NCBI GenBank assembly: GCA_018268415.1
Contig: JAFDWO010000146.1
Coordinates: 1-64,000, forward strand
DNA: 64,000 nucleotides
Direction: 5' to 3'
Origin: Actinomycetota bacterium
GTDB taxonomy: Bacteria > Actinomycetota > Thermoleophilia > Solirubrobacterales > 70-9
Every line of letters begins with the position of its first letter. Position 1 is the stretch's first letter. Made by a program: the position numbers and the translations under genes. The notes beneath the pieces were generated by a model. That model saw only the letters and a list, made by a program, of their open reading frames with translations, searched no databases and was not told the DNA's origin. This document shows positions 1 through 64,000 of this stretch, in pieces.

Positions 1-58
1 GTCCCGGGCGCCTCATGGCGCTCCTGGCAGGCTGTGAGCGCCATGAGGCGCCCGGGAC
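1..58. repeat. Palindrome B, copy 1 (23-bp stem, 12-nt loop)
   Basis: A perfect 23-bp stem (1-23 with 36-58) flanks the loop CTGGCAGGCTGT (24-35). The loop is the reverse complement of the one in copies 2-4, so this copy is flipped with its block. Confidence 0.95.
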
Positions 59-245
59 GGGAGGGGGTCGTGAAAAAGACGACACAGGGATGAGGGGGGA
101 CACAGGGACGGGAGGAGGTCGGACTCCCGTGAAGGTCCCGTATGGAAGAGGGATCCAAAGGGCCCGGTCGGTGACGAGGACGCCGGAAACGTCACCCTTT
201 CCGCAACCTTCGGTCCGTCCCCGGGCCCGGAAAGAGGGCCCGGGA

Positions 246-297
246 ACGCGTTCCGTACTTTGACCCTGCCATGGCAGGGTCAAAGTGCGGAACGCGT
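246..297. repeat. 52-bp palindrome A, copy 1
   Basis: Near-perfect dyad centred on CCATGG (centre 271/272) with one mismatch at 256/287. Core words are TTTGACCCTGCC and its complement. There is effectively no loop, unlike a typical terminator. Confidence 0.95.
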
Positions 298-516
298 CCG
301 TGAGCGTTGGACAACACGGGAGGAGGCGTGGAGTTCCCTACGTCTCCGTGACGGGGTCCCGCTCCGGTGAGGGATCCGTCACACCTCCCGGACCCCGGGG
401 CCGGGATCGGGGGTCCGTGGGAGCCCCGTGTCCCTCGCGTGAGGGATCCGCCTCACTCGCCCGCACCTTCCCGCGAGGGCCTTCCGTGCATCCCGCCGCC
501 CGCTCCCCGCACCCTC

Positions 517-566
517 GGCCGTCTCGGCCACGGCCACAGCCTGCCAGGGCCGTGGACGAGACGGCC
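517..566. repeat. Palindrome C, copy 1 (19-bp stem, same 12-nt loop as B)
   Basis: Stem 517-535 pairs with 548-566 with one mismatch. The loop 536-547 is ACAGCCTGCCAG, identical to the loop of palindrome B copies 2-4 although the stems are unrelated. Confidence 0.92.
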
Positions 567-741
567 GCATCCCTTGCCGCCACGGGCGACAGCTTGAGGG
601 GGTCGGGGGCTCTGTCCCTAGGGCACCAGCTTGAGGGGGCCGGGGCCTTTTCCCGGCGCCGGCCGACCCCATCCCTTCCGGGCGCGGGCTTCAGAGCCCT
701 CCGGACTCCGTGGAACCAATCATCTGGCCTGAGAAGCGCGT

Positions 742-747
742 TACGCT
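742..747 (+). promoter_or_regulatory. Putative -10 hexamer for a leaderless gene
   Basis: TACGCT ends 6 nt before the GTG at 754 and no Shine-Dalgarno sequence intervenes. The same word sits 7 nt before the ATG at 7480. Confidence 0.5.
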
Positions 748-753
748 GGCCGC

Positions 754-1857
754 GTGGCATCCCAGCCGCTGTCCCGACGCCTGACCCGGATCGCCCTCTG
801 GGTCGGCGGTTCGGCCGCGGCGATCTTCGTCCTCAACCTGGCGGGCGTGCCGGTCGACGACTGGATCGAGGAACTGTTCGACAAGCTCGGCGAGATCCCA
901 ACCTGGGCGATCGTCGCCGGCGTCGTCCTGCAAAGTGCGAATACCGCGCTGGCGGCGCTCGCCTGGTTCGGCATCCTGCGAGCGTCACCGCTCGGCGGGG
1001 TGCGCTATCGGATCGTGCTCGCCTCCTACGCCACCGCGGTCGCCCTCAACGGCTTCCTGCCCGCGAACATCGGCACCTGGGTGATGCTGCTGATGTTCAC
1101 CACCCTGTTCGCCGGGGCGACCTTCCCGATGATGGTCTCCGGGATCATCGTCCAGAAGATCCCGTTCACGATCTTCAGCGTCGCGCTCTACCTCTACCTG
1201 TTCCTGTCGGTGGCCGGCTCGTTCTCGGTCAAATTCGGCTTCCTCGCCGACAACACCGGCCTCGTCATCGCGATCCTCGTCGGCGTCGTCGTCCTCCTCT
1301 TCCTGCTCGCCCGGGTCTTCCGCAAACGGCTCGAGGGGCTGCGCGAACAGGTGGTCGAGGGCGGCGCGGTGCTGAAGACGCCGCGGCGCTTCCTCCTCGA
1401 TGTCTTCGCGCCGTCGCTGGGCAGCTACCTGGCGCGACTGGCGACGGTCGCCGTCTTCCTCGCTGCCTACAACATCCCGGCCACCTTCCACAACGTCGCC
1501 GCGGTCACCGCCTCCAACTCGATCTCCAACACGATGTCGGCGACGCCGGGTGGGGTCGGCGTGACCCAGGCGATGAACTCGCTCGCGCTGGGGGGCTCGA
1601 CCGGCACGGCGACCGCGACGGCCTACTCGATCAGCCAACAGCTCGTCACCACGGCCTGGAACGTGGTCTTCGCCGTAGTCCTCGTCTCCTGGGTCTTCGG
1701 CTGGAGCGGCGGCAAGCAGCTGGTCGAGTCCTCCTACGTCGACGCGAAGGCGAAAAGCCGCGAGATGAAAGAACGGCGCCGGCGCAAGCGGGCGACGGCC
1801 GATCAGGCCACGCCGCCGGGCTCCGCCTCGGCGGACACCGCGCCGTCCGAGCGCTGA
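754..1857 (+). CDS. Flippase-like integral membrane protein (UPF0104 / LPG synthase TM family)
   Basis: A 367-aa polytopic membrane protein with roughly eight hydrophobic segments and a basic, low-complexity C-terminal tail (about residues 325-367). The run NGFLPANIGTW near residue 90 and the later SATPGGVGVTQA motif are typical of the family that includes the membrane half of MprF and AglD-like proteins (PF03706), which move or modify lipids. That assignment is by family pattern; the substrate cannot be told. The GTG start follows a TACGCT hexamer with no ribosome binding site, so the message is probably leaderless. Its last 55 nt overlap, tail to tail, the end of the opposite-strand gene. 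Confidence 0.8.
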   Translation: MASQPLSRRLTRIALWVGGSAAAIFVLNLAGVPVDDWIEELFDKLGEIPTWAIVAGVVLQSANTALAALAWFGILRASPLGGVRYRIVLASYATAVALNGFLPANIGTWVMLLMFTTLFAGATFPMMVSGIIVQKIPFTIFSVALYLYLFLSVAGSFSVKFGFLADNTGLVIAILVGVVVLLFLLARVFRKRLEGLREQVVEGGAVLKTPRRFLLDVFAPSLGSYLARLATVAVFLAAYNIPATFHNVAAVTASNSISNTMSATPGGVGVTQAMNSLALGGSTGTATATAYSISQQLVTTAWNVVFAVVLVSWVFGWSGGKQLVESSYVDAKAKSREMKERRRRKRATADQATPPGSASADTAPSER

Positions 1858-3902
1858 CCGAGCGCGGTGAGCCAGCCGCGCAGGATCCGGTGGATGCTCT
1901 CCGCCCCGACCACCTCCTCCTCCGGCCAGGCGAGGTCGGAGGGATGGAGGACGAAGGGGAAGGACTGGGTGCCGCCGAGGCCGCCGTGCGAGCCGACCAG
2001 CTCCTCGAAGGCGGCAACTTCGCCGAACCGCGGCCAGTAGGCGCTGTTGATCATCAGGTCGGCGCAATGCGGGAACGCGTCGGTGCGCCGTAGGTGACGG
2101 GCGGCGTTCGGGCCGAAGGGGGCGAGTGGATCCTCCCCCTCGACCCGTTCGGAATCGAGGTGGTGGACACCGGCCGGGCCGATCGCGAGGGCGCCGTCGG
2201 CGTCGGAGCGGACCAGGATGAAGCCGATCCCGGGGTGGGCGCGGAGAGCCGGGATCAGGGTCGGGTAGAGTTCCTCGATGTGCTCCAGTGGGACTCGGCC
2301 CGGGAGGCGCGGGAAGCTGACCAGGCCGAGGCAGCCCGACGCCATCACCGAGAGCTCCGGCAGCTCGCCTTCGGCGGTCGGGTCCGTCTCGCGCCGATCC
2401 TGCTCGGCGAGGACGATGGCACCGTCGGCGACCTGCCGCCGGGTCGCCGCGCGCACCGTCCGCCCCGCCACCGTGTCGTCGCGGGCAACCTCGGTGAGGC
2501 CGGCGCCGAAGTAGGAGAGCGCATCGTCGTCGCCACCGAGCGCGGCGAACACGCGGCCGGCATCGCAGCTCTCGCGCACCAGCTCCTCGAGCGAGCGCCC
2601 GAAGCGATCGCGGAAGGTTTCCCCCTGCGACTGCCCGTGGTCGGAGAGGACGGCGAGCCGGTAGGGGCGCGGCGCCTCCTCGCAGGCCGCCGCGATCCTG
2701 GCGATCTGGCGATCGAGATCGTGGAGGACGGCGAGCGCGTCGGGGCGTTCGATCCCCGAGTGGTGGGCGACCTCGTCGTAGGCCAGGAAGGTGGTGTAGA
2801 TGGAGGGACGGCCGGCGAGCACGTCACCGATCACGGTCGCCACCTGGAGGTCGCGCTGCACCACCGTCGCCCAGGCGCGCATCAGTGCGTAGGAGCGGGG
2901 ACGCGGGATGCGCGGCCGCACGTCGTCACGGACCTGGGCGCGGGCGGCGCGGCGCTCGCGGGCGATGTCGGCGACGACGAGGACGAGGGTGCGGGCGACC
3001 GAGTAAGGGCGGGCGAAGTAGGCGCTGTAATCACGGCCGAGCGGGCGACGGCGGCTGAGCGCCGTGCTCATCGTGAGCATCGAGTGGGGCGCATCCCCGG
3101 ACAGGATGTTGGCGCGGCTGGCGCCGTCGTCGTGGAGGAGGCCGTGGCCATCGGAGTGACGGCGCTCGAGCTCTTCGGCGTCGCGGGGGTGGTTGGTGAC
3201 GATCGCCCTCCCCCGCTCCTTCTCCCACCAGCGGAAGGCCGGCATGTCGTCATTGTTGCCGTGCAGGATGCCCGCCTGGCAGGCGCCGGTCTGTGAGGAC
3301 CAATCGGTTTCCCAGCGGCGCAGCTCGTGGCTGCCGGAGCGCAGCCAGCGGGCGAGGGTCGGCGCGTTGCCATCACGGATCGCTCGCAGCAGGACGTCAT
3401 GGGCGAGACCGTCGATCTCGAGCAGCAGGAGGCCGGGAACCTCGCTCTCGGTGACGTCGCCGCGCCGCCGCGCCTGCCGCCTTACGACCTGGCGGTACCA
3501 CCATTCGTCATCGTCGATCGCCAGGGCGTAGTTGACGACCGCGGTCGTCGCCGCGAGCGCGATCGTGATTACCACCGCCTCGAGGACCCCGCTGACTTCG
3601 GCCCCCGGCAGCAGGTCGATCACCAGCCCGACCAGCACGGCGTTCAGGATCAGGCCACCGAGGCCGAGGGTCAGAACGTTGAGCGGCAGGGCGAGCCGCG
3701 CCAGCGCGGGCCAGACGAGGGCGTTCAGGACGCCGACCAGCGCCGCCGCAAGAAACGCGCCACCGACCCCGGCGAGCACGAAGCCGGCGAGGAGCCAGGA
3801 CAACACGAGCAGCACCACCGCGTCGAAGGCGGTGACGAAGATGGCCCTGCGTATGCGCGACGCTCGCAACTGAACTTCCTCCCCTGGCGCGGTTGGCGGC
3901 AC
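1803..3902 (-). CDS. Holin-4-like membrane domain fused to an alkaline-phosphatase-superfamily phosphodiesterase
   Basis: A 699-aa protein. Residues about 15-130 hold four hydrophobic segments of the mycobacterial 4-TM phage holin type (PF04020). From about residue 155 follows a type I phosphodiesterase/nucleotide pyrophosphatase-like domain: the LLLEIDGLAHDVL start strand supplies the first metal aspartate, and LAYDEVAHHSG and VLSDHGQSQGE supply later metal-binding Asp/His residues. The enzyme probably hydrolyses a phosphodiester at the cell surface; the substrate is unknown. The GTG start is supported by AGGAG just upstream on the minus strand. The 3' end overlaps the convergent membrane-protein gene by 55 nt. 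Fusions of this kind occur in actinobacteria. Confidence 0.85.
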   Translation of the reverse strand: MPPTAPGEEVQLRASRIRRAIFVTAFDAVVLLVLSWLLAGFVLAGVGGAFLAAALVGVLNALVWPALARLALPLNVLTLGLGGLILNAVLVGLVIDLLPGAEVSGVLEAVVITIALAATTAVVNYALAIDDDEWWYRQVVRRQARRRGDVTESEVPGLLLLEIDGLAHDVLLRAIRDGNAPTLARWLRSGSHELRRWETDWSSQTGACQAGILHGNNDDMPAFRWWEKERGRAIVTNHPRDAEELERRHSDGHGLLHDDGASRANILSGDAPHSMLTMSTALSRRRPLGRDYSAYFARPYSVARTLVLVVADIARERRAARAQVRDDVRPRIPRPRSYALMRAWATVVQRDLQVATVIGDVLAGRPSIYTTFLAYDEVAHHSGIERPDALAVLHDLDRQIARIAAACEEAPRPYRLAVLSDHGQSQGETFRDRFGRSLEELVRESCDAGRVFAALGGDDDALSYFGAGLTEVARDDTVAGRTVRAATRRQVADGAIVLAEQDRRETDPTAEGELPELSVMASGCLGLVSFPRLPGRVPLEHIEELYPTLIPALRAHPGIGFILVRSDADGALAIGPAGVHHLDSERVEGEDPLAPFGPNAARHLRRTDAFPHCADLMINSAYWPRFGEVAAFEELVGSHGGLGGTQSFPFVLHPSDLAWPEEEVVGAESIHRILRGWLTALGQRSDGAVSAEAEPGGVA

Positions 3903-4105
3903 AGTCTCCTATCGCGGCGCCGCGAGCGCAACCACTCCTGAATGGCCGGCGTCACCGGCCCCGGAGTCGGAGGGGGCCGCCCTCTCGGGCCGGGGCCGGA
4001 AAGGGATGGGGTCGGGGAAGGATGAGGTCTCGGGAGGCTGTCGCCCGGGAAGAGATGCGGCCTTGTCAAGGTGGCGCCCCCGGAGGGATGGAGGCGGCCG
4101 TCCTC

Positions 4106-4148
4106 GCGTTCGCACTTTGCCGTAACCGGTACGGCGAAGTGCGAACGC
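4106..4148. repeat. Palindrome E, copy 1
   Basis: A 19-bp stem (4106-4124 with 4130-4148, one mismatch) around a 5-nt centre. A second relative is at 30529-30566. The core word is GTTCGCACTTTGCCGTA. Confidence 0.9.
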
Positions 4149-4225
4149 GGAGGGGGCGTTGGCGGCCGTCGCCCCGGAAAGGGCCCGGCCCCCTGAGGCT
4201 GTCGCCCTTGAGGGGAAAGGGATGC

Positions 4226-4275
4226 GGCCGTCTCGTCCACGGCCCTGGCGGGCTGTGGCCGTGGCCGAGACGGCC
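4226..4275. repeat. Palindrome C, copy 2
   Basis: Stem 4226-4244 pairs with 4257-4275 (one mismatch). The loop CTGGCGGGCTGT differs from the common 12-nt loop at one base. Confidence 0.92.
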
Positions 4276-4569
4276 GGGGGTGCGGGGAGCGGGCGGCGGA
4301 AGCACGGAGGGCCCTCGCGGGAGGATGCGGGCGAGCGTGAGGCGGATCCCTCACGGGTCTCCCACGGATCCCCCCGATCCCGGCGTCCGGGGGCCGGAGG
4401 GTGCCACGGATCCCCCGATCCTGGCGTCCGGGGGGCCGGAGGGTGCCACGGACCCCCCGATCCCGACCCCGGGGGCCGGGAGGTGTGACGGGACCGTCAC
4501 GGAACGGGGACCCCGTCACGGAGACGTCGGGAACTCCACGCCTCCTCCCGTGTTGTCCAACGCTCACGG

Positions 4570-4621
4570 ACGCGTTCCGTACTTTGACCCTGCCATGGCA
4601 GGGTCAAAGTACGGAGCGCGT
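4570..4621. repeat. 52-bp palindrome A, copy 2
   Basis: Dyad centred at 4595/4596 on CCATGG with a single G-T mismatch at 4575/4616. Confidence 0.95.
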
Positions 4622-4650
4622 TCCCGGGCCCTCCTTCCAGGCCCGGGAAC
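4620..4650. repeat. Short inverted repeat next to palindrome A
   Basis: An 11-bp perfect stem GTTCCCGGGCC (4620-4630 with 4640-4650) around a 9-nt pyrimidine-rich loop. It shares its first bases with palindrome A and occurs at the same place in every block. Confidence 0.85.
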
Positions 4651-4843
4651 GGACCGAAGGGTCCCGAGAGGGTGACGTTCCCGGCGTCTTCGTGACCGAT
4701 CGGGGCGGGGTGTGGCCTCTCCCGCACGGACCCGTCACGTAAGTCCGACCTCGTGACGTCCCTGTGTCTCCCCTCATTCCCTGTCCCGTCTTTTTCACGA
4801 CCCCCTCCCGTCCCTGCACGCCCCTTCCCCACGACCCCCTCCC

Positions 4844-4901
4844 GTCCCGGGCGCCTCATGGCGCTCACAGCCTGCCAGGAGCGCCATGAGGCGCCCGGGA
4901 C
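4844..4901. repeat. Palindrome B, copy 2
   Basis: A perfect 23-bp stem (4844-4866 with 4879-4901) and loop ACAGCCTGCCAG. Confidence 0.95.
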
Positions 4902-5056
4902 CATCTCGGACGGGTGCGGGGGCCGGGGTCGCGGCGCAACTCGGACGGGCGGGGCGGTCGCGGGTCGGGCGCCATCTCGGACGGCCGCGACGCCCCACCC
5001 CCGGTCGTCTTAACGTCCGGTAGCCGAACCAAAGGCCGACCGCGGCATCAAACCGC

Positions 5057-5818
5057 CTAGATCCCCTCCAGGATCAGCTCCTCTCCCGGGGCCAGCACCC
5101 GAGCGTCGACCTGCGGCGCCAGGGCCTCCAGGCGCCCGGCGAAGGTCCGCGCGGGCTCGGCAAGCGGCCGCGGGCGCACTCGCGCCAGGCCGACCGGATA
5201 AAAGGTGCCCCAGTGGATCGGGACGACGATGCGGGGCGAGAGGAGCGCCGCGGCGCGGGCGGCGCGGGCGGGGTCCAGGTGGCCGGGCCCGAGTGTCGGT
5301 CCCCACCCCCAGACCGGCAGGAGGGCGAGATCGAGATCACGGCCGAGCTCGGCCATGCCGTCGAAGAGGTCCGTATCGCCGGCGAAGTAGACGCGCCGGC
5401 TGCCCTCGACCAGGAAGCCGACCGGCTCGGCGTCGACCCCGCGGCGCCCGATCTCGTGGTCGGCGTCGGTCGCGGTCACGGTGAGTGGTCCCAGCGGGTG
5501 CGTCTGACCCGGGCCCAGCTCGATCACGCGGCGGAACCGCCGACGCTCGAAGAAGGCCCGCGTCCCGGCCGGGACGATCAAGGGGACGTCGGCCGGGATG
5601 CGGCGCAGGGACCGCGCGTCGAGGTGGTCGCGGTGGAGGTGGGAGATCAGGACCGCGTCGAGCCGCTCGGTCACCTCACCGGCCGGCGGTGCGCCGCGCC
5701 GGCGCAGCGGCCCGATCCACCGTCCCAGCACCGGGTCGGTCAACAACCGCACGCCGTCCAGCTCGATCATGACGGTCGCGTGGCCGACGTAGGCGATGCG
5801 GTCGACGACGTCGCTCAC
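5057..5818 (-). CDS. Metallo-beta-lactamase-fold hydrolase (UlaG/NAPE-PLD-like)
   Basis: A 253-aa cytosolic protein. The metal motif HLHRDHLD gives His60, His62, Asp64 and His65. Further ligands are the histidine of DADHEIG, the aspartate of FAGDTDLFD and the late histidine of VVPIHWGTF. The N-terminal YVGHATVMIELDG and the late PIHWGTF match the UlaG-like branch of the superfamily, whose members cut phosphodiester or ester bonds. The substrate cannot be inferred. It starts with GTG 14 nt after the end of the MFS gene, so the two are probably co-transcribed. Confidence 0.85.
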   Translation of the reverse strand: MSDVVDRIAYVGHATVMIELDGVRLLTDPVLGRWIGPLRRRGAPPAGEVTERLDAVLISHLHRDHLDARSLRRIPADVPLIVPAGTRAFFERRRFRRVIELGPGQTHPLGPLTVTATDADHEIGRRGVDAEPVGFLVEGSRRVYFAGDTDLFDGMAELGRDLDLALLPVWGWGPTLGPGHLDPARAARAAALLSPRIVVPIHWGTFYPVGLARVRPRPLAEPARTFAGRLEALAPQVDARVLAPGEELILEGI

Positions 5819-5832
5819 CGACCTGGCCGGCG

Positions 5833-7407
5833 TCAGCCGAGCGCCGCGCCCTCGGCGGCCTTCGACGGCGGCGTCACGGGCAGCCGCATCATGCGGAAGG
5901 AGTTGACGAAGCCGGCGAGCGCCGCGAGCAGCGGCACGAGCAGCGCGATCTGCAGGGCCCGCGGGCGGGTGTCGGTGTTGATGGCCACGATCTCCGCCCG
6001 GATCGGCGGCGGCTCGTCGGCGAGCAGTTCTTCGAGCTGGGCATTGCTCATCACTTCGGCGTCTTCATCGAGCACGTCGGCGACGCGTTGCTGCTGGGCG
6101 GGCGGCAGCACGGCGCTCGCTTCCGCCTTCTTGGTGAAGGCGACCGAGAGGGTCGCCAGCATGATCGCCCCCGCGCAGGCGAGACCGAAGGAGAGACCGA
6201 AGGAGCCCGCCGCGGAGTTGACACCGGCCGCCTCTGAGATCCGCTCCTCGGCGATCGGGCCGAGGGTGAAGTTGTTGAGCTGGGAGACGAGCAGGCCGAG
6301 CCCGGAGCCGGCGATCGCCAGCGGCAGGACCAGGTACCAGCCGCCGTCGACGCGGGGTATGAAGGGGATCAGCAGGGCGAAGCCGACCGTGACCAGGAGG
6401 AAGCCGATGCGAACGATCGAGGCGGGGCGGCGGTCGCCCGCCTTGCGCCCGGCCAGCAGGGCGACGCCGAACATGCTGAGCGAGAGCGGCGCCAGCGAGA
6501 GGCCCGCCTGCAGGGCGTTGTATTCGAGCACCATCTGGAGGTAGATCGGCAGCGCGATCATCGCCCCGCCGAGGGCGACCTGCTGGAGCAGCTGCTGGCT
6601 GACGCCGATGCGGAAGGCGGGCGAACGGAAGAGGTCGGGGTCGATCAGCGCCGGGCGGCCGGCGCGCTTGCGGCGGCGCAGCCACCAGGCGAGGGCGCCC
6701 ATCGCGGCGACGCCGAGGAGGATCAGCGCGCCGACCGCCTCGCCGCCCTCCTGCCAGACGAGGATGCCGAGGACGATCCCACCCATGCCGACGACCGAGA
6801 GCGCGGCACCGACGGTGTCGATCGCGCGGACGCCGGTGAAGGGGACGTCACGGACGAGGCCGAGGCCGGAAAGGACGATCGCGATGATCGCCGCCTCCAT
6901 ACCGAAGGCGACGCGCCAGGAGAGGAAGGTGGTGATGAAGCCGCCGAGCAGCGGGCCGATCGCGGCGGCGATCGAGGCGGCGGCGCCGACCAGCGCGTAG
7001 ACCCGACGCTGCTCCTCGCCCTCGAAGTTGCCGTGGATCAGGGACTGCATCGCGGGCAGCAGGAGCGAGGCGCCGGTGCCGCCGACGAGCGCCCAGAAGA
7101 TGATGATCGCGACGAGATCCTGGGCGAGCGTCATCGCGACCGCGCCGATCGCATAACCGATCAGGCCGAGCGCGTAGGCGCGCTTGCGGCCGATCAAGTC
7201 ACCGACCTTGCCGCCGATCAGGATGAAGGCCGCCGAGACCAGCGCCTCGAGTGCGATCGCCGCCTGCACGCCGCTCACGGTCGTGTCGAGGTCCCGCACC
7301 ACATAAGCGATCGAGACGTTCATCAGCGAGGTGTCGACGACGAGCACGAACATCGCCGCCGCCAAGAGCAGCCCGAGTCGCTTCCCCGCTTGTTCGGTCG
7401 CCGCCAT
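5833..7407 (-). CDS. MFS drug/proton antiporter, DHA2-like (14 TM)
   Basis: A 524-aa membrane transporter of the major facilitator superfamily. Motif A is visible as GGKVGDLIGRKRAY near residues 66-79, and the RVVDTSLMNVSIAYV-like first helix is typical of the EmrB/QacA (DHA2) subgroup, which exports drugs or metabolites using the proton gradient. A soluble insert of about 65 residues (VLPPAQQQRVADVLDEDAE...) precedes the last helix, as in other 14-TM members. It is divergent from the DUF488 gene across a 72-nt promoter region; on its own strand a TAGGCT hexamer lies 14 nt upstream of the ATG. The downstream hydrolase may act on its cargo. Confidence 0.88.
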   Translation of the reverse strand: MAATEQAGKRLGLLLAAAMFVLVVDTSLMNVSIAYVVRDLDTTVSGVQAAIALEALVSAAFILIGGKVGDLIGRKRAYALGLIGYAIGAVAMTLAQDLVAIIIFWALVGGTGASLLLPAMQSLIHGNFEGEEQRRVYALVGAAASIAAAIGPLLGGFITTFLSWRVAFGMEAAIIAIVLSGLGLVRDVPFTGVRAIDTVGAALSVVGMGGIVLGILVWQEGGEAVGALILLGVAAMGALAWWLRRRKRAGRPALIDPDLFRSPAFRIGVSQQLLQQVALGGAMIALPIYLQMVLEYNALQAGLSLAPLSLSMFGVALLAGRKAGDRRPASIVRIGFLLVTVGFALLIPFIPRVDGGWYLVLPLAIAGSGLGLLVSQLNNFTLGPIAEERISEAAGVNSAAGSFGLSFGLACAGAIMLATLSVAFTKKAEASAVLPPAQQQRVADVLDEDAEVMSNAQLEELLADEPPPIRAEIVAINTDTRPRALQIALLVPLLAALAGFVNSFRMMRLPVTPPSKAAEGAALG

Positions 7408-7466
7408 CGCTCCGGGGGGCGAGCCTAGAGTGCGGCGGCGACGCCGGCAACTTGGCGACCATCACT

Positions 7467-7472
7467 TACGCT
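7467..7472 (+). promoter_or_regulatory. Putative -10 hexamer, leaderless promoter
   Basis: TACGCT lies 7 nt before the ATG at 7480 with no ribosome binding site between them. Confidence 0.5.
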
Positions 7473-7479
7473 GGCCTGT

Positions 7480-7857
7480 ATGAGCAAGGCCCACGGCGAA
7501 CTCAGGGTGGCGCGGATCTACGATGAGCCGAGCGCCGCGGACGGGCGACGGATCCTGGTCGACCGGCTCTGGCCGCGCGGGGTGTCGAAGGAGCGGGCGC
7601 AGCTCGACGACTGGTGCAAGGAGGTGGCGCCGTCGGACGAGCTGCGGCGCTGGTACGGGCACGATCCGGAGCGCTTCGAGGAGTTCTCGGCGCGCTACCG
7701 GGCGGAGCTGGAGGAGGGCGAGCAGGCGGCGGCGCTGGACCGGATCACCGGCGACGCCGAAGCCGGCACCGTCACCCTCCTGACCGCGACGAAGGAGCCG
7801 GACCTGAGCCAGGCCGCCGTGTTGAAGGGCGCGATCGAAGAGCGGAGCCGGCGCTAG
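7480..7857 (+). CDS. DUF488 family protein (YeaO-like)
   Basis: A 125-aa soluble protein with the family signature RRILVDRLWPRGVSKERA (residues about 23-40) followed by LDDWCKEVAPSDELRRWYGHD. DUF488 proteins are widespread and of uncertain biochemical role; some are reported near metal or stress genes. Nothing here points to a specific substrate. It begins at an apparently leaderless ATG and is divergent from the MFS exporter. Confidence 0.85.
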   Translation: MSKAHGELRVARIYDEPSAADGRRILVDRLWPRGVSKERAQLDDWCKEVAPSDELRRWYGHDPERFEEFSARYRAELEEGEQAAALDRITGDAEAGTVTLLTATKEPDLSQAAVLKGAIEERSRR

Positions 7858-7905
7858 CGGCGCCCCGGCGGATCACGGCCCGGCCGGATTCGGAAGAATG
7901 GCCGC

Positions 7906-8856
7906 GTGCGGGTCGCGGAGATCAAGGACAAGGCGGTCGGGGCGGGGACCCGCGAGGACCCGGTCCCGGGCCTGGGCCAGGCGCTGATCCGGGTCCACGC
8001 CGCGGGCGTCAACGGCGCCGACCCGATCCAGGTGGCGGGCTTCTACCCGCCCCCGCCCGAGGCGGGCATCCCCGGCGACCTGCCCGGCATGGAGCTGGCG
8101 GGTGAGGTGATCGAGTCCCGCGCCCCCGTGCCACGGTTCGAACCAGGTGCGCGGGTGATGGCGATCGTCGCCGGCGCCGCGCAGGCGGAGCTGGCGGTGG
8201 TTGACGAGCGCCAGCTGATGCCGGTCCCCGATGCCCTCGACTGGACCCAGGCCGGCGGCTTCCCGGAGGTGTTCGCGACCGCCTACGACGCCGTCGTCGG
8301 CCAGGCGCAGCTGCGCAGCGGACAACGGCTCCTGGTCAACGGCGCGGGCGGCGGTGTCGGCACCGCCGCGGTCCAGCTCGGGCGCGCCCTCGGCGCCGAC
8401 GTGACCGCCTCGGTGCGCAACGAGAAGAACCGGGCGGCGGTCGAGGAGCTGGGCGCCAACCGCGCGCTGTCCCCCGAGGAGGCGTTCGGGCACGGCCCCT
8501 TCGACGTCGTCCTCGAGCTGGTCGGCGGGCCGAATCTGGTCGCCGACGTCAAGGCGCTGGCGACCTGGGGCACGATCGTCGTGATCGGCGTCTCGGCGGG
8601 CCCCGAGGGCACGATCGACCTGCTCCGACTGATGTCCAAGCGCGGCACGATCCGCGCCTCCACCCTCCGCTACCGGCCGCCGGAGGAGAAAGCGATCCTC
8701 GCCCGCGAACTGGAAGCGCACGTCCTCCCCCTGGTCGCCGACGGCCGCCTCCGGGTCCCGATCGAGGCCGAGTTCCCGCTCGCCGAGGTCACCGCCGCCT
8801 ACGAGCGCTTCAGCGCCGGCGGCCACGTCGGCAAGATCGTCCTGCGCTGCGATTAG
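7906..8856 (+). CDS. NADP-dependent MDR oxidoreductase (quinone reductase-like)
   Basis: A 316-aa zinc-independent medium-chain dehydrogenase/reductase. The N-terminal GroES-like domain contains RVHAAGVNGADPIQVAGFYP and GMELAGEV; the Rossmann domain has the nucleotide motif VNGAGGGVGTAAVQLG near residues 145-160. No structural-zinc cysteine cluster is seen, which fits the quinone-reductase/PIG3-like branch. It probably reduces small quinones or enals in the cytosol. The GTG start lies 48 nt after the DUF488 stop. Its TAG overlaps the TAA of the opposite-strand globin within TTAG. Confidence 0.85.
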   Translation: MRVAEIKDKAVGAGTREDPVPGLGQALIRVHAAGVNGADPIQVAGFYPPPPEAGIPGDLPGMELAGEVIESRAPVPRFEPGARVMAIVAGAAQAELAVVDERQLMPVPDALDWTQAGGFPEVFATAYDAVVGQAQLRSGQRLLVNGAGGGVGTAAVQLGRALGADVTASVRNEKNRAAVEELGANRALSPEEAFGHGPFDVVLELVGGPNLVADVKALATWGTIVVIGVSAGPEGTIDLLRLMSKRGTIRASTLRYRPPEEKAILARELEAHVLPLVADGRLRVPIEAEFPLAEVTAAYERFSAGGHVGKIVLRCD

Positions 8857-9200
8857 GCGCCGGCAGGCCCTGCCGCCTCGTCGGCGACCGGGTACATCTG
8901 CAACCGACCATAGAAGGCGTTGGCGACGCGCAAGGCATGCACCTTGGCGGCGGCGGCGAGGGGGCCGTCGAAGAGTTCGTCGACCGTCTGGCACCACAGG
9001 ACGAGCCAGCGCGCGAAGTGCTCCTGCCGCAGGCCCCCGGCTTTCTGGTGCAGTTGGGCGTGGACGCCGAAGGCACCCCCGCTATAGGACTTCGCGCCGA
9101 GTAGGTTGGTCGCCCAGAACGACGCGATCACCGGGATGTGCTCCTCCAGGTCGAGCTGGGCGACGTCGGTGAAGATCCAGCCGATCTCCTCGTCCACCAT
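8853..9200 (-). CDS. Group III truncated haemoglobin-like protein, start uncertain
   Basis: The 115 residues from the first canonical ATG match the globin core: EEHIPVIASFWATNLLGAKSY, the distal HAQLH region, and LRQEHFARWLVLW, whose proximal histidine sits in the F helix. Haem-binding proteins of this family bind O2 or NO. The reading frame stays open upstream to 9357 and encodes convincing globin sequence (ADIETADDCERLVRAFYGKA) before this ATG. No ATG, GTG or TTG occurs in that stretch, only CTG (9279-9281, 9306-9308) and ATT (9324-9326). Either a rare start is used or the 5' end has been lost. The stop overlaps the convergent oxidoreductase stop. Confidence 0.75.
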   Translation of the reverse strand: MVDEEIGWIFTDVAQLDLEEHIPVIASFWATNLLGAKSYSGGAFGVHAQLHQKAGGLRQEHFARWLVLWCQTVDELFDGPLAAAAKVHALRVANAFYGRLQMYPVADEAAGPAGA

Positions 9201-9469
9201 CGCCTTGCCATAGAAGGCGCGGACCAGCCGCTCGCAATCGTCGGCCGTCTCGATATCGGCGAGGGTCTCGGAGGCGCTCAGAAGCGGCGAACGGGCGATG
9301 GGGGACAGAACGACATCGACGACAATTATGGCAGCGGCCAGAGATGGGCCTGGCGAGGGCTACCCGCGCAGACTGCCCAAGGTCCTTCCACCAGCTTCGA
9401 ACCCGGCGCCCCCGAGAGTAGCCATAGCCCACCCCCACCGTTAGCCCTAGGAGAGATCGGGTAAAGGCA

Positions 9470-9682
9470 CTAGTTGCCTTTGCGCAGAACACGGTCCGCG
9501 ACCCACAAGAAGAGCAGTCCCAGGACTGCAATGAGTGGAATTACATTAAGTGGCCCGGACAGCGGCGTCAACGTCCACACGATCGCCCCGAGCACCGTAC
9601 CTATCACGACGGAGCGGCGGAGAAGCAACGGACCTGCGACCTCGACCAACCGAGTCAACCATGCCAGGGCAGAATAATACAT
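9470..9682 (-). CDS. Small two-helix membrane protein of unknown function
   Basis: A 70-aa protein with two hydrophobic stretches (about residues 14-39 and 45-63) and a basic end. I do not recognise a family. It lies in a stretch with visibly lower GC than its surroundings. ATG start, no clear ribosome binding site. Confidence 0.5.
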   Translation of the reverse strand: MYYSALAWLTRLVEVAGPLLLRRSVVIGTVLGAIVWTLTPLSGPLNVIPLIAVLGLLFLWVADRVLRKGN

Positions 9683-9736
9683 CGTAATAGAAGAGAGAGA
9701 ACTACGAACCCTTCGCGCACATTTGCCTGGAACGCA

Positions 9737-9814
9737 TCATCCGACGAAGAACGACCCCCACAGGACAGGCACCAACACCAGAAGCACCGAGAGCAGCGGA
9801 CCTTCCCTTTTCAC
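9737..9814 (-). CDS. Candidate 25-aa single-helix membrane peptide
   Basis: A GTG-initiated frame encoding a charged head (VKREG) and one hydrophobic helix of about 18 residues. Its GTG overlaps the TGA of the preceding 71-aa frame as GTGA, the same coupling seen in certain operons of this window. The shortness makes chance possible. Confidence 0.25.
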   Translation of the reverse strand: MKREGPLLSVLLVLVPVLWGSFFVG

Positions 9815-10026
9815 CAGTGGTGTCTCTCTCGACGCATCGCCCACCGGACGATTCCCGCCTCATCCTCCGAATCGATGAAGCCGCCGGACCAACTCTCGCG
9901 ATCGCCAGTCATTGCCTTGAACATAGCTCCCGGCACCCATCTGGATCGGCCAGATGACAGTCCCGTCCTCCGCCGCCTCCCGTCCAACCACCGAACCTCC
10001 CGCGCTGTCCGACTTCGGTTCGCCAA
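9811..10026 (-). CDS. Candidate 71-aa hypothetical protein
   Basis: An open frame with an Arg-rich first half and a plausible protein-like end (FIDSEDEAGIVRWAMRRE). An internal ATG would give a protein of about 37 residues. No family recognised. Its only support is the GTGA overlap with the next small frame and its position in a low-GC stretch. Confidence 0.22.
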   Translation of the reverse strand: MANRSRTAREVRWLDGRRRRTGLSSGRSRWVPGAMFKAMTGDRESWSGGFIDSEDEAGIVRWAMRRERHHW

Positions 10027-10229
10027 TTCATCGAATCATAGGTCGCCAGACGTTCGTCACGATCCCGGTGATGTTTCGACCCCAGGTCGCCCCCAAGGAC
10101 GTCGATGACGGCGAGGCCGTTCCGGAGGCCGGGTTCGATCAGGTTGCCGTCAGCGTCGCCACCGATTCTTCCCGCCGAGCTGTGCCTCGAATGCAGCCCC
10201 CACAAATAGCCCTCGAACGGAGAGCCGAG

Positions 10230-10302
10230 AGCGGCGGACGGGCTTCGAACCCGCGACCTCAAGCTTGGGAAGCTTGCGCTCTACCAACTGAGCTACCGCC
10301 GC
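10230..10302 (-). tRNA. tRNA-Gly(CCC)
   Basis: On the minus strand the acceptor stem GCGGCGG (10302-10296) pairs with CCGCCGC (10237-10231). The D-arm has AGCTCAGTTGGTAGAGC, the anticodon loop is TTCCCAA (anticodon CCC), and the T-arm contains GTTCGAAG. The discriminator is T, as usual for glycine. CCA is not encoded. Confidence 0.95.
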
Positions 10303-10353
10303 GCTGGCGGGGATTCTAGTTAGGAGTGGCGCGGGCGGGCGGGCCGCCCGTCG

Positions 10354-10479
10354 TCACTGGGGCCAGACGAAGTGGCCGAGGAAGAAGGCGATGGCGAAGA
10401 CGACCAGCAGAATCTGGGACAGCATGAAGATGGCGACGAAGACCCAGAAGCCGAGGCCGATCTTTTGTTCGAGGTTCAT
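10354..10479 (-). CDS. 41-aa single-pass membrane peptide coupled to the LysR gene
   Basis: The ATG at 10479 overlaps the TGA of the LysR gene as ATGA. The product begins MNLEQKIGLGFWVFV and is one long hydrophobic segment of about 30 residues ending in HFVWPQ. The overlap, the amphipathic head and the clean hydrophobic helix make a real small gene likely. Family not recognised; it may be a small membrane partner whose level is tied to the regulator. It ends about 50 nt before tRNA-Gly, which is on the same strand downstream. Confidence 0.6.
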   Translation of the reverse strand: MNLEQKIGLGFWVFVAIFMLSQILLVVFAIAFFLGHFVWPQ

Positions 10480-11390
10480 GCAACTGAAAATCTATCGCGA
10501 ACCGAGGACGGCGGGCAGCCGGCCGTGCGGAGGTGTGCGGCCAGGCCCCTGAAGGCGTCCGCGGGTGCGGCCGCGGCACCGACCAGGACGACCGGCGCCG
10601 CGATCGGCGGGTCCAGCGGCAGGACGGCGAGGCCATCGGTGTCGATCAGGGGGACGGCACGCTCGAGGATCAGCGTCGCCGCCCCCTGCGTCCGCACCGC
10701 CTGGATCAGCCCCTGCGTGATCGTGCCGATCGGCGGCGCCACGACGTGCGGCAGTGAGGGGTCGCCGTGGACGCGCTCGACGAGGCGGAGACGAAGGGCC
10801 GGGTCGAGTGACTCGCTCGCCGCGATGAGGAGATCGCGCAGGTCCCCCCGGCGGATCAGAGCGCGGCCGGCCGCCGGGTGGTCGGCGGGAAAGACGACGA
10901 CGGTCGGCTCGTGCCCGACCACCTCGACGCCGGGCTCCTGGGAGTCGCCGATCACCAGGGCGAGGTCGAGCGAGCCGGCGCGGACCAGGTGGAGGGCGTC
11001 GTCGGAGCCGCGCCGCTCGAACAGCGTCGGCGCGCCGCGCTCGCTGATCCATTCCTGGAGCGCGGCGTACCAGTAGCTTGGGAGGTCGGTGCTCGCCCCG
11101 ATGGTGAGGGTGTGTTCGCGTTGGTCCACCCTCACCTGGGCAACGGCCCGCGCCATCGCCCTCTCGATCGCGATCGCGTGATCACGGAGCGTCGTCCCCG
11201 CCCGGGTGAGCTCGACCCGCCGGGTGGTGCGGACGACGACCTGCGCGCCCAGCTGCGACTCGAGCCGGTCGATATTGCGGGAGAGGGTCTGGCGCGAGAT
11301 GCCGAGCCGCCTCGCCGCCGCGCCCAGCTGCAGCTCCTCGGCGAGGACGATGAACATCGGGATCAGGTCCCAGGAGATCGGTGCGCTCAC
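10476..11390 (-). CDS. LysR-family transcriptional regulator
   Basis: A 304-aa protein. The N-terminal winged helix (residues about 8-66) shows LGAAARRLGISRQTLSRNIDRLESQLGAQVVVRTTRRVELTRAG, the canonical LysR DNA-binding region (only the family pattern is meant). Residues about 90-295 form the two-lobe effector-binding domain. The GTG start is preceded by GGAG at normal spacing. LysR proteins usually control a neighbouring gene; here the only coupled gene is the 41-aa membrane peptide. No divergent enzyme gene is adjacent, so its target is unclear. Confidence 0.88.
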   Translation of the reverse strand: MSAPISWDLIPMFIVLAEELQLGAAARRLGISRQTLSRNIDRLESQLGAQVVVRTTRRVELTRAGTTLRDHAIAIERAMARAVAQVRVDQREHTLTIGASTDLPSYWYAALQEWISERGAPTLFERRGSDDALHLVRAGSLDLALVIGDSQEPGVEVVGHEPTVVVFPADHPAAGRALIRRGDLRDLLIAASESLDPALRLRLVERVHGDPSLPHVVAPPIGTITQGLIQAVRTQGAATLILERAVPLIDTDGLAVLPLDPPIAAPVVLVGAAAAPADAFRGLAAHLRTAGCPPSSVRDRFSVA

Positions 11391-11633
11391 CCATTCTCCG
11401 TCGGCTGGCTTGACGTACCCATGAAGGGAGAAACCTAGCTGCGAATTGACTTACCTTTCCCTCCGTTCTTCACCGGTTGGTAACGGTACGGAGCGTTCCC
11501 GCACAAATATGGGCGTAATCGCCTGCATTCGTGGTCGAATCCTTCACCCAGCAGTCACATCGATCACGCCGGCCACGCACATCATTCCGCCTGTTGGCGG
11601 CCGCTCCCGGCCGACCGAACCATCCCTCCCACC

Positions 11634-11639
11634 AAGGAG
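11634..11639 (+). promoter_or_regulatory. Ribosome binding site that sets the start of the secreted beta-propeller protein
   Basis: AAGGAG lies 5 nt before the TTG at 11645, making that TTG a better start than the upstream in-frame GTG at 11531. Confidence 0.7.
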
Positions 11640-11644
11640 CACAT

Positions 11645-14600
11645 TTGACCTCGCCACGAGCGCGCACGCGTGCGCGCGACGACTCACCCCAGCTTCGCCC
11701 TCGACGACACCGCCGGCTGATCCTCGCAATCCTCGCCGTGACCGCCCTTGCCCTCTCGCTCGCCTCGGCGGCCGGTGCCGCCTCGACGGCGTACGTGGGC
11801 GGGACCGGCATCCACGAAGGCGCGCTGGTCCCGATCAACCTCAGCGACGACACGCTCGGCGCCGAAATCCTGCTGCCCGGGGCTTCGCCGAACGCCGTCG
11901 TCGTCTCCCCCGACAACAGGACCGTGTACGGGGTCGGTGAGAACCTGGAAACCGAAGGCACCTACGTCGTCGCGGTGAACACCGAAACCAACGTCGCCGG
12001 CACACCGCTGATCACGGCCCCGGTGGGCGAACCGAAGGGGGCTGCGATCACCCCCGACGGCAAGACGATGTACGTCGCGGTGGGCCGCAACGGGATCCTC
12101 CCGATCAACCTCGAAACCAACGTCGCAGGCACGCTGATCGGCCTCCCCGGCGAGGTCTCCTACGGCGCCACCGGTGGCATCGCCTTCACTGCAGACGGCT
12201 CCAAGGCCTACGTCGCCAGCTTCAACAAGGTCTACGTCGTCGATGTCGCCACCGGCACGCCGGAGGCCGAACCGGCGAGCCCGATCCTCAGCCCCCTCTT
12301 CAACGGCGCTCGGCACATCGCCCTCTCCCCCGACGAGGGCGAACTCTGGGTGGCACCCGGCGAATCGACCTGGCTGACCCCGATCGACACCGCCACGGCG
12401 ACCCCGAAGGCCCGCGTCAACCTCCCCGCCTTCGGCAGCAACCTGGCCTTCACCAAGGACGGGGCGACCCTCTGGGCGCTCTCCACCGGCAGCACCTCCA
12501 AACTGATCTCGATCGATCCGGCCACCGGCGCGACCGGGACCGAAATCAGCTTCGCCGAAAGCGGCATGCCGGTCGAGTCCTTCGGCAACGGCCTCGCCCT
12601 CTCGCCGAACGCGAAAACCGCCTACGTCTCGAGCGCGCGCAAATTCGCCCCGGTCAACCTGCTGTCGGGCACCGTCGGCACGCCGGTCGACCTCCCGATC
12701 TACTCGACGGGCATGGCGGTCTCCACGCTCGCCAACCCGGCCGGTGCGGCGACTCCGACGATCACCACGGATCCGCCCACGCAGTCGGGCGTCGTCGGTG
12801 ATCCGACCAACCCGACGATGACGATCAACATCGGCCAGGTCGACGAAAACGGCGAACGGGTGGCTCCCGAGGACCTTCACGTCTCGGCTGCCACCGTGAA
12901 CGGAGACCAGACCGCCGGGGGCCCGGCGAACCTACCCGCCGAGAACATCACGTTCACCGGCACCGGCAGCGAACGGGAAGTCCACTTCGATCCGGCCCAC
13001 CCCGGCCTGTCGCACGTGACCCTCACGGTCACCGGCGAAGGCGGGAAGAGCAGCTCGATCGACTTCTGGTACGCGATCTCGATGGAAACGACCCCGACCA
13101 GCCGCGTGCTGCAGGGCGGCTCCGACGCGTCGACGGCGATCGATGCCGGTGAAGGCGACCTCCTGGTCGGTGACGACGAGCTCTCCCACATCAAGCTCTA
13201 CTCGGCGGACCGCTCTGGCGCTCCGCTGCGCGAATTCGACATCGGTTACTCCAACACCTACGAGGTCGACTTCGAGGCCTCGGCCAAGGTGGGCAACACG
13301 ATCTACTGGCTCGGCTCGCACGGCAACACCAAGGCCGGCATCGCCGACCCTGCCCGACAGGACGTCATCGCCACCGAAGTGACCGGCAGCGGCGACAAGA
13401 CGCAGCTGACGAGGACCGGCGGCTTCACCGCCCTCCTCCGCAACATGCTCGCCTGGGACCGCGAACGCAAAGAACATGGTGAAGGGCTCGGCATCTACAC
13501 CGGCCCGATCAGCGCGTTCAACTCGAGCGAATCGTCGGTCGACCTCGAGGGGGCGGAGTTCGCGCCGAACTCGAACTCGGAAATGTACCTCGGCATGCGC
13601 GAACCGATGGTCGAAGTCGGTGGCAGGCAGGACGCGCTGATCGTCCCGGTCACCAACATCAACCGGGTGGTCGCGGGGACCGAACCGCGCGCCAAGTTCG
13701 CCGAACCGATCCTGCTCGACCTCGACGGGATGGCGATCCGTGAGATGCGCAAGAACGCCGCGGGTCAGTACCTGATCCTCGGCGCCACGCGGTTCGATGA
13801 GGCGCTGTTCAGCTGGACCGGCGAACGCGGTGACAAACCGGTGCGTCTGACCACCCCGCTGCCGGAGAGCAGCGAAGAATATGCCGACGACCCGGGGGCC
13901 TGGGAGGGCATCGGCCAGATGCCCGCCGTGCTCACCGCCGGCAGCCAGGTGCGCCTGATCATGGACCAGGGCGAGACCCGCCCTTACGCGCCGGACCAGA
14001 GGACCAAGGGCAAGCAGCTCAGCGACATGCAGTGGCGCAAGTCGCGTACCGACGTGTTCACACTGGCGGGCAACGCCGGCGCCGCGGTCAGCGCCGCCGC
14101 GCCGAGCTTCGCCGCACAGGCGGCGAACACGGTCGGCGCCGGCCAGGTGGTGACGGTGACTAACACCGGCTCCCAGAACCTGGTCGTCGACAAGGTCCGG
14201 ACCACGGACACGGACGAAGTCTCGGCGGGCGACTTCCTGGTCAGCCAGGACCAGTGCGTCGGCACCACGATCAAGGTCGGCGGCACCTGCAAGGTGCAGG
14301 TCCGCTTCGCGCCCTCGCGTGCCGGCGCGGCGTCGAACGCCGCGCTGGTGTTCGAAGGCAACGTCGACGGTGGGGCGGCCGCCGTTACGCTGACGGCGAC
14401 CAGCACCTCGCTGCCGGCGGGTGAACCCGGTCCGACCGGCGCGCAGGGCGCGGCGGGCGAGCAGGGTCCGGCCGGCCAGGCCGGCGCCGACGGGACCGAC
14501 GGCACGAACGGGACCGACGGCGCCCAGGGCCCGGCCGGGCCGAAGGGCGATGCGGGCCCGAAGGGCGACGCGGGCGCGCGTGGTGAAAAGGGCGCGGCGG

Positions 14601-14929
14601 GCAAGAACGGGACGGTCAGCTTCGCGGCCGACCGGTCCTCGGCGTCGGTGCGGCGCGGCGGCACCGCCGGGCTCGCCTTCGTCCTGCGCAACGGCACCGC
14701 CGCGGCGCTGCCCGCGGGGAGCGCCACCGCCACCCTGCCGAAGGGCCTCAAGGTCCGTGGCAGGCCGACCATCTCCGTCGCCGGGCTCGGCGCCGGCACC
14801 TCGAGCAAGGTGGTCCTGCGGCTGAAGGTCGCGAGCGGGACCCCGGCGGGCACCTACAAGGTGCCGGTCAAGCTGACGGTCGCCGGGCACTCGGTGACCG
14901 CGACGGTGTCGCTGAAGGTCAAGGGGTAG
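11645..14929 (+). CDS. Large secreted YVTN-type beta-propeller protein with collagen-like segment
   Basis: About 1,094 aa from the TTG supported by AAGGAG. A basic n-region and hydrophobic core ending in SAAGAAS form a signal peptide (about residues 15-48). Residues about 50-370 hold repeated [10 protein letters not shown] / [10 protein letters not shown] / [10 protein letters not shown] strands typical of YVTN/lactonase-like propellers. Later parts include Ig-like stretches and a choice-of-anchor-D-like domain ([13 protein letters not shown] ... [14 protein letters not shown]). Residues 926 to about 989 are some 21 Gly-X-Y triplets rich in KGD and GPA, followed by a CARDB/NEW3-like C-terminal domain. 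No sortase motif or C-terminal membrane anchor is seen, so it is probably a released or wall-associated surface protein. Glu is mostly GAA here. A hairpin terminator follows. Confidence 0.8.
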
Positions 14930-14948
14930 CCGCCGGGCACGAAGTCCC

Positions 14949-14991
14949 CGAAAGGCGCCGGTCCCGGGGAACGGGGCCGGCGCCCCTTTCG
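14949..14991 (+). terminator. GC-rich hairpin terminator
   Basis: CGAAAGGCGCCGG pairs with CCGGCGCCCCTTTCG with a small bulge, 20 nt after the beta-propeller stop and upstream of the next promoter. No T-run follows. Confidence 0.6.
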
Positions 14992-15056
14992 TGGGCGGGA
15001 GCGATCGCGGACAGCCCCGGCCACCGCTCCTTGAACCGGCGCTTAGGCGGTTTTCG

Positions 15057-15062
15057 TAGTCT
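15057..15062 (+). promoter_or_regulatory. Putative -10 hexamer for the tlpA-ccmH pair
   Basis: TAGTCT lies 10 nt before the GTG at 15073. No ribosome binding site intervenes, so the transcript may be leaderless or nearly so. Confidence 0.45.
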
Positions 15063-15072
15063 CTGGGGTCCC

Positions 15073-15603
15073 GTGCGAATCCGCTCCATCATCGCCATCC
15101 TCGTGGCCGTGGCCATCGTCGCCCTGCTCGTCTTCGGCCTCATCAGCAAAGGCAACTCGCGCCTCGCCGTGGGCGAAACGGCGCCGTCCCCCACCCTGCC
15201 GAAGCTCGACGAAGGGGGCAGCGGCTCGCTGCGGGAATACCGCGGCAAGTGGGTCCTGGTGAACTTCTGGGCGTCATGGTGCGAACCCTGTCGCGACGAG
15301 GCACCGACCCTCGAGCAGTTCCAGCGCGAACACGGCGGCAAGAGCTTCACCGTGGTCGGGATCGACACCCAGGACCTGAGCGACGACGGCACCAAGTTCG
15401 CCAAGCAGTACGAACTGAGCTACCCACAGCTGCACGACGGCAACGGCAGCAACAGCCACGAATTCGGCACGACCGGCGTCCCCGAGAATTATCTGCTCGA
15501 ACCGAACGGGAAGCTCGCCTGGGCCGTGGCGGGCCCGGTCGATGCGAAGATGCTGAACGAACAGGTGGCACCGTTCCTGCCCCCCCAGTCGAAGGAATCA
15601 TGA
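15073..15603 (+). CDS. Membrane-anchored thioredoxin-like protein (TlpA/ResA/CcmG type)
   Basis: A 176-aa protein with one N-terminal signal anchor (residues about 4-24) and a thioredoxin fold outside the membrane. The redox motif is WCEPC (Cys70, Cys73), with the cis-proline loop at TTGVPENYL. The family keeps apocytochrome c or other exported thiols reduced. The following ccmH-like gene overlaps its stop as ATGA, which supports a role in cytochrome c maturation. The GTG start was chosen because a TAGTCT -10 and the signal anchor both fit it; an upstream ATG in frame would put soluble residues before the anchor. Confidence 0.88.
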
Positions 15604-16091
15604 GCGCGAGACGATACGGCGGGCTGCCGGCAATCCTCGCCGTGCTGGTCTCCATCACCGCCCTCGCCTTGCCGCCGGCGGCGGGCGCGGCCACCAGCCT
15701 CCGCACCACGCTCAACGAAATTGAGCAGGAAGTGATGTGCCCGGTCTGTGGCACCCTGCTCGGCCTGGCCGAATCGCCGCAGGCGACGCGCGAGAAGGCG
15801 TTCGTCGAAAAGCTGATCAAGGAAGGCAAGAGCAAGAACGAGATCAAGGACGCCCTGGTCGCCCAGTACGGCGACGCCGTCCTGGCCGAACCGAACGGGA
15901 GCGGCTTCAGCATCTCCGCCTACGTGGTCCCGATCGTCGCCTTCGTCCTCGCCGCCCTCCTCCTGGCCATAGCCGTCTGGAAATGGCGCCGCTCATCCGA
16001 CGGAGGCGACAACCATCTCCCCGCGGTCGACGGCCCGAGCGCCGAGGATCGCCGCCGCCTCGACGAAGATCTAGGCCGTTACGACCTTTAG
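15600..16091 (+). CDS. ccmH: CcmH/CcdA-partner-like haem-lyase thiol reductase
   Basis: A 163-aa membrane protein with a signal peptide (residues about 10-31), the CcmH dithiol motif in [19 protein letters not shown] (Cys47 and Cys50), a helical domain ([26 protein letters not shown]) and a transmembrane helix near residues 105-127, then a short cytoplasmic tail. CcmH proteins hold apocytochrome c cysteines reduced for haem attachment. The order dithiol domain, then membrane helix, matches CcmH/NrfF. It is translationally coupled to the TlpA gene. No other ccm genes are in the window. Confidence 0.85.
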
Positions 16092-16252
16092 GGGCGGCGG
16101 GCCTGTCGTCGGGCGAGGCGGGAAGCTGGCGTGCGAGAGGGATGGGGCCTCGGGAAGCTGACGCCCGGGGGGAAGGGGCCCCGGCCCCTGAAGGTGCCGC
16201 CCGGGAAAGCCCCCGGCCCCCTCGAGCTGTCGCCCCTTGCGGAAAGGGACGC

Positions 16253-16302
16253 GGCCGTCTCGTCCACGGCCCTGGCAGGCTGTGGCCGTGGCCGAGACGG
16301 CC
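16253..16302. repeat. Palindrome C, copy 3
   Basis: Stem 16253-16271 pairs with 16284-16302 (one mismatch); loop CTGGCAGGCTGT. Confidence 0.92.
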
Positions 16303-16444
16303 GGGTATGAAAGCGGTGGAGGAAGGCCCACGTGAGATCCACGGGAGCGTCACGGATCCGTGACGGGACCGTCACGGAAGAGCGACCCCGTCACGGAGAC
16401 CGTGAGGACTCCACGCTTCCTCCCGTGTTGTCCAACCGTCACGG

Positions 16445-16496
16445 ACACGTTCCGTACTTTGACCCTGCCATGGCAGGGTCAAAGTACGGAACGCGT
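16445..16496. repeat. 52-bp palindrome A, copy 3
   Basis: Dyad centred at 16470/16471 with one mismatch (16447/16494). Confidence 0.95.
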
Positions 16497-16525
16497 TCCC
16501 GGGCCTTCCTTCCAGGCCCGGGAAC
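16495..16525. repeat. Short inverted repeat next to palindrome A
   Basis: 11-bp stem GTTCCCGGGCC (16495-16505 with 16515-16525), loop TTCCTTCCA. Confidence 0.85.
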
Positions 16526-16699
16526 GGACCGAAGGTTGCGGAAAGGGTGACGTTCCCGGCGTCTTCGTGACCGATCGGGGCGAGGGGTGGCCCCGCCCGT
16601 ACGGACCCGTCACGGAAGTCCGACCTCGTGCGATCCCTGTCCCGCCTCTTTCACGACCCCCTCCCGTCCCCGTGCCCGCCTTCCCCACGACCCCCTCCC

Positions 16700-16757
16700 G
16701 TCCCGGGCGCCTCATGGCGCTCACAGCCTGCCAGGAGCGCCATGAGGCGCCCGGGAC
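16700..16757. repeat. Palindrome B, copy 3
   Basis: Perfect 23-bp stem (16700-16722 with 16735-16757), loop ACAGCCTGCCAG. Confidence 0.95.
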
Positions 16758-17010
16758 GCATCTCGGACGGGTGCGGCGGCCGGGGTCGCGCGCCATCTCG
16801 GACGGGTGTGGGCCGGGGTTGGGCGGCACCTCGGACGGCCGGGGCGCCCGGGGTCGCGGCGCACCTCGGACGGGTGCGGAGGCCCGGGCCGGGCCGCATC
16901 TCGGACAGGCGGCGGGGCCGGGGGTCGCGCCGCACCTCGGACGCTCCGCAACTCGGACGGGCGGGGTGGCCGCGGGTCGCGCCGCACCTCGGCCACCCGC
17001 CCCGCCCCCG
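16758..17010. repeat. Degenerate ~34-bp tandem repeats (CTCGGACGG words)
   Basis: About seven units, each with a GCACCTCGGACGGGTGCGG-like core followed by GGCCGGGGTCGCG-like sequence. Shorter stretches of the same words follow palindrome B in the copies at about 4902 and 56399. Confidence 0.8.
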
Positions 17011-17058
17011 AACCGCGTCCGCCTCTCTTCTCACCACCCGCCACGACCTCTCAACCAC

Positions 17059-17727
17059 CTACCCCCCGACCACCACCGCCCCCAACGGAGAGGCGCCGAT
17101 CCACGAGAGGGCGCCGGCGTTGGCCTTGGCGGCGCGGCGGCTCGGGCGCTCCGAGAGGGCCGTGAGGACGCAATCGGCCTCGGCGGCGGCGCTGCTGAGG
17201 GCGCCGCCGGCGCCCTCCAGGGGCGGGCCGAGGAGGACGACCAGGTCGTAGGCATCACGGAGCTTCGTGGTCATGTGGTGGAAGCTGCCGAGACCGAGGA
17301 GCGTCCGGGCGTCGCCCGTCGGCCGCCCGGCGCAGACGCAGACCAGGGTCCCCGCCTCGGGAGAGCTTGCCGAGCCGGCCAGGGTCAGAGGCTGGACGAT
17401 GTCCGGCGGCGTCACCTCCCAGCGCAGGTACTCATGCAGGCCCGGGGTCGGCGCCAGACCCAGGTCCGCCGCGATCCGCGGCCGTTCGACGTCGCACTCG
17501 ACCAGCGCCGTCGCCGTCCCCACCGCGGCGCCTACTCCGGCCAGGGCTACCGCGAGCGTCGCCGTCGGCCGCTCCTCCCCGGTCACCAGGACGACCCGCC
17601 GGTCGCCCACCTTCCCGAGTACGCCGCGCAGGGCCTCCAGGTCGGCGCGCCGCAACCCCCAGGCGCGCCCGTTCGAAGAACTGGGCGCGCCGATCTCGGC
17701 GAGGACGGGGAGCTTGGCGCCCCTCAC
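17059..17727 (-). CDS. Degenerate CpsD/MinD-like P-loop protein downstream of argS
   Basis: A 222-aa protein coupled to argS by a GTGA overlap. The fold order resembles ParA/BY-kinase ATPases: a strand and turn VVLVTGEERPTATLAVALA where Walker A would be, LVECDVERPRIAADLGLAPTPGLHEYLRWEV in the Walker A' region (like CpsD), and YDLVVLLGPPLEG in the Walker B region. The Walker A loop has no GK[ST], so ATP binding looks lost or altered. Its role is unknown. The argS coupling suggests housekeeping expression, not a link to polysaccharide export. Confidence 0.6.
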   Translation of the reverse strand: MRGAKLPVLAEIGAPSSSNGRAWGLRRADLEALRGVLGKVGDRRVVLVTGEERPTATLAVALAGVGAAVGTATALVECDVERPRIAADLGLAPTPGLHEYLRWEVTPPDIVQPLTLAGSASSPEAGTLVCVCAGRPTGDARTLLGLGSFHHMTTKLRDAYDLVVLLGPPLEGAGGALSSAAAEADCVLTALSERPSRRAAKANAGALSWIGASPLGAVVVGG

Positions 17728-19373
17728 ATCCGCTCGGGCGCCGAGATCCCGAGCAGCCCGAGGCCCCCGGCAATCGTCCGCTTCGCGACCAGGCAGAGGG
17801 CGAGCCGCGAGGCCTCGACCCCCTCCCCCTCCGCGCCGACCACCTGGCAGTCGCGATAGAAGGCGTGGAAGTCGGCGGCGACCGCGGAGGAGTAGGCGCA
17901 GATCCGGTGCGGCGCCCGCCGCGCCGCCGCCTCGCGCACCTCGTGCGGGAATTCGAGCAGCCGCTTGACCAGCGCCTTCTCGCTCGGCGCCGGCGGCTCG
18001 GTGCGGCCGTCGGGATCGATCGCCCCCGGCACCGCGCTCCCCACCTCTTCGGCTTTGCGCAGGATCGAGGCGATCCGCGCGTGCGCGTATTGCACGTAGT
18101 AGACCGGGTTCTCGCTGGCCTGCTTGCGGGCCAGCGCGAGGTCGATGTCGACGGTCGTCTCGTGGGACCGCGAGAGCATGAACCAGCGCGCCGCGTCGGT
18201 ACCGATGTCGTCGATCAGGTCGTCGAGGGAGACGAAGTCCCCGCTGCGCTTCGACATCTGCGCCCGCTGGCCGTCCTCGACGATGTGGACGAGCGACATG
18301 ATCAGCGCCTCGAAGGAGTCTGGATCGGCGCCGAGCGCCGCGATCGAGGCCCGCAGCCGCCCCACGTAACCGTGGTGGTCGGCACCGAGCACGTCGATCA
18401 GCCGCACGAACCCGCGCTCCAGCTTGTCCCAGTGGTAGGCGATGTCCGGCATCAGGTAGGTCGGTTCGCCGTCGGAGCGGATCAGCACCCGGTCTTTGTC
18501 GTCGCCGAATTCGGTGGTGCGCAGCCAGAGGGCGCCCTCGTGACGGTAGGTGTGGCCGCCCGCGTCGAGCTTGCCAAGGGCGGCCTCGGCATCGCCGCGC
18601 TCGACCAGGCTGCGCTCCGAGAACCACGTGTCCATGACGACGCCGAAGCGGCGCAGGGTCTCGCGCACCTGGTCGATCATCAGCGCGATGCCGCGGTCGC
18701 CGACCGCAGTGAGGTCGTCGGGGTCGACCCCCTCGGCGGCGATCGCCTTGCCCAGCTCGACCACGTACTCGCCCTGATAGCCGTCCTCGGGCAGGTCCTC
18801 ACCCTTCATCCGGGCGCTGATCGAGCGGGCGAAGTGGGTGATCTGGGAGCCCGCGTCGTTGATGTAGTACTCGCGCTCGACCTCGTGGCCGACCGCCGCC
18901 AGCAGCCGCACGACCGCGTCGCCGTAGGCCGCCCCGCGACCGCCACCGACGTGCAGCGGGCCGGTCGGGTTGGCGGAGACGAACTCGACCAGGATCCGTT
19001 CCGGCGCCACCGTCGGGACCGGGCCGAGGTCCTCCCCCGCGCCGACGAGCGTCGCCAGGGCGCGCCGATACCAGGCGTCGGATAGGTAGAGGTTGACGAA
19101 GCCGGGCCCGGCGACCTCGACCCGGTCGAGGCTCCCCGTCGCCCCGCCGAGGCTCGCTTCCAGCTCGCCCCGCAGGCGCTCGGCGACGGCGCGCGGGTTG
19201 TCACCGAGCGGCCCGGCGAGCAGCATCGCCGCATTGGAGCTGTAATCGCCGAGGTCCGGCTTGGGGGGACGGTCGAGGGTCGGGGCCGGCTCGGTGGGCT
19301 CGCCGTCGCGCAATGCCCGCGCGGCAGCCTCGACGGCGCCCTTCAGCTCGGCGATCGAATCGGTGGGAGGCAT
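17724..19373 (-). CDS. argS: Arginyl-tRNA synthetase
   Basis: A 549-aa class I aminoacyl-tRNA synthetase that charges tRNA-Arg in the cytosol. The HIGH signature is HVGG at residues 141-144 within SANPTGPLHVGGGRGA; the KMSKS equivalent is MSKR at 373-376. The N-terminal Add1-like domain (about 1-100) and C-terminal DALR anticodon-binding domain (about 430-549) are both present, so it is full length. ATG start; divergent from the phosphoesterase gene across 57 nt. A small degenerate ATPase gene overlaps its stop. Confidence 0.97.
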   Translation of the reverse strand: MPPTDSIAELKGAVEAAARALRDGEPTEPAPTLDRPPKPDLGDYSSNAAMLLAGPLGDNPRAVAERLRGELEASLGGATGSLDRVEVAGPGFVNLYLSDAWYRRALATLVGAGEDLGPVPTVAPERILVEFVSANPTGPLHVGGGRGAAYGDAVVRLLAAVGHEVEREYYINDAGSQITHFARSISARMKGEDLPEDGYQGEYVVELGKAIAAEGVDPDDLTAVGDRGIALMIDQVRETLRRFGVVMDTWFSERSLVERGDAEAALGKLDAGGHTYRHEGALWLRTTEFGDDKDRVLIRSDGEPTYLMPDIAYHWDKLERGFVRLIDVLGADHHGYVGRLRASIAALGADPDSFEALIMSLVHIVEDGQRAQMSKRSGDFVSLDDLIDDIGTDAARWFMLSRSHETTVDIDLALARKQASENPVYYVQYAHARIASILRKAEEVGSAVPGAIDPDGRTEPPAPSEKALVKRLLEFPHEVREAAARRAPHRICAYSSAVAADFHAFYRDCQVVGAEGEGVEASRLALCLVAKRTIAGGLGLLGISAPERM

Positions 19374-19417
19374 CGCGCAATCGTAAGTGTCTGCCCCGGT
19401 GGACGCGGCGGGCCAGT

Positions 19418-19423
19418 TAGTCT
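19418..19423 (+). promoter_or_regulatory. Putative -10 hexamer, leaderless promoter
   Basis: TAGTCT lies 7 nt before the TTG start at 19431; no ribosome binding site. Confidence 0.5.
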
Positions 19424-19430
19424 GAATCGC

Positions 19431-20174
19431 TTGCGCGTAGGGGTGATCTCAGATGTCCACTCCAATCTCCCGGCCTTGGAGGCGGTCCTCGAGTCGATCG
19501 AGACTGCCGGTCCGGAGGAGATCTGGTGCCTCGGCGACGTCGTCGGCTACGGCGCCCAGCCCGACGAGTGCGCGGCGCTGGTGCGCGAGCGCTGCGCCGC
19601 CGTCCTGAACGGCAACCACGACCTGGCGGTGACCGGCGGGATCGACGCGGCAACCTTCTCGGAGACGGCACGGGCGGCGGTCGGCTGGACCCGTGAGCAC
19701 GCGTCGGCGGCGACGCTGGAGTTCCTCAAGGAGCTTTCGCCGGAGGGGGCGCGGGCGGGCCTCGGGCTCTTCCACGCCTCGCCGCGGGACCCGATCTGGG
19801 AGTACGTGCTCTCGATCGACCAGGCGGAAGCGGGCCTCGACGCGCAGCGCGAGCGCGTCTGCCTGGTCGGCCACTCGCACGTCGCGCTCTTCTTCACCCG
19901 GCCGCCCTCGACCGGGCGGCGCAGCTTCGCCACCGGCGCCCAGGCGGGCGACGGTGATCTGCTCGACCTGGTCGACGGGGAATGGCTGCTGAACCCCGGC
20001 AGCGTCGGCCAGCCGCGCGACGGCGACCCGCGCGCCGCCTGGCTCGAGCTCGACACCGACGAGTTGACCGCGCGCTACCACCGGGTCCCCTACGACACCG
20101 TTGGGGCCGGCGCGGCGATCCTCGGGGCCGGATTGCCGGAGACGCTCGCCGAGCGACTCCAGATCGGCCGCTGA
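19431..20174 (+). CDS. Calcineurin-like metallophosphoesterase
   Basis: A 247-aa soluble enzyme with the full set of metallophosphoesterase motifs: SDVHSN (residues 7-12), GDVVGYG (about 35-41), NGNHD (about 60-64) and GHSHVA near residue 150. The short YfcE/MJ0936-like form suggests a cytosolic phosphodiesterase; the substrate is unknown. TTG start with a TAGTCT hexamer 7 nt upstream. Divergent from argS. Confidence 0.88.
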   Translation: MRVGVISDVHSNLPALEAVLESIETAGPEEIWCLGDVVGYGAQPDECAALVRERCAAVLNGNHDLAVTGGIDAATFSETARAAVGWTREHASAATLEFLKELSPEGARAGLGLFHASPRDPIWEYVLSIDQAEAGLDAQRERVCLVGHSHVALFFTRPPSTGRRSFATGAQAGDGDLLDLVDGEWLLNPGSVGQPRDGDPRAAWLELDTDELTARYHRVPYDTVGAGAAILGAGLPETLAERLQIGR

Positions 20175-20262
20175 ACGCGGTCGAGAACCCCCCAAACGAC
20201 CGACCCAAGTAAGCGAAACATAAGGGCAGATGCAGGGTAAATATCGACTCAGAAGTGTTCTC

Positions 20263-20268
20263 TAGACT
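20263..20268 (+). promoter_or_regulatory. Putative -10 hexamer, leaderless promoter
   Basis: TAGACT lies 6 nt before the ATG of the lipoprotein gene at 20275. Confidence 0.5.
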
Positions 20269-20274
20269 CGAATC

Positions 20275-20913
20275 ATGGGTCGCGTCCGCGCAGCCTCGCT
20301 CGTCCTTGCCGCGCTTGCGGTGGGACTTCTGCTGGCTGCCTGCGGGGGTGGCAGCAGCAACGAACTCCTGCCCGGGACGACGGCCGACCAGATCAACTCG
20401 AACCTCGACCTGGTGCGGGCGAGCTTCGCGGAAGGCGACTGCGAACGGGCCGAAAGCGGGGTCGCCGAAGTGACCACCCAGGTCGACGAACTCGGCAAGG
20501 TCGACGCCGAACTGAAGAAAGCTTTGAGCGACGGCGCGGCAAAGCTGTCCGAAGTGGTTTCTACCTGTAAGGCCAAGGAAGAAGAACGGGCACAGGCGGC
20601 CGAAGAAGCCGAACTGGAAGCCCAGGCGGAAGTCGAAGCCGAAGCACTCGCCGCCGAAGAAGAAGCCTTCGAACAGGAACAGAAGGCCGAAGAACGCGAA
20701 GAAAAGAAGACGGCCAGGGAAAAAGCCGAAGAACACGCCGAACAACCCGGTCCGGGCGAAGGTGAAGAATCAAAAGGCAAAGCCAAAGGCCACGAAAAGC
20801 AGGAAGAAAGCGTCGAACCCCCCATTGAAGGCGAAGAAGAAGTGAACCCCTCCGGCGGCGGGCCCGCGGGCGGAATCGGCCCGGGCGCGGCGGTCGAAGG
20901 CGGCGAAAGCTGA
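20275..20913 (+). CDS. Glu-rich lipoprotein coupled to a Ser/Thr kinase
   Basis: A 212-aa protein with a lipoprotein signal peptide ending in the lipobox LLAAC (Cys near residue 23). Residues about 30-95 are a helical domain with two further cysteines (GDCERAE and VSTCKAKE) that could form a disulphide. A long charged segment of about 75 residues, almost all Glu, Ala and Lys, looks like an extended single helix or coiled coil, and the tail is Gly/Pro rich. Almost every Glu codon is GAA, unlike cytosolic neighbours. Its TGA overlaps the ATG of the kinase gene (TGATG), so the pair is made together; it may be an external sensor or scaffold for that kinase. No known family recognised. Confidence 0.75.
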   Translation: MGRVRAASLVLAALAVGLLLAACGGGSSNELLPGTTADQINSNLDLVRASFAEGDCERAESGVAEVTTQVDELGKVDAELKKALSDGAAKLSEVVSTCKAKEEERAQAAEEAELEAQAEVEAEALAAEEEAFEQEQKAEEREEKKTAREKAEEHAEQPGPGEGEESKGKAKGHEKQEESVEPPIEGEEEVNPSGGGPAGGIGPGAAVEGGES

Positions 20914-22181
20914 TGGAGGCCGGAACCCTCTCAGGGCGCTACGAAACCGGCGAGCGGCTCGGCTCGGGCGGGATGTCGAACGTCTACAAAGCCACCGACC
21001 GCATCCTCGAGCGGACGGTCGCCGTCAAGATCCTGGCCGAGCACCTCTCCGACGACGAGCGCTTCGTCGCGCGGTTCCGGCGCGAGGCGCTGGCCGTGGC
21101 GCGGCTGATCCACCCCAACATCGTCCAGGTCTACGACTCGGGCGTCGACGACGGCCGCCACTACATCGTCATGGAGTACGTCGCCGGGCGCTCCGGCGCG
21201 CAGCTCTTGCAGCGCCACGGGCCGGTCGACGCCGAGACCGCGGCGGAGATCGGCATCCAGGCCTGCGCCGGGCTCGATTATGCGCACCGTCGCGGGATCA
21301 TCCACCGTGACGTCAAGCCGGGGAACCTGATGATCACCGGCGGGCCGGTGGGCAGCGGCGAGCTGGTCGTGAAACTTACGGACTTCGGGATCGCGCGGGC
21401 GATCGAGCAGACGCGGATCACCCAGGTCGGCTCCGTGGTCGGCACCGCCGCCTACCTCTCCCCCGAGCAGGTGCGTGGCGACGAGGCGACCCCGGCGACC
21501 GACGTCTACGCGCTCGGCGTCGTCCTCTACCAGTTCCTCACCGGGCGGCTGCCCTACGAGGGCTCCTCCCTGGCCGAGCTGGCGGTGCGCCAGCAGAACG
21601 AGAAGCCGCTGCCGCCGAGCACCTACAACTCCGAGGTGCCCGAGCCGTTGAGCGCCGCCGTGCTGCGGGCGCTGGAGGGAGACACCAGCCGCCGCTACGC
21701 GAGCGCCGACGAGTTCGCGACCGGGCTGCAGATGGGGCTCGAAGGCGAGGACGTGACGACGATCGCCGGCCTCGGCGAAGGCAACACGCCGACGCGGGTC
21801 CTCGGCGGCGACACCGCGGCGACCCGACACCTCGACCGCACCACCGCGCAGACCGAGTACCGTCCCGCGCCGGCGCGCCGCATCGAGCGGCAGGACGCCG
21901 CCCCGCGACGCGCCGAACCGTACGCCGGGGACCCCCGCGCCCAGGCCTCGGCGCGGGCGCTTCAGCAGGCCGAGCCCCGCAAGCGCTCCGCCTTCTCCCG
22001 CTTCGTCCGCTTCCTCCTCGCCCTGGTCGCGCTGGTGCTCGTCGCGGGCGCGGTGGCGACCGGCGTGATCCTCACCACCGACAAGGCCGCCGGCGTCCAC
22101 ATCTCCAAAGTTGCCGGGGACACGGTCGACAAGGTGGTCGAAGAATTCAAGGGCCTCGTCTCGAAGAACAAGGAAGAATGA
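20913..22181 (+). CDS. PknB-type transmembrane Ser/Thr protein kinase
   Basis: A 422-aa membrane kinase. The Gly-rich loop is LGSGGMSNVY (residues 16-25), the ATP lysine VAVK (Lys39), the catalytic loop HRDVKPGN (131-138), the DFG at 157-159, and an activation segment with VGTAAYLSPEQ. A basic, disordered linker (about 290-360) leads to one transmembrane helix (about 365-388) and a short external tail of some 34 residues without PASTA repeats. The tail is too short to sense peptidoglycan itself, which fits the idea that the coupled lipoprotein provides the outside part. Confidence 0.93.
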   Translation: MEAGTLSGRYETGERLGSGGMSNVYKATDRILERTVAVKILAEHLSDDERFVARFRREALAVARLIHPNIVQVYDSGVDDGRHYIVMEYVAGRSGAQLLQRHGPVDAETAAEIGIQACAGLDYAHRRGIIHRDVKPGNLMITGGPVGSGELVVKLTDFGIARAIEQTRITQVGSVVGTAAYLSPEQVRGDEATPATDVYALGVVLYQFLTGRLPYEGSSLAELAVRQQNEKPLPPSTYNSEVPEPLSAAVLRALEGDTSRRYASADEFATGLQMGLEGEDVTTIAGLGEGNTPTRVLGGDTAATRHLDRTTAQTEYRPAPARRIERQDAAPRRAEPYAGDPRAQASARALQQAEPRKRSAFSRFVRFLLALVALVLVAGAVATGVILTTDKAAGVHISKVAGDTVDKVVEEFKGLVSKNKEE

Positions 22182-22184
22182 GGG

Positions 22185-23399
22185 TCAGGACCCCCGCGCG
22201 CCGGCCTCCCAAGGGGTCGCGCCGTCCATGATCGCGGCGCGGTAGGCAGCGAAGCGCTGCTCTTGGATCGCGCGACGGGCGTGCGTCGTCAGCTCGCGCA
22301 TGTAGGTGAGGTTGTGGAGGACGATCAGGCGCACGGCGGTCAGTTCTTCGGCGCGGGAGAGGTAGGAGATGTAATCCCGCGTGTGGCGCGTGCACGCCGA
22401 GCAGGGACAACCATCGACCAGGGGATTGCGATCGCCCACCCAGCGGGCCTTGCGGAGGTCGAGGCGCCAGCGGGTCCCCGGGCTCGGCGCCAGGGCGACG
22501 CCGTGGCGGGCGAGGCGGGTCGGCACCACGCAATCGAAGACGTCGAGGCCCAGGGCGATACCGCCGAGCAGATCGTCGACCTCGCCGATGCCGAGCAGGT
22601 GCTTGGCCGGCTCCTCGGGGAGGAGCGGCGCGGTCATCGCGAGCACGCCGTGCATCTCCTCCTTGTCGCGGCCGAGGGTGCCGCCGATCGCGATGCCGTC
22701 GACCGCCGCCGCCGCGATGTACTCGGCCGATTCGACCCGCAGGTCCTCGTGGGTCCCGCCCTGGACGATCCCGAAGAGGGCCTGGCCCGCCGGGCCGTGC
22801 TCGTCGTGCCAGGCGACGCAACGGTCGAGCCAGCGGTGGGTCCGCTCGGTCGAGCGTGCGGTGTAGTCGCGGTCGGCGTGGAAGGGCGTGCACTCGTCGA
22901 AGGCGAGCGCGATGTCGGCGCCGAGCGCCGCCTGCACCTGCATCGAGACCTCGGGCGAGAGGAAGAGCTCGCGACCATCACGTGGTGAGCGGAAGCGCGC
23001 CCCCTCCTCGGTGAGCTCGACCTCGGAGCCGTGGTCGCCGGAACGGCCGCTCCCCTTCACCTCGTTGGCGACGCCGCCGTGGGCGAGCGAGAAGACCTGG
23101 AAGCCGCCCGAGTCGGTGATCAGCGCCCGGTCCCAGTTCATGAAGCCGTGGAGGTCACCGGCGGCGGCGATCCGCTCCGGCCCCGGGTTGACGAACAGGT
23201 GGTAGGTGTTGCCGAGGATCAACTGGTAGCCGAGCGCCGCGACCTCGTCCACATCAAGCCCCCGCACCGACCCCTTGGTCGCCAGGGGAATGAAGGTCGG
23301 CGTCTCGATCGGCCCGTGCGACGTCTGGATCGTCCCCGCCCGCGCCACCCCGTCACGAGCTTCGATCACAAAGTTGAGTCGATTCGGATCGCTACGCAT
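22185..23399 (-). CDS. tgt: tRNA-guanine transglycosylase
   Basis: A 404-aa enzyme that exchanges guanine 34 for a queuine precursor in tRNAs with GUN anticodons. Visible motifs are DSGGFQVFSL, the substrate loop FDECTP, GIGEVDDLLGG, the nucleophile region LDVFDCVVPTRLARHG, and the zinc site CPCSACTRHTRDY. The ATG at 23399 was chosen because it gives the usual short N-terminus; the frame extends further up through a hairpin. It lies downstream of gpmI on the same strand, 69 nt away, with that hairpin between them. No other queuosine genes are in the window. Confidence 0.95.
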   Translation of the reverse strand: MRSDPNRLNFVIEARDGVARAGTIQTSHGPIETPTFIPLATKGSVRGLDVDEVAALGYQLILGNTYHLFVNPGPERIAAAGDLHGFMNWDRALITDSGGFQVFSLAHGGVANEVKGSGRSGDHGSEVELTEEGARFRSPRDGRELFLSPEVSMQVQAALGADIALAFDECTPFHADRDYTARSTERTHRWLDRCVAWHDEHGPAGQALFGIVQGGTHEDLRVESAEYIAAAAVDGIAIGGTLGRDKEEMHGVLAMTAPLLPEEPAKHLLGIGEVDDLLGGIALGLDVFDCVVPTRLARHGVALAPSPGTRWRLDLRKARWVGDRNPLVDGCPCSACTRHTRDYISYLSRAEELTAVRLIVLHNLTYMRELTTHARRAIQEQRFAAYRAAIMDGATPWEAGARGS

Positions 23400-23448
23400 G
23401 TTGACGGGCCGAAAACTCCAGCCATGGTTGAGTTTTCGGCCCATCAAC
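23400..23448. terminator. Hairpin G, copy 1, between gpmI and tgt
   Basis: GTTGACGGGCCGAAAACT (23400-23417) pairs with 23431-23448 with one mismatch; 13-nt loop. It directly abuts the tgt start codon. The stem sequence is the same as at 41944-41992. It may stop or attenuate read-through from the glycolytic operon. Confidence 0.75.
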
Positions 23449-23468
23449 GACGGGGGCCGGCAACTTCG

Positions 23469-24989
23469 TCACGGGTTGATCAGGGTGCGGCCGGTCATCG
23501 GGGCCGGCTGGGGGATGCCGAGGAGGGACAAGGCGGTGGGAGCGACGTCGGCGAGGATGCCACCGGAGCGCAGGTCGAGGCCCTCCTGGGTGACGATCAG
23601 CGGCACCGGGTTCAGCGAGTGGGCGGTGTTGGGGGAGCCGTCGGGCTCGAGCATGTTGTCGCAGTTGCCGTGGTCGGCGGTGATCACGCAGACGCCGCCC
23701 TTCGCCGCCACCGCCTCGACCACGCGGCCGAGCTGGGCGTCGACGGTTTCCAGCGCCTTCACCGCCGCCGGGATCACCCCGGTGTGGCCGACCATGTCGG
23801 GGTTGGCGAAGTTGATCACGCCGAAGCGGAAGTCCTCCTCGCCCCACTTCCCGACGAACGCGTCGGCGGCAGCCTCGGCGCTCATCTCCGGCTTGTGGTC
23901 GTAGGTCGGCACGTCGCGCGGCGATTCGACCAAGGTCTGCTCTTCGCCGTCCTGCTCTCCCTCGCGGCCGCCGTTGAAGAAGTAGGTGACGTGGGCGTAC
24001 TTCTCGGTCTCGGCGACGTGGAGCTGGCGCCCGCCGGAAGCGGCGATCGTCGCCGCCAGCGTCGTCTGCGGCCGCTCCTCGGGGAAGGCGACCGGGTACG
24101 GCCAGCCCTTGCGGTAGGAGGTCATCGTCGTCATGTCGAGGATCGGCCCGCCAGAGCGGCTGAACTCGTCGAAGTCGGGCTCGGCCAGCGCCCGGGTCAT
24201 CTCCCGTGCCCGGTCGGGCCGGAAGTTGACGAAGATCGCGACGTCGCCCGCCGCGGCGCCGTCGTAGGCGCCGATCACGGTCGGCTTGACGAACTCATCG
24301 GTCACCCCGTCGGCGTAGGAGGAGGCGATCGCCACGGCCGAGCTCGTCGCCTTCTGGCCCTGCGCGTGGACGATTGCGTCGTAGGCGAGCTTCACCCGCT
24401 CCCAGCGCGTATCGCGGTCCATCGCGTAATAGCGCCCGCTCACCGTCCCCACGCGACCCGCGGCGCGCAGCCAGCCCTCCAGCTCGGCCAGGTACTCGCG
24501 GCCGCCTTCCGGCGCCGTGTCGCGACCGTCGGTGAAGGCGTGGAAGACGACGTCGGGCACGCCTTCCTGGGAGGCCAGCTCGACGATCGCCTCGAGGTGC
24601 TCCCAGCCCGAGTGGACGCCGCCGTCGGACACCAGCCCGAGCAGGTGCAGCCGCCCCCGCGGGCTTTCGCGCGCCCGCGCACAGGCGGCGACCAGCGCCT
24701 CGTTCTCGTAGAAGGAGCCGTCGGCGATCGCGCCGTCGATCCGCGCCAGGTCCTGCTTGACGATCGCGCCCGCGCCGAGGTTCAGATGGCCGACCTCGGA
24801 GTTCCCCATCTGGCCGACCGGCAGGCCGACGTCGGGGCCCTGGGCGGAGAGCTCGGTGTGTGGGTACTGCGCCCAGAGGCGGTCGAAGACCGGCGTCTCG
24901 GCCAGCGAGACGGCGTTGCCGGGCCCCGGCGGCGCCAGCCCCCAGCCGTCGAGGATGACCAGCGCGACAGAGGGGACTAACGGCGACAT
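23469..24989 (-). CDS. gpmI: 2,3-bisphosphoglycerate-independent phosphoglycerate mutase
   Basis: A 506-aa alkaline-phosphatase-superfamily enzyme that interconverts 3- and 2-phosphoglycerate with two manganese ions. LVILDGWGLAPPGPGNAV begins the metal site; MGNSEVGHLNLGAG holds the catalytic serine; DHGNCDNM near the end holds late metal ligands. Length is normal. It starts 1 nt after the tpiA stop, so it belongs to the gap-pgk-tpiA operon. Confidence 0.96.
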   Translation of the reverse strand: MSPLVPSVALVILDGWGLAPPGPGNAVSLAETPVFDRLWAQYPHTELSAQGPDVGLPVGQMGNSEVGHLNLGAGAIVKQDLARIDGAIADGSFYENEALVAACARARESPRGRLHLLGLVSDGGVHSGWEHLEAIVELASQEGVPDVVFHAFTDGRDTAPEGGREYLAELEGWLRAAGRVGTVSGRYYAMDRDTRWERVKLAYDAIVHAQGQKATSSAVAIASSYADGVTDEFVKPTVIGAYDGAAAGDVAIFVNFRPDRAREMTRALAEPDFDEFSRSGGPILDMTTMTSYRKGWPYPVAFPEERPQTTLAATIAASGGRQLHVAETEKYAHVTYFFNGGREGEQDGEEQTLVESPRDVPTYDHKPEMSAEAAADAFVGKWGEEDFRFGVINFANPDMVGHTGVIPAAVKALETVDAQLGRVVEAVAAKGGVCVITADHGNCDNMLEPDGSPNTAHSLNPVPLIVTQEGLDLRSGGILADVAPTALSLLGIPQPAPMTGRTLINP

Positions 24990-24990
24990 G

Positions 24991-25737
24991 TCATGCTGCC
25001 TCGACGATTGCCGCGAAGTCCTCGGCGACCAGCGCCGCGCCGCCGACCAGGGCGCCGTCCACGTCGGGGAGCGCGAGAAGCTCGGCCGCGTTGCCGGGCT
25101 TGACCGAGCCGCCATAAAGGATCCGCACGTCGTCGGCCGCGGCGCCCCGCGCCCGCAGCACGTCACGGATGAACGCGCACGCCTCCTGGGCCTGCTCGGG
25201 GGTGGCGACCTTGCCGGTGCCGATCGCCCAGATCGGCTCGTAGGCGATCACGACCTTGGCGACGTCCGCGTCGGAGACCTCGGCGAGGTCCGCCCGCAGC
25301 TGGCGCTCCAGCACGTTCTCGGTCTCCCCCGCGTCGCGCGCCTGCTCGGACTCGCCGACGCAGAGGATCGGCTCGAGGTCCGCCGCCAACGCCGCCGGCA
25401 CCTTCTTCGCCAGCGCCTCGTCGGTCTCGCCGAAGAACTGGCGCCGCTCGGAGTGGCCGAGGACCACGGCCTCGACGTCGAGCTCGACCAGCATCGGCGC
25501 CGACACCTCGCCGGTGAAGGCGCCGCTCTCCTCGAAGTGCATGTTTTGGGCGGCGACCCGGACGGCCGTCCCGCGCCGGCGCTCGACCACCTCATGGAGG
25601 GCCGTGAACGGCGGGCAGACCACAACGTCGTGCTGGGTCGCGGCGATCCGCGGCAAGAGCGCGTCGATGAACTCGGCCGCCTCGGCGACCGTCTTGTTCA
25701 TCTTCCAGTTGGCGGCGATGTACGGGGTGCGGGACAT
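24991..25737 (-). CDS. tpiA: Triosephosphate isomerase
   Basis: A 248-aa TIM-barrel enzyme interconverting DHAP and glyceraldehyde 3-phosphate. The N-terminal AANWKMNK supplies the active-site lysine, VLGHSERR the histidine, and VIAYEPIWAIGTGKVATP the catalytic glutamate and flexible loop. YGGSVKPGN binds phosphate. Its ATG overlaps the pgk stop (TGATG). Confidence 0.97.
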   Translation of the reverse strand: MSRTPYIAANWKMNKTVAEAAEFIDALLPRIAATQHDVVVCPPFTALHEVVERRRGTAVRVAAQNMHFEESGAFTGEVSAPMLVELDVEAVVLGHSERRQFFGETDEALAKKVPAALAADLEPILCVGESEQARDAGETENVLERQLRADLAEVSDADVAKVVIAYEPIWAIGTGKVATPEQAQEACAFIRDVLRARGAAADDVRILYGGSVKPGNAAELLALPDVDGALVGGAALVAEDFAAIVEAA

Positions 25738-26948
25738 CAGCTCTCCTCTCGGTCGGTGGGCTTGGCATCGATCAGGGCCTCGACCCCTGGCAGCTTCTTG
25801 CCCTCGAGCAGCTCCAGCGAGGCGCCGCCGCCGGTCGAGAGCCAGTCGACCTTCTCCTCGAGGCCGAACTGCACCATCGCGGCGACCGAGTCGCCACCGC
25901 CGACGACGGTCTTGCCGGGCGCCGCGGCCACCGCGTCGGCGACGGCGCGCGTCCCCGCCGCGAACGGCTCCATCTCGAAGGCCCCCATCGGCCCGTTCCA
26001 GAGCACCGTCCCGGCGCCGGCAACGGCCTCCGCGTAGAGCGCACCCGTCCTCGGGCCGACGTCGAGCCCCATCCAGCCGTCGGGGACCTCGATCCCGTCG
26101 AGCTCCTGGCGCTCGGTCTCGGCGCTGAACTCGCGCCCCAGCACCAGGTCCACGGGCAGGGTCAGCGCGCAGTCGGAGGCCGCGGCCTTGGCCAGCGCCT
26201 CGCGCGCCGCCACGACGCTCTCCTCGTCGTACAGCGAGTTCCCGATCTCCTTCCCCTGCGCCTTGAAGAAGCTGAAGCACATCGCGCCGCCGATCAGGAT
26301 CTGGTCGGCGACCTCGAGGAAGCGGTCGATGACCCCGACCTTATCGGAGACCTTCGCCCCGCCGAGCACGACGACCAGCGGCCGGGCGGGGTCCTCGACC
26401 ACCTTGCTCAGTTCGGTCACCTCGCGCTCCAGCAGGAGCCCGGCGTACCCGGGCAGGTGGCGCGCCACGCCCTCGGTCGAGGCGTGCGCCCGGTGCGCCG
26501 CGCCGAAAGCGTCGTTGACGTAGACCTGCGCCAGCGAGGCGAGCGACCCGGCCAGCATCGGGTCGTTCTTCGTCTCCCCCGGCTCGAAGCGGGTGTTCTC
26601 CAGCAGCAGCACTTCGCCCGGCCCGAGGCAGCCCGCGGCCAGGTCGACCTCGGCACCGATCACCTTCGGCGCCTGCGTCACCGGCACGCCGAGCAGCTCG
26701 CTCAGCCGCCGGCCCACCGGCGCCAGCGACAACTCCGGCTTGACCTCGCCGCCCGGCCGCCCGAGGTGGGAGGCGAGCACCAGCGCCGCCCCCCGTTCGC
26801 GCAACAGCTCCAGGGTCGGCAGGGCCGCCCGGATCCGCGTGTCGTCGACTACCTCGCCGTCCTTCAGCGGGACGTTGAAGTCGACCCGGACGAGGACGCG
26901 ACGCCCCTTGACGGTGGCGTCGCGCACGCTTGCCTTGGAGAACGCCAT
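25737..26948 (-). CDS. pgk: Phosphoglycerate kinase
   Basis: A 403-aa two-domain kinase making ATP and 3-phosphoglycerate from 1,3-bisphosphoglycerate. VLVRVDFNVPLKDG and SHLGRPGG mark the N-terminal substrate site; LGGAKVSDKVGVI and the late GGGDSVAAM/STGGGASLE mark the nucleotide site. Starts 37 nt after gap. Confidence 0.97.
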   Translation of the reverse strand: MAFSKASVRDATVKGRRVLVRVDFNVPLKDGEVVDDTRIRAALPTLELLRERGAALVLASHLGRPGGEVKPELSLAPVGRRLSELLGVPVTQAPKVIGAEVDLAAGCLGPGEVLLLENTRFEPGETKNDPMLAGSLASLAQVYVNDAFGAAHRAHASTEGVARHLPGYAGLLLEREVTELSKVVEDPARPLVVVLGGAKVSDKVGVIDRFLEVADQILIGGAMCFSFFKAQGKEIGNSLYDEESVVAAREALAKAAASDCALTLPVDLVLGREFSAETERQELDGIEVPDGWMGLDVGPRTGALYAEAVAGAGTVLWNGPMGAFEMEPFAAGTRAVADAVAAAPGKTVVGGGDSVAAMVQFGLEEKVDWLSTGGGASLELLEGKKLPGVEALIDAKPTDREES

Positions 26949-26985
26949 CGAACTTCCCAGCGCCCCGCTCTACCGCCGGCCCGCG

Positions 26986-27990
<1,005 letters not shown>

Positions 27991-28073
27991 TGAAGCCTCA
28001 CTTCCTGAATTCTGTTTGGACAAGCCGATCCTAGGGATTGGGCCCCTACCGGGCTCGCCCCGGAGGGGGCGTG

Positions 28074-28436
28074 CTAATCGGACCCGACGGTGATCTCGAT
28101 CTCGTAGCCGTCGGGGTCCTTGAGGAAAGCCGAGTAGGAGCCCGAACCGTAGGAGCGGCGTTCGCCAGGCTCCGCGACGCTCGTGCCGCCGGCTTTCATC
28201 CCGTTTTCGTAGGCCGCCTTCACCGCGACGATGCCGAGGCCGGAGACGCAGAGCAGGCCGTAACCGGGCTGTGGACCGTGGTGGGCGGAGATGAAGATGA
28301 CCGGTTTGGCGATCCCGTAACCGATCGTTTTGTCCTCATCGAAGTGTCGCCGCCAACCGAGTGGGGCGAGCATCGTGTCGTAGAACGAGGCACTTCGTTC
28401 GAGGTCCGAGACCTCAAGGAGGACGTGGTGCAGCAT
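28074..28436 (-). CDS. VOC-fold (glyoxalase/bleomycin resistance-like) protein
   Basis: A 120-aa protein with the paired beta-alpha-beta-beta-beta modules of the vicinal oxygen chelate fold. [20 protein letters not shown] opens the first module; the second ends [14 protein letters not shown]. Possible metal ligands are His3 or His4 and the glutamate of YEIEI. These proteins bind or modify small molecules in the cytosol; the substrate is not evident. Lies between gap and the ABC exporter without coupling. Confidence 0.82.
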
Positions 28437-28484
28437 GGTGCTGACGGAAAGTTATCTGCCGGGGGCGGCGTCAGGCTGTGCGCC

Positions 28485-29258
28485 TCACCCCGAGCGGGGG
28501 GTCCAGCGGAAGAAGCGGATCGCCAGGAGGAGTCCGCCGAGGCCCCAGATCGCGACGATCAGCAGGTGGTCCCAGGCGATCACGTGGGCCCCCCCGGGCA
28601 CGTAGGCGTCGAAGAACGCGAGGAAGAAGTGGCGGATCGGGAAGAGGTCGGCGAAGCTGATGATCCCGCTCGGCAGCTGGTCGTCGGGGATGAAGACGCC
28701 GGAGAGGAAGTAGAGCGGCAGCAGCAGGAAGTTGACGATCGGGGCGGCGGCGTCCTGGGTCGGGATCGCGGCGGTGAGGGCGATGCCGAGACAGGAGAAG
28801 GAGGCGGCACCGATGGCGAGGACCAGGAGGACCTCCGGGATCCGGCCCCAGGGGAAGCTGACGCCGTAGGCGACGCCGCCGATCAGGGCCAGCAGCACCA
28901 GCATCATCACCGCGGTGACGATCGAGTTGCCGACCCGGCCGGCGATGAAGACCCACGACGGCATCGGGGTGCCGCGGCCGCGCTTCAGCCGGCCATCCTC
29001 GCGGGCGATCACCAGCGACATCGCCAGCGTCTGCATGGTCGAGGAGATGATCGCCATGGTGATGATCGCCGGCACGTAGTAGGTGTCGGTGTCGATGTGG
29101 CCGCCGCGCACTTCGACCTTCGAGCTGCCGAAGATCGTGCCGAAGATCACCAGCAGCAGGACCGGAAAGAACACGGTGAAGCCAACCGACGCCGGGTTGC
29201 GCCAGAAGGCCTTCTGGTCGAAGCGGAACTGGTGGCCGATCAGGGCGAGGCCGCTCAT
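28485..29258 (-). CDS. ABC-2 type exporter permease
   Basis: A 257-aa membrane protein with six hydrophobic segments. The sequence LFPIRHFFLAFFDAYVPGG near the end is typical of the ABC-2 signature region. It forms an exporter with the ATPase encoded just upstream (28 nt gap, GGAGG before its ATG). Cargo unknown; drug, lipid or polymer export are all possible. Confidence 0.87.
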   Translation of the reverse strand: MSGLALIGHQFRFDQKAFWRNPASVGFTVFFPVLLLVIFGTIFGSSKVEVRGGHIDTDTYYVPAIITMAIISSTMQTLAMSLVIAREDGRLKRGRGTPMPSWVFIAGRVGNSIVTAVMMLVLLALIGGVAYGVSFPWGRIPEVLLVLAIGAASFSCLGIALTAAIPTQDAAAPIVNFLLLPLYFLSGVFIPDDQLPSGIISFADLFPIRHFFLAFFDAYVPGGAHVIAWDHLLIVAIWGLGGLLLAIRFFRWTPRSG

Positions 29259-29286
29259 CGGCCCGCCTCCGCGGGGCGCGCCCGAC

Positions 29287-30156
29287 TCATTCGACCGCCC
29301 CCTCCGCAGCCGAGGTGAGGTCGAGGTAGACGTCCTCCAGCGAGGGCCGCGTCACTTCGAGGCCGTCGAGGTCCTCGCCGCGCTCCAGCGCCTCGCCGGT
29401 GAGGCGGTGGAGCTCCCGCACCGGGTCGAGCGTTTCGATCGTGATCTCCTCGCCGCGCGCGTCGCGATAACGGATCGTGGCGGCGGCTTTCTCGCGTTCG
29501 CCGAGGTCCTCGGGGGTGCCCTCGGCGACGATCCGCCCGGCGGCGATGATCGTCACCCGGTCGGCGAGCCGTTGCGCCTCGTCCATGTAGTGGGTGGTGA
29601 GGAAGATCGTCTTGCCGAACTCCCGGAGCCCTTCGATCACGTCCCAGAACTGGCGCCGTGCCGAGGGGTCGAAGCCCGTCGTCGGCTCGTCGAGGAAGAG
29701 CAGCTCGGGATCGCCGACCAGCGCCATGCCGACGTCGAGCCGCCGCTGCTGGCCACCGGAGAGCTTGCGGGCGCGCTCGTCCGCCTTCCCCTCCAGCCCC
29801 ACCAGGGCGATCGTCTCCTCGATCGGGCGCGGGTGACTGAAATACCCGGCATAAAGTTCGATCGACTCGCGTACGGTGAGGTAGGGATCGAGGCTGTTCG
29901 ACTGCAGGACGATCCCGATCCGGTCGCGCCAGCCACGCCCGGCGGTCTCGGGATCCTCCCCCAACACCCGCACTTCTCCCCCGGTCCGCTTCCGGTACCC
30001 CTCCAGAATCTCGACGGTCGTCGTCTTCCCGGCCCCGTTGGGTCCGAGGAAGGCGAAGATCTCGCCGCGCGCCACGTCGAGGTCGATGCCGCGCACGGCC
30101 TCGTTCTCGCCGTAGCTCATGCGCAGGCCGCTGATGGAGATTGCTGGTTCAGGCAC
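29287..30156 (-). CDS. ABC-2 type exporter ATP-binding protein
   Basis: A 289-aa ATPase. Walker A GPNGAGKTTT (residues about 38-47), Q-loop IVLQSN, signature LSGGQQRR, Walker B LLFLDEPTTG and switch histidine TTHYMDE are all intact. The C-terminal domain of about 75 residues matches drug-exporter ATPases (DUF4162-like). The GTG at 30156 is chosen because the ATPase begins normally there and a TAGAAT hexamer lies 10 nt upstream; the open frame above it runs through repeats. Confidence 0.9.
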   Translation of the reverse strand: MPEPAISISGLRMSYGENEAVRGIDLDVARGEIFAFLGPNGAGKTTTVEILEGYRKRTGGEVRVLGEDPETAGRGWRDRIGIVLQSNSLDPYLTVRESIELYAGYFSHPRPIEETIALVGLEGKADERARKLSGGQQRRLDVGMALVGDPELLFLDEPTTGFDPSARRQFWDVIEGLREFGKTIFLTTHYMDEAQRLADRVTIIAAGRIVAEGTPEDLGEREKAAATIRYRDARGEEITIETLDPVRELHRLTGEALERGEDLDGLEVTRPSLEDVYLDLTSAAEGAVE

Positions 30157-30165
30157 CGAAAATTC

Positions 30166-30171
30166 GATTCT
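30166..30171 (-). promoter_or_regulatory. Putative -10 hexamer for the ABC exporter
   Basis: Minus-strand TAGAAT, 10 nt upstream of the GTG at 30156. Confidence 0.45.
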
Positions 30172-30370
30172 AGGTTCTGTGTGGGTTGGGCGGGGGGTTC
30201 GGGGGTTAGGGGCGGCGCCCCGGGCCGGCACCCCGCGCCCTGGCCGGCACCCCTCGCCGTGCTGAGGGGAAAGCTGTCGCCGCGCGGCCGACGGGCGCCC
30301 CCGGCAGGCCGGAGCCGCCCATCGGCCGCCGGGTCGTAGGCGGAAGGTCACGGAGGGGACTGTGTCCGGG

Positions 30371-30489
30371 CACGAAGTCGTGACCCTCGACACGAAGTCG
30401 TGACCCTCGACACGAAGTCGTGACCCTCGGCGCGAAGTCGTGACCCTCGGCACGAAGTCGTGAGCTCGGCACGAAGTCGCGGGAGAGGC
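30371..30489. repeat. 20-bp tandem repeat array
   Basis: Units start at 30371, 30391, 30411, 30431, 30451 and 30470. The consensus is CACGAAGTCGTGACCCTCGA and each unit contains the dyad CACGA-AG-TCGTG. The last two units are degenerate. Too short and lacking spacers to be a CRISPR array. Confidence 0.9.
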
Positions 30490-30528
30490 GTGACGGTTCC
30501 GCGCGCCGTGCGGATCCCGTCACGGTGA

Positions 30529-30566
30529 GTTCGCACTTGCCGTACCGGGTACGGCAAAGTGCGAAC
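30529..30566. repeat. Palindrome E, copy 2
   Basis: GTTCGCACTTGCCGTACC pairs with 30548-30566 with a single bulged A. Same core as 4106-4148. Confidence 0.88.
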
Positions 30567-30618
30567 GCGTTGTAACGGGCCGACCTGCACGGGTCTCAGG
30601 GCGGGCCCCATCCCCCTT

Positions 30619-30661
30619 CCGCTGTTCCTTATGGTCCCGTGGGGACCATAAGGAACAGCGG
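30619..30661. repeat. Palindrome F (20-bp perfect stem)
   Basis: 30619-30638 pairs perfectly with 30642-30661 around a 3-nt loop. The core CTGTTCCTTATGG resembles the hairpin at 38213-38253. Confidence 0.92.
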
Positions 30662-30925
30662 GGCGATCTCCGGGGACGGAGGGATGCGCGGAAGCGTGAC
30701 CTCGCTCTCCCTTCCGTGAGCCTTCCTGGCATCCGTGCGCCTTCCGTGACGCCCCCCTGAGGCCGCGTGGGCCGGCCTCGCAGGGACGCAGGGAAGCGAG
30801 GCGAGGGGAGCGCACACCGGTGCGTGACCCGAGGCGAGCGACCGAGGACGCCGCGAGGCCCCCACGCCGCCTCAGGGCATCCCTCGTTGCCCCGGGCGCC
30901 GGCAGGCAGCCCGGAAAGCAGCCCC

Positions 30926-31381
30926 TCAACCCCCGTCGATCATCTCCAGGATCGCCGCAGAGATCTCCGCCGGCGTCGGCGGGCAGCCGGGGATGCGAAG
31001 GTCTACGGGGAGGAGTTGGTCCAGGGGGAGGGCGAGCTCGGCGGGGTCGGCGAGGACGTTGCAGCCGAGGGCGCAATCGCCGAGGGCGGCGACGCGGCGG
31101 GGCTCGGGCATCGCCTCGTAAGCCGACAGGAGGGGTCCCTCCATGCGCCTGGTGATCGGCCCGGTGACGAGGAGAACATCGGCGTGGCGGGGGGAGGCCA
31201 CGATGTCGAGCCCGAAGCGCTGGAAGTCGTATTGAGGCGCCGCGATCGCGGTCAGCTCGTGCTCGCAGGCGTTGCAGGAGCCGGCGTCGACGTGGCGGAT
31301 CGCCAGCGAGCGCGCGCCCTGGCGGCGCGGCAGGGCGGCCTCGCGGCGGACGCGTTGGAGGTGGCGGAGGAGGACGAACAT
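30926..31381 (-). CDS. NuoB/HyfI-like small subunit of a hydrogenase-related complex
   Basis: A 151-aa peripheral subunit. The proximal [4Fe-4S] cysteines are visible: Cys36 and Cys39 in SCNACE, Cys103 (and Cys107) in GDCALGC, and Cys133 in PGCPP. That matches HyfI/HycG and NuoB, which pass electrons between the catalytic large subunit and other clusters. Last gene of the operon; its ATG overlaps the stop of the large-subunit gene (TGATG). Confidence 0.88.
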   Translation of the reverse strand: MFVLLRHLQRVRREAALPRRQGARSLAIRHVDAGSCNACEHELTAIAAPQYDFQRFGLDIVASPRHADVLLVTGPITRRMEGPLLSAYEAMPEPRRVAALGDCALGCNVLADPAELALPLDQLLPVDLRIPGCPPTPAEISAAILEMIDGG

Positions 31382-32829
31382 CAGCGATCCGCGCAGGCGT
31401 AGCAGAGCTCGAAGCTCTTGTTGATCAGCGGGAAGTCGGGCAAGAGGTTGTCGGCGGTGGCATGGGCGAGCGCCGGCCAGTTGGCGTAGGAGCCGGTCCG
31501 CAGGTGGACGCGGCCGAGGCGGCGGGCGACGGTGAGCTCGACCGCGCAGACGGTCTCCCCGCGCGGGCTCTCGACCCGGGCCACGCCGCGGGGGTCGGCC
31601 GGGCCGGGGTCCGAGCCCCCCGCCCCGATCGGCTCGGCGAGCAGCTCCTGTAGCAGCTCCAGCGTCGCCGGCAGCTCCACCCCGCGCACCTCGAGCCTCG
31701 CCCCGACGTCGCCGGAGGGCCGCGCCGGGGCGGCCGGGGCGAAGCTCGAGCCATACCAGAGGCCCGGGCTCGTCGAGCGGCAGTCGAGGGCGATCCCCGC
31801 GGCGCGGGCCGCGGGCCCGACCGCGCCCAGCGCCGCCGCGTCCTCCGCCGACAGCACGCCGACCCCGCCGAGGCGGGCCTGGACCGAGGCGGCGAAGGAG
31901 AGCTCGCGCCAGGCGCTCGCCGCGTCCTCCCCCAGCTCGCGCAGCGCGCCGCGGAGCGCGTCGGCCCGGGCCGCCGACACCTCCGGCCCGGCACCGATCG
32001 CCACCGTGCCGAAGAGGAACCGGTGCCCGACCAGCTCGGCGTTCAGCCGCAGCGCCCGCTCCTTCAGCGCCGCGAACGCCATGTTGCCAGGGGCGAAGCC
32101 CACCCCGGCGCAGATCTGCGCGATGTCGTTGAGGTGGTTGTAGAGGCGCTCGAGCTCCAACAGGAGGGTGCGACCGCGGCGCGCCTCCCGGTCCGCCACC
32201 AGCCCCAGCGCCGCTTCGCACGCCAGCGCGTAGGCGACCGAGTTGGCGACCGCGCACGCCCCACAGGCGCGCTGGGCGAAGGCGAGGCCGCGCTCCGGCG
32301 ACGCGCCCTCCGCCGCCCGCTGGAGCCCGCGGTGCTTGTAGAAGAGGCGTGGGTCGAGGTGGAGGATCCGCTCGCCGACGACGTGGAAGCGGAAGTGGCC
32401 GGACTCGATCACCCCGGCGTGGATCGGGCCGACGGCCACCTGGTAGGTCCCCTCCCCGCTCACCGGCACGGTCCAGGACCCGGTCGCCGCGGTGTGGGCG
32501 ACCAGCGGCCGCAGGGACTCGCGCCCGGCGAAGTCGAGCCCGTGGAGGTCGTGGGCCTCGCGCTCGTCCCAGTCGGCGCCCGGGAGCAGGTCGACGATCG
32601 TCGGCACGGCCTCCCCCTCCCCGACCTCGAGGCTCAGCATCCGGGTCGCCTCGCCATCGGCGAACAGGGCGTTCCAGCGACGCCCGGCGCCAGCCCCCAC
32701 CGCGTAGGCACCGCAGAAGCGCCCGCCGCGATCGAGCTCGCCGAGGCACGCGTCGCGCCACCCGACAGGGGCCACGGCCACCGTCTCGGTCGCCTGCCGG
32801 GCGAACCCTGCGGTATGCGACGGGCTCAC
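31381..32829 (-). CDS. HyfG/HycE-like large subunit (NuoC-NuoD fusion)
   Basis: A 482-aa protein from a GTG that overlaps the previous stop (GTGA). Residues about 1-115 form a NuoC-like domain; about 125-482 are NuoD/hydrogenase-large-subunit-like. Two cysteine pairs occupy the places of NiFe ligands: RACGAC (Cys189, Cys192) and ELCYAC (Cys476, Cys479). The second pair lacks the usual DPC context, and the chain ends three residues after it (ADR), so there is no C-terminal extension for a maturation protease to remove. NiFe binding is therefore possible but uncertain. Confidence 0.87.
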   Translation of the reverse strand: MSPSHTAGFARQATETVAVAPVGWRDACLGELDRGGRFCGAYAVGAGAGRRWNALFADGEATRMLSLEVGEGEAVPTIVDLLPGADWDEREAHDLHGLDFAGRESLRPLVAHTAATGSWTVPVSGEGTYQVAVGPIHAGVIESGHFRFHVVGERILHLDPRLFYKHRGLQRAAEGASPERGLAFAQRACGACAVANSVAYALACEAALGLVADREARRGRTLLLELERLYNHLNDIAQICAGVGFAPGNMAFAALKERALRLNAELVGHRFLFGTVAIGAGPEVSAARADALRGALRELGEDAASAWRELSFAASVQARLGGVGVLSAEDAAALGAVGPAARAAGIALDCRSTSPGLWYGSSFAPAAPARPSGDVGARLEVRGVELPATLELLQELLAEPIGAGGSDPGPADPRGVARVESPRGETVCAVELTVARRLGRVHLRTGSYANWPALAHATADNLLPDFPLINKSFELCYACADR

Positions 32830-34304
32830 GCCCCGCCTCCCATCAGTCCCCGGACCAGGTCCGAGCCGGGCAGGACGCAGGCGGCCACGGTGAGCGCGAG
32901 GAGCGCCACGACCGCGACCCCCGAGAGCAACGCCACCGCCCGCGCCGAGCGCGGCCGGGGACCGGTTCCGCGACTGCCGCGGCCGCCGTACAGCCCCTCG
33001 AGCAGCGCGTGGGCGAGCCCGAGGAAGCCGAGCGCCAGCAGCACCGCGGCCACGGCGGCGACGGCGAGCAGCCCCGCTTCGATCCCCCCCAACAGCACCA
33101 TCAGCTCGGAGGCGAAGAGCGGCGAGGGCGGCAACGCGGCGAGCGAGACCAGGCTGACCGTCATCGCCCCCGCGGTCGAGGGGCTGAAGCGCGCAACCCC
33201 CCGTGCCGCCCGCCGCGCCGCCCCGGGATCCTGGCGCAGCAACGGGATCGCGGTGTAGAAGCCGAGCGACTTGGCGATCGCGTGGCCGGCCAGGTGGATG
33301 ACGACCCCGGCGATCGCCAGCGGCGTGCCGAAGCCGATCCCGAGGGCGATGATCCCCATGTGCTCGAGGCTCGAGTAGGCGAGCAGCCGCTTCCACGGCA
33401 GCGGCCGCCAGAGGAACGGCACCGCGACCGCGAGCGAGACGAGGCCGAAGCCGAGGAACAGCTCCTGGACCGCCGTCTGACCGAGGGCCGGGGCCAGCGC
33501 CAGCTGCGTCCGCCAGGCGATCAGCAGCACGGTCGGCAGGAGGGCGGCCGAGAGCAGCGCGCTGATCGGCGGCGGCGCCTCGCTGTGGGCATCCGGAAGC
33601 CAGTTGTGGACGGGTGCCCAGCCGATCTTGGCGGCGAGGCCGACGACGATCAGGACGAAGGCGAAGAGCGTGGTCCGCGCGGGCAGGCCCGCGGCGCTCC
33701 GGGCCAACGCGTCCCAGCCGAGGCTCGCCGGTCCGTGCCCGCCGACGGCGGCGTAGAGGACGACGATCCCGAGCAGCGCGACGCCGAGCCCGAGCGTGGT
33801 CAGCACCAGGTACTTCCAGCCTGCCTCGAGCGCGCTCCGTTTGCCGCTGAAGGTGACGAGCAGCGCCGAGGCCGCGGTCGTCGCCTCGATCAGGAGCCAC
33901 GCCAGCGCCAGGTTGGCGGCCAGCGGCAGCGCCAGCAGCGCCGCCCAGAAGAGGTTGAAGGCGGCGTAGTAGTAGACGTGCGAGCGGCGCTCGCCGAACC
34001 AGCTGCGGCCCGCGTGGCGCAGGTAGGTCGGCGAGACGAGGGCGCTGGCGAACCCGACCGCCGCGGCGAGGGCGAGGAAGACGCCGGCGGCGACGTCGAG
34101 CGTGAACCAACTGCCCGACGCGGCGACTCCCGGCGCCGCGTCCAGGGCCAGCACCACGAGCGTCGCCGCGATCGCCGCGGTGAGGACGGCGCCGAAGAGG
34201 TTGATCCGGTCGGCGACCCGGCCGCTCGGGGCGAGGAAGACGAGCGCGGCCACCGCCACCGGCACCGCCGGCAGGGCGATCAGGAGCGCCTCGGTACTAG
34301 TCAC
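32826..34304 (-). CDS. HyfF-like proton-pumping membrane subunit (NuoL/M/N family)
   Basis: About 492 aa from the GTG at 34304, fourteen or so hydrophobic segments. The family region with the conserved charged helix is visible as AAKIGWAPVHNWLPDAHSEAPPPISALLSAALLPTVLLI (lysine and histidines of the antiporter-like channel), and YSSLEHMGIIALGIGF follows. It probably translocates protons or sodium. Starts 5 nt downstream of the HyfE-like stop codon (34297-34299 on this strand, overlapping by 8 nt), and ends overlapping the HyfG-like gene. Confidence 0.88.
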   Translation of the reverse strand: MTSTEALLIALPAVPVAVAALVFLAPSGRVADRINLFGAVLTAAIAATLVVLALDAAPGVAASGSWFTLDVAAGVFLALAAAVGFASALVSPTYLRHAGRSWFGERRSHVYYYAAFNLFWAALLALPLAANLALAWLLIEATTAASALLVTFSGKRSALEAGWKYLVLTTLGLGVALLGIVVLYAAVGGHGPASLGWDALARSAAGLPARTTLFAFVLIVVGLAAKIGWAPVHNWLPDAHSEAPPPISALLSAALLPTVLLIAWRTQLALAPALGQTAVQELFLGFGLVSLAVAVPFLWRPLPWKRLLAYSSLEHMGIIALGIGFGTPLAIAGVVIHLAGHAIAKSLGFYTAIPLLRQDPGAARRAARGVARFSPSTAGAMTVSLVSLAALPPSPLFASELMVLLGGIEAGLLAVAAVAAVLLALGFLGLAHALLEGLYGGRGSRGTGPRPRSARAVALLSGVAVVALLALTVAACVLPGSDLVRGLMGGGA

Positions 34305-34911
34305 GGAGGCCTCGCAACAGGTCGGTGTCGCCGCTGCCGACGCGCTCGTGGATCTTCCCCGCGAAGGCGATGGCGACGGTGACGACGAGGACGAGGTCGA
34401 ACAGCACGCCGAGCTCGACCACGGCGGGGACGCCGCCGGGCACCGCGATCGCCAGCAGGTAGACGCCGTTCTCGGCGACCAGGACACCGAGGACCTGGAG
34501 GATCGCCGGACGACGGACGGCGACGGTGGTGATACCGAGGCACAGCAGAGCGACGGAGCCGTGCTCGGCGACGCGGTCCCCGAGCCCGAGCGGCGGCGTC
34601 GCGGCGACCGCGACGAGGACCACCGCGGTGGCGAGAAGGAGCCGCGTCGCCACCGACGTGGTCGGCGCCACCAGGGTCCGCTCGGGAGTGCGCCGCCGGG
34701 CGAGGACGAGGAGCACCGGGATCGCTGCGGCGCGGACCAGCAGGATCACCCCGGCAACCACCATCGTCCCGCTGTCGCCGCCCTCGAGCGAGAGCGCGGT
34801 GACCCCGAGAATCAGTCCCTGGAGGGCGACGAGGGCGGTCGCGAGGCTCCGCCGTCGCACCACGATCACACCGATCCCGAGCGCGACCAGGGCAGCGACC
34901 GCGGCGTTCAC
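34297..34911 (-). CDS. HyfE-like membrane subunit
   Basis: A 204-aa membrane protein with about six helices, starting at a GTG that overlaps the HyfC-like stop (GTGA). The end contains VPAVVELGVLFDLVLVVTVAIAFAGKIHERVGS, which resembles the HyfE/NuoK-like C-terminus. E. coli HyfE is about 216 aa, so the length is normal. Likely a structural or channel subunit. Confidence 0.8.
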   Translation of the reverse strand: MNAAVAALVALGIGVIVVRRRSLATALVALQGLILGVTALSLEGGDSGTMVVAGVILLVRAAAIPVLLVLARRRTPERTLVAPTTSVATRLLLATAVVLVAVAATPPLGLGDRVAEHGSVALLCLGITTVAVRRPAILQVLGVLVAENGVYLLAIAVPGGVPAVVELGVLFDLVLVVTVAIAFAGKIHERVGSGDTDLLRGLRD

Positions 34912-35828
34912 ACCAGGCCTCCGACGAGGGCGCTCGCCAGGCCGACCAGCGCCAGGGCGCAGCCGCCGGCCATCAGGCCGGGGGCGCGCAGGATCCGCAT
35001 CTTCGCCTGCGCCGTCTCCGTCGCCGCGAGCGCCGCGCAGAGGACCACGAGCCCGAGGGCGAGCCAGCCGAGCTGCTCCCAGAAGCCGCCCCAGTGCGGC
35101 CCGAAGAGCTCCACCGCCAGCACCAGGACGATCCAGTGGCGGGCGGCGGCGCTCCACTCGAGCAGCGCCAGGTCGCGCCCCGCGTACTCGAGCAGCGGCC
35201 CCTCGTGGATCATCGTCAGCTCCAGGTGGGTGTCGGGGTTGTCGATCGGCTGGCGTCCGGTCTCGACCAGGACGACGAGCGCGAAGGCCGCCGCGCCGCA
35301 CCAGTGGGCGGGCTCTCCCCACGGCCCCGAGCCGCCCGCTGCCGCGCCCATCGCCACCAGGTCGGTGCTCGCGGCCGGCAGCGCGGCGACCACGATGGTG
35401 AGCAGCAGGAGCGGCTCGGCGAAGACCGCGAAGGTCAGATCGCGGCCCGAACCCATCAGGGCGAAGCCGGAGCCGGTGTCCCAGCTCGCGAGGGACAGTG
35501 CGAACCGGCCGAGGGCGAGGAGCCCGACCAGGACGAGCGCGTCGTTCCCCAGCGACCAGTCGGGGGCCCGGCCGGCGATCGGGACGAGGAGCAGGGCCAG
35601 AACCGTCGCCGCCGCGACCAGGCACGGTGCCAGGCGATAAAGGAGCGTGGTCGGCTGCGGGTCCGCCGCACTCTTGCCCCAGAGCCGGCGCAGCTCGCGG
35701 TACGGCTGCAGCGGCGAGGGGCCGCGACGACCCTGCAGGCGGGCCTTCAGCGACTGCACGGTGCCCGGCAACAGCGGCGCCAGGGCGAGCCCGCCGAGGA
35801 CCTGGACGAGGGCGGCGACGGCGGTCAT
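34908..35828 (-). CDS. HyfC/HycD-like membrane subunit (NuoH family)
   Basis: A 306-aa NuoH homologue linking the soluble arm to the membrane arm. Signature parts are QPYRELRRLWGKSAADPQ in the first cytoplasmic loop, LVETGRQPIDNPDTHLELTMIHEG with the conserved acidic residues, and the later YAGRDLALLEWSAAARHW. Length matches HycD (about 307). Its ATG overlaps the HyfB-like stop by ATGA. Confidence 0.9.
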   Translation of the reverse strand: MTAVAALVQVLGGLALAPLLPGTVQSLKARLQGRRGPSPLQPYRELRRLWGKSAADPQPTTLLYRLAPCLVAAATVLALLLVPIAGRAPDWSLGNDALVLVGLLALGRFALSLASWDTGSGFALMGSGRDLTFAVFAEPLLLLTIVVAALPAASTDLVAMGAAAGGSGPWGEPAHWCGAAAFALVVLVETGRQPIDNPDTHLELTMIHEGPLLEYAGRDLALLEWSAAARHWIVLVLAVELFGPHWGGFWEQLGWLALGLVVLCAALAATETAQAKMRILRAPGLMAGGCALALVGLASALVGGLV

Positions 35829-37777
35829 CCGAGCGCCCCCACGCGCAGCAGGACCAGCATCGCCAGGACCAGCACCAGCAGGTAGGCGGCGTAGGCCCGG
35901 ACGCTCCCCGACTGGATCCGGCGCACGGTCGCGGCGACGGCGAGCGCCCGGTCCCGCAGCGGGCGATAGAGGTGGGTATCGAAGCGGTGGGGAACCTCGC
36001 CGCGGTAGGAGACCGAGGCGACCAGCCCGCCGCGCTTGGTGACCTCGACCTCGCGCTCCGGGCGCAGCACCGCCTGGAGGACGAGAACGAGCGGCTTGGT
36101 GAATCCGGCCGAGGTCCACCCCAACGCCGGCTCGACCCGCTGGCCGCAGGCCCAGGCGGGGACCGGCGCGGCGCGACGCTCACCGCGCAGGCGCCAGGCG
36201 ACCGCGGTCAGGACGACGATCCCGAGCAGCAGCCACGGTGCCGGGAGCGAGCCGGTCCCCGGCACCTCGAGCCCCGGGTGGGCGGCCATCGCGGGAGCCC
36301 CCGGAGCCAGCTTGACCAGCGCCGGAAGCAGGAGACCGGGCACCGCGGCGAGGGCGATGCAGCAGCCGGCCAGGAACACCGGAGCGAGGCGCATCGCTGC
36401 CCCCGGCTCCGTCGCCACCGCCGACTCCGGGCGTCGCGGCTCCCCCAGCAGGGCGAGGCCGGCCGCCTTGACGAAGCAGAAGAGGGCGATCGCGGCGGTT
36501 GCGGCGAGGCCCGCGGCGGCCACGCCGCCCGCCAGCCCGGTCCCCAGCGAGGGCCCGAGGGCGACGTGGACGAGCGCCTGCAGGGTCAGCCACTCGGAGA
36601 CGAAGCCGTTCAGCGGTGGCACCCCGGCGATCGCCGCGGCGCCGAGGAGGAACGCGGCGCCGGTCCACGGCATCCGCCGCAGGAGGCCGCCGAGGCGGTC
36701 GAGGTCGAGCGACCCGACGGCGCGCTCGAAGGAGCCCGCGGCGAGGAAGAGGAGGCTCTTGAAGACCGCGTGGTTGAGGACGTGGAGGAGCGCCGCGGCG
36801 AAGGCGATGGCCGCCCAGGTCCGGTCGCCCTCCCAGAGGAAGACCGTGGCGGCGCCGAGCCCGAGCGCGACGATGCCGACGTTCTCCACCGAGCTGAACG
36901 CGAGCAGGCGCTTCAGGTCCCGCTGGACGAGGGCGAAGAGGACCCCGCCGAGGGCCGAGAGCAGGCCGACCGCCAGTAGGACCAGCCCCGCCCAGAGCGG
37001 CACCGGCGCCGCCCATTGGAAGAACACCCGGATGAGACCGTAGATCGCGACCTTCACCATCACGCCCGACATCAGCGCCGAGAGGTGACTGGGGGCGACC
37101 GGGTGGGCGCGGGGCAACCAGGCATGGAGCGGCATCAACCCCGCCTTCGTCCCGAACCCGATCAGCGCGCCGACGATCACCAGCGTCTGCACCGCCGCGC
37201 CCTGCCCGGCGAGCGCCCCCGGGTCGGCGAGGGCGCCGTAGTGGGCGAGCGTCAGCATCGCGATCCACACCCCGGTGCCGCCGAGGTGGGTGACGGCGAG
37301 GTAGACGAAGACGACGTGGCGAACCTCGGGGTCGGTGCGCCGGACGAGGATCGCGGCCGCCGGGGCGAGCGTCATCAACTCCCAGGCGGCGAGGAAGATC
37401 GAGGCATCACGGGCGGCGACGACGCCGCCGAGGGAGAGCAGGAAGAGGCCGCCGAGGGCGACCAGCCAACGTTCGCCGGGCGCGCCGCGGAGATATTCGC
37501 GGCCGTAGGCGAGGGCCGGCAGGGCGACGAGCGCGATCGTCGCCAGGAAGAAGCCGCTGAGGCCATCGACGCCGAGCGCCGGCGCGAGCCCGCCGTGGAA
37601 GCCCGCGCCGATCGGCGCCGCGCCACAGAGGACGGCCACCCCGGCCGCGCCCGCCAGCCCGACCCCGATCGCCTGCAGCCCCAGGGCAGGAGCAGTCGGC
37701 AGCCGCACCAGCGGCCCGACCGTCCCCACGATGAGGACGACGGCCCCGAGGACCGCCGCCGTTTCGGCCGCGCCCAA
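35825..37777 (-). CDS. HyfB/HycC-like proton-pumping membrane subunit
   Basis: A 650-aa antiporter-like subunit with some sixteen hydrophobic segments. GFGTKAGLMPLHAWLPRAHPVAPSHLSALMSGVMVKVAIYGLIR carries the channel lysine and histidines; FSSVENVGIVALGLG and FKSLLFLAAGSFERAVGSLDLDRLGGL follow. The start is a TTG eleven nucleotides after the ArsR gene; the exact start is less sure than the frame. First structural gene of the complex. Confidence 0.88.
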   Translation of the reverse strand: MGAAETAAVLGAVVLIVGTVGPLVRLPTAPALGLQAIGVGLAGAAGVAVLCGAAPIGAGFHGGLAPALGVDGLSGFFLATIALVALPALAYGREYLRGAPGERWLVALGGLFLLSLGGVVAARDASIFLAAWELMTLAPAAAILVRRTDPEVRHVVFVYLAVTHLGGTGVWIAMLTLAHYGALADPGALAGQGAAVQTLVIVGALIGFGTKAGLMPLHAWLPRAHPVAPSHLSALMSGVMVKVAIYGLIRVFFQWAAPVPLWAGLVLLAVGLLSALGGVLFALVQRDLKRLLAFSSVENVGIVALGLGAATVFLWEGDRTWAAIAFAAALLHVLNHAVFKSLLFLAAGSFERAVGSLDLDRLGGLLRRMPWTGAAFLLGAAAIAGVPPLNGFVSEWLTLQALVHVALGPSLGTGLAGGVAAAGLAATAAIALFCFVKAAGLALLGEPRRPESAVATEPGAAMRLAPVFLAGCCIALAAVPGLLLPALVKLAPGAPAMAAHPGLEVPGTGSLPAPWLLLGIVVLTAVAWRLRGERRAAPVPAWACGQRVEPALGWTSAGFTKPLVLVLQAVLRPEREVEVTKRGGLVASVSYRGEVPHRFDTHLYRPLRDRALAVAATVRRIQSGSVRAYAAYLLVLVLAMLVLLRVGALG

Positions 37778-37787
37778 CCCGCCGGAC

Positions 37788-38168
37788 CTACCGCGACCGG
37801 GTCTTCCTCGACGAGGCGCCTTCCCCAGGCGCCTCCTCCCCCAGCTCCCCCAACAGCGCGTGCGCTTCCTCCAGATGCGAACCGATGACCTGCCGCGCGC
37901 TCTCCATCAGCTGGAAGGTCCGCGGATCACGGACGCTGTAGTGGACGCTCGTCCCTTCCTTGCGCGCCTCCAGGATCCCCGCCCGGCGCATCGCCGCGAG
38001 GTGCTGCGAAGCACCGCTGGAATCGATCCCGAGCTCCGCCTGCAACTGCCCGACGGTCATCTCCCCGTCCCTCAACAGTCCGACCACGCGCACCCGGATC
38101 GGGTGCCCGAGCGTGCGGAAGAACTCCGCCTTCACCTGCGCCGCCGTCTCACGCTTGGTCGTCACCAT
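37788..38168 (-). CDS. ArsR/SmtB-family regulator (Rv0081-like)
   Basis: About 126 aa from the ATG at 38168; a TTG nine codons upstream is an alternative. The winged helix shows KAEFFRTLGHPIRVRVVGLL and GIDSSGASQHLAAMRRAGILEARKEG. There is no cysteine in the protein, so it lacks the metal site of classical ArsR. The sequence and its position next to a hydrogenase-related operon recall M. tuberculosis Rv0081, a hypoxia-linked regulator before Rv0082-Rv0087 (from general knowledge). Probably represses itself and the operon via the dyad at 38182-38201. Confidence 0.85.
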   Translation of the reverse strand: MVTTKRETAAQVKAEFFRTLGHPIRVRVVGLLRDGEMTVGQLQAELGIDSSGASQHLAAMRRAGILEARKEGTSVHYSVRDPRTFQLMESARQVIGSHLEEAHALLGELGEEAPGEGASSRKTRSR

Positions 38169-38181
38169 CCGTAAGGACCTT

Positions 38182-38201
38182 ATCTTATAAGCCAATAAGA
38201 T
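38182..38201. promoter_or_regulatory. Candidate ArsR operator
   Basis: Perfect 7-bp inverted repeat ATCTTAT and ATAAGAT with a 6-bp spacer, 14 nt upstream of the ArsR-family ATG. It is strikingly A/T-rich in this GC-rich DNA and overlaps the expected -10 region, so binding there would block the promoter. Confidence 0.6.
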
Positions 38202-38212
38202 TTCCCCCAGTC

Positions 38213-38253
38213 AGCTGTTCCTTTTGCCCACCATTCCGGCAAAAGGAACAGCT
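38213..38253 (-). terminator. 16-bp-stem hairpin after rapZ
   Basis: 38213-38228 pairs perfectly with 38238-38253, 9-nt loop. It overlaps the rapZ stop codon and separates the uvrC-rapZ unit from the ArsR gene. No T-run follows. Confidence 0.75.
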
Positions 38254-39115
38254 AACCGTCGATGTCGACGTCGCGGTGCTTCACGCGGACGACGACGTCG
38301 TCGCGGTTCTCGAGGTCCCGCCGGATGCGGTCGGCGACGGTCACCGAGCGGTGGCGGCCGCCGGTACAACCGATCGCGATCGTCAGGTGGCTCTTGCCCT
38401 CCGCCACGTAGGCGGGGACGAGGAACTCGAGCAGCGGCATAAGGCGACCGTAGAACTCGCCCGCCTGGGTTCCTGACTCGACGTAGCGACGGACCGCCTC
38501 GTCCTGGCCGGTCAGCGGGCGCAGGTCCAGGTCGTAGTGGGGGTTGGGCAGGAAGCGGACGTCGAGGGTGAGGTCGGCGTCGCGCGGCGGGCCGTTCTTG
38601 AAGCCGAAGGTGAGCAGCGTCAGCGCCAGCTTTTCGTCGCGCTCGGTGCCGAGCAACTCCTCGGCGATGCGGCGGCGCAGTTCGTGGCCGGTCAGGTCGG
38701 TGGTGTCGATGACGATGTCGGCGCGCTCACGCAGCGGCGCCAGCATCGCCCGCTCGGCGCGGATCCCGTCGACGATCCGCCCTTCGGGCGCCAGCGGATG
38801 GCGCCGGCGGGTCTCCTTATAGCGGTCGAGCAGCGTCCCCTCATCGGCCTCGAGGAAGAGTAGTTTCGGCTCCGGCCCGTCGCGTTCGAGGTCCTCGACC
38901 ACCTGCACCAGCTCCTCGAAGTACTCGCCGCCGCGCACGTCGGAGACGATCGCGGCGCGCTCCACCCCGGAGCCCTCGTGGATGAAGAGCTCGCCCAGTC
39001 CGGCGATCATCCGGGGCGGCAGGTTGTCGACGCAGAAGTAGCCGCCGTCCTCGAAGGCGGCGATCGCTTCCGACTTCCCCGCCCCGGAGTGCCCGGTGAT
39101 GATCACCAGGGTCAT
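38252..39115 (-). CDS. rapZ: RapZ/YvcJ-family nucleotide-binding protein
   Basis: A 287-aa P-loop protein. Walker A is TGHSGAGKS near residues 7-15; the family hallmark LTFGFKNGPP lies mid-protein and the C-terminal IAIGCTGGRHRSVTVAD is conserved. RapZ binds nucleotides and, in enterobacteria, a small RNA; in actinobacteria its role is less clear. The ATG at 39115 gives the usual N-terminus MTLVIITGHSGAGKS and is preceded by GGAGGAGAGGG; a TTG at 39163 overlapping uvrC is possible. The yvcK and whiA neighbours common elsewhere are not next to it here. Confidence 0.92.
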   Translation of the reverse strand: MTLVIITGHSGAGKSEAIAAFEDGGYFCVDNLPPRMIAGLGELFIHEGSGVERAAIVSDVRGGEYFEELVQVVEDLERDGPEPKLLFLEADEGTLLDRYKETRRRHPLAPEGRIVDGIRAERAMLAPLRERADIVIDTTDLTGHELRRRIAEELLGTERDEKLALTLLTFGFKNGPPRDADLTLDVRFLPNPHYDLDLRPLTGQDEAVRRYVESGTQAGEFYGRLMPLLEFLVPAYVAEGKSHLTIAIGCTGGRHRSVTVADRIRRDLENRDDVVVRVKHRDVDIDG

Positions 39116-39155
39116 CTCGCGACGCGCCCTCTCCTCCTGCAGGATGTCGGTCTCG

Positions 39156-41063
39156 CTAGCCAATGCGGTGTAGTTGCTCGTGGATCTCACGGCCGAGTTT
39201 GCCAGGCAGGCCGGGCACACTCTCGAGTTCCTCCCGCGAAGCGGCCAGGAACCGCTCCGGGGAGCCGAAATGCCTGAGCAGGGCCCGCTTCCGCGCCGGA
39301 CCCACGCCCTTCAGCTCGTCGAGCACCGAGCCGGTCATCGCCCGGTCGCGGCGACCCCGATGGTGTTCGATCGCGAACCGGTGCGCCTCGTCGCGGACCC
39401 GCTGCAGGAGCTGGTTCCCCTCCGAGCCGCGCGGCAGCTCGATCGGCTCGACGCAACCGGGGACGAAGACCTCCTCCTCGCGCTTGGCGAGGCTGACGAT
39501 CGTCACGCCGAGGTCCGCGAACGGCCGCAGCGCGCGCATCCCGGCCGCGAGCTGGCCTTTACCCCCGTCGATCATGATCAGCGACGGGAGCGAGGCGAAG
39601 CTCTCGTCGCGTTTGCCGTCATGCGGCGAGAGGTCGTTCTGCTCGAAATAACGATTGAGGCGCCGGCCCAGCACCTCCTCCATCGAGGCGAAATCGTCGG
39701 GGCCCTGGTCGCCTGGCTCGCGCAGGTCCCCGCGGACCTTGAAGCGGCGGTAATCGGACTTCTTCGGCGCGCCGCCCTCGAAGACGACCATCGAGGCGAC
39801 CGTGTGCTCGCCGCCGATCGTCGAGATGTCGAAGCCCTCGATGCGGACCGGCAGCTCCTCCATGCCGAGCACCTCGGCGAGCGAGCTGAGGCTCTCGACG
39901 CGACGGGCGCGGCGGTGCTCGCGCCGCAGCCGGTCCTGGTCCAGGGCCAGCTGGGCATTGCGCTCGGCGAGCTCACGCAGGCGGCGTTTGTCGCCCCGCT
40001 CGGCGGCGTGGACGGCGACCGCGGTGCCACGGCGCTCGCTCAGCGCCTCGGCGATCACCGGGGCGCGATCGCGCAGGTAGGAGCCGACGATGATCGTCCG
40101 CGGCATCGAGGGCGAGGCCGAGTAGTACTGCCCGATGAACTCCTCGGTCACCTCGGCGACGTCACGTTCGCCTTCGTTGTCGAGGTAGAAGCTCTGGCGC
40201 TCGGCGAGGATGCCGTCACGGACCTGGAACACCTGGGCGTTGGCGTCGGCGCCCTCGACCGCGACGCCGATCAGGTCGGCGGTCCCGACCGTGCCCCCGG
40301 CGACGCGCTGGCGCTCGAAGAGCGACCGGATCGCCTTGAGACGATCACGGTAGATCACCGCGCGCTCGAATTCCTCGGCGTCCGCGGCCTCCGCCATCTT
40401 GGCTTCCTGCTCCTTTTCCACCTGGCGATAGCGGCCGGAGAGGAAATCGATGATCGCGTCGATGTTGCGTCGGTACTCCTCCTGGGAGACGTGCCCCACG
40501 CAGGGCGCCCCGCAGCGCTTGATGTAGTAGTCGAGGCAGGGGCTGCCGGAGCGGCGGCCCGGCTCGACTCCCTCGCAGGTGCGGAACTGGAACAGCTTGC
40601 CCAGCAGGTCGAGCGTCTCGCGCAGGCGCTTGGCGCTGCTGAACGGCCCGAAATAGGCGCGATGAGCACGATGCTTCTCGCGGGTGAAGTAGACGCGTGG
40701 ATAATCCTCGTCGAGGCTGACGGCGACGTAGGGATAGGACTTGTCGTCGCGCAGGCGGATGTTGAAGCGCGGGCGGTGGCGCTTGATGAAGCTCTGCTCG
40801 GTCAGCAGCGCCTCGGCCTCGGAGTTGGTGACGAGAGTGTCGATCCGCTCGATCCGGCTGGTCAGGCGCGGCTCGCCGCCGCTGAAGTGCGAGGCGATCC
40901 GTTTCTTGATCGAGCGCGCCTTGCCGACGTAGAGCAGCTCGTCGTCCTTGCCGTAGAAGAGGTAGACGCCCGGCTGGTCGGGCAGCTTGCGCCGCTCCTC
41001 GGCGATCCGCTCGGCGCGGCCGAGCGCCCCGCTCGAGCTTGCGTTGTGGTCGCCGATGGCCAT
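39156..41063 (-). CDS. uvrC: Excinuclease ABC subunit C
   Basis: A 635-aa nucleotide-excision-repair nuclease that makes both incisions. GIY-YIG region PGVYLFYGKDDELLYVGKA (residues about 31-49), a central UVR helix pair after KRCGAPCVGHVS, the RNase H-like endonuclease domain with FDIS and DGGKGQL, and two C-terminal helix-hairpin-helix motifs ending GVGPARKRALL and VPGLPGKLG. The ATG at 41063 has TACCCT 7 nt upstream and no ribosome binding site. Confidence 0.96.
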   Translation of the reverse strand: MAIGDHNASSSGALGRAERIAEERRKLPDQPGVYLFYGKDDELLYVGKARSIKKRIASHFSGGEPRLTSRIERIDTLVTNSEAEALLTEQSFIKRHRPRFNIRLRDDKSYPYVAVSLDEDYPRVYFTREKHRAHRAYFGPFSSAKRLRETLDLLGKLFQFRTCEGVEPGRRSGSPCLDYYIKRCGAPCVGHVSQEEYRRNIDAIIDFLSGRYRQVEKEQEAKMAEAADAEEFERAVIYRDRLKAIRSLFERQRVAGGTVGTADLIGVAVEGADANAQVFQVRDGILAERQSFYLDNEGERDVAEVTEEFIGQYYSASPSMPRTIIVGSYLRDRAPVIAEALSERRGTAVAVHAAERGDKRRLRELAERNAQLALDQDRLRREHRRARRVESLSSLAEVLGMEELPVRIEGFDISTIGGEHTVASMVVFEGGAPKKSDYRRFKVRGDLREPGDQGPDDFASMEEVLGRRLNRYFEQNDLSPHDGKRDESFASLPSLIMIDGGKGQLAAGMRALRPFADLGVTIVSLAKREEEVFVPGCVEPIELPRGSEGNQLLQRVRDEAHRFAIEHHRGRRDRAMTGSVLDELKGVGPARKRALLRHFGSPERFLAASREELESVPGLPGKLGREIHEQLHRIG

Positions 41064-41070
41064 CTCCCTA

Positions 41071-41076
41071 AGGGTA
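41071..41076 (-). promoter_or_regulatory. Putative -10 hexamer for uvrC (leaderless)
   Basis: Minus-strand TACCCT, 7 nt upstream of the uvrC ATG. A plus-strand TAGGCT at 41075-41080 overlaps it and could serve the divergent hydratase gene. Confidence 0.45.
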
Positions 41077-41126
41077 GGCTGCCGCCCAGCGCGGCTTTCG
41101 CGGACAGGGCGACCACAAGGAGCGAG

Positions 41127-41939
41127 ATGAGCACCCCACCGGAACTGAACACCCTGCGGATCGAGATCGACGGCGACCTCGGGACGCTCACCCTCGACCG
41201 CCCCGACGCCTTCAACGCGATGAGCCCCGAGCTGATCGGGGAGCTCGCCATCGCCACCGGCTATCTCGCCGACACGGCGCCGATCCGCGCCCTGATCGTG
41301 ACCGGCGCGGGCCGCGCCTTCTGCTCGGGCGGCGACATCAACTGGTTCCGGAAAGGAATCGACGAGCCCGACATCGACATCTCCGCCGACGTGCGCCGCG
41401 GCGCCGAGGTGATGCACCAGGCGATCATCGACCTGCGCCGGATCCCGGTCCCGGTGATCGCCGCGATCAACGGTCCGGCGGCCGGCGCGGGCTTCTCCCT
41501 CGCGCTCGCCTGTGATGTCCGCATCGCCTCCGAGGATGCCTTCTTCGCCCCGGCCTACGGCCGCGTCGGCCTTTCACCCGACGGCGGGATGACCTACTTC
41601 CTGCCCCGCGTCATCGGCCCGTCCAGGGCCCTCGAGCTGCTCCTCGACGACCCCAACCTGCCCGCCGCCGACGCCCTCGCGATGGGCATCGCCACCGAGG
41701 TCGTCCCCGGCGACCAGGTGATGGACCGCGCCCGCGAGCGCGCCGGCGAGCTCGCCAAGCTCGCCCCCCACTACGTGAAGATGGCCAAAAGCCTGGTCGG
41801 CGTGAGCCTCGACAACAGCATCACCGAGCACCTCCAGCTGGAGCGCCACGGTATCGCCGACGGCATCGGCACCGAGGACGCCCGCATCGGCATCAACGCC
41901 TTCTTCAGCGGCGAGAACCCAGAGTTCGCCGGCCGCTGA
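41127..41939 (+). CDS. Enoyl-CoA hydratase/isomerase (crotonase family)
   Basis: A 270-aa crotonase-fold enzyme acting on acyl-CoA. The oxyanion-hole regions are visible: ALIVTGAGRAFCSGGDINWF and INGPAAGAGFSLALACDVRIASEDAFFAPAYGRVGLSPDGGMTYFLPR. The second catalytic position carries an aspartate (SPDGG), common in isomerase/hydratase members. Exact substrate unknown. ATG with AAGGAG 4 nt upstream. Divergent from uvrC. Confidence 0.9.
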   Translation: MSTPPELNTLRIEIDGDLGTLTLDRPDAFNAMSPELIGELAIATGYLADTAPIRALIVTGAGRAFCSGGDINWFRKGIDEPDIDISADVRRGAEVMHQAIIDLRRIPVPVIAAINGPAAGAGFSLALACDVRIASEDAFFAPAYGRVGLSPDGGMTYFLPRVIGPSRALELLLDDPNLPAADALAMGIATEVVPGDQVMDRARERAGELAKLAPHYVKMAKSLVGVSLDNSITEHLQLERHGIADGIGTEDARIGINAFFSGENPEFAGR

Positions 41940-41943
41940 CGAC

Positions 41944-41992
41944 GTTGACGGGCCGAAAACTTCAGATATAGAGGAGTTTTCGGCCCGTCAAC
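41944..41992. terminator. Hairpin G, copy 2, bidirectional terminator
   Basis: Perfect 18-bp stem (41944-41961 with 41975-41992), 13-nt loop, between two convergent genes. Same stem as 23400-23448 but an unrelated loop. Confidence 0.8.
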
Positions 41993-42023
41993 AAGGTCGA
42001 CGCACGACTTTGTGACCCCCGAC

Positions 42024-42497
42024 TCAGGCCGGCGGTGCCATCAGGCGGGTGACCGATTCGCCGACGAAGCTCGGCTTCGGCGCGCCCTCGACCGTGATCG
42101 TGAACTTGGTCACCGCCTGCCACCAGCCGCCCTCGAGCTCGTCGAAGGAGACCAGCTCGGCGCTGCCGACGATCTGGCTGCCGACCGGGACCGGTGCCGG
42201 GAAGCGCACCTTGTTCCAGCCATAATTGACGGCGAGCGCGAAGCCGTCCGCCTGCATCAGTTCCTGGCGAAAGCCGTCGGCCAGCGACAGGGTCAGGTTG
42301 CCGTGGGCAATCGTCACCCCGTAGGGGCTTTCCGTCTTCGCCCGCTCCGGGTCGACGTGGATCCACTGGTGGTCACCCGAGACGTCGGCGAAGCCGTTGA
42401 TCAGATCCTGGGTCACGGTGCGCGCCGGGCTCGGCCCGATCTCCTTACCGACGATCGCTTTCATCCCCTCCACGCCCCGCACCGCGACTCCCGCCAT
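42024..42497 (-). CDS. MaoC-like (R)-specific enoyl-CoA dehydratase
   Basis: A 157-aa hot-dog-fold protein. The hydratase-2 motif is present as FADVSGDHQWIHVDPERA with the catalytic Asp/His pair, followed by GVTIAHGNLTLSL. It hydrates trans-enoyl-CoA or a related thioester. Starts at an ATG overlapping the cupin stop (TGATG), so the two are co-translated. Convergent with the crotonase gene, which suggests a shared acyl-CoA theme. Confidence 0.88.
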   Translation of the reverse strand: MAGVAVRGVEGMKAIVGKEIGPSPARTVTQDLINGFADVSGDHQWIHVDPERAKTESPYGVTIAHGNLTLSLADGFRQELMQADGFALAVNYGWNKVRFPAPVPVGSQIVGSAELVSFDELEGGWWQAVTKFTITVEGAPKPSFVGESVTRLMAPPA

Positions 42498-42883
42498 CAG
42501 TCGGTCCACCAGTCGGGCAGCAGTTCGCCGTCGTTCGGATGGTGGGCGCCGACGGCGAGGACGGAGATGCCTTCCGGGCCGCCCTCGATGCAGCGCGCGA
42601 CCTCGGGGGCGATCCGGATCGCGTCGAGCTCGACCACGTCGATCACCTCGTCGTCGAGTTTCAGCCGGCCCGAGCCCGCGATCACGACGTAGATCTCCTC
42701 GGCCTCGTCGTGCTTGTGGCCAAACGGCATCCGCTTGCCGGGCTTGACCTTGATGTGGGCAAGGCCGGTCTGCTCCGCGCCCAGGTCCTCACGGGCGAAG
42801 CGTGCCTCCTGCTGCTCGCTGAACCCGCCCGCCACGGCCGAGTCCTTCACATCGTTCAAGCTCTTGTGCGTGTAATCCGCCAC
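42497..42883 (-). CDS. Small cupin-domain protein
   Basis: A 128-aa protein from a GTG with a strong GGAGGAA upstream. The cupin motif is visible as PFGHKHDEAEEIYVVIAGSGRLKLDDE (His/His/Glu metal ligands) with the second motif around VGAHHPNDG. Cupins of this size are metal-dependent enzymes or sensors; no specific activity can be assigned. Co-translated with the MaoC-like gene. Confidence 0.82.
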   Translation of the reverse strand: MADYTHKSLNDVKDSAVAGGFSEQQEARFAREDLGAEQTGLAHIKVKPGKRMPFGHKHDEAEEIYVVIAGSGRLKLDDEVIDVVELDAIRIAPEVARCIEGGPEGISVLAVGAHHPNDGELLPDWWTD

Positions 42884-42922
42884 TCTTCCTCCGAACGTTC
42901 GTGTCTCTGTTGACGCGTTCCG

Positions 42923-42928
42923 TAGCCT
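42923..42928 (+). promoter_or_regulatory. Putative -10 hexamer, leaderless promoter
   Basis: TAGCCT lies 7 nt before the GTG at 42936. Confidence 0.5.
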
Positions 42929-42935
42929 AGAAGGC

Positions 42936-44540
42936 GTGGCCAGCTCAGTCAGTCGCGTCCTCTCCAAATCACAGCTCGACATGCTCGCCGGGCATGGCGC
43001 CGAGAAGACGGCGGCGATCGGCGACGTCCTGTTCGAGGTCGGCGACGCGGTCTATCCGTTCATCGCGATCCGCGAGGGCGAGGCGGCGATCCTCGACGCG
43101 ACCGGCCGCGAGATCGTCCGCCACGGGCCCGCCGGGTTCCTCGGCGAGATGAATCTCCTCTCCGGCCAGACCGTCTTCCTCACCGCGGTGGTGACCGAGC
43201 CGATGCGCTACGTCGAGGTCGACCGCGAAACGCTGCGCGCTCTGCTGTTCGAGGACGGCGCGCTCTCCGACCTGCTGCTGTCGGCCTTCGTCCAACGGCG
43301 CGAATCGCTGCAGCGCGTGGACGGGGTCGGAATCGAGATCGTCGGGCCGACCCAGGACCAGGCGACGCGGGCCCTGGTCGATTACGCGAAACGCCAACGC
43401 CTCCCCTACTCCTGGCGCGACCCGGTCGAGGACGCCGAGGCGGCGACGCTGGTGGCAGACCTCGCCGCCGAGGAGATTCCACTGGTGCGTCTGCCAGGAG
43501 GCGTCGACCTGCGCCGACCGAGCAACGGCGAGCTCTCGCGGGCGCTCGGGATCGGCCTCGAGCTGGACCGGCGCGAAGAGGTCGACCTGCTGATCGTCGG
43601 CGGCGGCCCGGCCGGGCTCGGCGCCGCGGTCTACGGTGCCTCGGAGGGCCTGAACACCCTGGTGGTCGAGAGCAACGTGCTCGGCGGCCAGGCCGGGACC
43701 TCGCGGCGGATCGAGAACTACCTCGGCTTCCCCGCCGGGATCAGCGGCACCGAACTGATCAGCCGCGCGATCACCCAGGCGCGCAAGTTCACCGCGCGCA
43801 CCGCCACCCCCTACCGGGCGCTCTCGCTCAAGCCCGGCGGCGAGGGCGACCACGTGGTGAAGCTGGAGGGTGACCGCGAAGTCCTCGCCAAGGCGGTCCT
43901 GCTCTCGACCGGCGCCGAATACCGCAAACTGCCGGTCGACAACCTCGAAGAGTACGAGGGCCTGAGCGTCTTCTACGCTGCCGGGCCGCCCGAGGCGCAG
44001 CTCTGCGGCGCCCAGCGGGTCGGCATCGTGGGCGGCGGCAACTCGGCGGCCCAGGCGGCGGTCTGGCTGGCCCGCGGCGGCGCCCTCGTCACCCTGCTCC
44101 ACCGCCGCGCCGACCTCGCGGAGACGATGTCGGCCTACCTGATCGACGAGCTCGACCGTTATGGCGTCGCGGTCCGTGATCGCAGTGAAATCTGCGAGCT
44201 CCACGGCACCGACGGCCGGCTCGAGAGCGTCAAGCTCACCGACGGCTCCGAACTTCCCTTCTCGTTCCTCTTCCTCTTCCTCGGCGCCTCCCCCTGCACC
44301 ACCTGGCTCGGCGACTGCATCGCCCGCGACGAGAAGGGCTTCGTCCTCACCGGCCCCGACGCCGGCGCCGAAGGCCTGCTCGAGACCAGCGTCCCCGGCG
44401 TCTACGCCGCCGGGGACGTCCGCTCCGGCTCGATCAAGCGCTGCGCCACCGCGGTCGGCGAGGGTGCCACCGTCGTCCGCTTCGTCCACGAGCACATGAA
44501 CAGGGTCCGCGAGACCCGCCAGACCGCCGCCGGCTCCTGA
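42936..44540 (+). CDS. Cyclic-nucleotide-binding domain fused to a thioredoxin-reductase-like flavoprotein
   Basis: A 534-aa soluble protein. Residues about 10-125 form a cNMP-binding beta-barrel (VFEVGDAVYPFIAIREGEAAI ... GFLGEMNLLSGQTVFLTAVV) with the phosphate-binding cassette. A linker leads to a thioredoxin-reductase-like module (about 210-525): LLIVGGGPAGLGAAVYGASEG for FAD, GIVGGGNSAAQAAVWLA for NADPH, and PGVYAAGDVRSGSIKRCATAVGEG. The CxxC disulphide normally between the two NADPH flanks is absent, so it cannot reduce thioredoxin in the standard way. It may be a redox enzyme or sensor gated by cAMP/cGMP or another ligand. GTG start, probably leaderless. Confidence 0.88.
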   Translation: MASSVSRVLSKSQLDMLAGHGAEKTAAIGDVLFEVGDAVYPFIAIREGEAAILDATGREIVRHGPAGFLGEMNLLSGQTVFLTAVVTEPMRYVEVDRETLRALLFEDGALSDLLLSAFVQRRESLQRVDGVGIEIVGPTQDQATRALVDYAKRQRLPYSWRDPVEDAEAATLVADLAAEEIPLVRLPGGVDLRRPSNGELSRALGIGLELDRREEVDLLIVGGGPAGLGAAVYGASEGLNTLVVESNVLGGQAGTSRRIENYLGFPAGISGTELISRAITQARKFTARTATPYRALSLKPGGEGDHVVKLEGDREVLAKAVLLSTGAEYRKLPVDNLEEYEGLSVFYAAGPPEAQLCGAQRVGIVGGGNSAAQAAVWLARGGALVTLLHRRADLAETMSAYLIDELDRYGVAVRDRSEICELHGTDGRLESVKLTDGSELPFSFLFLFLGASPCTTWLGDCIARDEKGFVLTGPDAGAEGLLETSVPGVYAAGDVRSGSIKRCATAVGEGATVVRFVHEHMNRVRETRQTAAGS

Positions 44541-44557
44541 GCGGGTCGGCGCCATCG

Positions 44558-45862
44558 TCACGCGACGAGGCGAACTTCGAAGGCGGGGACGGACGTTGCG
44601 CCGGCGCCGCCGAGGAGGGCCATGATGCGGGCGACGTAGGCGCTGGTCTCGGGGATGGCGGGGACGCAGCGGCAGGATTCGACCGGGGCGGGACCGGCGT
44701 TGTAGGCGGCAAGGGCGAGCTCGGGGGAGCCGAACCGGTGGATCAGGTCGGACATCAGGTGCGCCTGGGCGTCGATGGCTTCGACCGGGTCGAAGGGGTC
44801 GACCAGGCCGTAGGTGGCCGCGGTGCTCGGCATGAACTGCGCGATGCCGGCGGCGCCGACCGGTGAGACCGCGAACGGGTTGAAATTGCTCTCCGCCATC
44901 AGCTGAGCCGCCAGCAGCGCGCCGGAAACTCCCCATTTCGTTGCGGATTTCGTCAGCGGGTCGTGGAAGCGCGCGGGGACGAAGCTCGGCAGCGTGGCGC
45001 CACCCGGTGGGCTCGCTTCCTCGCCGGGGCCCAGCACGGTGTTCCCGGCGTCCGAGCAGGGCGGCGGCCCCGCCGTGAAGCCGAAATGCCACGCCTCCCA
45101 CGAGTACCGTTGCAAGAAGCCGAAGCGGCCCGCATTGACCGCCAGCCAGCCGTACGCGGATTCGGGACCGAGATCCAACTCGGTCGCGCAACGGTGCAGC
45201 GAGGTGCCCGGCGGCGCCACCCACTTCGGGTCGGGATGGGCGGCGAAGAGCGCCGCCTGTTCGGCGTCGGAGCGGAAGCCGGAAACGACGGCCAGGGTGA
45301 TCCCGGCACCGGCCGCGGCGGCCGCCATGCGGTCGTAGGCGGCGGCCACGTCCGGGCGCATGCCCTTGCCATCCCGATAGACGAGCGCGCCACCGTACCC
45401 GCCACCACTCGCCATTGCCGGGCCTTCGGCGCCGGCGCTCGTCACCGGCGCCGCAGCTTCGGCTTCGGCGCTCGCCTCGACGTCCGGCGCCTCGCCGGAG
45501 CCGACCTCGAGCGTCGCCACCACCGTCACCTTCGCCCGCACCGGCGCGAACGAGGAACGGTCGGGAAAGACGACGCGCAGCCGGCCCGGGTCGACCGCGT
45601 TGTGGCGCCCGGCGGCGAGAGCGGCGCCCCGCGCCCGTTCCAGGTAGGTCGACTTCCCGATGTGGAACGGGTTCGCCGCGCCGTTCGGGAGCCGCGGCGG
45701 CGAGAGCAGCCGCAGCAGGTCGTCGCGCATCGATCGCACGGCCGAGATCGCGACCAGGTCGGCCGCCCGCTGGGCGCGACCCTTGCCGGTCACCGCCCCG
45801 GCGATCGCCACCAGCGCGATCGCCGCCGCGATCAGAACGAAGCAGCCGCCGAGCGCGAGCAT
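44558..45862 (-). CDS. Pilin-like N-terminus fused to DD-carboxypeptidase and lytic transglycosylase
   Basis: A 434-aa exported protein from the first canonical start, ATG 45862. Residues 1-24 are a hydrophobic helix; the helix and QRAADLVAISAVRSM after it resemble TadE/TadG-type (Rv3654c-like) pseudopilins. Residues about 160-265 are a VanY-type M15 peptidase: His223, Asp230 and His259 as zinc ligands and Glu256 in WEAWHF. Residues about 300-415 are an SLT lytic transglycosylase with Glu324 in AESNFNPFAV, GIAQFMPSTAATYG and LALAAYNAGP. It would cut both peptide and glycan of peptidoglycan at the membrane. Pilin-like sequence (GEESGQAL) continues upstream of the ATG without another canonical start, so the true start may be non-standard. 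Confidence 0.85.
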   Translation of the reverse strand: MLALGGCFVLIAAAIALVAIAGAVTGKGRAQRAADLVAISAVRSMRDDLLRLLSPPRLPNGAANPFHIGKSTYLERARGAALAAGRHNAVDPGRLRVVFPDRSSFAPVRAKVTVVATLEVGSGEAPDVEASAEAEAAAPVTSAGAEGPAMASGGGYGGALVYRDGKGMRPDVAAAYDRMAAAAAGAGITLAVVSGFRSDAEQAALFAAHPDPKWVAPPGTSLHRCATELDLGPESAYGWLAVNAGRFGFLQRYSWEAWHFGFTAGPPPCSDAGNTVLGPGEEASPPGGATLPSFVPARFHDPLTKSATKWGVSGALLAAQLMAESNFNPFAVSPVGAAGIAQFMPSTAATYGLVDPFDPVEAIDAQAHLMSDLIHRFGSPELALAAYNAGPAPVESCRCVPAIPETSAYVARIMALLGGAGATSVPAFEVRLVA

Positions 45863-46012
45863 CAGCGCCTGGCCGGACTCCTCACCCGCCCGCGCGATCC
45901 GGCGACGAGGCCGATGAGCGGCGCCCGGACCGCCTGCCCGCCGATGGCTCCGAACCTTCTCCGTGCCCGCTCCGTAACCCCGGCAGCGATTCCCGACGAA
46001 GGAGCTGATCCG

Positions 46013-46465
46013 ATGCAACGAACCCGATCCCGAACGACGACCCGCCGCGCGCGCGGCCTCGCCGCCCTCGCCCTCGCCGCGGTCCTCGCGGTCAGCGCGA
46101 TCGCCGTGCCGACGGCGCTCGCCCGCGGCAGTAAGACCGTGGTCGGCGAGGCCCGTGCCCCGAGCCTCCACGAGACCGTCCTCACGAACACCAAGGGCCT
46201 CACCCTCTACAGCCTGAGTGTCGAGAAGAACGGCAAGTTCATCTGCACCGGGTCCTGCACCTCGACCTGGATCCCGCTCACCGTCGCCCGCGGGACCACG
46301 CCGAAGGGTCCGGTCAGACTCGGTACGGTCAAGCGACCCGAAGGCAAGATCCAGGTGACCTTCAAGGGCCTGCCGCTCTACACCTTCCACGGCGACCACG
46401 CCAAGGGACAGGCGAACGGCGAGGGGTTCAAAGACGTCGGCACCTGGCACGCCGTCACCCCCTAG
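46013..46465 (+). CDS. Secreted repeat protein of unknown function (PF03640-type)
   Basis: A 150-aa exported protein. A twin-Arg-rich start and hydrophobic core ending PTALARG form the signal peptide. The mature part has two copies of the repeat: KGLTLYSLSVEKNGKFICTGSCTSTWIPLT and GLPLYTFHGDHAKGQANGEG. Family members are common in Actinobacteria and often lipid-anchored; this one lacks a lipobox. ATG with AAGGAG 8 nt upstream. Convergent by 11 nt with the next gene. Confidence 0.85.
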   Translation: MQRTRSRTTTRRARGLAALALAAVLAVSAIAVPTALARGSKTVVGEARAPSLHETVLTNTKGLTLYSLSVEKNGKFICTGSCTSTWIPLTVARGTTPKGPVRLGTVKRPEGKIQVTFKGLPLYTFHGDHAKGQANGEGFKDVGTWHAVTP

Positions 46466-47165
46466 GCCCCAGGTCGAGCAGGCGCCGCAGCAGCGACTCC
46501 GGCAGCCCCCCGGAGTCGCTGCCGAGGGCGCCGAAGCCGGCGCGCCGCTCCGCCACCCAGCCGAGCCGGCGCTTCAGCACCGCCACGCGCAGCCCCCGCC
46601 GGAGTAAATCGTCGACCACCAGCGCGACCAGCGGCCGCGCCTCCTCCAGGTCGGCCCGCAGGAGCGCCGCATCCGGACGCGGCGCTCCTTGCGTCTCCAG
46701 GAACGGCTGCAGCAGACCCGGCACCAGGTGGACGACCGCAAGGCCGCCACGGGCGGCGGTGACGGCAACGCCCACCGCCGCCAGTCCCTCCTCGTCGGCG
46801 GCCACGGAGAGGTGACACACCTCCCCGCGCGCCGCCGGGCGCTGCGTGGGCAGGCGCGCCGCGAGGCGCTCCTCCAGCCGGTGCGCGGCGGCCGACGCGA
46901 TCAGGGTCGGCCGCGGCACCCGACCGCCGACGTCGACCAGCAACGAGGCCTGCTCCACACCCGACCCGGCACAGGAGAGCGCGGCGGCAGCTCCGCGCGA
47001 GCCCTCCGCGGCACCGACAGCGGTGACCACGACGACGGTGCCGTTGCGTGGCGCGGTGAAGACGCTCCTGACCGGCGCCCCGAAGACGCCGCCGGGCGAC
47101 TCCCGCCCCGGCACGACGGGCCCGAAGGTGGTGGGAGATTCTGCCGTTGCGGCCTCGCGACTCAT
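46455..47165 (-). CDS. Hypothetical protein in the TadE-like cluster
   Basis: A 236-aa soluble protein rich in Ala, Val and Arg. After a disordered start, TVVVVTAVGAAEGSRGAAAAL looks like the first strand and turn of a P-loop-type fold with the Walker lysine missing. I do not recognise a family; a degenerate TadZ-like role is only a guess from position. Its ATG overlaps the stop of the TadE-like gene (ATGA). Confidence 0.6.
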   Translation of the reverse strand: MSREAATAESPTTFGPVVPGRESPGGVFGAPVRSVFTAPRNGTVVVVTAVGAAEGSRGAAAALSCAGSGVEQASLLVDVGGRVPRPTLIASAAAHRLEERLAARLPTQRPAARGEVCHLSVAADEEGLAAVGVAVTAARGGLAVVHLVPGLLQPFLETQGAPRPDAALLRADLEEARPLVALVVDDLLRRGLRVAVLKRRLGWVAERRAGFGALGSDSGGLPESLLRRLLDLGPRG

Positions 47166-47575
47166 TCGGCTGACCTCGCGCCGGCGATGCTGGTCACGCT
47201 CAGGTGGTCGGCGATCGCGCCGAACGGAGACGGCGGCCGCAGGTGGACGATCACCTCGTCGCCTGCGACCGTGACCGAGACGTTGTCCTCGGCCCAGCCC
47301 GGCAGCGCCTCCCGAGCGGCCTCGGCCGCGGAGCCGCCCCCGGCCAGCGCCAGCGCGCCCGCCTCGGCCGCGCCGTCGGCAAGCGTCATGGCGTAGCCGG
47401 CGGCCAGGAGCTGGAGCGAGATCAGCGCGGCAACGATCAGCGCGGGAACGGCGGCGACGAGTTCGACGGCCGCCTGGCCGCTCTCGACGCGGAGCAACCG
47501 ACGGGCGGGCGACGCACCAGAACGTGCTCGCCGGGCAGTTGCTCGGGCGCGCAGCCGCGCGACGAGCTCAGCCAT
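47162..47575 (-). CDS. TadE-like pseudopilin (second)
   Basis: A 137-aa protein with a basic N-terminus then ESGQAAVELVAAVPALIVAALISLQLLAAGYA, the classic TadE pattern of Glu followed by one membrane helix. Such proteins are minor pilins of Tad/Flp pili or pilus-like secretion systems. Overlaps the first TadE-like gene by 8 nt and is coupled to the next by ATGA. No TadA ATPase or TadB/C is in the window. Confidence 0.78.
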   Translation of the reverse strand: MAELVARLRARATARRARSGASPARRLLRVESGQAAVELVAAVPALIVAALISLQLLAAGYAMTLADGAAEAGALALAGGGSAAEAAREALPGWAEDNVSVTVAGDEVIVHLRPPSPFGAIADHLSVTSIAGARSAE

Positions 47576-47942
47576 CGCCGTCCCCCAGTCCGCTGCGCGC
47601 GCCGACCTTCACCTCGGGCAGCTCCGGCAGCAAGGTAGGCACCGGGACCCGCACCGAGACGATGCCGTCGTCGTCCCCTCCTTCGACCACCGCCCCATCG
47701 CGCATCGCCGCGGGGAGCGTCCGGCGCGCCGCGGCCTCGACGTCAGCCCCGATCAGGGCTGCCCGCGCCCCGGCCCGCGCGGCCACGCTCGCCGACCAGA
47801 GGGCCTGGCCGGCGAGCGCTATCTGGGCCGCGGCGGCGAGCGCCAGCAACAGAAAGGGCACGGCCGCGATCAGCTCGACCGAAGCCGTTCCTTTCTCCCC
47901 GTGACCTGCGTTGTCGGCGCTCTTGGGTGGCACGCCGACCAC
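47568..47942 (-). CDS. TadE-like pseudopilin (first)
   Basis: A 124-aa protein with GEKGTASVELIAAVPFLLLALAAAAQIAL, the TadE motif and helix, then a periplasmic domain. GTG start; no ribosome binding site stands out. First gene of the small TadE-like operon. Confidence 0.75.
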   Translation of the reverse strand: MVGVPPKSADNAGHGEKGTASVELIAAVPFLLLALAAAAQIALAGQALWSASVAARAGARAALIGADVEAAARRTLPAAMRDGAVVEGGDDDGIVSVRVPVPTLLPELPEVKVGARSGLGDGDG

Positions 47943-47953
47943 CCTGAAGACGA

Positions 47954-47978
47954 AATGCGCGCCTGTGGTGCGCGCATT
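47954..47978. repeat. 9-bp inverted repeat upstream of the TadE-like operon
   Basis: AATGCGCGC (47954-47962) pairs with GCGCGCATT (47970-47978), 12 nt upstream of the GTG. It could be an operator or a terminator for the gene upstream. Confidence 0.5.
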
Positions 47979-48058
47979 GGATCAATTCAGGGCCAATTGT
48001 GTGCCGAAAGTGGAACGCCCGCCCGGAACAGGGCCACGGGCGGCCCCCCGGCGCGAGC

Positions 48059-48409
48059 TCAGTAGGTGTTCGCCTCGGTCCAGATCCGCCAGATCGCGAC
48101 CACCGAGGCCGCCAGCAGGAGGATCCAGACCAGCGTCCCGCCGCCGGTCGACCAGAGCTTCTCCTGGCCGGCCACCAGCAGGGCCAACATCCCGAACGCC
48201 CCGTAGAAGATCGCCCGCCGACCATCGCTCAGCGTCGCCAAGGTGAGCTGGTTCTGGCGGCTCAGCGTGTAGAGCATCCAGGAGATCCCGGCCAGGAACG
48301 CCATGACGATCGCCGTCATCACGGTGTCGACCGCGTTGCCGCCTCCCGGGAGGAACGCGACTCCGAGCGCCAGAAGCATGATGATCGCGACGTTTCGCGC
48401 GGCCTTCAC
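48059..48409 (-). CDS. Small membrane protein of unknown function
   Basis: A 116-aa protein with four hydrophobic segments. No family recognised. ATG start. It follows the small membrane protein coupled to the phosphate transporter by about 40 nt and may be in the same unit. Confidence 0.62.
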   Translation of the reverse strand: MKAARNVAIIMLLALGVAFLPGGGNAVDTVMTAIVMAFLAGISWMLYTLSRQNQLTLATLSDGRRAIFYGAFGMLALLVAGQEKLWSTGGGTLVWILLLAASVVAIWRIWTEANTY

Positions 48410-48448
48410 GACACAGATCGTACTCCGACCCGCCGGCCGGTGGTCGAA

Positions 48449-48700
48449 TTACTTACTGGTCATGACGATCACGCCGATCACGACCGCCGCGGCGACCGCC
48501 AGCAGCGCCAGGCCCGCGACCCCGGCCGCCGCCACGGCAGCCACCCGCCGCTCTTCCAGGGTCAGGTCGGTGAAGCGCGCCGCACCCCAGATCGCCACCG
48601 AGAAGATCAGCGTCACCCCGACCCCCGCGACGAAGGCGAAGACCACGGTCTGCACCAGATCCTTCGTTTCGACGATCTCGGCAAGGACGGGAATCGCCAT
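48449..48700 (-). CDS. Two-helix membrane protein coupled to the PiT transporter
   Basis: An 83-aa protein with helices at about residues 14-36 and 53-78 and a short cytoplasmic loop (ARFTDLTLEERRVA). Its ATG overlaps the PiT stop (TGATG), suggesting a partner of the transporter. No family recognised. Confidence 0.65.
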   Translation of the reverse strand: MAIPVLAEIVETKDLVQTVVFAFVAGVGVTLIFSVAIWGAARFTDLTLEERRVAAVAAAGVAGLALLAVAAAVVIGVIVMTSK

Positions 48701-49803
48701 CACCCGCTCTGCACCGTCACCGGCGCGCCCCGCTGCGCCCGCCGCGCGAAGGCGGCGCCGATCGCCGCCAGCGCCCCGACCGTCACCACCACCGGCCCGA
48801 CCGCGCCGCTGCCGAAGAGGTTCGTGACCCCGTAGACCACCGCACCGATCAGCGCCGCCGCGGGCAGCGTCAGCACCCAGGCGACGACGATGTTCCTGGC
48901 CACACCCCAGCGCACCGCCGAGAGCCGTTTCGCCGCACCGGCCCCCATCACCCCGCCGTTGATCACGTGCGTGGTCGACAGCGGGAAGCCGAAGTGGGTC
49001 GAGGCGAGGATCACCGCCGCCCCTGCCCCCTGCGAGGTGAATCCCTGGGCCGCGTCCATCTTGATGATCCGCGTGCCGGTCGTCTTGATGATCCGCCAGC
49101 CGCCGCTGTAGGTGCCGCCCGCGATCGCCAGCGCCGAGGCGGCGATCACCCAGGTCGGCGGGTCCGCCCCGGCGGCAAGGCTGCCGTTGGCGATCAGCGC
49201 CAGGGTGATGACCCCCATCGTCTTCTGCGCGTCGTTGGTCCCGTGTGCCAGCGCCAGCATCCCACCGGAAACGACCTGTCCGTACTTGAAGCCACGGCTG
49301 ACGATCCCCGGCCGCTGCCTGCCGACCACCCGGTAGGCGAGCCCGATCGACGCCCCTGCCGAAACGAAGGCAAGGAGCGGAGCGATGACCGCCGGGATCA
49401 GCACCTTGCCGAGCAGCCCTTCGGCGATCACCACCTGGAATCCCGACGCGGCGACCGCCGAGCCCACGACACCACCGATCAGCGCGTGGGAGGAGCTCGA
49501 GGGCAACCCGAAGTACCAGGTGACGAGGTTCCAGGCGATCGCCCCGATCAGCCCGGCGAAGACGATCGTCGGTGTGATCACGGCGGCGTCGACGACGTCG
49601 TTGGCGACCGTCGCGGCCACGGTGATCGAGATGAACGCGCCGGCGAAGTTCAACAGCGAGGCCGCCGCGATCGCCACCTGCGGCCGCGCCGCCCCGGTCG
49701 AGATCGAGGTCGCGACGACGTTCGCGGTGTCGTGGAAGCCGTTGGTGAAGTCGAAGGCGAGGGCGGCGCCGATGACGAGGACGAGGATGACGTCGGAACT
49801 CAC
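48700..49803 (-). CDS. pit: PiT-type inorganic phosphate transporter
   Basis: A 367-aa low-affinity phosphate symporter with about ten membrane helices. Both PiT signature repeats are present: NGFHDTANVVAT (residues about 21-32) and AHGTNDAQKTMGVI (about 200-213). The GTG start has TAGGTT 7 nt upstream and a two-unit 11-bp repeat just above that. The DUF47 protein encoded upstream is the usual regulator of this transporter. Confidence 0.93.
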   Translation of the reverse strand: MSSDVILVLVIGAALAFDFTNGFHDTANVVATSISTGAARPQVAIAAASLLNFAGAFISITVAATVANDVVDAAVITPTIVFAGLIGAIAWNLVTWYFGLPSSSSHALIGGVVGSAVAASGFQVVIAEGLLGKVLIPAVIAPLLAFVSAGASIGLAYRVVGRQRPGIVSRGFKYGQVVSGGMLALAHGTNDAQKTMGVITLALIANGSLAAGADPPTWVIAASALAIAGGTYSGGWRIIKTTGTRIIKMDAAQGFTSQGAGAAVILASTHFGFPLSTTHVINGGVMGAGAAKRLSAVRWGVARNIVVAWVLTLPAAALIGAVVYGVTNLFGSGAVGPVVVTVGALAAIGAAFARRAQRGAPVTVQSG

Positions 49804-49810
49804 GGCCGGG

Positions 49811-49816
49811 AACCTA
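49811..49816 (-). promoter_or_regulatory. Putative -10 hexamer for pit (leaderless)
   Basis: Minus-strand TAGGTT, 7 nt upstream of the GTG at 49803. Confidence 0.5.
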
Positions 49817-49824
49817 CCGGCCGC

Positions 49825-49841
49825 GTTTACATTTTTGTTAC
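49825..49841 (-). promoter_or_regulatory. Candidate Pho box upstream of pit
   Basis: On the minus strand GTAAC and GTAAAC begin 11 bp apart, 9 nt upstream of the putative -10, where a -35 would be. Only two units, so weaker than the other boxes. Confidence 0.4.
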
Positions 49842-49993
49842 GACCCCATGTGTTACGCGCTTCGACCAGACCCCTGGCGCGATCTGGGCCAGGCCGGCAA
49901 GGACGCAGGGAACGAGCGAGGGGAGCGCACTCCGGTGCGTGACCCGAAGCGAGCGACCGAGGACGCCGCCGGCCGCCCCCGGATCGCGCCGGG

Positions 49994-50635
49994 TCAGGAG
50001 TTCTTGATGACGATGCCCTCGAGGATCTGGGCGGCCTTCTCCGTCGCGTCGATCGCCTCCTCGAGCACGCCGAAGATGTCCTTCCAGCGGATCACGAAGA
50101 TCGGGTCGATCGCATCGGTGAAGAGTGCCGCCACCGCGTCGCGGGAGATCCGGTCGCCTTCGTTCTCCAGTCGATGGACCTCGATCCAGTACTGGTCGAG
50201 GTCCTTGAACGAAGGAAGGTTCGCAAGCCCCTCGGCGAGCGCTTCGCAGGAGCGCACCAGCACTCCGGTCAGGGCGCCGGCCTGGTCCATCGGCGCCTCG
50301 ACCTGGTAGAGGCCGAGGAAGTCCGCCGCCTCCTCGGTGAAGTCGACGATGTCGTCGAGCTGCGTCGCCAACCCGTAGATGTCCTCGCGATCGATCGGCG
50401 TGACGAACGTCGTGTTCAGCCTTTTGATGATTTCGTGGGTGACTTTGTCCCCACGGTGCTCGGCTTCGACGATGTCCTGGTGGAGCGTCCCGGCGTCGGG
50501 CCACTCGCGCATCAGCTGATCGAGCAACTGGGCCGAATGGACGCTGTTTTTCCCCGCCTCCACGAAGAGATCGAAGAACGTCTGATCGTGGGGGAGAAGC
50601 GAAAAGCGCGCCACCGTTGACATCCTAGTCGCCAT
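49994..50635 (-). CDS. DUF47 PhoU-like protein, partner of PiT
   Basis: A 213-aa all-helical PhoU-like protein. LPHDQTFFDLFVEAGKNSVHSAQLL opens the first three-helix bundle and the metal-type motifs EAEHRGDKVTHEI and LENEGDRISRDA are clear. DUF47 proteins regulate PiT transporters. An ATG at 50623 is an alternative start; a poor ribosome binding site makes the choice uncertain. It lies 13 nt after ppk1. Confidence 0.88.
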   Translation of the reverse strand: MATRMSTVARFSLLPHDQTFFDLFVEAGKNSVHSAQLLDQLMREWPDAGTLHQDIVEAEHRGDKVTHEIIKRLNTTFVTPIDREDIYGLATQLDDIVDFTEEAADFLGLYQVEAPMDQAGALTGVLVRSCEALAEGLANLPSFKDLDQYWIEVHRLENEGDRISRDAVAALFTDAIDPIFVIRWKDIFGVLEEAIDATEKAAQILEGIVIKNS

Positions 50636-50648
50636 CCTCTGATCCTGT

Positions 50649-52823
50649 TCAGCCCGTCGCCGCCGTGGTGGCGCTGGTCGGAGTCACGGTCGCGGTCCCG
50701 CCGGCCGCCGTCGTCAACTGCTCCGCCGCCCGCGATGCCGCCCGCTCGCGGAGTTCCAGTTGCACGTCGCGCCGCGGCTCGTCGGGGGCGCGCTGGATCC
50801 GCGTCCACTCGCCGTCGGAGCCCAGGTCCCAGGAATTCGCGTTGTCGGCGAAGCAGCGCTCCAGCACGTCGCACATCTCTGCCTGCAGCGCCGGGTCTTC
50901 GACCGGTGCGACCAGCTCGACCCGGCTGTCGAGGTTGCGCGGCATCATGTCCGCGGACCCCATCAGCACGCGGGTCTCATCACCGCGGTGGAAGGTGTAG
51001 ACGCGCGAATGCTCAAGGAAGCGACCGACGATCGAGCAGACCCGAATGTTGTCGGAGATCCCCGGCACGCCCGGCTTCAGGCAGCAGATCCCGCGCACGT
51101 TCAGATCGATCCGCACCCCCGCCTGCGAGGCCCGGTAGAGCGCCCGGATGCACCCGGCGTCGACCAGCGAGTTCATCTTCAGCGCGATCCGCGCTTCTTC
51201 GCCCGCCTCGTGGGCGGCGATCGTCGCGTCGATCTCCTCGACGAAGCGGTCCCGCATCGTCGTCGGCGAGACCAGCATCTTGCGGTAGACCGCCGGGCGC
51301 CCGTAACCGGTGAGGAAGTTGAACATCTCCGCCACATCGGCGCCGATGTCGGGGTCGGCGGTGAAGAGGCCGAAGTCGGTGTAGAGGCGCGCCGTCTTGG
51401 CGTGGTAGTTGCCGGTGCCGATGTGGACGTACTCGCGCACCAGGTGACCCTCCCGACGCGCCACCAGGATCGCCTTGACGTGCGTCTTCAGCCCCGGGAT
51501 CCCGTAGACGACGTGGACGCCGGCCTCCTCCAGCGCTTTCGCCCAGTGGATGTTGGCCTCCTCGTCGAAGCGCGCTTTCAACTCGACCATGCAGACCGCC
51601 TGCTTGCCACGTTCGGAGGCGCGGATCAGCGACGGAACCAACGGCGAGTCGTCGCTCGTCCGGTACACGGTCTGCTTGATCGCCAGCACGTCGGGGTCTT
51701 CGACCGCCTGCTCGACGAAGCGTTCGACCGACGTCGCGAAAGAGTCGTAGGGATGGTGGACGAGCAGGTCGGCATGGCGGATCTCGCGGAACATGTCGAC
51801 CGGCAGCTCGTCCTCCCCCTGCAGCCGCGGCTGGGTCACCGGGGTCCAGGGCGAATAACGGAGCTCGGCGTGGCCCGGGACGTCGGCGAGCTCGGAGAGG
51901 TCGGCCAGGTCGAGCAGCCCGTCGATGTCGTAGACCTCGCGGTCTTCGAGGCGCAGCGCGCCGATCAGCTCCTGCCGCAGCTTCGGGTTCATCCCGGTTG
52001 CGATCTCGAGCCGTACCACCTCACCGAAGCGACGCCGGCGCAGCTCGTCCTGAACCGCCTGCAGCAGGTCGTCCGCCTCGTCGGAGACGGTGAAGTCGGC
52101 ATCGCGGGTCACCCGGAAGAAGCCGTAATCGACCACTTCGGTGCCTGGGAAGAGCGCGTCGAGATTGGTCGCGATCACCTGCTCCAAGGGGACGAACGCA
52201 CCGTTCGTGCCGACCGGCAGGAAGCGTCCGAGCAGCTCCTTCGGGACCTTCACCCGGGCGACGATCTCGACCTCCGACTCCGGGTCACGCAGGAGTACCG
52301 CGAGGCTCAGTGAGAGGTTCGAGATGTAAGGGAACGGCCGGCCGAGGCCGATCACCAGCGGCGTCAACGCCGGGAAGACCTGCTCGTGGAAGCGCCGGTG
52401 CATCTGGCGCTGCTCCTCCTCGCTGGCGTCCTCGAGCGAGACGATGCGGATGTCCTCGCGCTCCAGAGCGGGGCGCAGGACGCCGCCGAAGCAGTGCTGC
52501 AGCCGGCGATCCAGCTCGAGCACGATCCGCTGGATGCGATCGATCTGCTCGCCCGGCCGCAGGCCGTCGGGGCCGCGCGCGTCGATCCCCGCGTCGAGCT
52601 GGTCGAACAGCCCGGCCACCCGCACCATGTAGAACTCGTCGAGGTTCGAGGCGTAGATCGCGCAGAACCGCAGCCGCTCCAGCAACGGCACGCTGCCGTC
52701 CTCGGCGAGCTCCAGCACCCGGCGGTTGAACTCCAGCCAGGAGAGCTCTCGGTTGAAGTAGAGAGAGGGATCGTCGAGGCTGACAACCGACTCGGCCAAG
52801 GGGACATCGTACTGCTGCTGCAC
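50649..52823 (-). CDS. ppk1: Polyphosphate kinase 1
   Basis: A 724-aa enzyme making polyphosphate from ATP. N-terminal FNRELSWLEFNRRVL, SNLDEFYMVRVAG, and the catalytic half with VYRTSDDSPLVPSL, HVKAILVARREG, VHIGTGNYHAKTARLYTDFGLFTADPDIGAD (catalytic histidine region) and SADMMPRNLDSRVEL are all present. The last 60 residues are low-complexity Ala/Thr/Arg. GTG start 19 nt after the PHP-glycosyltransferase gene, so probably one transcript with that gene and the DUF47 gene. Confidence 0.96.
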   Translation of the reverse strand: MQQQYDVPLAESVVSLDDPSLYFNRELSWLEFNRRVLELAEDGSVPLLERLRFCAIYASNLDEFYMVRVAGLFDQLDAGIDARGPDGLRPGEQIDRIQRIVLELDRRLQHCFGGVLRPALEREDIRIVSLEDASEEEQRQMHRRFHEQVFPALTPLVIGLGRPFPYISNLSLSLAVLLRDPESEVEIVARVKVPKELLGRFLPVGTNGAFVPLEQVIATNLDALFPGTEVVDYGFFRVTRDADFTVSDEADDLLQAVQDELRRRRFGEVVRLEIATGMNPKLRQELIGALRLEDREVYDIDGLLDLADLSELADVPGHAELRYSPWTPVTQPRLQGEDELPVDMFREIRHADLLVHHPYDSFATSVERFVEQAVEDPDVLAIKQTVYRTSDDSPLVPSLIRASERGKQAVCMVELKARFDEEANIHWAKALEEAGVHVVYGIPGLKTHVKAILVARREGHLVREYVHIGTGNYHAKTARLYTDFGLFTADPDIGADVAEMFNFLTGYGRPAVYRKMLVSPTTMRDRFVEEIDATIAAHEAGEEARIALKMNSLVDAGCIRALYRASQAGVRIDLNVRGICCLKPGVPGISDNIRVCSIVGRFLEHSRVYTFHRGDETRVLMGSADMMPRNLDSRVELVAPVEDPALQAEMCDVLERCFADNANSWDLGSDGEWTRIQRAPDEPRRDVQLELRERAASRAAEQLTTAAGGTATVTPTSATTAATG

Positions 52824-52842
52824 GCGTCCCCTTTCCTGCCCG

Positions 52843-55182
52843 TTATGCGACTCGTCGGAGCGGTGGCGTGGAGGAGCCCGGGGCGGCGGTCGGAACGCCG
52901 ACCGTGGCGCCGTCGAGGGCCAGCCGGTAGCCGGCCGCGAGCTGGCTCATCGAACGCTCCCAGGAGCGGGCCCGGGCGCCGCGGGCGCCGGCCGAGCCGA
53001 GCCTGGCGCGCAGCTCCGGCGAGGCGGCCAGCTGCAGGATCGACCCGGCGATGTGGTCGGCGTCGGGACGACAGAGAAGGCCGGTGTGGCGGTTCTCGAC
53101 CAGCGCGGCGGGACCGCCCTCGGCGATCGCGATCACCGGCAGCCCGCTGGCCCCGGCCTCGAGGATCACCTGGCCGTAGGTGTCGGTGACGCTGCAGAAG
53201 AGGAAGGCATCGGCGCTGGCGTAGGCGACCGCGAGCTCCTCGCCGCCGAGCCAGCCGAGGAAGGTGGCCGCGTCACCGAGCCGCGCCCGCAGCTCCTCTT
53301 CCTCCGGCCCGCCGCCCGCCAGCAGCAGGTGCAGCCGCGGGTCCGTGGCGTGGGCGGTGAGGAAGGCGTCCGCAAGCAGGTCGACCCCCTTCTCCTTGGA
53401 GAGGCGGCCGGCGTAGAGGAGCCTGATCTCGCCCGGGTAGGCGTCACGGTCGGCCTTCGCCGGGTCGAAGCGCTCGACGTCCACCCCGCGCTCCCAGCGG
53501 CCGACCTTGGCGCCGTCGATGCCGAGCTCTGCCAGCGAGCCGTCGGCGGCCGGGCTCGGCGAGAGGATCCGCACCGGGGCGTTGTAGAAGGCGCCGAGGC
53601 CGGCCTTGGCGACCGCCTCCAGCATCGCGTCGGCGCGCAGGCCGGCGTAGGTGGCGAGCTCGGTGTGGTAGCTGGCGAGCAGCGGCACGCCGGTGATCCG
53701 GCTGAGCAGCGTCGCCGCGATCCCGGCCGGGCCGGGAGCGGTGACGTGGACCAGGTCGTAGTGACCCTCGGCCAGCGCCTCGACCAGCTCGGGGACCGCC
53801 GGGACGCCCAGCCGCATGCCTTTGTAGAAGGGCAGCTCGAGCTCGGCGGCCGCGGGGAGGCGGCGGTCGACGCCGGGGTCGGTGCCGATCACGTCGACCT
53901 CGAAGCCGGGCACGCCGCGCTCGCGGATCTGCTCGATCGTGTGCGTTACCCCGTGCATCGAGCCGATCCCGTCGGCGATCAGGGCGACGCGCCGGCGATC
54001 GCTCTCGCCGCCCCGGAGCTTCGCTTTCTCGGCGCCGAGGAAGGCGGTCGAGGGCGCGTAGGGGAAGGCCGGGACGAGCGCCTCGAAGACCCCGCCGGCG
54101 GCGCTGCCGAGATCACCGGAGGAGAACGCTTCGACCCCCTCGTCGACGGCGACCCGGAGGCGTCGCTCGTGGCGACGCCGGGCGCGGCGGTAGAGGTCGG
54201 CGTGGGAGAAGCCGTCGGCCTGCAGCATCTCGAGGAGATCACGGCCGCGGGCGTCGATCCCGACCCCGGCGAGCCAGGCCTCGAGCAGACAGCGGGCGTC
54301 CTCGGGGCCGATGTCGGTGGCCACCTTGCCCTCCCGCTCCGAGCCCTCGCGGATCACCCGTTCGGCCATCTTCATCACCGCGGTGGGGTCGGGAGCGGAG
54401 CCCGGCGCGGGGGCGGCGGCGTCCGGCGCGGTCGTGGAGGCTGCGCCTGCCGCATCGGGGTCGGCTTCGCCGAGCGCCCGGGTCGCCAGCGCCATCGCCG
54501 CGTGCGTCCACTTCGCGGCGGAACCTTGCTCGCCCCGCGCCTCGGCATGACCATCGCGCATGTGGGCGAGAAACTCTTCCGGCGTGGCAGCGGCCGGGAC
54601 CTCGGTCCAGGTCCTGCCGATGTCGACGCCGGCATGGTCGTCGGAGCCGCCGATGCCGGTGCCGCCACGGGTGTCCACGTAGACGGCGGCAGGCATGTTC
54701 AGCTCCGCGGCGCGCGACCCGTTACGAACCTCCCAGATCGGGAAGAGCTCGGCGAGCCGCCGCCGGTGGCGCCGTGTAAGCGGCGCCGCGACGTAAAAGA
54801 AAGGGTGCGCCAGGGCGCAGGTGATCTGGTTCTCGTGCAGGTACGCGGCACAGGCCTCGACGTCGCCGGCGTGGGCCTGCAGCCACTCGTGGTCTCCGGG
54901 AGTGATCCCGTAACAGAGGACGTGAACCGCCTGGGGCTCGCCGGCGAAGCGAGCGGTCAGCTCCTCGGAGACGAAGGTGTCGGGAAGGCCCTCCAGCTCG
55001 AGAGCCCCGTCGATCGTGTCGTGATCGGTGATCGTGACGAAGTCCATACCCCGCCTCTTCGCCAGCTCGTAGACCTCCTGCGGAGGCGTCGCGCACTCGG
55101 GCAGGCCGAGGCTGCGCTGAACCCCGAGCCGGGACAGCTGTGAAGCGGTGGAGTGACAGTGCAGGTCAGCGCGGGAAGTCAT
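52843..55182 (-). CDS. PHP phosphoesterase fused to a GT4 (SqdX/mannosyltransferase-like) glycosyltransferase
   Basis: A 779-aa soluble protein. Residues 1 to about 230 are a PHP metal-dependent phosphoesterase: HCH (His8, His10), ITDHDT (Asp53-Asp55), AHP (His126) and SDDH (181-183). A low-complexity linker and helical region (about 235-390) follow. Residues about 397-765 are a GT-B glycosyltransferase of family GT4: SYHTEL (505-510), WERGVD (563-568), YAGRLSKEKG and the Glu pair at 675 and 688. The middle resembles SqdX and lipid mannosyltransferases. A four-unit 11-bp repeat lies 63 nt upstream and ppk1 follows by 19 nt, tying it to phosphate starvation. I infer, without proof, that it makes glycolipids and that the PHP half removes a phosphate. 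ATG with GGGAG upstream. Confidence 0.88.
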   Translation of the reverse strand: MTSRADLHCHSTASQLSRLGVQRSLGLPECATPPQEVYELAKRRGMDFVTITDHDTIDGALELEGLPDTFVSEELTARFAGEPQAVHVLCYGITPGDHEWLQAHAGDVEACAAYLHENQITCALAHPFFYVAAPLTRRHRRRLAELFPIWEVRNGSRAAELNMPAAVYVDTRGGTGIGGSDDHAGVDIGRTWTEVPAAATPEEFLAHMRDGHAEARGEQGSAAKWTHAAMALATRALGEADPDAAGAASTTAPDAAAPAPGSAPDPTAVMKMAERVIREGSEREGKVATDIGPEDARCLLEAWLAGVGIDARGRDLLEMLQADGFSHADLYRRARRRHERRLRVAVDEGVEAFSSGDLGSAAGGVFEALVPAFPYAPSTAFLGAEKAKLRGGESDRRRVALIADGIGSMHGVTHTIEQIRERGVPGFEVDVIGTDPGVDRRLPAAAELELPFYKGMRLGVPAVPELVEALAEGHYDLVHVTAPGPAGIAATLLSRITGVPLLASYHTELATYAGLRADAMLEAVAKAGLGAFYNAPVRILSPSPAADGSLAELGIDGAKVGRWERGVDVERFDPAKADRDAYPGEIRLLYAGRLSKEKGVDLLADAFLTAHATDPRLHLLLAGGGPEEEELRARLGDAATFLGWLGGEELAVAYASADAFLFCSVTDTYGQVILEAGASGLPVIAIAEGGPAALVENRHTGLLCRPDADHIAGSILQLAASPELRARLGSAGARGARARSWERSMSQLAAGYRLALDGATVGVPTAAPGSSTPPLRRVA

Positions 55183-55244
55183 CGGTGTCTCCCTTGTCTA
55201 GTCCTCATTGCACGGCCATATTTCGTCATTTGCAGGGAAAACAT

Positions 55245-55288
55245 GTGAACCACCTGCAAACGACCCGTGAACTTCGTGTGACCCGCGT
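55245..55288 (-). promoter_or_regulatory. Four-unit candidate Pho box upstream of the PHP-GT4 gene
   Basis: Units GTGAAC, GCAAAC, GTGAAC and GTGACC begin at 55245, 55256, 55267 and 55278, exactly 11 bp apart (they read as GTTCAC-type units along the gene). PhoP of Streptomyces binds direct repeats of this kind. An A/T-rich stretch near 55217-55223 could be the -10. Confidence 0.7.
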
Positions 55289-55303
55289 GATTCTTGGGGC
55301 GGA

Positions 55304-55583
55304 AGGGATGAGGACTTGGGAAGCTGACGCCCGAAGGGATGAGGACTTAAGAAGCTGACGCCCCGAAGGGGATGGGGACTTAAGAAGGTGACGCCCCGAA
55401 GGGATGGGCCTCGGGAAGCCGACGCCCGCGAAAGGGATGGGGGGGGGTTCCGCAGCGATCGCCCGGGGAAGGGATGGGACTGGGGAAGCTGTCGCCCGTG
55501 GGGAAAGGGCCCCGACCCCCCAGGCTGCCGCCCGGAAAGGGCTCTGGCCCCCTCAAGCTGTCGCCCATGGCGGAAAGGGATGC
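55304..55583. repeat. Degenerate ~33-bp tandem repeats
   Basis: Eight units, each opening GGGATG (or GGGC...) and ending near AAGCTGACGCCC plus GAA. The first three are the most alike; later ones drift. The last runs into palindrome C, whose stem starts within the same GGGATGCGGCC word. Confidence 0.8.
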
Positions 55584-55633
55584 GGCCGTCTCGTCCACGG
55601 CCCTGGCAGGCTGTGGCCGTGGCCGAGACGGCC
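55584..55633. repeat. Palindrome C, copy 4
   Basis: Stem 55584-55602 pairs with 55615-55633 (one mismatch); loop CTGGCAGGCTGT. Confidence 0.92.
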
Positions 55634-56038
55634 GGGGGTGCGGGGAGCGGGCGGGGGGAGCACGGAAGGCCCTCGCGGGAGTGCGGGCGGATCCGACGCG
55701 CGAGGGACACGGCGCTCCCACGGTCCCTCCCGATCCCGGCCCCGGGGACCGGAGGGTGCGACCGATCCGTCACGGGACCGTCACCGAAGGGAGACCTCGT
55801 CACGAAGACGTCGGGAACGTCACCCTTCCTCCCGACCCCTTCCATTGCTCAAGGATCTCCGTGTTTGGTTTCGGTTGCTCAGCAACCAAAACTCGACGCG
55901 CGTCCCACGGACCCCCGATCCCGGCCCCGGGGACCGGAGGGTGCGACCGATCCGTCACGGGACCGTCACGGAAGGGAGACCCCGTCACGAAGACGTAGGG
56001 AACTCCACGCCTCCTCCCGTGTTGTCCAACCGTCACGG

Positions 56039-56090
56039 ACGCGTTCCGTACTTTGACCCTGCCATGGCAGGGTCAAAGTACGGAACGCGT
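56039..56090. repeat. 52-bp palindrome A, copy 4 (perfect)
   Basis: All 26 base pairs match; centre 56064/56065 on CCATGG. Confidence 0.97.
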
Positions 56091-56119
56091 TCCCGGGCCT
56101 TCCTTCCGGGCCCGGGAAC
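56089..56119. repeat. Short inverted repeat next to palindrome A
   Basis: 11-bp stem GTTCCCGGGCC (56089-56099 with 56109-56119). Confidence 0.85.
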
Positions 56120-56340
56120 AGACCGAGGGTTGCGGAAAGGGTGACGTTCCCGGCGTCTTCGTGACCGATCGGGGCGGGGTGTGGCCTCTCCCGCACGGAC
56201 CCGTCACGTAAGTCCGACCCCCTCCGTTCCTGTCCCGCCTTTTTCACGACCTCCCCCCGCCCCTGCGTCTCCCCCCATCCCTGCCCGCCTTTTTCACGAC
56301 CCCTCCCGTCCCTGTGTCGTCCTTTTCACGACCCCCTCCC

Positions 56341-56398
56341 GTCCCGGGCGCCTCATGGCGCTCACAGCCTGCCAGGAGCGCCATGAGGCGCCCGGGAC
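56341..56398. repeat. Palindrome B, copy 4
   Basis: Perfect 23-bp stem (56341-56363 with 56376-56398), loop ACAGCCTGCCAG. Confidence 0.95.
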
Positions 56399-56540
56399 CA
56401 TCTCGGACGGGTGCGGGGGCCGGGGTCGGGCCGTATCTCGGACGGGCGCGACGATCGGGGGCAGGATGCGTCCGGGCCGGCCGCCCGGGCCCCGAGCCGC
56501 GAGCCGCGAGCCGCGCCCGGCCTTCCCGGCCCCCGGCCCC

Positions 56541-57458
56541 CTAAGCCGCCCGCAGCGCCGGGCCGGCGCCGTTGCTCAATCCGGCTCCGCCGTTGAGGAG
56601 GTCGAGGATGACTCCCTCGCGGAGGCCGCCCTTGCCGATCTGCAGGGGCTGACCGAGGAGCTCGGAGACCTTCTCCAGGAGGAGGACGCCGGTGGTGAGG
56701 ATGCGGACACGGCGGGGATCGAGCTCGAAGCGGCGGGCGACGTCGCCGGCCGGTTCGGAGGAGAGGACGCGGATCGCGCGCTCGAGCGTCTCGTACTCGA
56801 GCACCGCGCCGACCAGCCGGCGCAGGCTGGTAGCCGAGCCGCCCACGGCCACCGCCTGGTCGGGATGGTCGATCTCGACCCCATGGAAGAAGTCCTCGAT
56901 GTGATCGCGGACGCGCCGGATCTCGGCCGCCGAGGGCGGATCGGAGGTCATCAGCTCGTCGGCGAGGACGCCGGAGCCGATGTGCCAGGAACGCACCTCG
57001 TCGACCCCGTCGGGGACGGTTCCGAGAATCACCTCGGTCGAGCCGCCGCCGACGTCGACGACCCCGATCGACCCCTCGGTCGGGTGCCCGAGGGCCTTGG
57101 TCGCGCCGATGAAGGAGAGCCTCCCCTCCTCCTCCCCACTGAGGATCTCGACGTCGACCCCGGCCGCGGCGGAGATCGCCGCCGCCACCGCCGGCCCGTT
57201 CGAGGCCTCACGCACCGCCGCCGTCGCCACCGCGCGGATCTCGACCGCGCCGAGCTCGCGCGCCAGCCGCACCTGCGTGGCGACCAGTTCGCCCACCTCG
57301 CGAATCTTGTCGGGCCGGATCCGCCCCTCATCGTCGACCGCCTTGGAGATGCGCGTATAGGCGCGCTGCTCCATCACCTTCTTCAGCTGACCGTCCATCG
57401 ACTCCGCGACCAAGACGCGGGTCGTGTTGGAACCGATGTCGATCGCTGCGCACAGCAT
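56541..57458 (-). CDS. ppx: Exopolyphosphatase / pppGpp phosphohydrolase (Ppx/GppA)
   Basis: A 305-aa actin-like-fold phosphatase, the short form usual in actinobacteria. AIDIGSNTTRVLVAE is phosphate-binding loop 1, IRAVATAAVREASNG the middle motif, SGEEEGRLSFIGA the catalytic region, and GVVDVGGGSTEVILG loop 2. It degrades polyphosphate or pppGpp, opposing Ppk1. Starts 36 nt after phoU on the same strand. Confidence 0.93.
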   Translation of the reverse strand: MLCAAIDIGSNTTRVLVAESMDGQLKKVMEQRAYTRISKAVDDEGRIRPDKIREVGELVATQVRLARELGAVEIRAVATAAVREASNGPAVAAAISAAAGVDVEILSGEEEGRLSFIGATKALGHPTEGSIGVVDVGGGSTEVILGTVPDGVDEVRSWHIGSGVLADELMTSDPPSAAEIRRVRDHIEDFFHGVEIDHPDQAVAVGGSATSLRRLVGAVLEYETLERAIRVLSSEPAGDVARRFELDPRRVRILTTGVLLLEKVSELLGQPLQIGKGGLREGVILDLLNGGAGLSNGAGPALRAA

Positions 57459-57494
57459 CAGCCTGATGCACCCATCTTTCCAGGCCCGGCGGAT

Positions 57495-58184
57495 CTAAGC
57501 GTGCGCGTCCGGATGTGAGGCGTCCTCGAACTCGCGGAAAAGGCCGGTAACTACGAACGCGACCTGCTCGCCGATGTCGACGGCGTTGTCGCCGATCCGC
57601 TCGATCGCGCGCGCCGTCAGCAGCATCGTCATCGCCCATTCGCGCTTGTCGGCGTCATCGCCGATCGCCAGCGCCAGGCGGAAGCAGTCGCGGTTCAGCT
57701 CGTCGATGATGTCGTCGCGGTCGACCAGATCGCGCGCCATCTCGACGTTGCGCTCTTCGAAGGCGTGCTTGGCCTGGCTGATCAGCGATTTGGCGTGGGC
57801 GCCCATCGTCATGATCAGCTTCACCATCTCCTCGTCGGCGGGTGGCTCGTGTCCCGACATCGGGATCACCTTGCAGATGTTCACGCACTGGTCGCCCATC
57901 CGCTCGATGTTCTTCAGCACGTGCAGGAGCGCCGAGATCAGCCGTAGGTCGGTCGCCACCGGCGATTGCGTCGCCAGCAGCGTGATCAGCGCCTGGTGCA
58001 CCTCCAGGTACCGGCCGTCGATCCGGTCGTCGTCGGCGACGACGATCTGGGCCAGCTCGATGTCCTGGTGCTCGACCGCCTCCAGCGTCCGCCCCAACGC
58101 CGCGGTGACGAGGTCGAGTCCGCCCAGCGCGCTCGCTTCGAGCGCCTGCAACTCCTCTTGATATTCGACCCGGATCTCGGGCAT
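57495..58184 (-). CDS. phoU: PhoU phosphate-signalling protein
   Basis: A 229-aa two-bundle helical protein. The metal motifs are NIERMGDQ (about residues 92-99) and AIERIGDNAVDIGEQV (about 190-205). PhoU links the Pst transporter to the phosphate sensor kinase and represses the Pho response at high phosphate. Starts 25 nt after pstB. Confidence 0.95.
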   Translation of the reverse strand: MPEIRVEYQEELQALEASALGGLDLVTAALGRTLEAVEHQDIELAQIVVADDDRIDGRYLEVHQALITLLATQSPVATDLRLISALLHVLKNIERMGDQCVNICKVIPMSGHEPPADEEMVKLIMTMGAHAKSLISQAKHAFEERNVEMARDLVDRDDIIDELNRDCFRLALAIGDDADKREWAMTMLLTARAIERIGDNAVDIGEQVAFVVTGLFREFEDASHPDAHA

Positions 58185-58209
58185 CGCGTTCCCCCGCCTA
58201 CCCGCGCGC

Positions 58210-59133
58210 CTAGCCGAAGCGACCGGAGACGTAGTCCTCGGTCTCTTTCTTCTTCGGTTTGGTGAAGATCTCGTCGGTCGGACCGATCTCCACCAGGTGT
58301 CCCGGCTTGCCCGATTCGTCGAGGTTGAAGAAGGCGGTGTTGTCGGACGCGCGCGCCGCCTGCTGCATGTTGTGGGTGACGATCGCGATCGTGTACTCCT
58401 TTTTCAGCTCGCCGATCAGGTCCTCGATCGCCAGCGTCGCCACCGGGTCGAGCGCCGAGCAGGGCTCGTCCATCAACAGGACCTCGGGGCTGACGGCCGT
58501 GGCCCGGGCGATGCAGAGCCGCTGCTGCTGACCGCCGGAAAGGCCGGAGCCGGGCCGACCGAGACGGTCCTTGACCTCGTCCCAGAGATGCGCCCCGCGC
58601 AAACTCCGCTCGACGATCTCGTCCTTCTCGTTCTTCCGCATTTTCCCGGAGTTGAAGTTGAGACCGGCGGCGACGTTGTCGTAGATCGACATCGTCGGGA
58701 AGGGGTTCGGCTGCTGGAACACCATGCCGATCAGCCGCCGCACCGCGACCGGGTCCACCCCACCGGCGTAGACGTCCTCGCCGTCGAGCTGAATCGATCC
58801 TTTGACGCTCGCCCCCGGGGTCAGCTCGTGCATCCGGTTCAGCGAGCGCAGGAAGGTGGTCTTGCCACAGCCCGAAGACCCGATCAACGCCGTCACCTTG
58901 TTCGGTTCGATCGTCATGTTGACGTTTTCGACGGCATGGAAGTCGCCGTAGTAGAGGTTGACTTCCTTGGCCTCCAGCGTCTTCGCCAGCCGCGCCGGGG
59001 CGGCGACGCCCTCGGCGCGACTCGAGGTCTCGGTGACAGGACCGGCTTGCGACATCGTGTTGCGGCCCTCCTCGGCCTCGGTTCCGGGCTTGGTCTCGGA
59101 CCCGAACATATCTCTCAGTTTCCTTCCCTCCAC
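58210..59133 (-). CDS. pstB: Phosphate ABC transporter ATP-binding protein
   Basis: Up to 307 aa. Walker [11 protein letters not shown]-loop [10 protein letters not shown], signature LSGGQQQR, Walker [13 protein letters not shown] and switch [12 protein letters not shown] are intact. The ATPase domain starts near residue 50; the GTG at 59133 gives a long N-terminal extension, and ATGs at 59109 or 59055 are alternatives (GGAGG lies upstream of the latter). It powers phosphate uptake with PstCA. Confidence 0.95.
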
Positions 59134-59142
59134 GGCGGACTC

Positions 59143-60225
59143 CTAACGGATCTCCGTTTTGTAGCGGCGGTAGACCAGGCGGGCGATCACGTTGAGGATC
59201 ATCACTATGGCGATCAGAGTCAACGCTGCCGCCCAGGCTCGGTCGTAGGACGCCTGTTTCATCACGCCAGGCGACCGGTACTCGTTGTAGGCGTAGACCG
59301 CGAGGTTCTGCATGCGGCCCTGAAAGGGATCCGTGTTCAGCGAGTCGACGACACCGGTGGTGACCAGCAGCGGCGCGGTCTCGCCGATGATCCGCGCGGT
59401 GGCGATCATCACCCCGGTGACGAGGCCGGCGAAGGCGGTCGGCAGGACCACTTTGACGATCGTCTTCCACTTCGGCGTGCCGAGCGCGTAGCTCGCTTCG
59501 CGCAGGTGGTTGGGGACGATCTTCAGGACCTCCTCGGCGGAGCGGATGACGATCGGGATCATCAGCACCGTCAGCGCGATCGACCCCATGATCCCCATCC
59601 GGATGCCGGGTCCGAAGAAGAGCTCGAAGAGCGCGTAGGCAAAGAGGCCCGCGACGATCGACGGGATGCCGGTCATCACGTCGACGAAGAAGGTGAGGGC
59701 GCGACGCAGCGGTCCACGGCCGTACTCGTTCATGTAGATCGCCGCCATGATCCCGATCGGCACGGCGATCACCACGGCGCAGGCGGTGATGATCAGGGTG
59801 CCGACGATCGCGTGCGCGGCACCGCCGCCGCCGACCACACCGCGCGCGTCGGAGGTGAAGAATTCCCAGCTGATGCCGCGCGCGCCCCGCGTGAGGACTT
59901 CGTAGAGCAGCGAGACCAGGGGTGCCATCGCGACGCCGAAGGCAGCGACGATCGCCATCGTCACGGCCCGGTCCTTCGCCCGTCGGGCGCCCTCGATCGG
60001 CCGCGACCAGGCGTAGATCGCGAGGATCGCGACCAGCGCGCCGAAGACCACCATCAGGGCGATCGTGAACCACCCGAGCGCCGCCTCGACCAGGCCGCAG
60101 AAGGCGAGGGCACCGACGAAGGCGCCCCAGGGCGCCCAGCTGGGCAGCGACCCGCCGCGGCTCCCCTCGCCGGAGAGCAGCGAGCGGGTGGACAGCGTGG
60201 CGGCCTGGGCGGGGGGCGGCGTCAT
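59143..60225 (-). CDS. pstA: Phosphate ABC transporter permease PstA
   Basis: A 360-aa membrane protein. Two extra hydrophobic segments (about 30-75) precede the usual six-helix permease. The EAA-type coupling loop is at EEVLKIVPNHLREASYALGTPKWKTI, followed by RIIGETAPLL. Its ATG abuts the pstC stop codon. Confidence 0.95.
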   Translation of the reverse strand: MTPPPAQAATLSTRSLLSGEGSRGGSLPSWAPWGAFVGALAFCGLVEAALGWFTIALMVVFGALVAILAIYAWSRPIEGARRAKDRAVTMAIVAAFGVAMAPLVSLLYEVLTRGARGISWEFFTSDARGVVGGGGAAHAIVGTLIITACAVVIAVPIGIMAAIYMNEYGRGPLRRALTFFVDVMTGIPSIVAGLFAYALFELFFGPGIRMGIMGSIALTVLMIPIVIRSAEEVLKIVPNHLREASYALGTPKWKTIVKVVLPTAFAGLVTGVMIATARIIGETAPLLVTTGVVDSLNTDPFQGRMQNLAVYAYNEYRSPGVMKQASYDRAWAAALTLIAIVMILNVIARLVYRRYKTEIR

Positions 60226-61179
60226 CTACTGCACCTCCGAGCGGGCGATGATCATGCGGGCGATGAAGTTGGTGGCCAGGGTGATCGCGAAGAGCACGAG
60301 CCCGGTGGCGATCAGCAGGTTGATCGCGAGACCGGAGGACTCGGGGAAGTTGAGCGCGATGTTGGCGGCGATCGTCGAGGGATTCGCCTGGCCGATCAGG
60401 TTGAAGGTGACGCCGCCGGAGACGGAGAGGATGATCGCCACGGCCATCGTCTCACCGAGTGCGCGACCGAGGCCGAGCATCGCGCCCGAGATCACCGAGG
60501 AGCGACCGAACGGCAGCACCGTGGTGCGGATCATCTCCCAGCGGGTGGCGCCGAGCGCCTGTGCGCCTTCCTGCAGTTTGCGGGGCGTCTGCGAGAAGAC
60601 CTCGCGGGCGACGGCGGAGATGATCGGCAGGATCATCACCGCGAGGACGAGCCCGACCACCAGCATCGTGCGGCCGGTGATCGAGGCGGGCCCTTCGAAG
60701 ATCGGGATGAAGCCGAGCTTTTCTTCCAGCCATTTCATCGCCGGCACGGCGGCCGGCCCGAGCACGAAGATGCCCCAGAGGCCGTAGATGATGCTCGGGA
60801 TCGCGGCCAGTAGGTCGACGAAGAAGCCGAGCAGCATGGCGATCCGCGCCGGGGCGATGTGGGTGATGAAGAGCGCCACGGCGACCGCCAACGGCACCGC
60901 GACGATCATCGCGAGGACGCCCGCCAGGACGGTGCCGAAGGCGAGCGGCGCGACGTAGCTGAGGAAGCTTTCGTGGTTCGGCAGGTCGGCGGAGGACGCG
61001 GTGAGAGCCGGAAACCCCTCGGCGACCAGGAAGGCGGCGACCCCGACGAGCAGCGCCAGGATCGTCACCGCCGCGATCACCGCGGTGTTGCTGAAGATCC
61101 GGTCGCCGCGGCGGCGGCGTCCTCCGGACGCCGCCGCCAGCAGCTGGCCGGCATTCGTCGTGGTATCGAGATGAGCCAC
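60226..61179 (-). CDS. pstC: Phosphate ABC transporter permease PstC
   Basis: A 317-aa six-helix permease with a basic N-terminal tail. VAREVFSQTPRKLQEGAQALGATRWEMI is the coupling loop and RALGETMAVAIIL follows. GTG start 30 nt after pstS. Confidence 0.95.
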   Translation of the reverse strand: MAHLDTTTNAGQLLAAASGGRRRRGDRIFSNTAVIAAVTILALLVGVAAFLVAEGFPALTASSADLPNHESFLSYVAPLAFGTVLAGVLAMIVAVPLAVAVALFITHIAPARIAMLLGFFVDLLAAIPSIIYGLWGIFVLGPAAVPAMKWLEEKLGFIPIFEGPASITGRTMLVVGLVLAVMILPIISAVAREVFSQTPRKLQEGAQALGATRWEMIRTTVLPFGRSSVISGAMLGLGRALGETMAVAIILSVSGGVTFNLIGQANPSTIAANIALNFPESSGLAINLLIATGLVLFAITLATNFIARMIIARSEVQ

Positions 61180-61209
61180 GAGAGTCGATTCAGTCGATCG
61201 GGTGCCGGA

Positions 61210-62352
61210 CTATTCGATCGAGGCGACCGCGGCTTCGACTTTTTTGGTCAGCGCGGGCGAGAGCGGCGCCGAACCGGCGGCTTCCGCGGCCAGTTTCTGG
61301 CCGTCCGGGCTGATCGCGTATTCGAAGTAGGCCTTCACCAGCGCCGCTTCGGAGGCCGACTTGTACTTGGTGCAGCCGATCATCGAGGAGACGAGGATGA
61401 TCGGGTAGACGCCGCTCGCTTCGGTTTTACGGTCGATTTCGAAGGCGATGACGTTCTTCTGGCCTTTCTCCAGTTCCGGGTCTTCTTTCGAAAGATCCAG
61501 GACTTTGGCCGCGGCTTCGGCCGACGGTTCGGCCCACGTGTTGCCGACCTTGATCAGCGCTTTGCCGAGTTCGCCGGCCTGCGAGGCGTCCGCATAGCCG
61601 ATCGCGCCTTCGCCGTTGGACACGGCTTCGATCACACCGGAGGTACCGGAGGCGGCTTCGCCACCCTTGACCGGCCATTCACCGCTCACTTCGTGGGTCC
61701 AGACTTTCGGCGCCACTTTGGAGAGGTAGTCGGTGAAGTTTTCGGTCGTGCCCGACTCGTCGGAGCGGTTCACCGGGACGATCCGGATATCAGGCAGTTC
61801 GACGCCGGGGTTCTCTTTGGCGATTTCCGGGTCGTTCCACTTTTCGATTTCCTGGTTGAAGATCTTCGCCAGGGTGTCCGGTTCGAGTTTCAGTTCTTCG
61901 ACGCCCGGGAGGTTGTAGACGATGCCGATCGGCGAGATGTAGTTCGGCACCTCGACCAGTTCGCCCGGTTCGCAGCGCTTGATCGCCTTGGCAAGCTCGC
62001 CTTCCGATTCGGAGAGGGGGGTGTCGCTGCCGGCGAACGCGACGCCGCCGGAGATGAACTGTTCGCGACCGCCGCCCGAGCCGACCCCGTCGTAGGAGAT
62101 GGTGGCGCCGCCGTTGGCGTTCTCGAATTCGGCGATCCAGGCTTCCTGCGACGCCTGCTGCGCGGTCGACCCGGCACCGGCGATTTCGCCGGAGACTTCG
62201 GCCGAGGGAGCGCCCCCACCGCTTTCGGTTTCGCTGCTTTCCTTGGTGCCGGACGTGCCGCTGGTGGTGTCACTACCGCCCCCGCAGGCGGCCAGGCCGA
62301 GCACGAGCACACAGGCGGCTGCGAACACCGCGAGCCACTTAGAGCTGGACAT
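61210..62352 (-). CDS. pstS: Phosphate-binding lipoprotein PstS
   Basis: A 380-aa lipoprotein. Signal peptide ends LVLGLAAC (lipobox), then a Ser/Thr/Glu-rich linker. Phosphate-binding residues are in AGAGSTAQQASQEAW, FAGSDTPLSESE and VNRSDESGTTENFTDYL, as in E. coli PstS. ATG at 62352 chosen for the signal peptide and AGGAG upstream; the frame extends further but without sense. Glu is nearly always GAA. Confidence 0.95.
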   Translation of the reverse strand: MSSSKWLAVFAAACVLVLGLAACGGGSDTTSGTSGTKESSETESGGGAPSAEVSGEIAGAGSTAQQASQEAWIAEFENANGGATISYDGVGSGGGREQFISGGVAFAGSDTPLSESEGELAKAIKRCEPGELVEVPNYISPIGIVYNLPGVEELKLEPDTLAKIFNQEIEKWNDPEIAKENPGVELPDIRIVPVNRSDESGTTENFTDYLSKVAPKVWTHEVSGEWPVKGGEAASGTSGVIEAVSNGEGAIGYADASQAGELGKALIKVGNTWAEPSAEAAAKVLDLSKEDPELEKGQKNVIAFEIDRKTEASGVYPIILVSSMIGCTKYKSASEAALVKAYFEYAISPDGQKLAAEAAGSAPLSPALTKKVEAAVASIE

Positions 62353-62449
62353 CAGTCTCCTCTTTGGTTTGTTGACGAGATTGCGACCGCGACTGGTGCG
62401 GTCCTTGGGCGAGCGTGTCAACGCTGCGATCCCAGCTTGTTATTTGCGT

Positions 62450-62482
62450 GTGGCGGCCATGTAAAAAAGATGTAAAAGGCAG
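62450..62482 (-). promoter_or_regulatory. Three-unit candidate Pho box upstream of pstS
   Basis: Plus-strand units GTGGCG, GTAAAA and GTAAAA begin at 62450, 62461 and 62472, 11 bp apart, about 98 nt upstream of the pstS ATG. Confidence 0.6.
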
Positions 62483-62496
62483 ACCGCCGCGCAAAG

Positions 62497-62817
62497 TCAT
62501 CCGTCCGGCGAGAACCGGTAGCCGATCCCGTTGTGCGTGTAGATCAGCTTCTGATCCGGCAGCGCCGCGCCGAGCTTGGCGCGCAACCGGCTCACGTATA
62601 CGTCGACCGAGCGGTCGTCGCGGCGCGGCGGGGTGCCCCAAACCGACGTGTGAAGCTCCTCCCGGGTCAGGATCCGCTGCGGATTCGACCAGAGGGTGAC
62701 CAGGAGCTGCAACTCCCGCACCGTGAGGCTGAGCGGGCGACCGTCGACCAGCGCCGCGTGCTCCTCTGGGCGCACCTCCAGCCTCCCCGTTTTGTCGGAC
62801 GCGCTACCTACCGCCAT
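62497..62817 (-). CDS. Receiver-less OmpR/PhoB-type winged-helix protein
   Basis: A 106-aa protein that is only the DNA-binding half of an OmpR-family regulator: LSLTVRELQLLVTLWSNPQRILTREELHTSVWG ... RSVDVYVSRLRAKLGAALPDQKLIYTHNGIGYRF. No receiver domain precedes it in any frame; the space upstream is the end of the next regulator gene. It resembles that regulator's own winged helix and could compete with or assist it at the same repeats. ATG start; a three-unit Pho box lies about 47 nt upstream. Confidence 0.85.
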   Translation of the reverse strand: MAVGSASDKTGRLEVRPEEHAALVDGRPLSLTVRELQLLVTLWSNPQRILTREELHTSVWGTPPRRDDRSVDVYVSRLRAKLGAALPDQKLIYTHNGIGYRFSPDG

Positions 62818-62853
62818 CGTGGCGGAGAATGTCGTTGGGCGTGCCTGAACCGG

Positions 62854-63675
62854 TTACGCCGCGGTGAAGCTTTTGTGAACGACCTGTGAACTTTGGCCGT
62901 TGGAAGACGCCTGCGAGAGGGCTGGACCAACCGGGGGAACGGCGTCCGCGGAGGGCTCCGGGTCGAAGCGATAGCCGACCCCGAAGTGCGTGTGGATGTA
63001 CTCCCAGTCAGGCGAGCGCTTCTCCAGCTTCTGGCGCAGCTTGCGGATGAAGACGTCGACCGAGCGATCACCGTGGGCCATCGCGTAGCCCCAGACCCGC
63101 TGGTAGATGGTCTCGCGCTCGAGCACCTGGCCCTGGGTGCCGGCGAGCAGGTGCAGGAGCTCGAACTCGCGCCGGGTCAGGTCGAGGCTGTCGCCGGAGA
63201 CGAAGGCCTGGAAGCGATCGGGGCGGATCTCGAGCTCGCCCGCGAGGACCGGCGAGGACTCGGGCTCGTGGCGACCGCGGCGGTGGCGGCGGGTGACCGC
63301 TTCGATCCGCGCGATCGCCTCCTCCGGATGGGAAGGCTTGGTGATCCAGTCGTCGACGCCGAGTCGCAGGCCGCGGACCCGCTGGGCCACGGTCGAGCGC
63401 CCGGTGCAGACGACGACGCCCAGGTCCGGCAGCAGGTTGCAGACGCGGTCGAGGTAGCGCCACGCTTCGTCGCCGAGCACCGCCGGATCGACCAGCAGCG
63501 CGTTCAGCTTCATCGCGACCAGCTGGTCGGGCGGCACCGCGCCGCCCGAAGTGCGCAGCAGCCAGCCTGCCGCCTCGGCGCGCTTGGACAGGACGGTGAC
63601 GAAGCCGGAATCGGTGTCGATCACCGCGAGACGAGTGGTCGGATCAGAGGCCAACTCAAGGCGGATTCTATGCAC
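62854..63675 (-). CDS. OmpR/PhoB-type response regulator
   Basis: About 273 aa from the GTG at 63675; a TTG at 63654 preceded 10 nt by TAGAAT is an equally good start. The receiver domain has the acidic pocket AVIDTD, the phospho-acceptor aspartate in ALLVDPAVLG, the threonine in VVCTGRST and the lysine in WITKPSHPEE. The winged helix is LDLTRREFELLHLLAGTQGQVLERETIYQRVWGYAMAHGDRSVDVFIRKLRQKLEKRS-like (described, not quoted as one motif). It is the likely Pho-type regulator of the island, but no histidine kinase is in the window. Confidence 0.88.
   Translation of the reverse strand: MHRIRLELASDPTTRLAVIDTDSGFVTVLSKRAEAAGWLLRTSGGAVPPDQLVAMKLNALLVDPAVLGDEAWRYLDRVCNLLPDLGVVVCTGRSTVAQRVRGLRLGVDDWITKPSHPEEAIARIEAVTRRHRRGRHEPESSPVLAGELEIRPDRFQAFVSGDSLDLTRREFELLHLLAGTQGQVLERETIYQRVWGYAMAHGDRSVDVFIRKLRQKLEKRSPDWEYIHTHFGVGYRFDPEPSADAVPPVGPALSQASSNGQSSQVVHKSFTAA
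62864..62896 (-). promoter_or_regulatory. Three-unit candidate Pho box inside the 3' end of the regulator gene
   Basis: Plus-strand GTGAAG, GTGAAC and GTGAAC begin at 62864, 62875 and 62886, exactly 11 bp apart (GTTCAC-type along the gene). It encodes the last residues of the upstream regulator and lies upstream of the receiver-less gene. Confidence 0.65.
63666..63671 (-). promoter_or_regulatory. Putative -10 hexamer for the response regulator
   Basis: Minus-strand TAGAAT, about 10 nt upstream of the TTG at 63654; it would place the GTG at 63675 upstream of the transcript, favouring the TTG. Confidence 0.4.
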
Positions 63676-63685
63676 GCCGAGGGCC

Positions 63686-63713
63686 TTTTTACCCGTGTTT
63701 ACAGGTTTTTCAC
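63686..63713 (-). promoter_or_regulatory. Candidate Pho box upstream of the response regulator
   Basis: On the minus strand GTGAAAA, GTAAAC and GTAAAAA begin 11 and 10 bp apart, ending about 15 nt before the TAGAAT hexamer. This suggests autoregulation. Confidence 0.5.
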
Positions 63714-63777
63714 AACTCTGAGGACCCCAAATTGCGGCCAAGGTGAGCCACCGATGGCTTGTTCAAGCCAATTGAAC

Positions 63778-63804
63778 CGTCACCCCCGCTGAGCGGGTGT
63801 GACG
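63778..63804 (-). terminator. Hairpin after uppP
   Basis: CGTCACCCCCGC pairs with GCGGGTGTGACG (one mismatch) around TGA, between the uppP stop and the regulator gene. No T-run. Confidence 0.55.
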
Positions 63805-63846
63805 CAGTCACGGACCGGCGCGCCCGAAGCGGGTCCGGAGGGCCGC

Positions 63847-64000
63847 TCAGAAGGTGGCCGGGCGGAGGCCCGTGGCGATCACGATCAGGATCGCGATCCC
63901 GGCCGCATAACGGTAGATGACGAACGGCCGGTAGGAGGCCGTCCGCACCAGGCGGAGGAGGAAGACGATCGCCGCGTAGCCGGAGACCGCGGCGGCAATG
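63847..64000 (-). CDS. uppP: C-terminal end of undecaprenyl-diphosphatase (partial)
   Basis: Only the last 51 codons are in the window; the gene continues past the right edge. The visible end reads AAVSGYAAIVFLLRLVRT, then SYRPFVIYRYAAGIAILIVI, which matches the last two helices of UppP/BacA, the membrane enzyme recycling the undecaprenyl carrier of cell-wall synthesis. It releases phosphate outside the membrane, which fits the phosphate neighbourhood, though this may be coincidence. Confidence 0.8.
   Translation of the reverse strand, partial: IAAAVSGYAAIVFLLRLVRTASYRPFVIYRYAAGIAILIVIATGLRPATF

What the first reader, a model, noticed from the sequence alone, without database searches (positions are those of the whole stretch)
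52843..55300. PHP phosphoesterase-GT4 fusion under a four-unit Pho box: possible one-protein lipid remodelling
The protein joins a PHP domain with all metal motifs to a GT4 transferase most like SqdX and lipid mannosyltransferases. A perfect 11-bp-period array lies just upstream and ppk1 follows in the same unit. In other bacteria phosphate starvation replaces phospholipids with glycolipids using a separate phospholipase (PlcP) and glycosyltransferase (Agt). Here the phosphate-removing and sugar-adding steps may be in one chain, for example releasing phosphate from a lipid head group or phosphatidate and glycosylating the diacylglycerol.
Basis: partly seen in the sequence, partly recalled or inferred. 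Interest (0 to 1): 0.82.

Follow-up and report, generated by a model that had tools for sequence, protein, structure and literature searches.

The report
Phosphate-starvation PHP-glycosyltransferase fusion enzyme
A soil actinobacterium carries a single protein that joins a phosphate-removing domain to a lipid-type sugar transferase behind a phosphate-starvation switch, so one chain may do the membrane-saving job that other bacteria split between two enzymes.

Summary
ORF 52843-55182(-) is a 779-aa PHP+GT4 fusion, 19 bp before ppk1, with a four-unit 11-bp PHO box at 55240-55283 (21/28 core matches); the only other array in the window scoring as high lies before the small pho regulator and pstS. 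(1) The PHO box precedes the gene even where it has left the pho locus: 45 of 49 fusion upstreams score >=17, against 19 of 260 control genes. (2) The PHP subfamily was seen only fused: 11 of 12 hits in 296 genomes, the 12th a contig-edge piece. (3) Seven of eight RNase AM metal ligands are kept, the eighth probably Asp->Glu; RNase AM's nucleotide-binding insertion is missing. (4) The GT4 half sits nearest Agt, the phosphate-starvation diacylglycerol glycosyltransferase, with moderate support. (5) In some relatives the next gene is a sugar de-N-acetylase, of two unrelated families, hinting at aminosugar lipids. Not shown: PHP substrate, sugar, any lipid. Outside the order no such PHO box was found (0 of 8). 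Best reading: one-chain lipid remodelling, about 0.5.

The parts
52843..55182 (-). PHP-GT4 fusion gene, 779 aa
   Evidence: ORF and Pfam/NCBIfam matches; conserved family
54463..55182 (-). PHP domain (about residues 1-240): H8, H10, E29, H54, E74, H87, H126, D181, H183
   Evidence: invariant columns except H87 in 15 fusions; PHP fold; ligands by comparison with RNase AM
54013..54462 (-). helical linker, poorly conserved (about residues 241-390)
   Evidence: conservation by block; model
52843..54012 (-). GT4 domain (about residues 391-779), Agt-like, with GPxG and DTYGQVILEA motifs
55240..55283 (-). PHO box, four 11-bp units
50649..52823 (-). ppk1, polyphosphate kinase, 19 bp downstream (name by recognition of the sequence, not scanned)
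   Evidence: conserved next to the fusion in L007-L013 and L043
56541..57458 (-). ppx-type gene upstream of the fusion (name by recognition, not scanned)
62852..62891 (-). second PHO box, before the small regulator and pstS
   Evidence: 22 of 28
62497..62817 (-). 106-aa stand-alone Trans_reg_C (PhoB/OmpR-type DNA-binding) protein
62854..63741 (-). 295-aa response regulator, Trans_reg_C with a weak receiver match

Best explanation
A Pho-regulon enzyme for membrane lipid remodelling in one chain. When phosphate is scarce, a PhoP/PhoB-type regulator binds the PHO box and switches on the fusion together with ppk1. The PHP half is an active three-metal phosphoesterase that takes phosphate off a lipid (phosphatidate, or the head group of PI or PG) and leaves diacylglycerol; the Agt-type GT4 half puts a sugar on it, giving a phosphorus-free glycolipid, and the freed phosphate is reused or stored as polyphosphate. 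In some relatives a neighbouring de-N-acetylase takes the product further, so there the sugar is probably N-acetylglucosamine. Shown by computation: fusion, conserved ligands, PHO box and its conservation in the order, operon partners. Inferred: lipid acceptor, PHP substrate, sugar, order of steps, co-transcription with ppk1.
For: PHO box conserved with the gene, in and out of the pho locus: 45 of 49 against 19 of 260 controls. PHP subfamily only seen fused, 11 of 12. Metal ligands conserved, nucleotide-binding insertion missing. GT4 half nearest Agt; P. aeruginosa Agt1/Agt2 make glucosyl-/glucuronosyl-DAG under Pho boxes with PlcP (PMC8528852, passages). De-N-acetylase genes next to the fusion in 12 + 2 loci. 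No PlcP and no other close Agt-like GT4 in the own genome.
Against: No biochemical or lipid data. Agt placement has only 87/66 support and grouping with the MshA side is not rejected (p 0.10); MshA is the top PDB hit by profile and by Foldseek. No PHO box of this type in 8 of 8 fusions outside the order. No PHP enzyme acting on lipids is known to me. No transmembrane segment predicted by hydropathy. 28 of 45 loci have neither de-N-acetylase found next to the gene, and the window genome has none.
Confidence: 0.5

Rival explanations
1. MshA-like order of steps on a soluble acceptor: the GT4 half adds GlcNAc to a phosphorylated polyol, the PHP half removes the phosphate (the job of the unidentified mycothiol phosphatase MshA2, recalled), and a PIG-L or DUF2334 enzyme removes the acetyl, giving a small glucosaminide or thiol cofactor.
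For: GT4 + phosphatase + PIG-L occur together (L135, L138); MshA is the top PDB hit; AU test does not reject a grouping with the MshA side.
Against: No MshC over its cut-off in 121 genomes of the order; MshA-invariant Lys131, Tyr164 and Arg208 (row L097 numbering; inositol-phosphate role recalled) are replaced in the fusions while Thr188 is kept in 14 of 15; GPxG motif shared with Agt, not with MshA; Pho control.
Confidence: 0.15
2. Lipid glycosyltransferase with a helper phosphoesterase that does not make the acceptor: the GT4 half glycosylates PI, PG or DAG while the PHP half hydrolyses a by-product or sugar/nucleotide phosphate to pull the reaction or to salvage phosphate.
For: Nearest PHP structures act on small phosphate esters; GpgS glycosylates PG (PMC12713373, abstract) and GpgS is the best NCBIfam model; main polar lipid of Conexibacter woesei is PI (PMC3035278, passage).
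Against: RNase AM's nucleotide-binding insertion is missing here; a phospholipid product would not save phosphate under Pho control.
Confidence: 0.22
3. A polysaccharide or wall-glycan transferase in the Pho regulon, for example building phosphate-free wall polymer in place of teichoic acid, with the PHP half cleaving phosphodiester links.
For: GT4 is a broad family; EPS-type models match weakly; UppP (one locus scanned, L019) and NAGPA (L015) genes lie near some copies.
Against: No glycan cluster at the window locus; motif shared with Agt; partners in relatives resemble GpgS and GpgD.
Confidence: 0.1

Closest known systems
PlcP-Agt lipid remodelling (PlcP PA3219, Agt1 PA3218, Agt2 PA0842 of Pseudomonas aeruginosa)
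   Same: Pho-box controlled phosphoesterase step plus GT4 step; GT4 half nearest Agt in the tree and shares the GPxG motif
   Different: There two separate proteins; PlcP is calcineurin-like, not PHP; no PlcP found in 121 genomes of this order
GpgSDF glucosaminyl-PG pathway (PMC12713373, abstract)
   Same: GpgS is the best NCBIfam model for the GT4 half (119 bits, cut-off 480); GpgD-like DUF2334 gene next to the fusion in 12 of 45 loci
   Different: Far under the GpgS cut-off; no PHP part there; product keeps phosphate; the window genome has no DUF2334
HexSDF of Clostridioides difficile (PMC10128005, passages)
   Same: Lipid glycosyltransferase plus deacetylase giving a phosphate-free aminosugar glycolipid
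   Different: HexS is annotated there as an MGDG synthase; no PHP part
RNase AM / YciV and CV1693 (PHP phosphoesterases; 7ug9, 2yb1)
   Same: Fold and 7 of 8 listed metal ligands, by motif order
   Different: Nucleotide-binding insertion missing; Asp20 probably replaced by Glu29; fused to GT4
Metallophos-GT4 fusion on Pseudosulfitobacter plasmids (L120)
   Same: Phosphoesterase joined to a lipid-type GT4 (MGlcDAG synthase model 168 bits), next to a flippase-like gene
   Different: Calcineurin-like instead of PHP; its first half does not align with PlcP by BLASTP

Membership tests
Agt-type diacylglycerol glycosyltransferase | GT4 (GT-B) fold and sequence | tested here: met
Agt-type diacylglycerol glycosyltransferase | groups with verified Agt in a tree | tested here: inconclusive
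   nearest neighbour, 87/66 support; alternative with MshA side not rejected, p 0.10
Agt-type diacylglycerol glycosyltransferase | [HY]x3[PE]GPxG motif (found here, not from literature) | tested here: met
   15 of 15 fusions and 3 of 3 Agts; the Rhizobium row of the same tree clade lacks it; GPxG in 2 of 29 other rows
Agt-type diacylglycerol glycosyltransferase | makes glycosyl-DAG | not testable with these tools
   needs enzyme assay
PHP phosphoesterase | PHP fold | tested here: met
   12 of 13 matches at E <= 0.001 are titled PHP, metal-dependent phosphoesterase, RNase AM or amidohydrolase; the other is PsfC. Pfam PHP under cut-off, PHP_C over it
PHP phosphoesterase | metal ligands | tested here: met
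   7 of 8 listed for RNase AM kept, Asp20 probably Glu29; H87 is Asp in L076 and L077
RNase AM / nucleotide phosphatase subfamily | nucleotide-binding insertion between His83 and His198 | tested here: not met
   39 residues between H87 and H126 against 115
PhoP/PhoB regulon member | PHO box of 11-bp direct repeats before the gene | tested here: met
   within Solirubrobacterales; not outside
PhoP/PhoB regulon member | induction at low phosphate | not testable with these tools
   no expression data
MshA (mycothiol) | acceptor-site Lys/Tyr/Thr/Arg | tested here: not met
   three of four columns replaced; roles recalled
GpgS (NF053787) | curated cut-off 480 bits | tested here: not met
   119 bits
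SqdX | groups with SqdX | not tested
   no SqdX sequence was obtained

The most novel reading that the evidence does not exclude
A one-chain phospholipid-to-glycolipid converter: the PHP half is a new kind of lipid phosphoesterase that takes the place of PlcP, hands its diacylglycerol to the attached Agt-type transferase, and in relatives feeds de-N-acetylases of two unrelated families to make phosphate-free glucosaminyl membrane lipids, under Pho control in deep-branching Actinomycetota.
Probability: 0.3. Interest if true: 0.85.

Novelty: new variant of a known kind. Interest (0 to 1): 0.66.

Why it matters
Replacing phospholipids by phosphorus-free lipids is a main way microbes live where phosphate is short, and the enzymes are known mostly from Pseudomonadota (general knowledge). 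Mycobacterium tuberculosis, also an actinobacterium, raises glucuronyl-DAG about 4100-fold without phosphate (PMC12722247, passages); the passages I saw name no glycosyltransferase for it. An obligate phosphoesterase-transferase fusion behind a conserved PHO box would give soil Actinomycetota a route of their own, would add lipids to the substrates of PHP enzymes, and can be tested with one purified protein.

Tried and rejected
Mycothiol-type pathway: taken seriously because GT4, a phosphatase and PIG-L co-occur; lowered by no MshC over cut-off (every one of the 121 genomes has weaker matches, which I take, from recall, for cysteinyl-tRNA synthetases), changed acceptor residues and Pho control. 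Separate PHP and GT4 genes as forerunners: none seen in 296 genomes. PHP as nucleotide phosphatase: lowered by the missing insertion. De-N-acetylase elsewhere in the window genome: no DUF2334, no PIG-L.

Led nowhere: viral contigs (no match); PHO boxes outside the order (0 of 8 reach 17; best scores 13-16); PDB search with A5 (weak hits, several plainly chance); polar lipids of the order (one useful passage). Whether the fusion exists outside Actinomycetota was not settled: Desulfovibrio Dde_3613, an Agt homologue whose mutant lacks glycolipids at low phosphate (PMC5193443, passages), could not be fetched to see whether it has a PHP part.

Rows dropped: L068 (long branch) between the trees; with it the fusions fall into two groups in an unresolved fork and are not shown as one clade. 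One search left out L066 (the window copy again), L045 (N-terminus cut), L073-L077 (outside the order) and, for the distinct-array count, two repeated arrays (51 to 49); L056 had fallen out earlier for its low score, being a short contig end.

Full report
WHAT IS THERE. ORF 52843-55182(-) is a real 779-aa gene. It lies in a phosphate locus read on the minus strand: response regulator 62854-63741, small regulator 62497-62817, pstS, pstC, pstA, pstB, phoU, ppx, then the fusion, ppk1, a PhoU-like gene and a Pit-type transporter (apart from the regulators and the fusion these names are recognised from the sequence, not scanned). ppk1 lies directly downstream in eight related loci, L007-L013 and L043; in most other loci the gene stands elsewhere.

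PHP HALF. Pfam finds PHP_C over its cut-off but PHP under it (15.9 of 26.4 bits). The fold is clearer: an AlphaFold2 model of residues 1-245 (mean pLDDT 80, pTM 0.82; residues 13-28 and 226-245 poor) has 13 PDB matches at E <= 0.001; 12 are titled PHP, metal-dependent phosphoesterase, RNase AM or amidohydrolase, the other is PsfC. The first is the RNase AM PHP domain (7ug9, E 3.2e-9); TM-scores by query are 0.49-0.60. RNase AM binds three Mn ions with His13, Asp20, His45, Glu72, His83, His198, Asp255 and His257 (PMC9410882, section 20). By motif order these correspond here to H8, (E29), H54, E74, H87, H126, D181 and H183; H10 is also invariant. E29 is aligned with Asp14 of 2yb1 by the profile and is invariant in 15 of 15 fusions; H87 is Asp in L076 and L077. 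This mapping is not a superposition. RNase AM's nucleotide-binding insertion lies between His83 and His198 (115 residues apart); here H87 and H126 are 39 apart, so it is missing. The full-length model (pLDDT 74, pTM 0.56) matches GT-B transferases and does not place the halves reliably.

PHO BOX. Four units at exactly 11-bp spacing lie at 55240-55283. Against the core GTTCACC (recalled from Streptomyces) they match 21 of 28 positions; 2 of 127,920 window positions reach that, this one and 62852, before the small regulator and pstS; 0 of 2000 first-order Markov sequences do. Streptomyces PhoP sites are described as 11-nt direct repeat units, four core units at pitH2 (PMC7866108, passages). Orthologues gave the strongest test: of 51 fusion upstreams (200 bp; window included) 49 have distinct arrays; 45 score >=17 and 40 >=18. 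Of 260 other clustered ORFs in the same loci, 19 and 11 do, and 10 of those 11 precede pstS or PhoB-like regulators. Scores outside the pho locus are as high as inside. Outside the order 0 of 8 fusions have such an array (13-16 of 28); another type of box there is not excluded.

ONE FAMILY, SEEN ONLY FUSED. One scan of genome contigs gave 59 loci: 50 actinobacterial ones, most titled Solirubrobacterales or its families, and nine Bacillota loci that match only in the GT4 half. The fusion profile is found in 49 of 121 genomes of the order and 9 of 10 of the genus (E <= 1e-100, some partial at contig ends). A profile of the PHP half alone hits 12 of 296 genomes of the phylum; in 11 the GT4 half follows in the same frame, the twelfth is a 100-aa piece at a contig edge. 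PHP halves of the distant ones are 35-43% identical to the window's. A domain not seen alone over that distance argues that both halves serve one reaction sequence.

GT4 HALF. Best NCBIfam models: GpgS 119 bits, TIGR03088 74, EpsE and MshA 69 each, all under their cut-offs. The Agt2-type gene gives GpgS 135, Mgs 96; the Agt1-type gene GpgS 60 only; the window genome's own L067 gives MshA 152. In the tree without L068 the 15 fusions are one clade (100/99), with the four Agt-group rows nearest (87/66); a tree holding fusions and MshA-side rows together is 19.9 log units worse but not rejected (AU p 0.10). With L068 the fork is unresolved. The motif [HY]x3[PE]GPxG is in 15 of 15 fusions and 3 of 3 Agts, not in the Rhizobium row of that group; GPxG in another context is in 2 of 29 other rows. 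Of four MshA acceptor-site columns (roles recalled), three are replaced and Thr188 is kept in 14 of 15. Against this, MshA is the top PDB hit by profile and Foldseek. In sum lipid-type and probably Agt-like, not proven.

KNOWN RELATIVES. Among 100 plasmid records matched, none covers 80% of the fusion. Fetched ones include a P. aeruginosa gene directly behind a PlcP-type gene (L092), one behind plcR (L093), and a PlcP-type/GT pair in Roseomonas (L095); the two PlcP-type proteins are 53% identical. I name these Agt1, Agt2 and Agt by their neighbours. PMC8528852 (passages): Agt1 makes glucosyl-DAG, Agt2 glucuronosyl-DAG, with predicted Pho boxes and PlcP supplying DAG. That PlcP finds nothing in 121 genomes of the order, but the call had no positive control.

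PARTNERS IN RELATIVES. Of 45 loci with at least 2.2 kb downstream, 12 have a DUF2334 gene within 2.6 kb on the same strand (L017 and L018 look like copies), in four of them overlapping the fusion's end by 3-10 bases; 3 have a second GT4 only; 30 neither. Two of the 30, L135 and L138, have a PIG-L family (GlcNAc-PI de-N-acetylase) gene directly downstream; not all of the rest were scanned for PIG-L. The L023 partners match GpgD (91 bits, cut-off 280) and GpgS (127, cut-off 480). Two unrelated de-N-acetylases beside one enzyme suggest an N-acetylated sugar in those species. The window genome (94% complete) has neither, so its product may differ.

A PARALLEL. A Pseudosulfitobacter plasmid gene (L120) joins a calcineurin-like phosphoesterase (27.5 bits, cut-off 21.5) to a GT4 matching the MGlcDAG synthase model (168 bits, cut-off 400), next to a flippase-like gene: such a joining has arisen more than once.

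MECHANISM. Low phosphate -> PHO box -> fusion (and ppk1); PHP half frees phosphate from a phospholipid or phosphatidate; GT4 half glycosylates the diacylglycerol. Inferred steps: lipid substrate, sugar, sequence. I put 0.5 on the whole, about 0.75 on the narrower claim that the GT4 half is a Pho-controlled lipid transferase.

IS IT KNOWN. Ten paper searches in the open-licence library showed no paper on a PHP-GT4 fusion; I saw listings, one abstract with outline (PMC12713373), one whole section (PMC9410882, section 20) and passages. Most subscription journals are not held. If Desulfovibrio Dde_3613 should prove to be such a fusion, part of the function would already be shown genetically.

Noticed in passing
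62497-62817(-): Stand-alone 106-aa PhoB/OmpR-type DNA-binding protein without receiver, behind a strong PHO box at its start (22 of 28), next to a response regulator whose receiver match is weak; similar small ORFs in L009, L013 and L043.
   Followed up: partly
55302-55439 and 55502-55566: Tandem repeats of 31-32 bp between ppx and the PHO box of the fusion; function unknown.
   Followed up: no
L023:5562-7844(-) and similar loci: A GH31 glycosidase is divergent from the fusion in most of the 21 loci that hold it; its link to the fusion is unexplained.
   Followed up: no
L120:1454-3682: Calcineurin-like phosphoesterase fused to a lipid-type GT4 beside a flippase-like gene on Pseudosulfitobacter plasmids; 32 plasmid records cover at least 80% of it.
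   Followed up: partly
L048, L055: Two MAGs titled Bifidobacterium breve carry Solirubrobacterales-type fusions at 59-61% identity; the titles look wrong.
   Followed up: no
L015:5029-5850(-): A NAGPA (phosphodiester glycosidase) family gene lies near the fusion; its cluster is in four loci.
   Followed up: no
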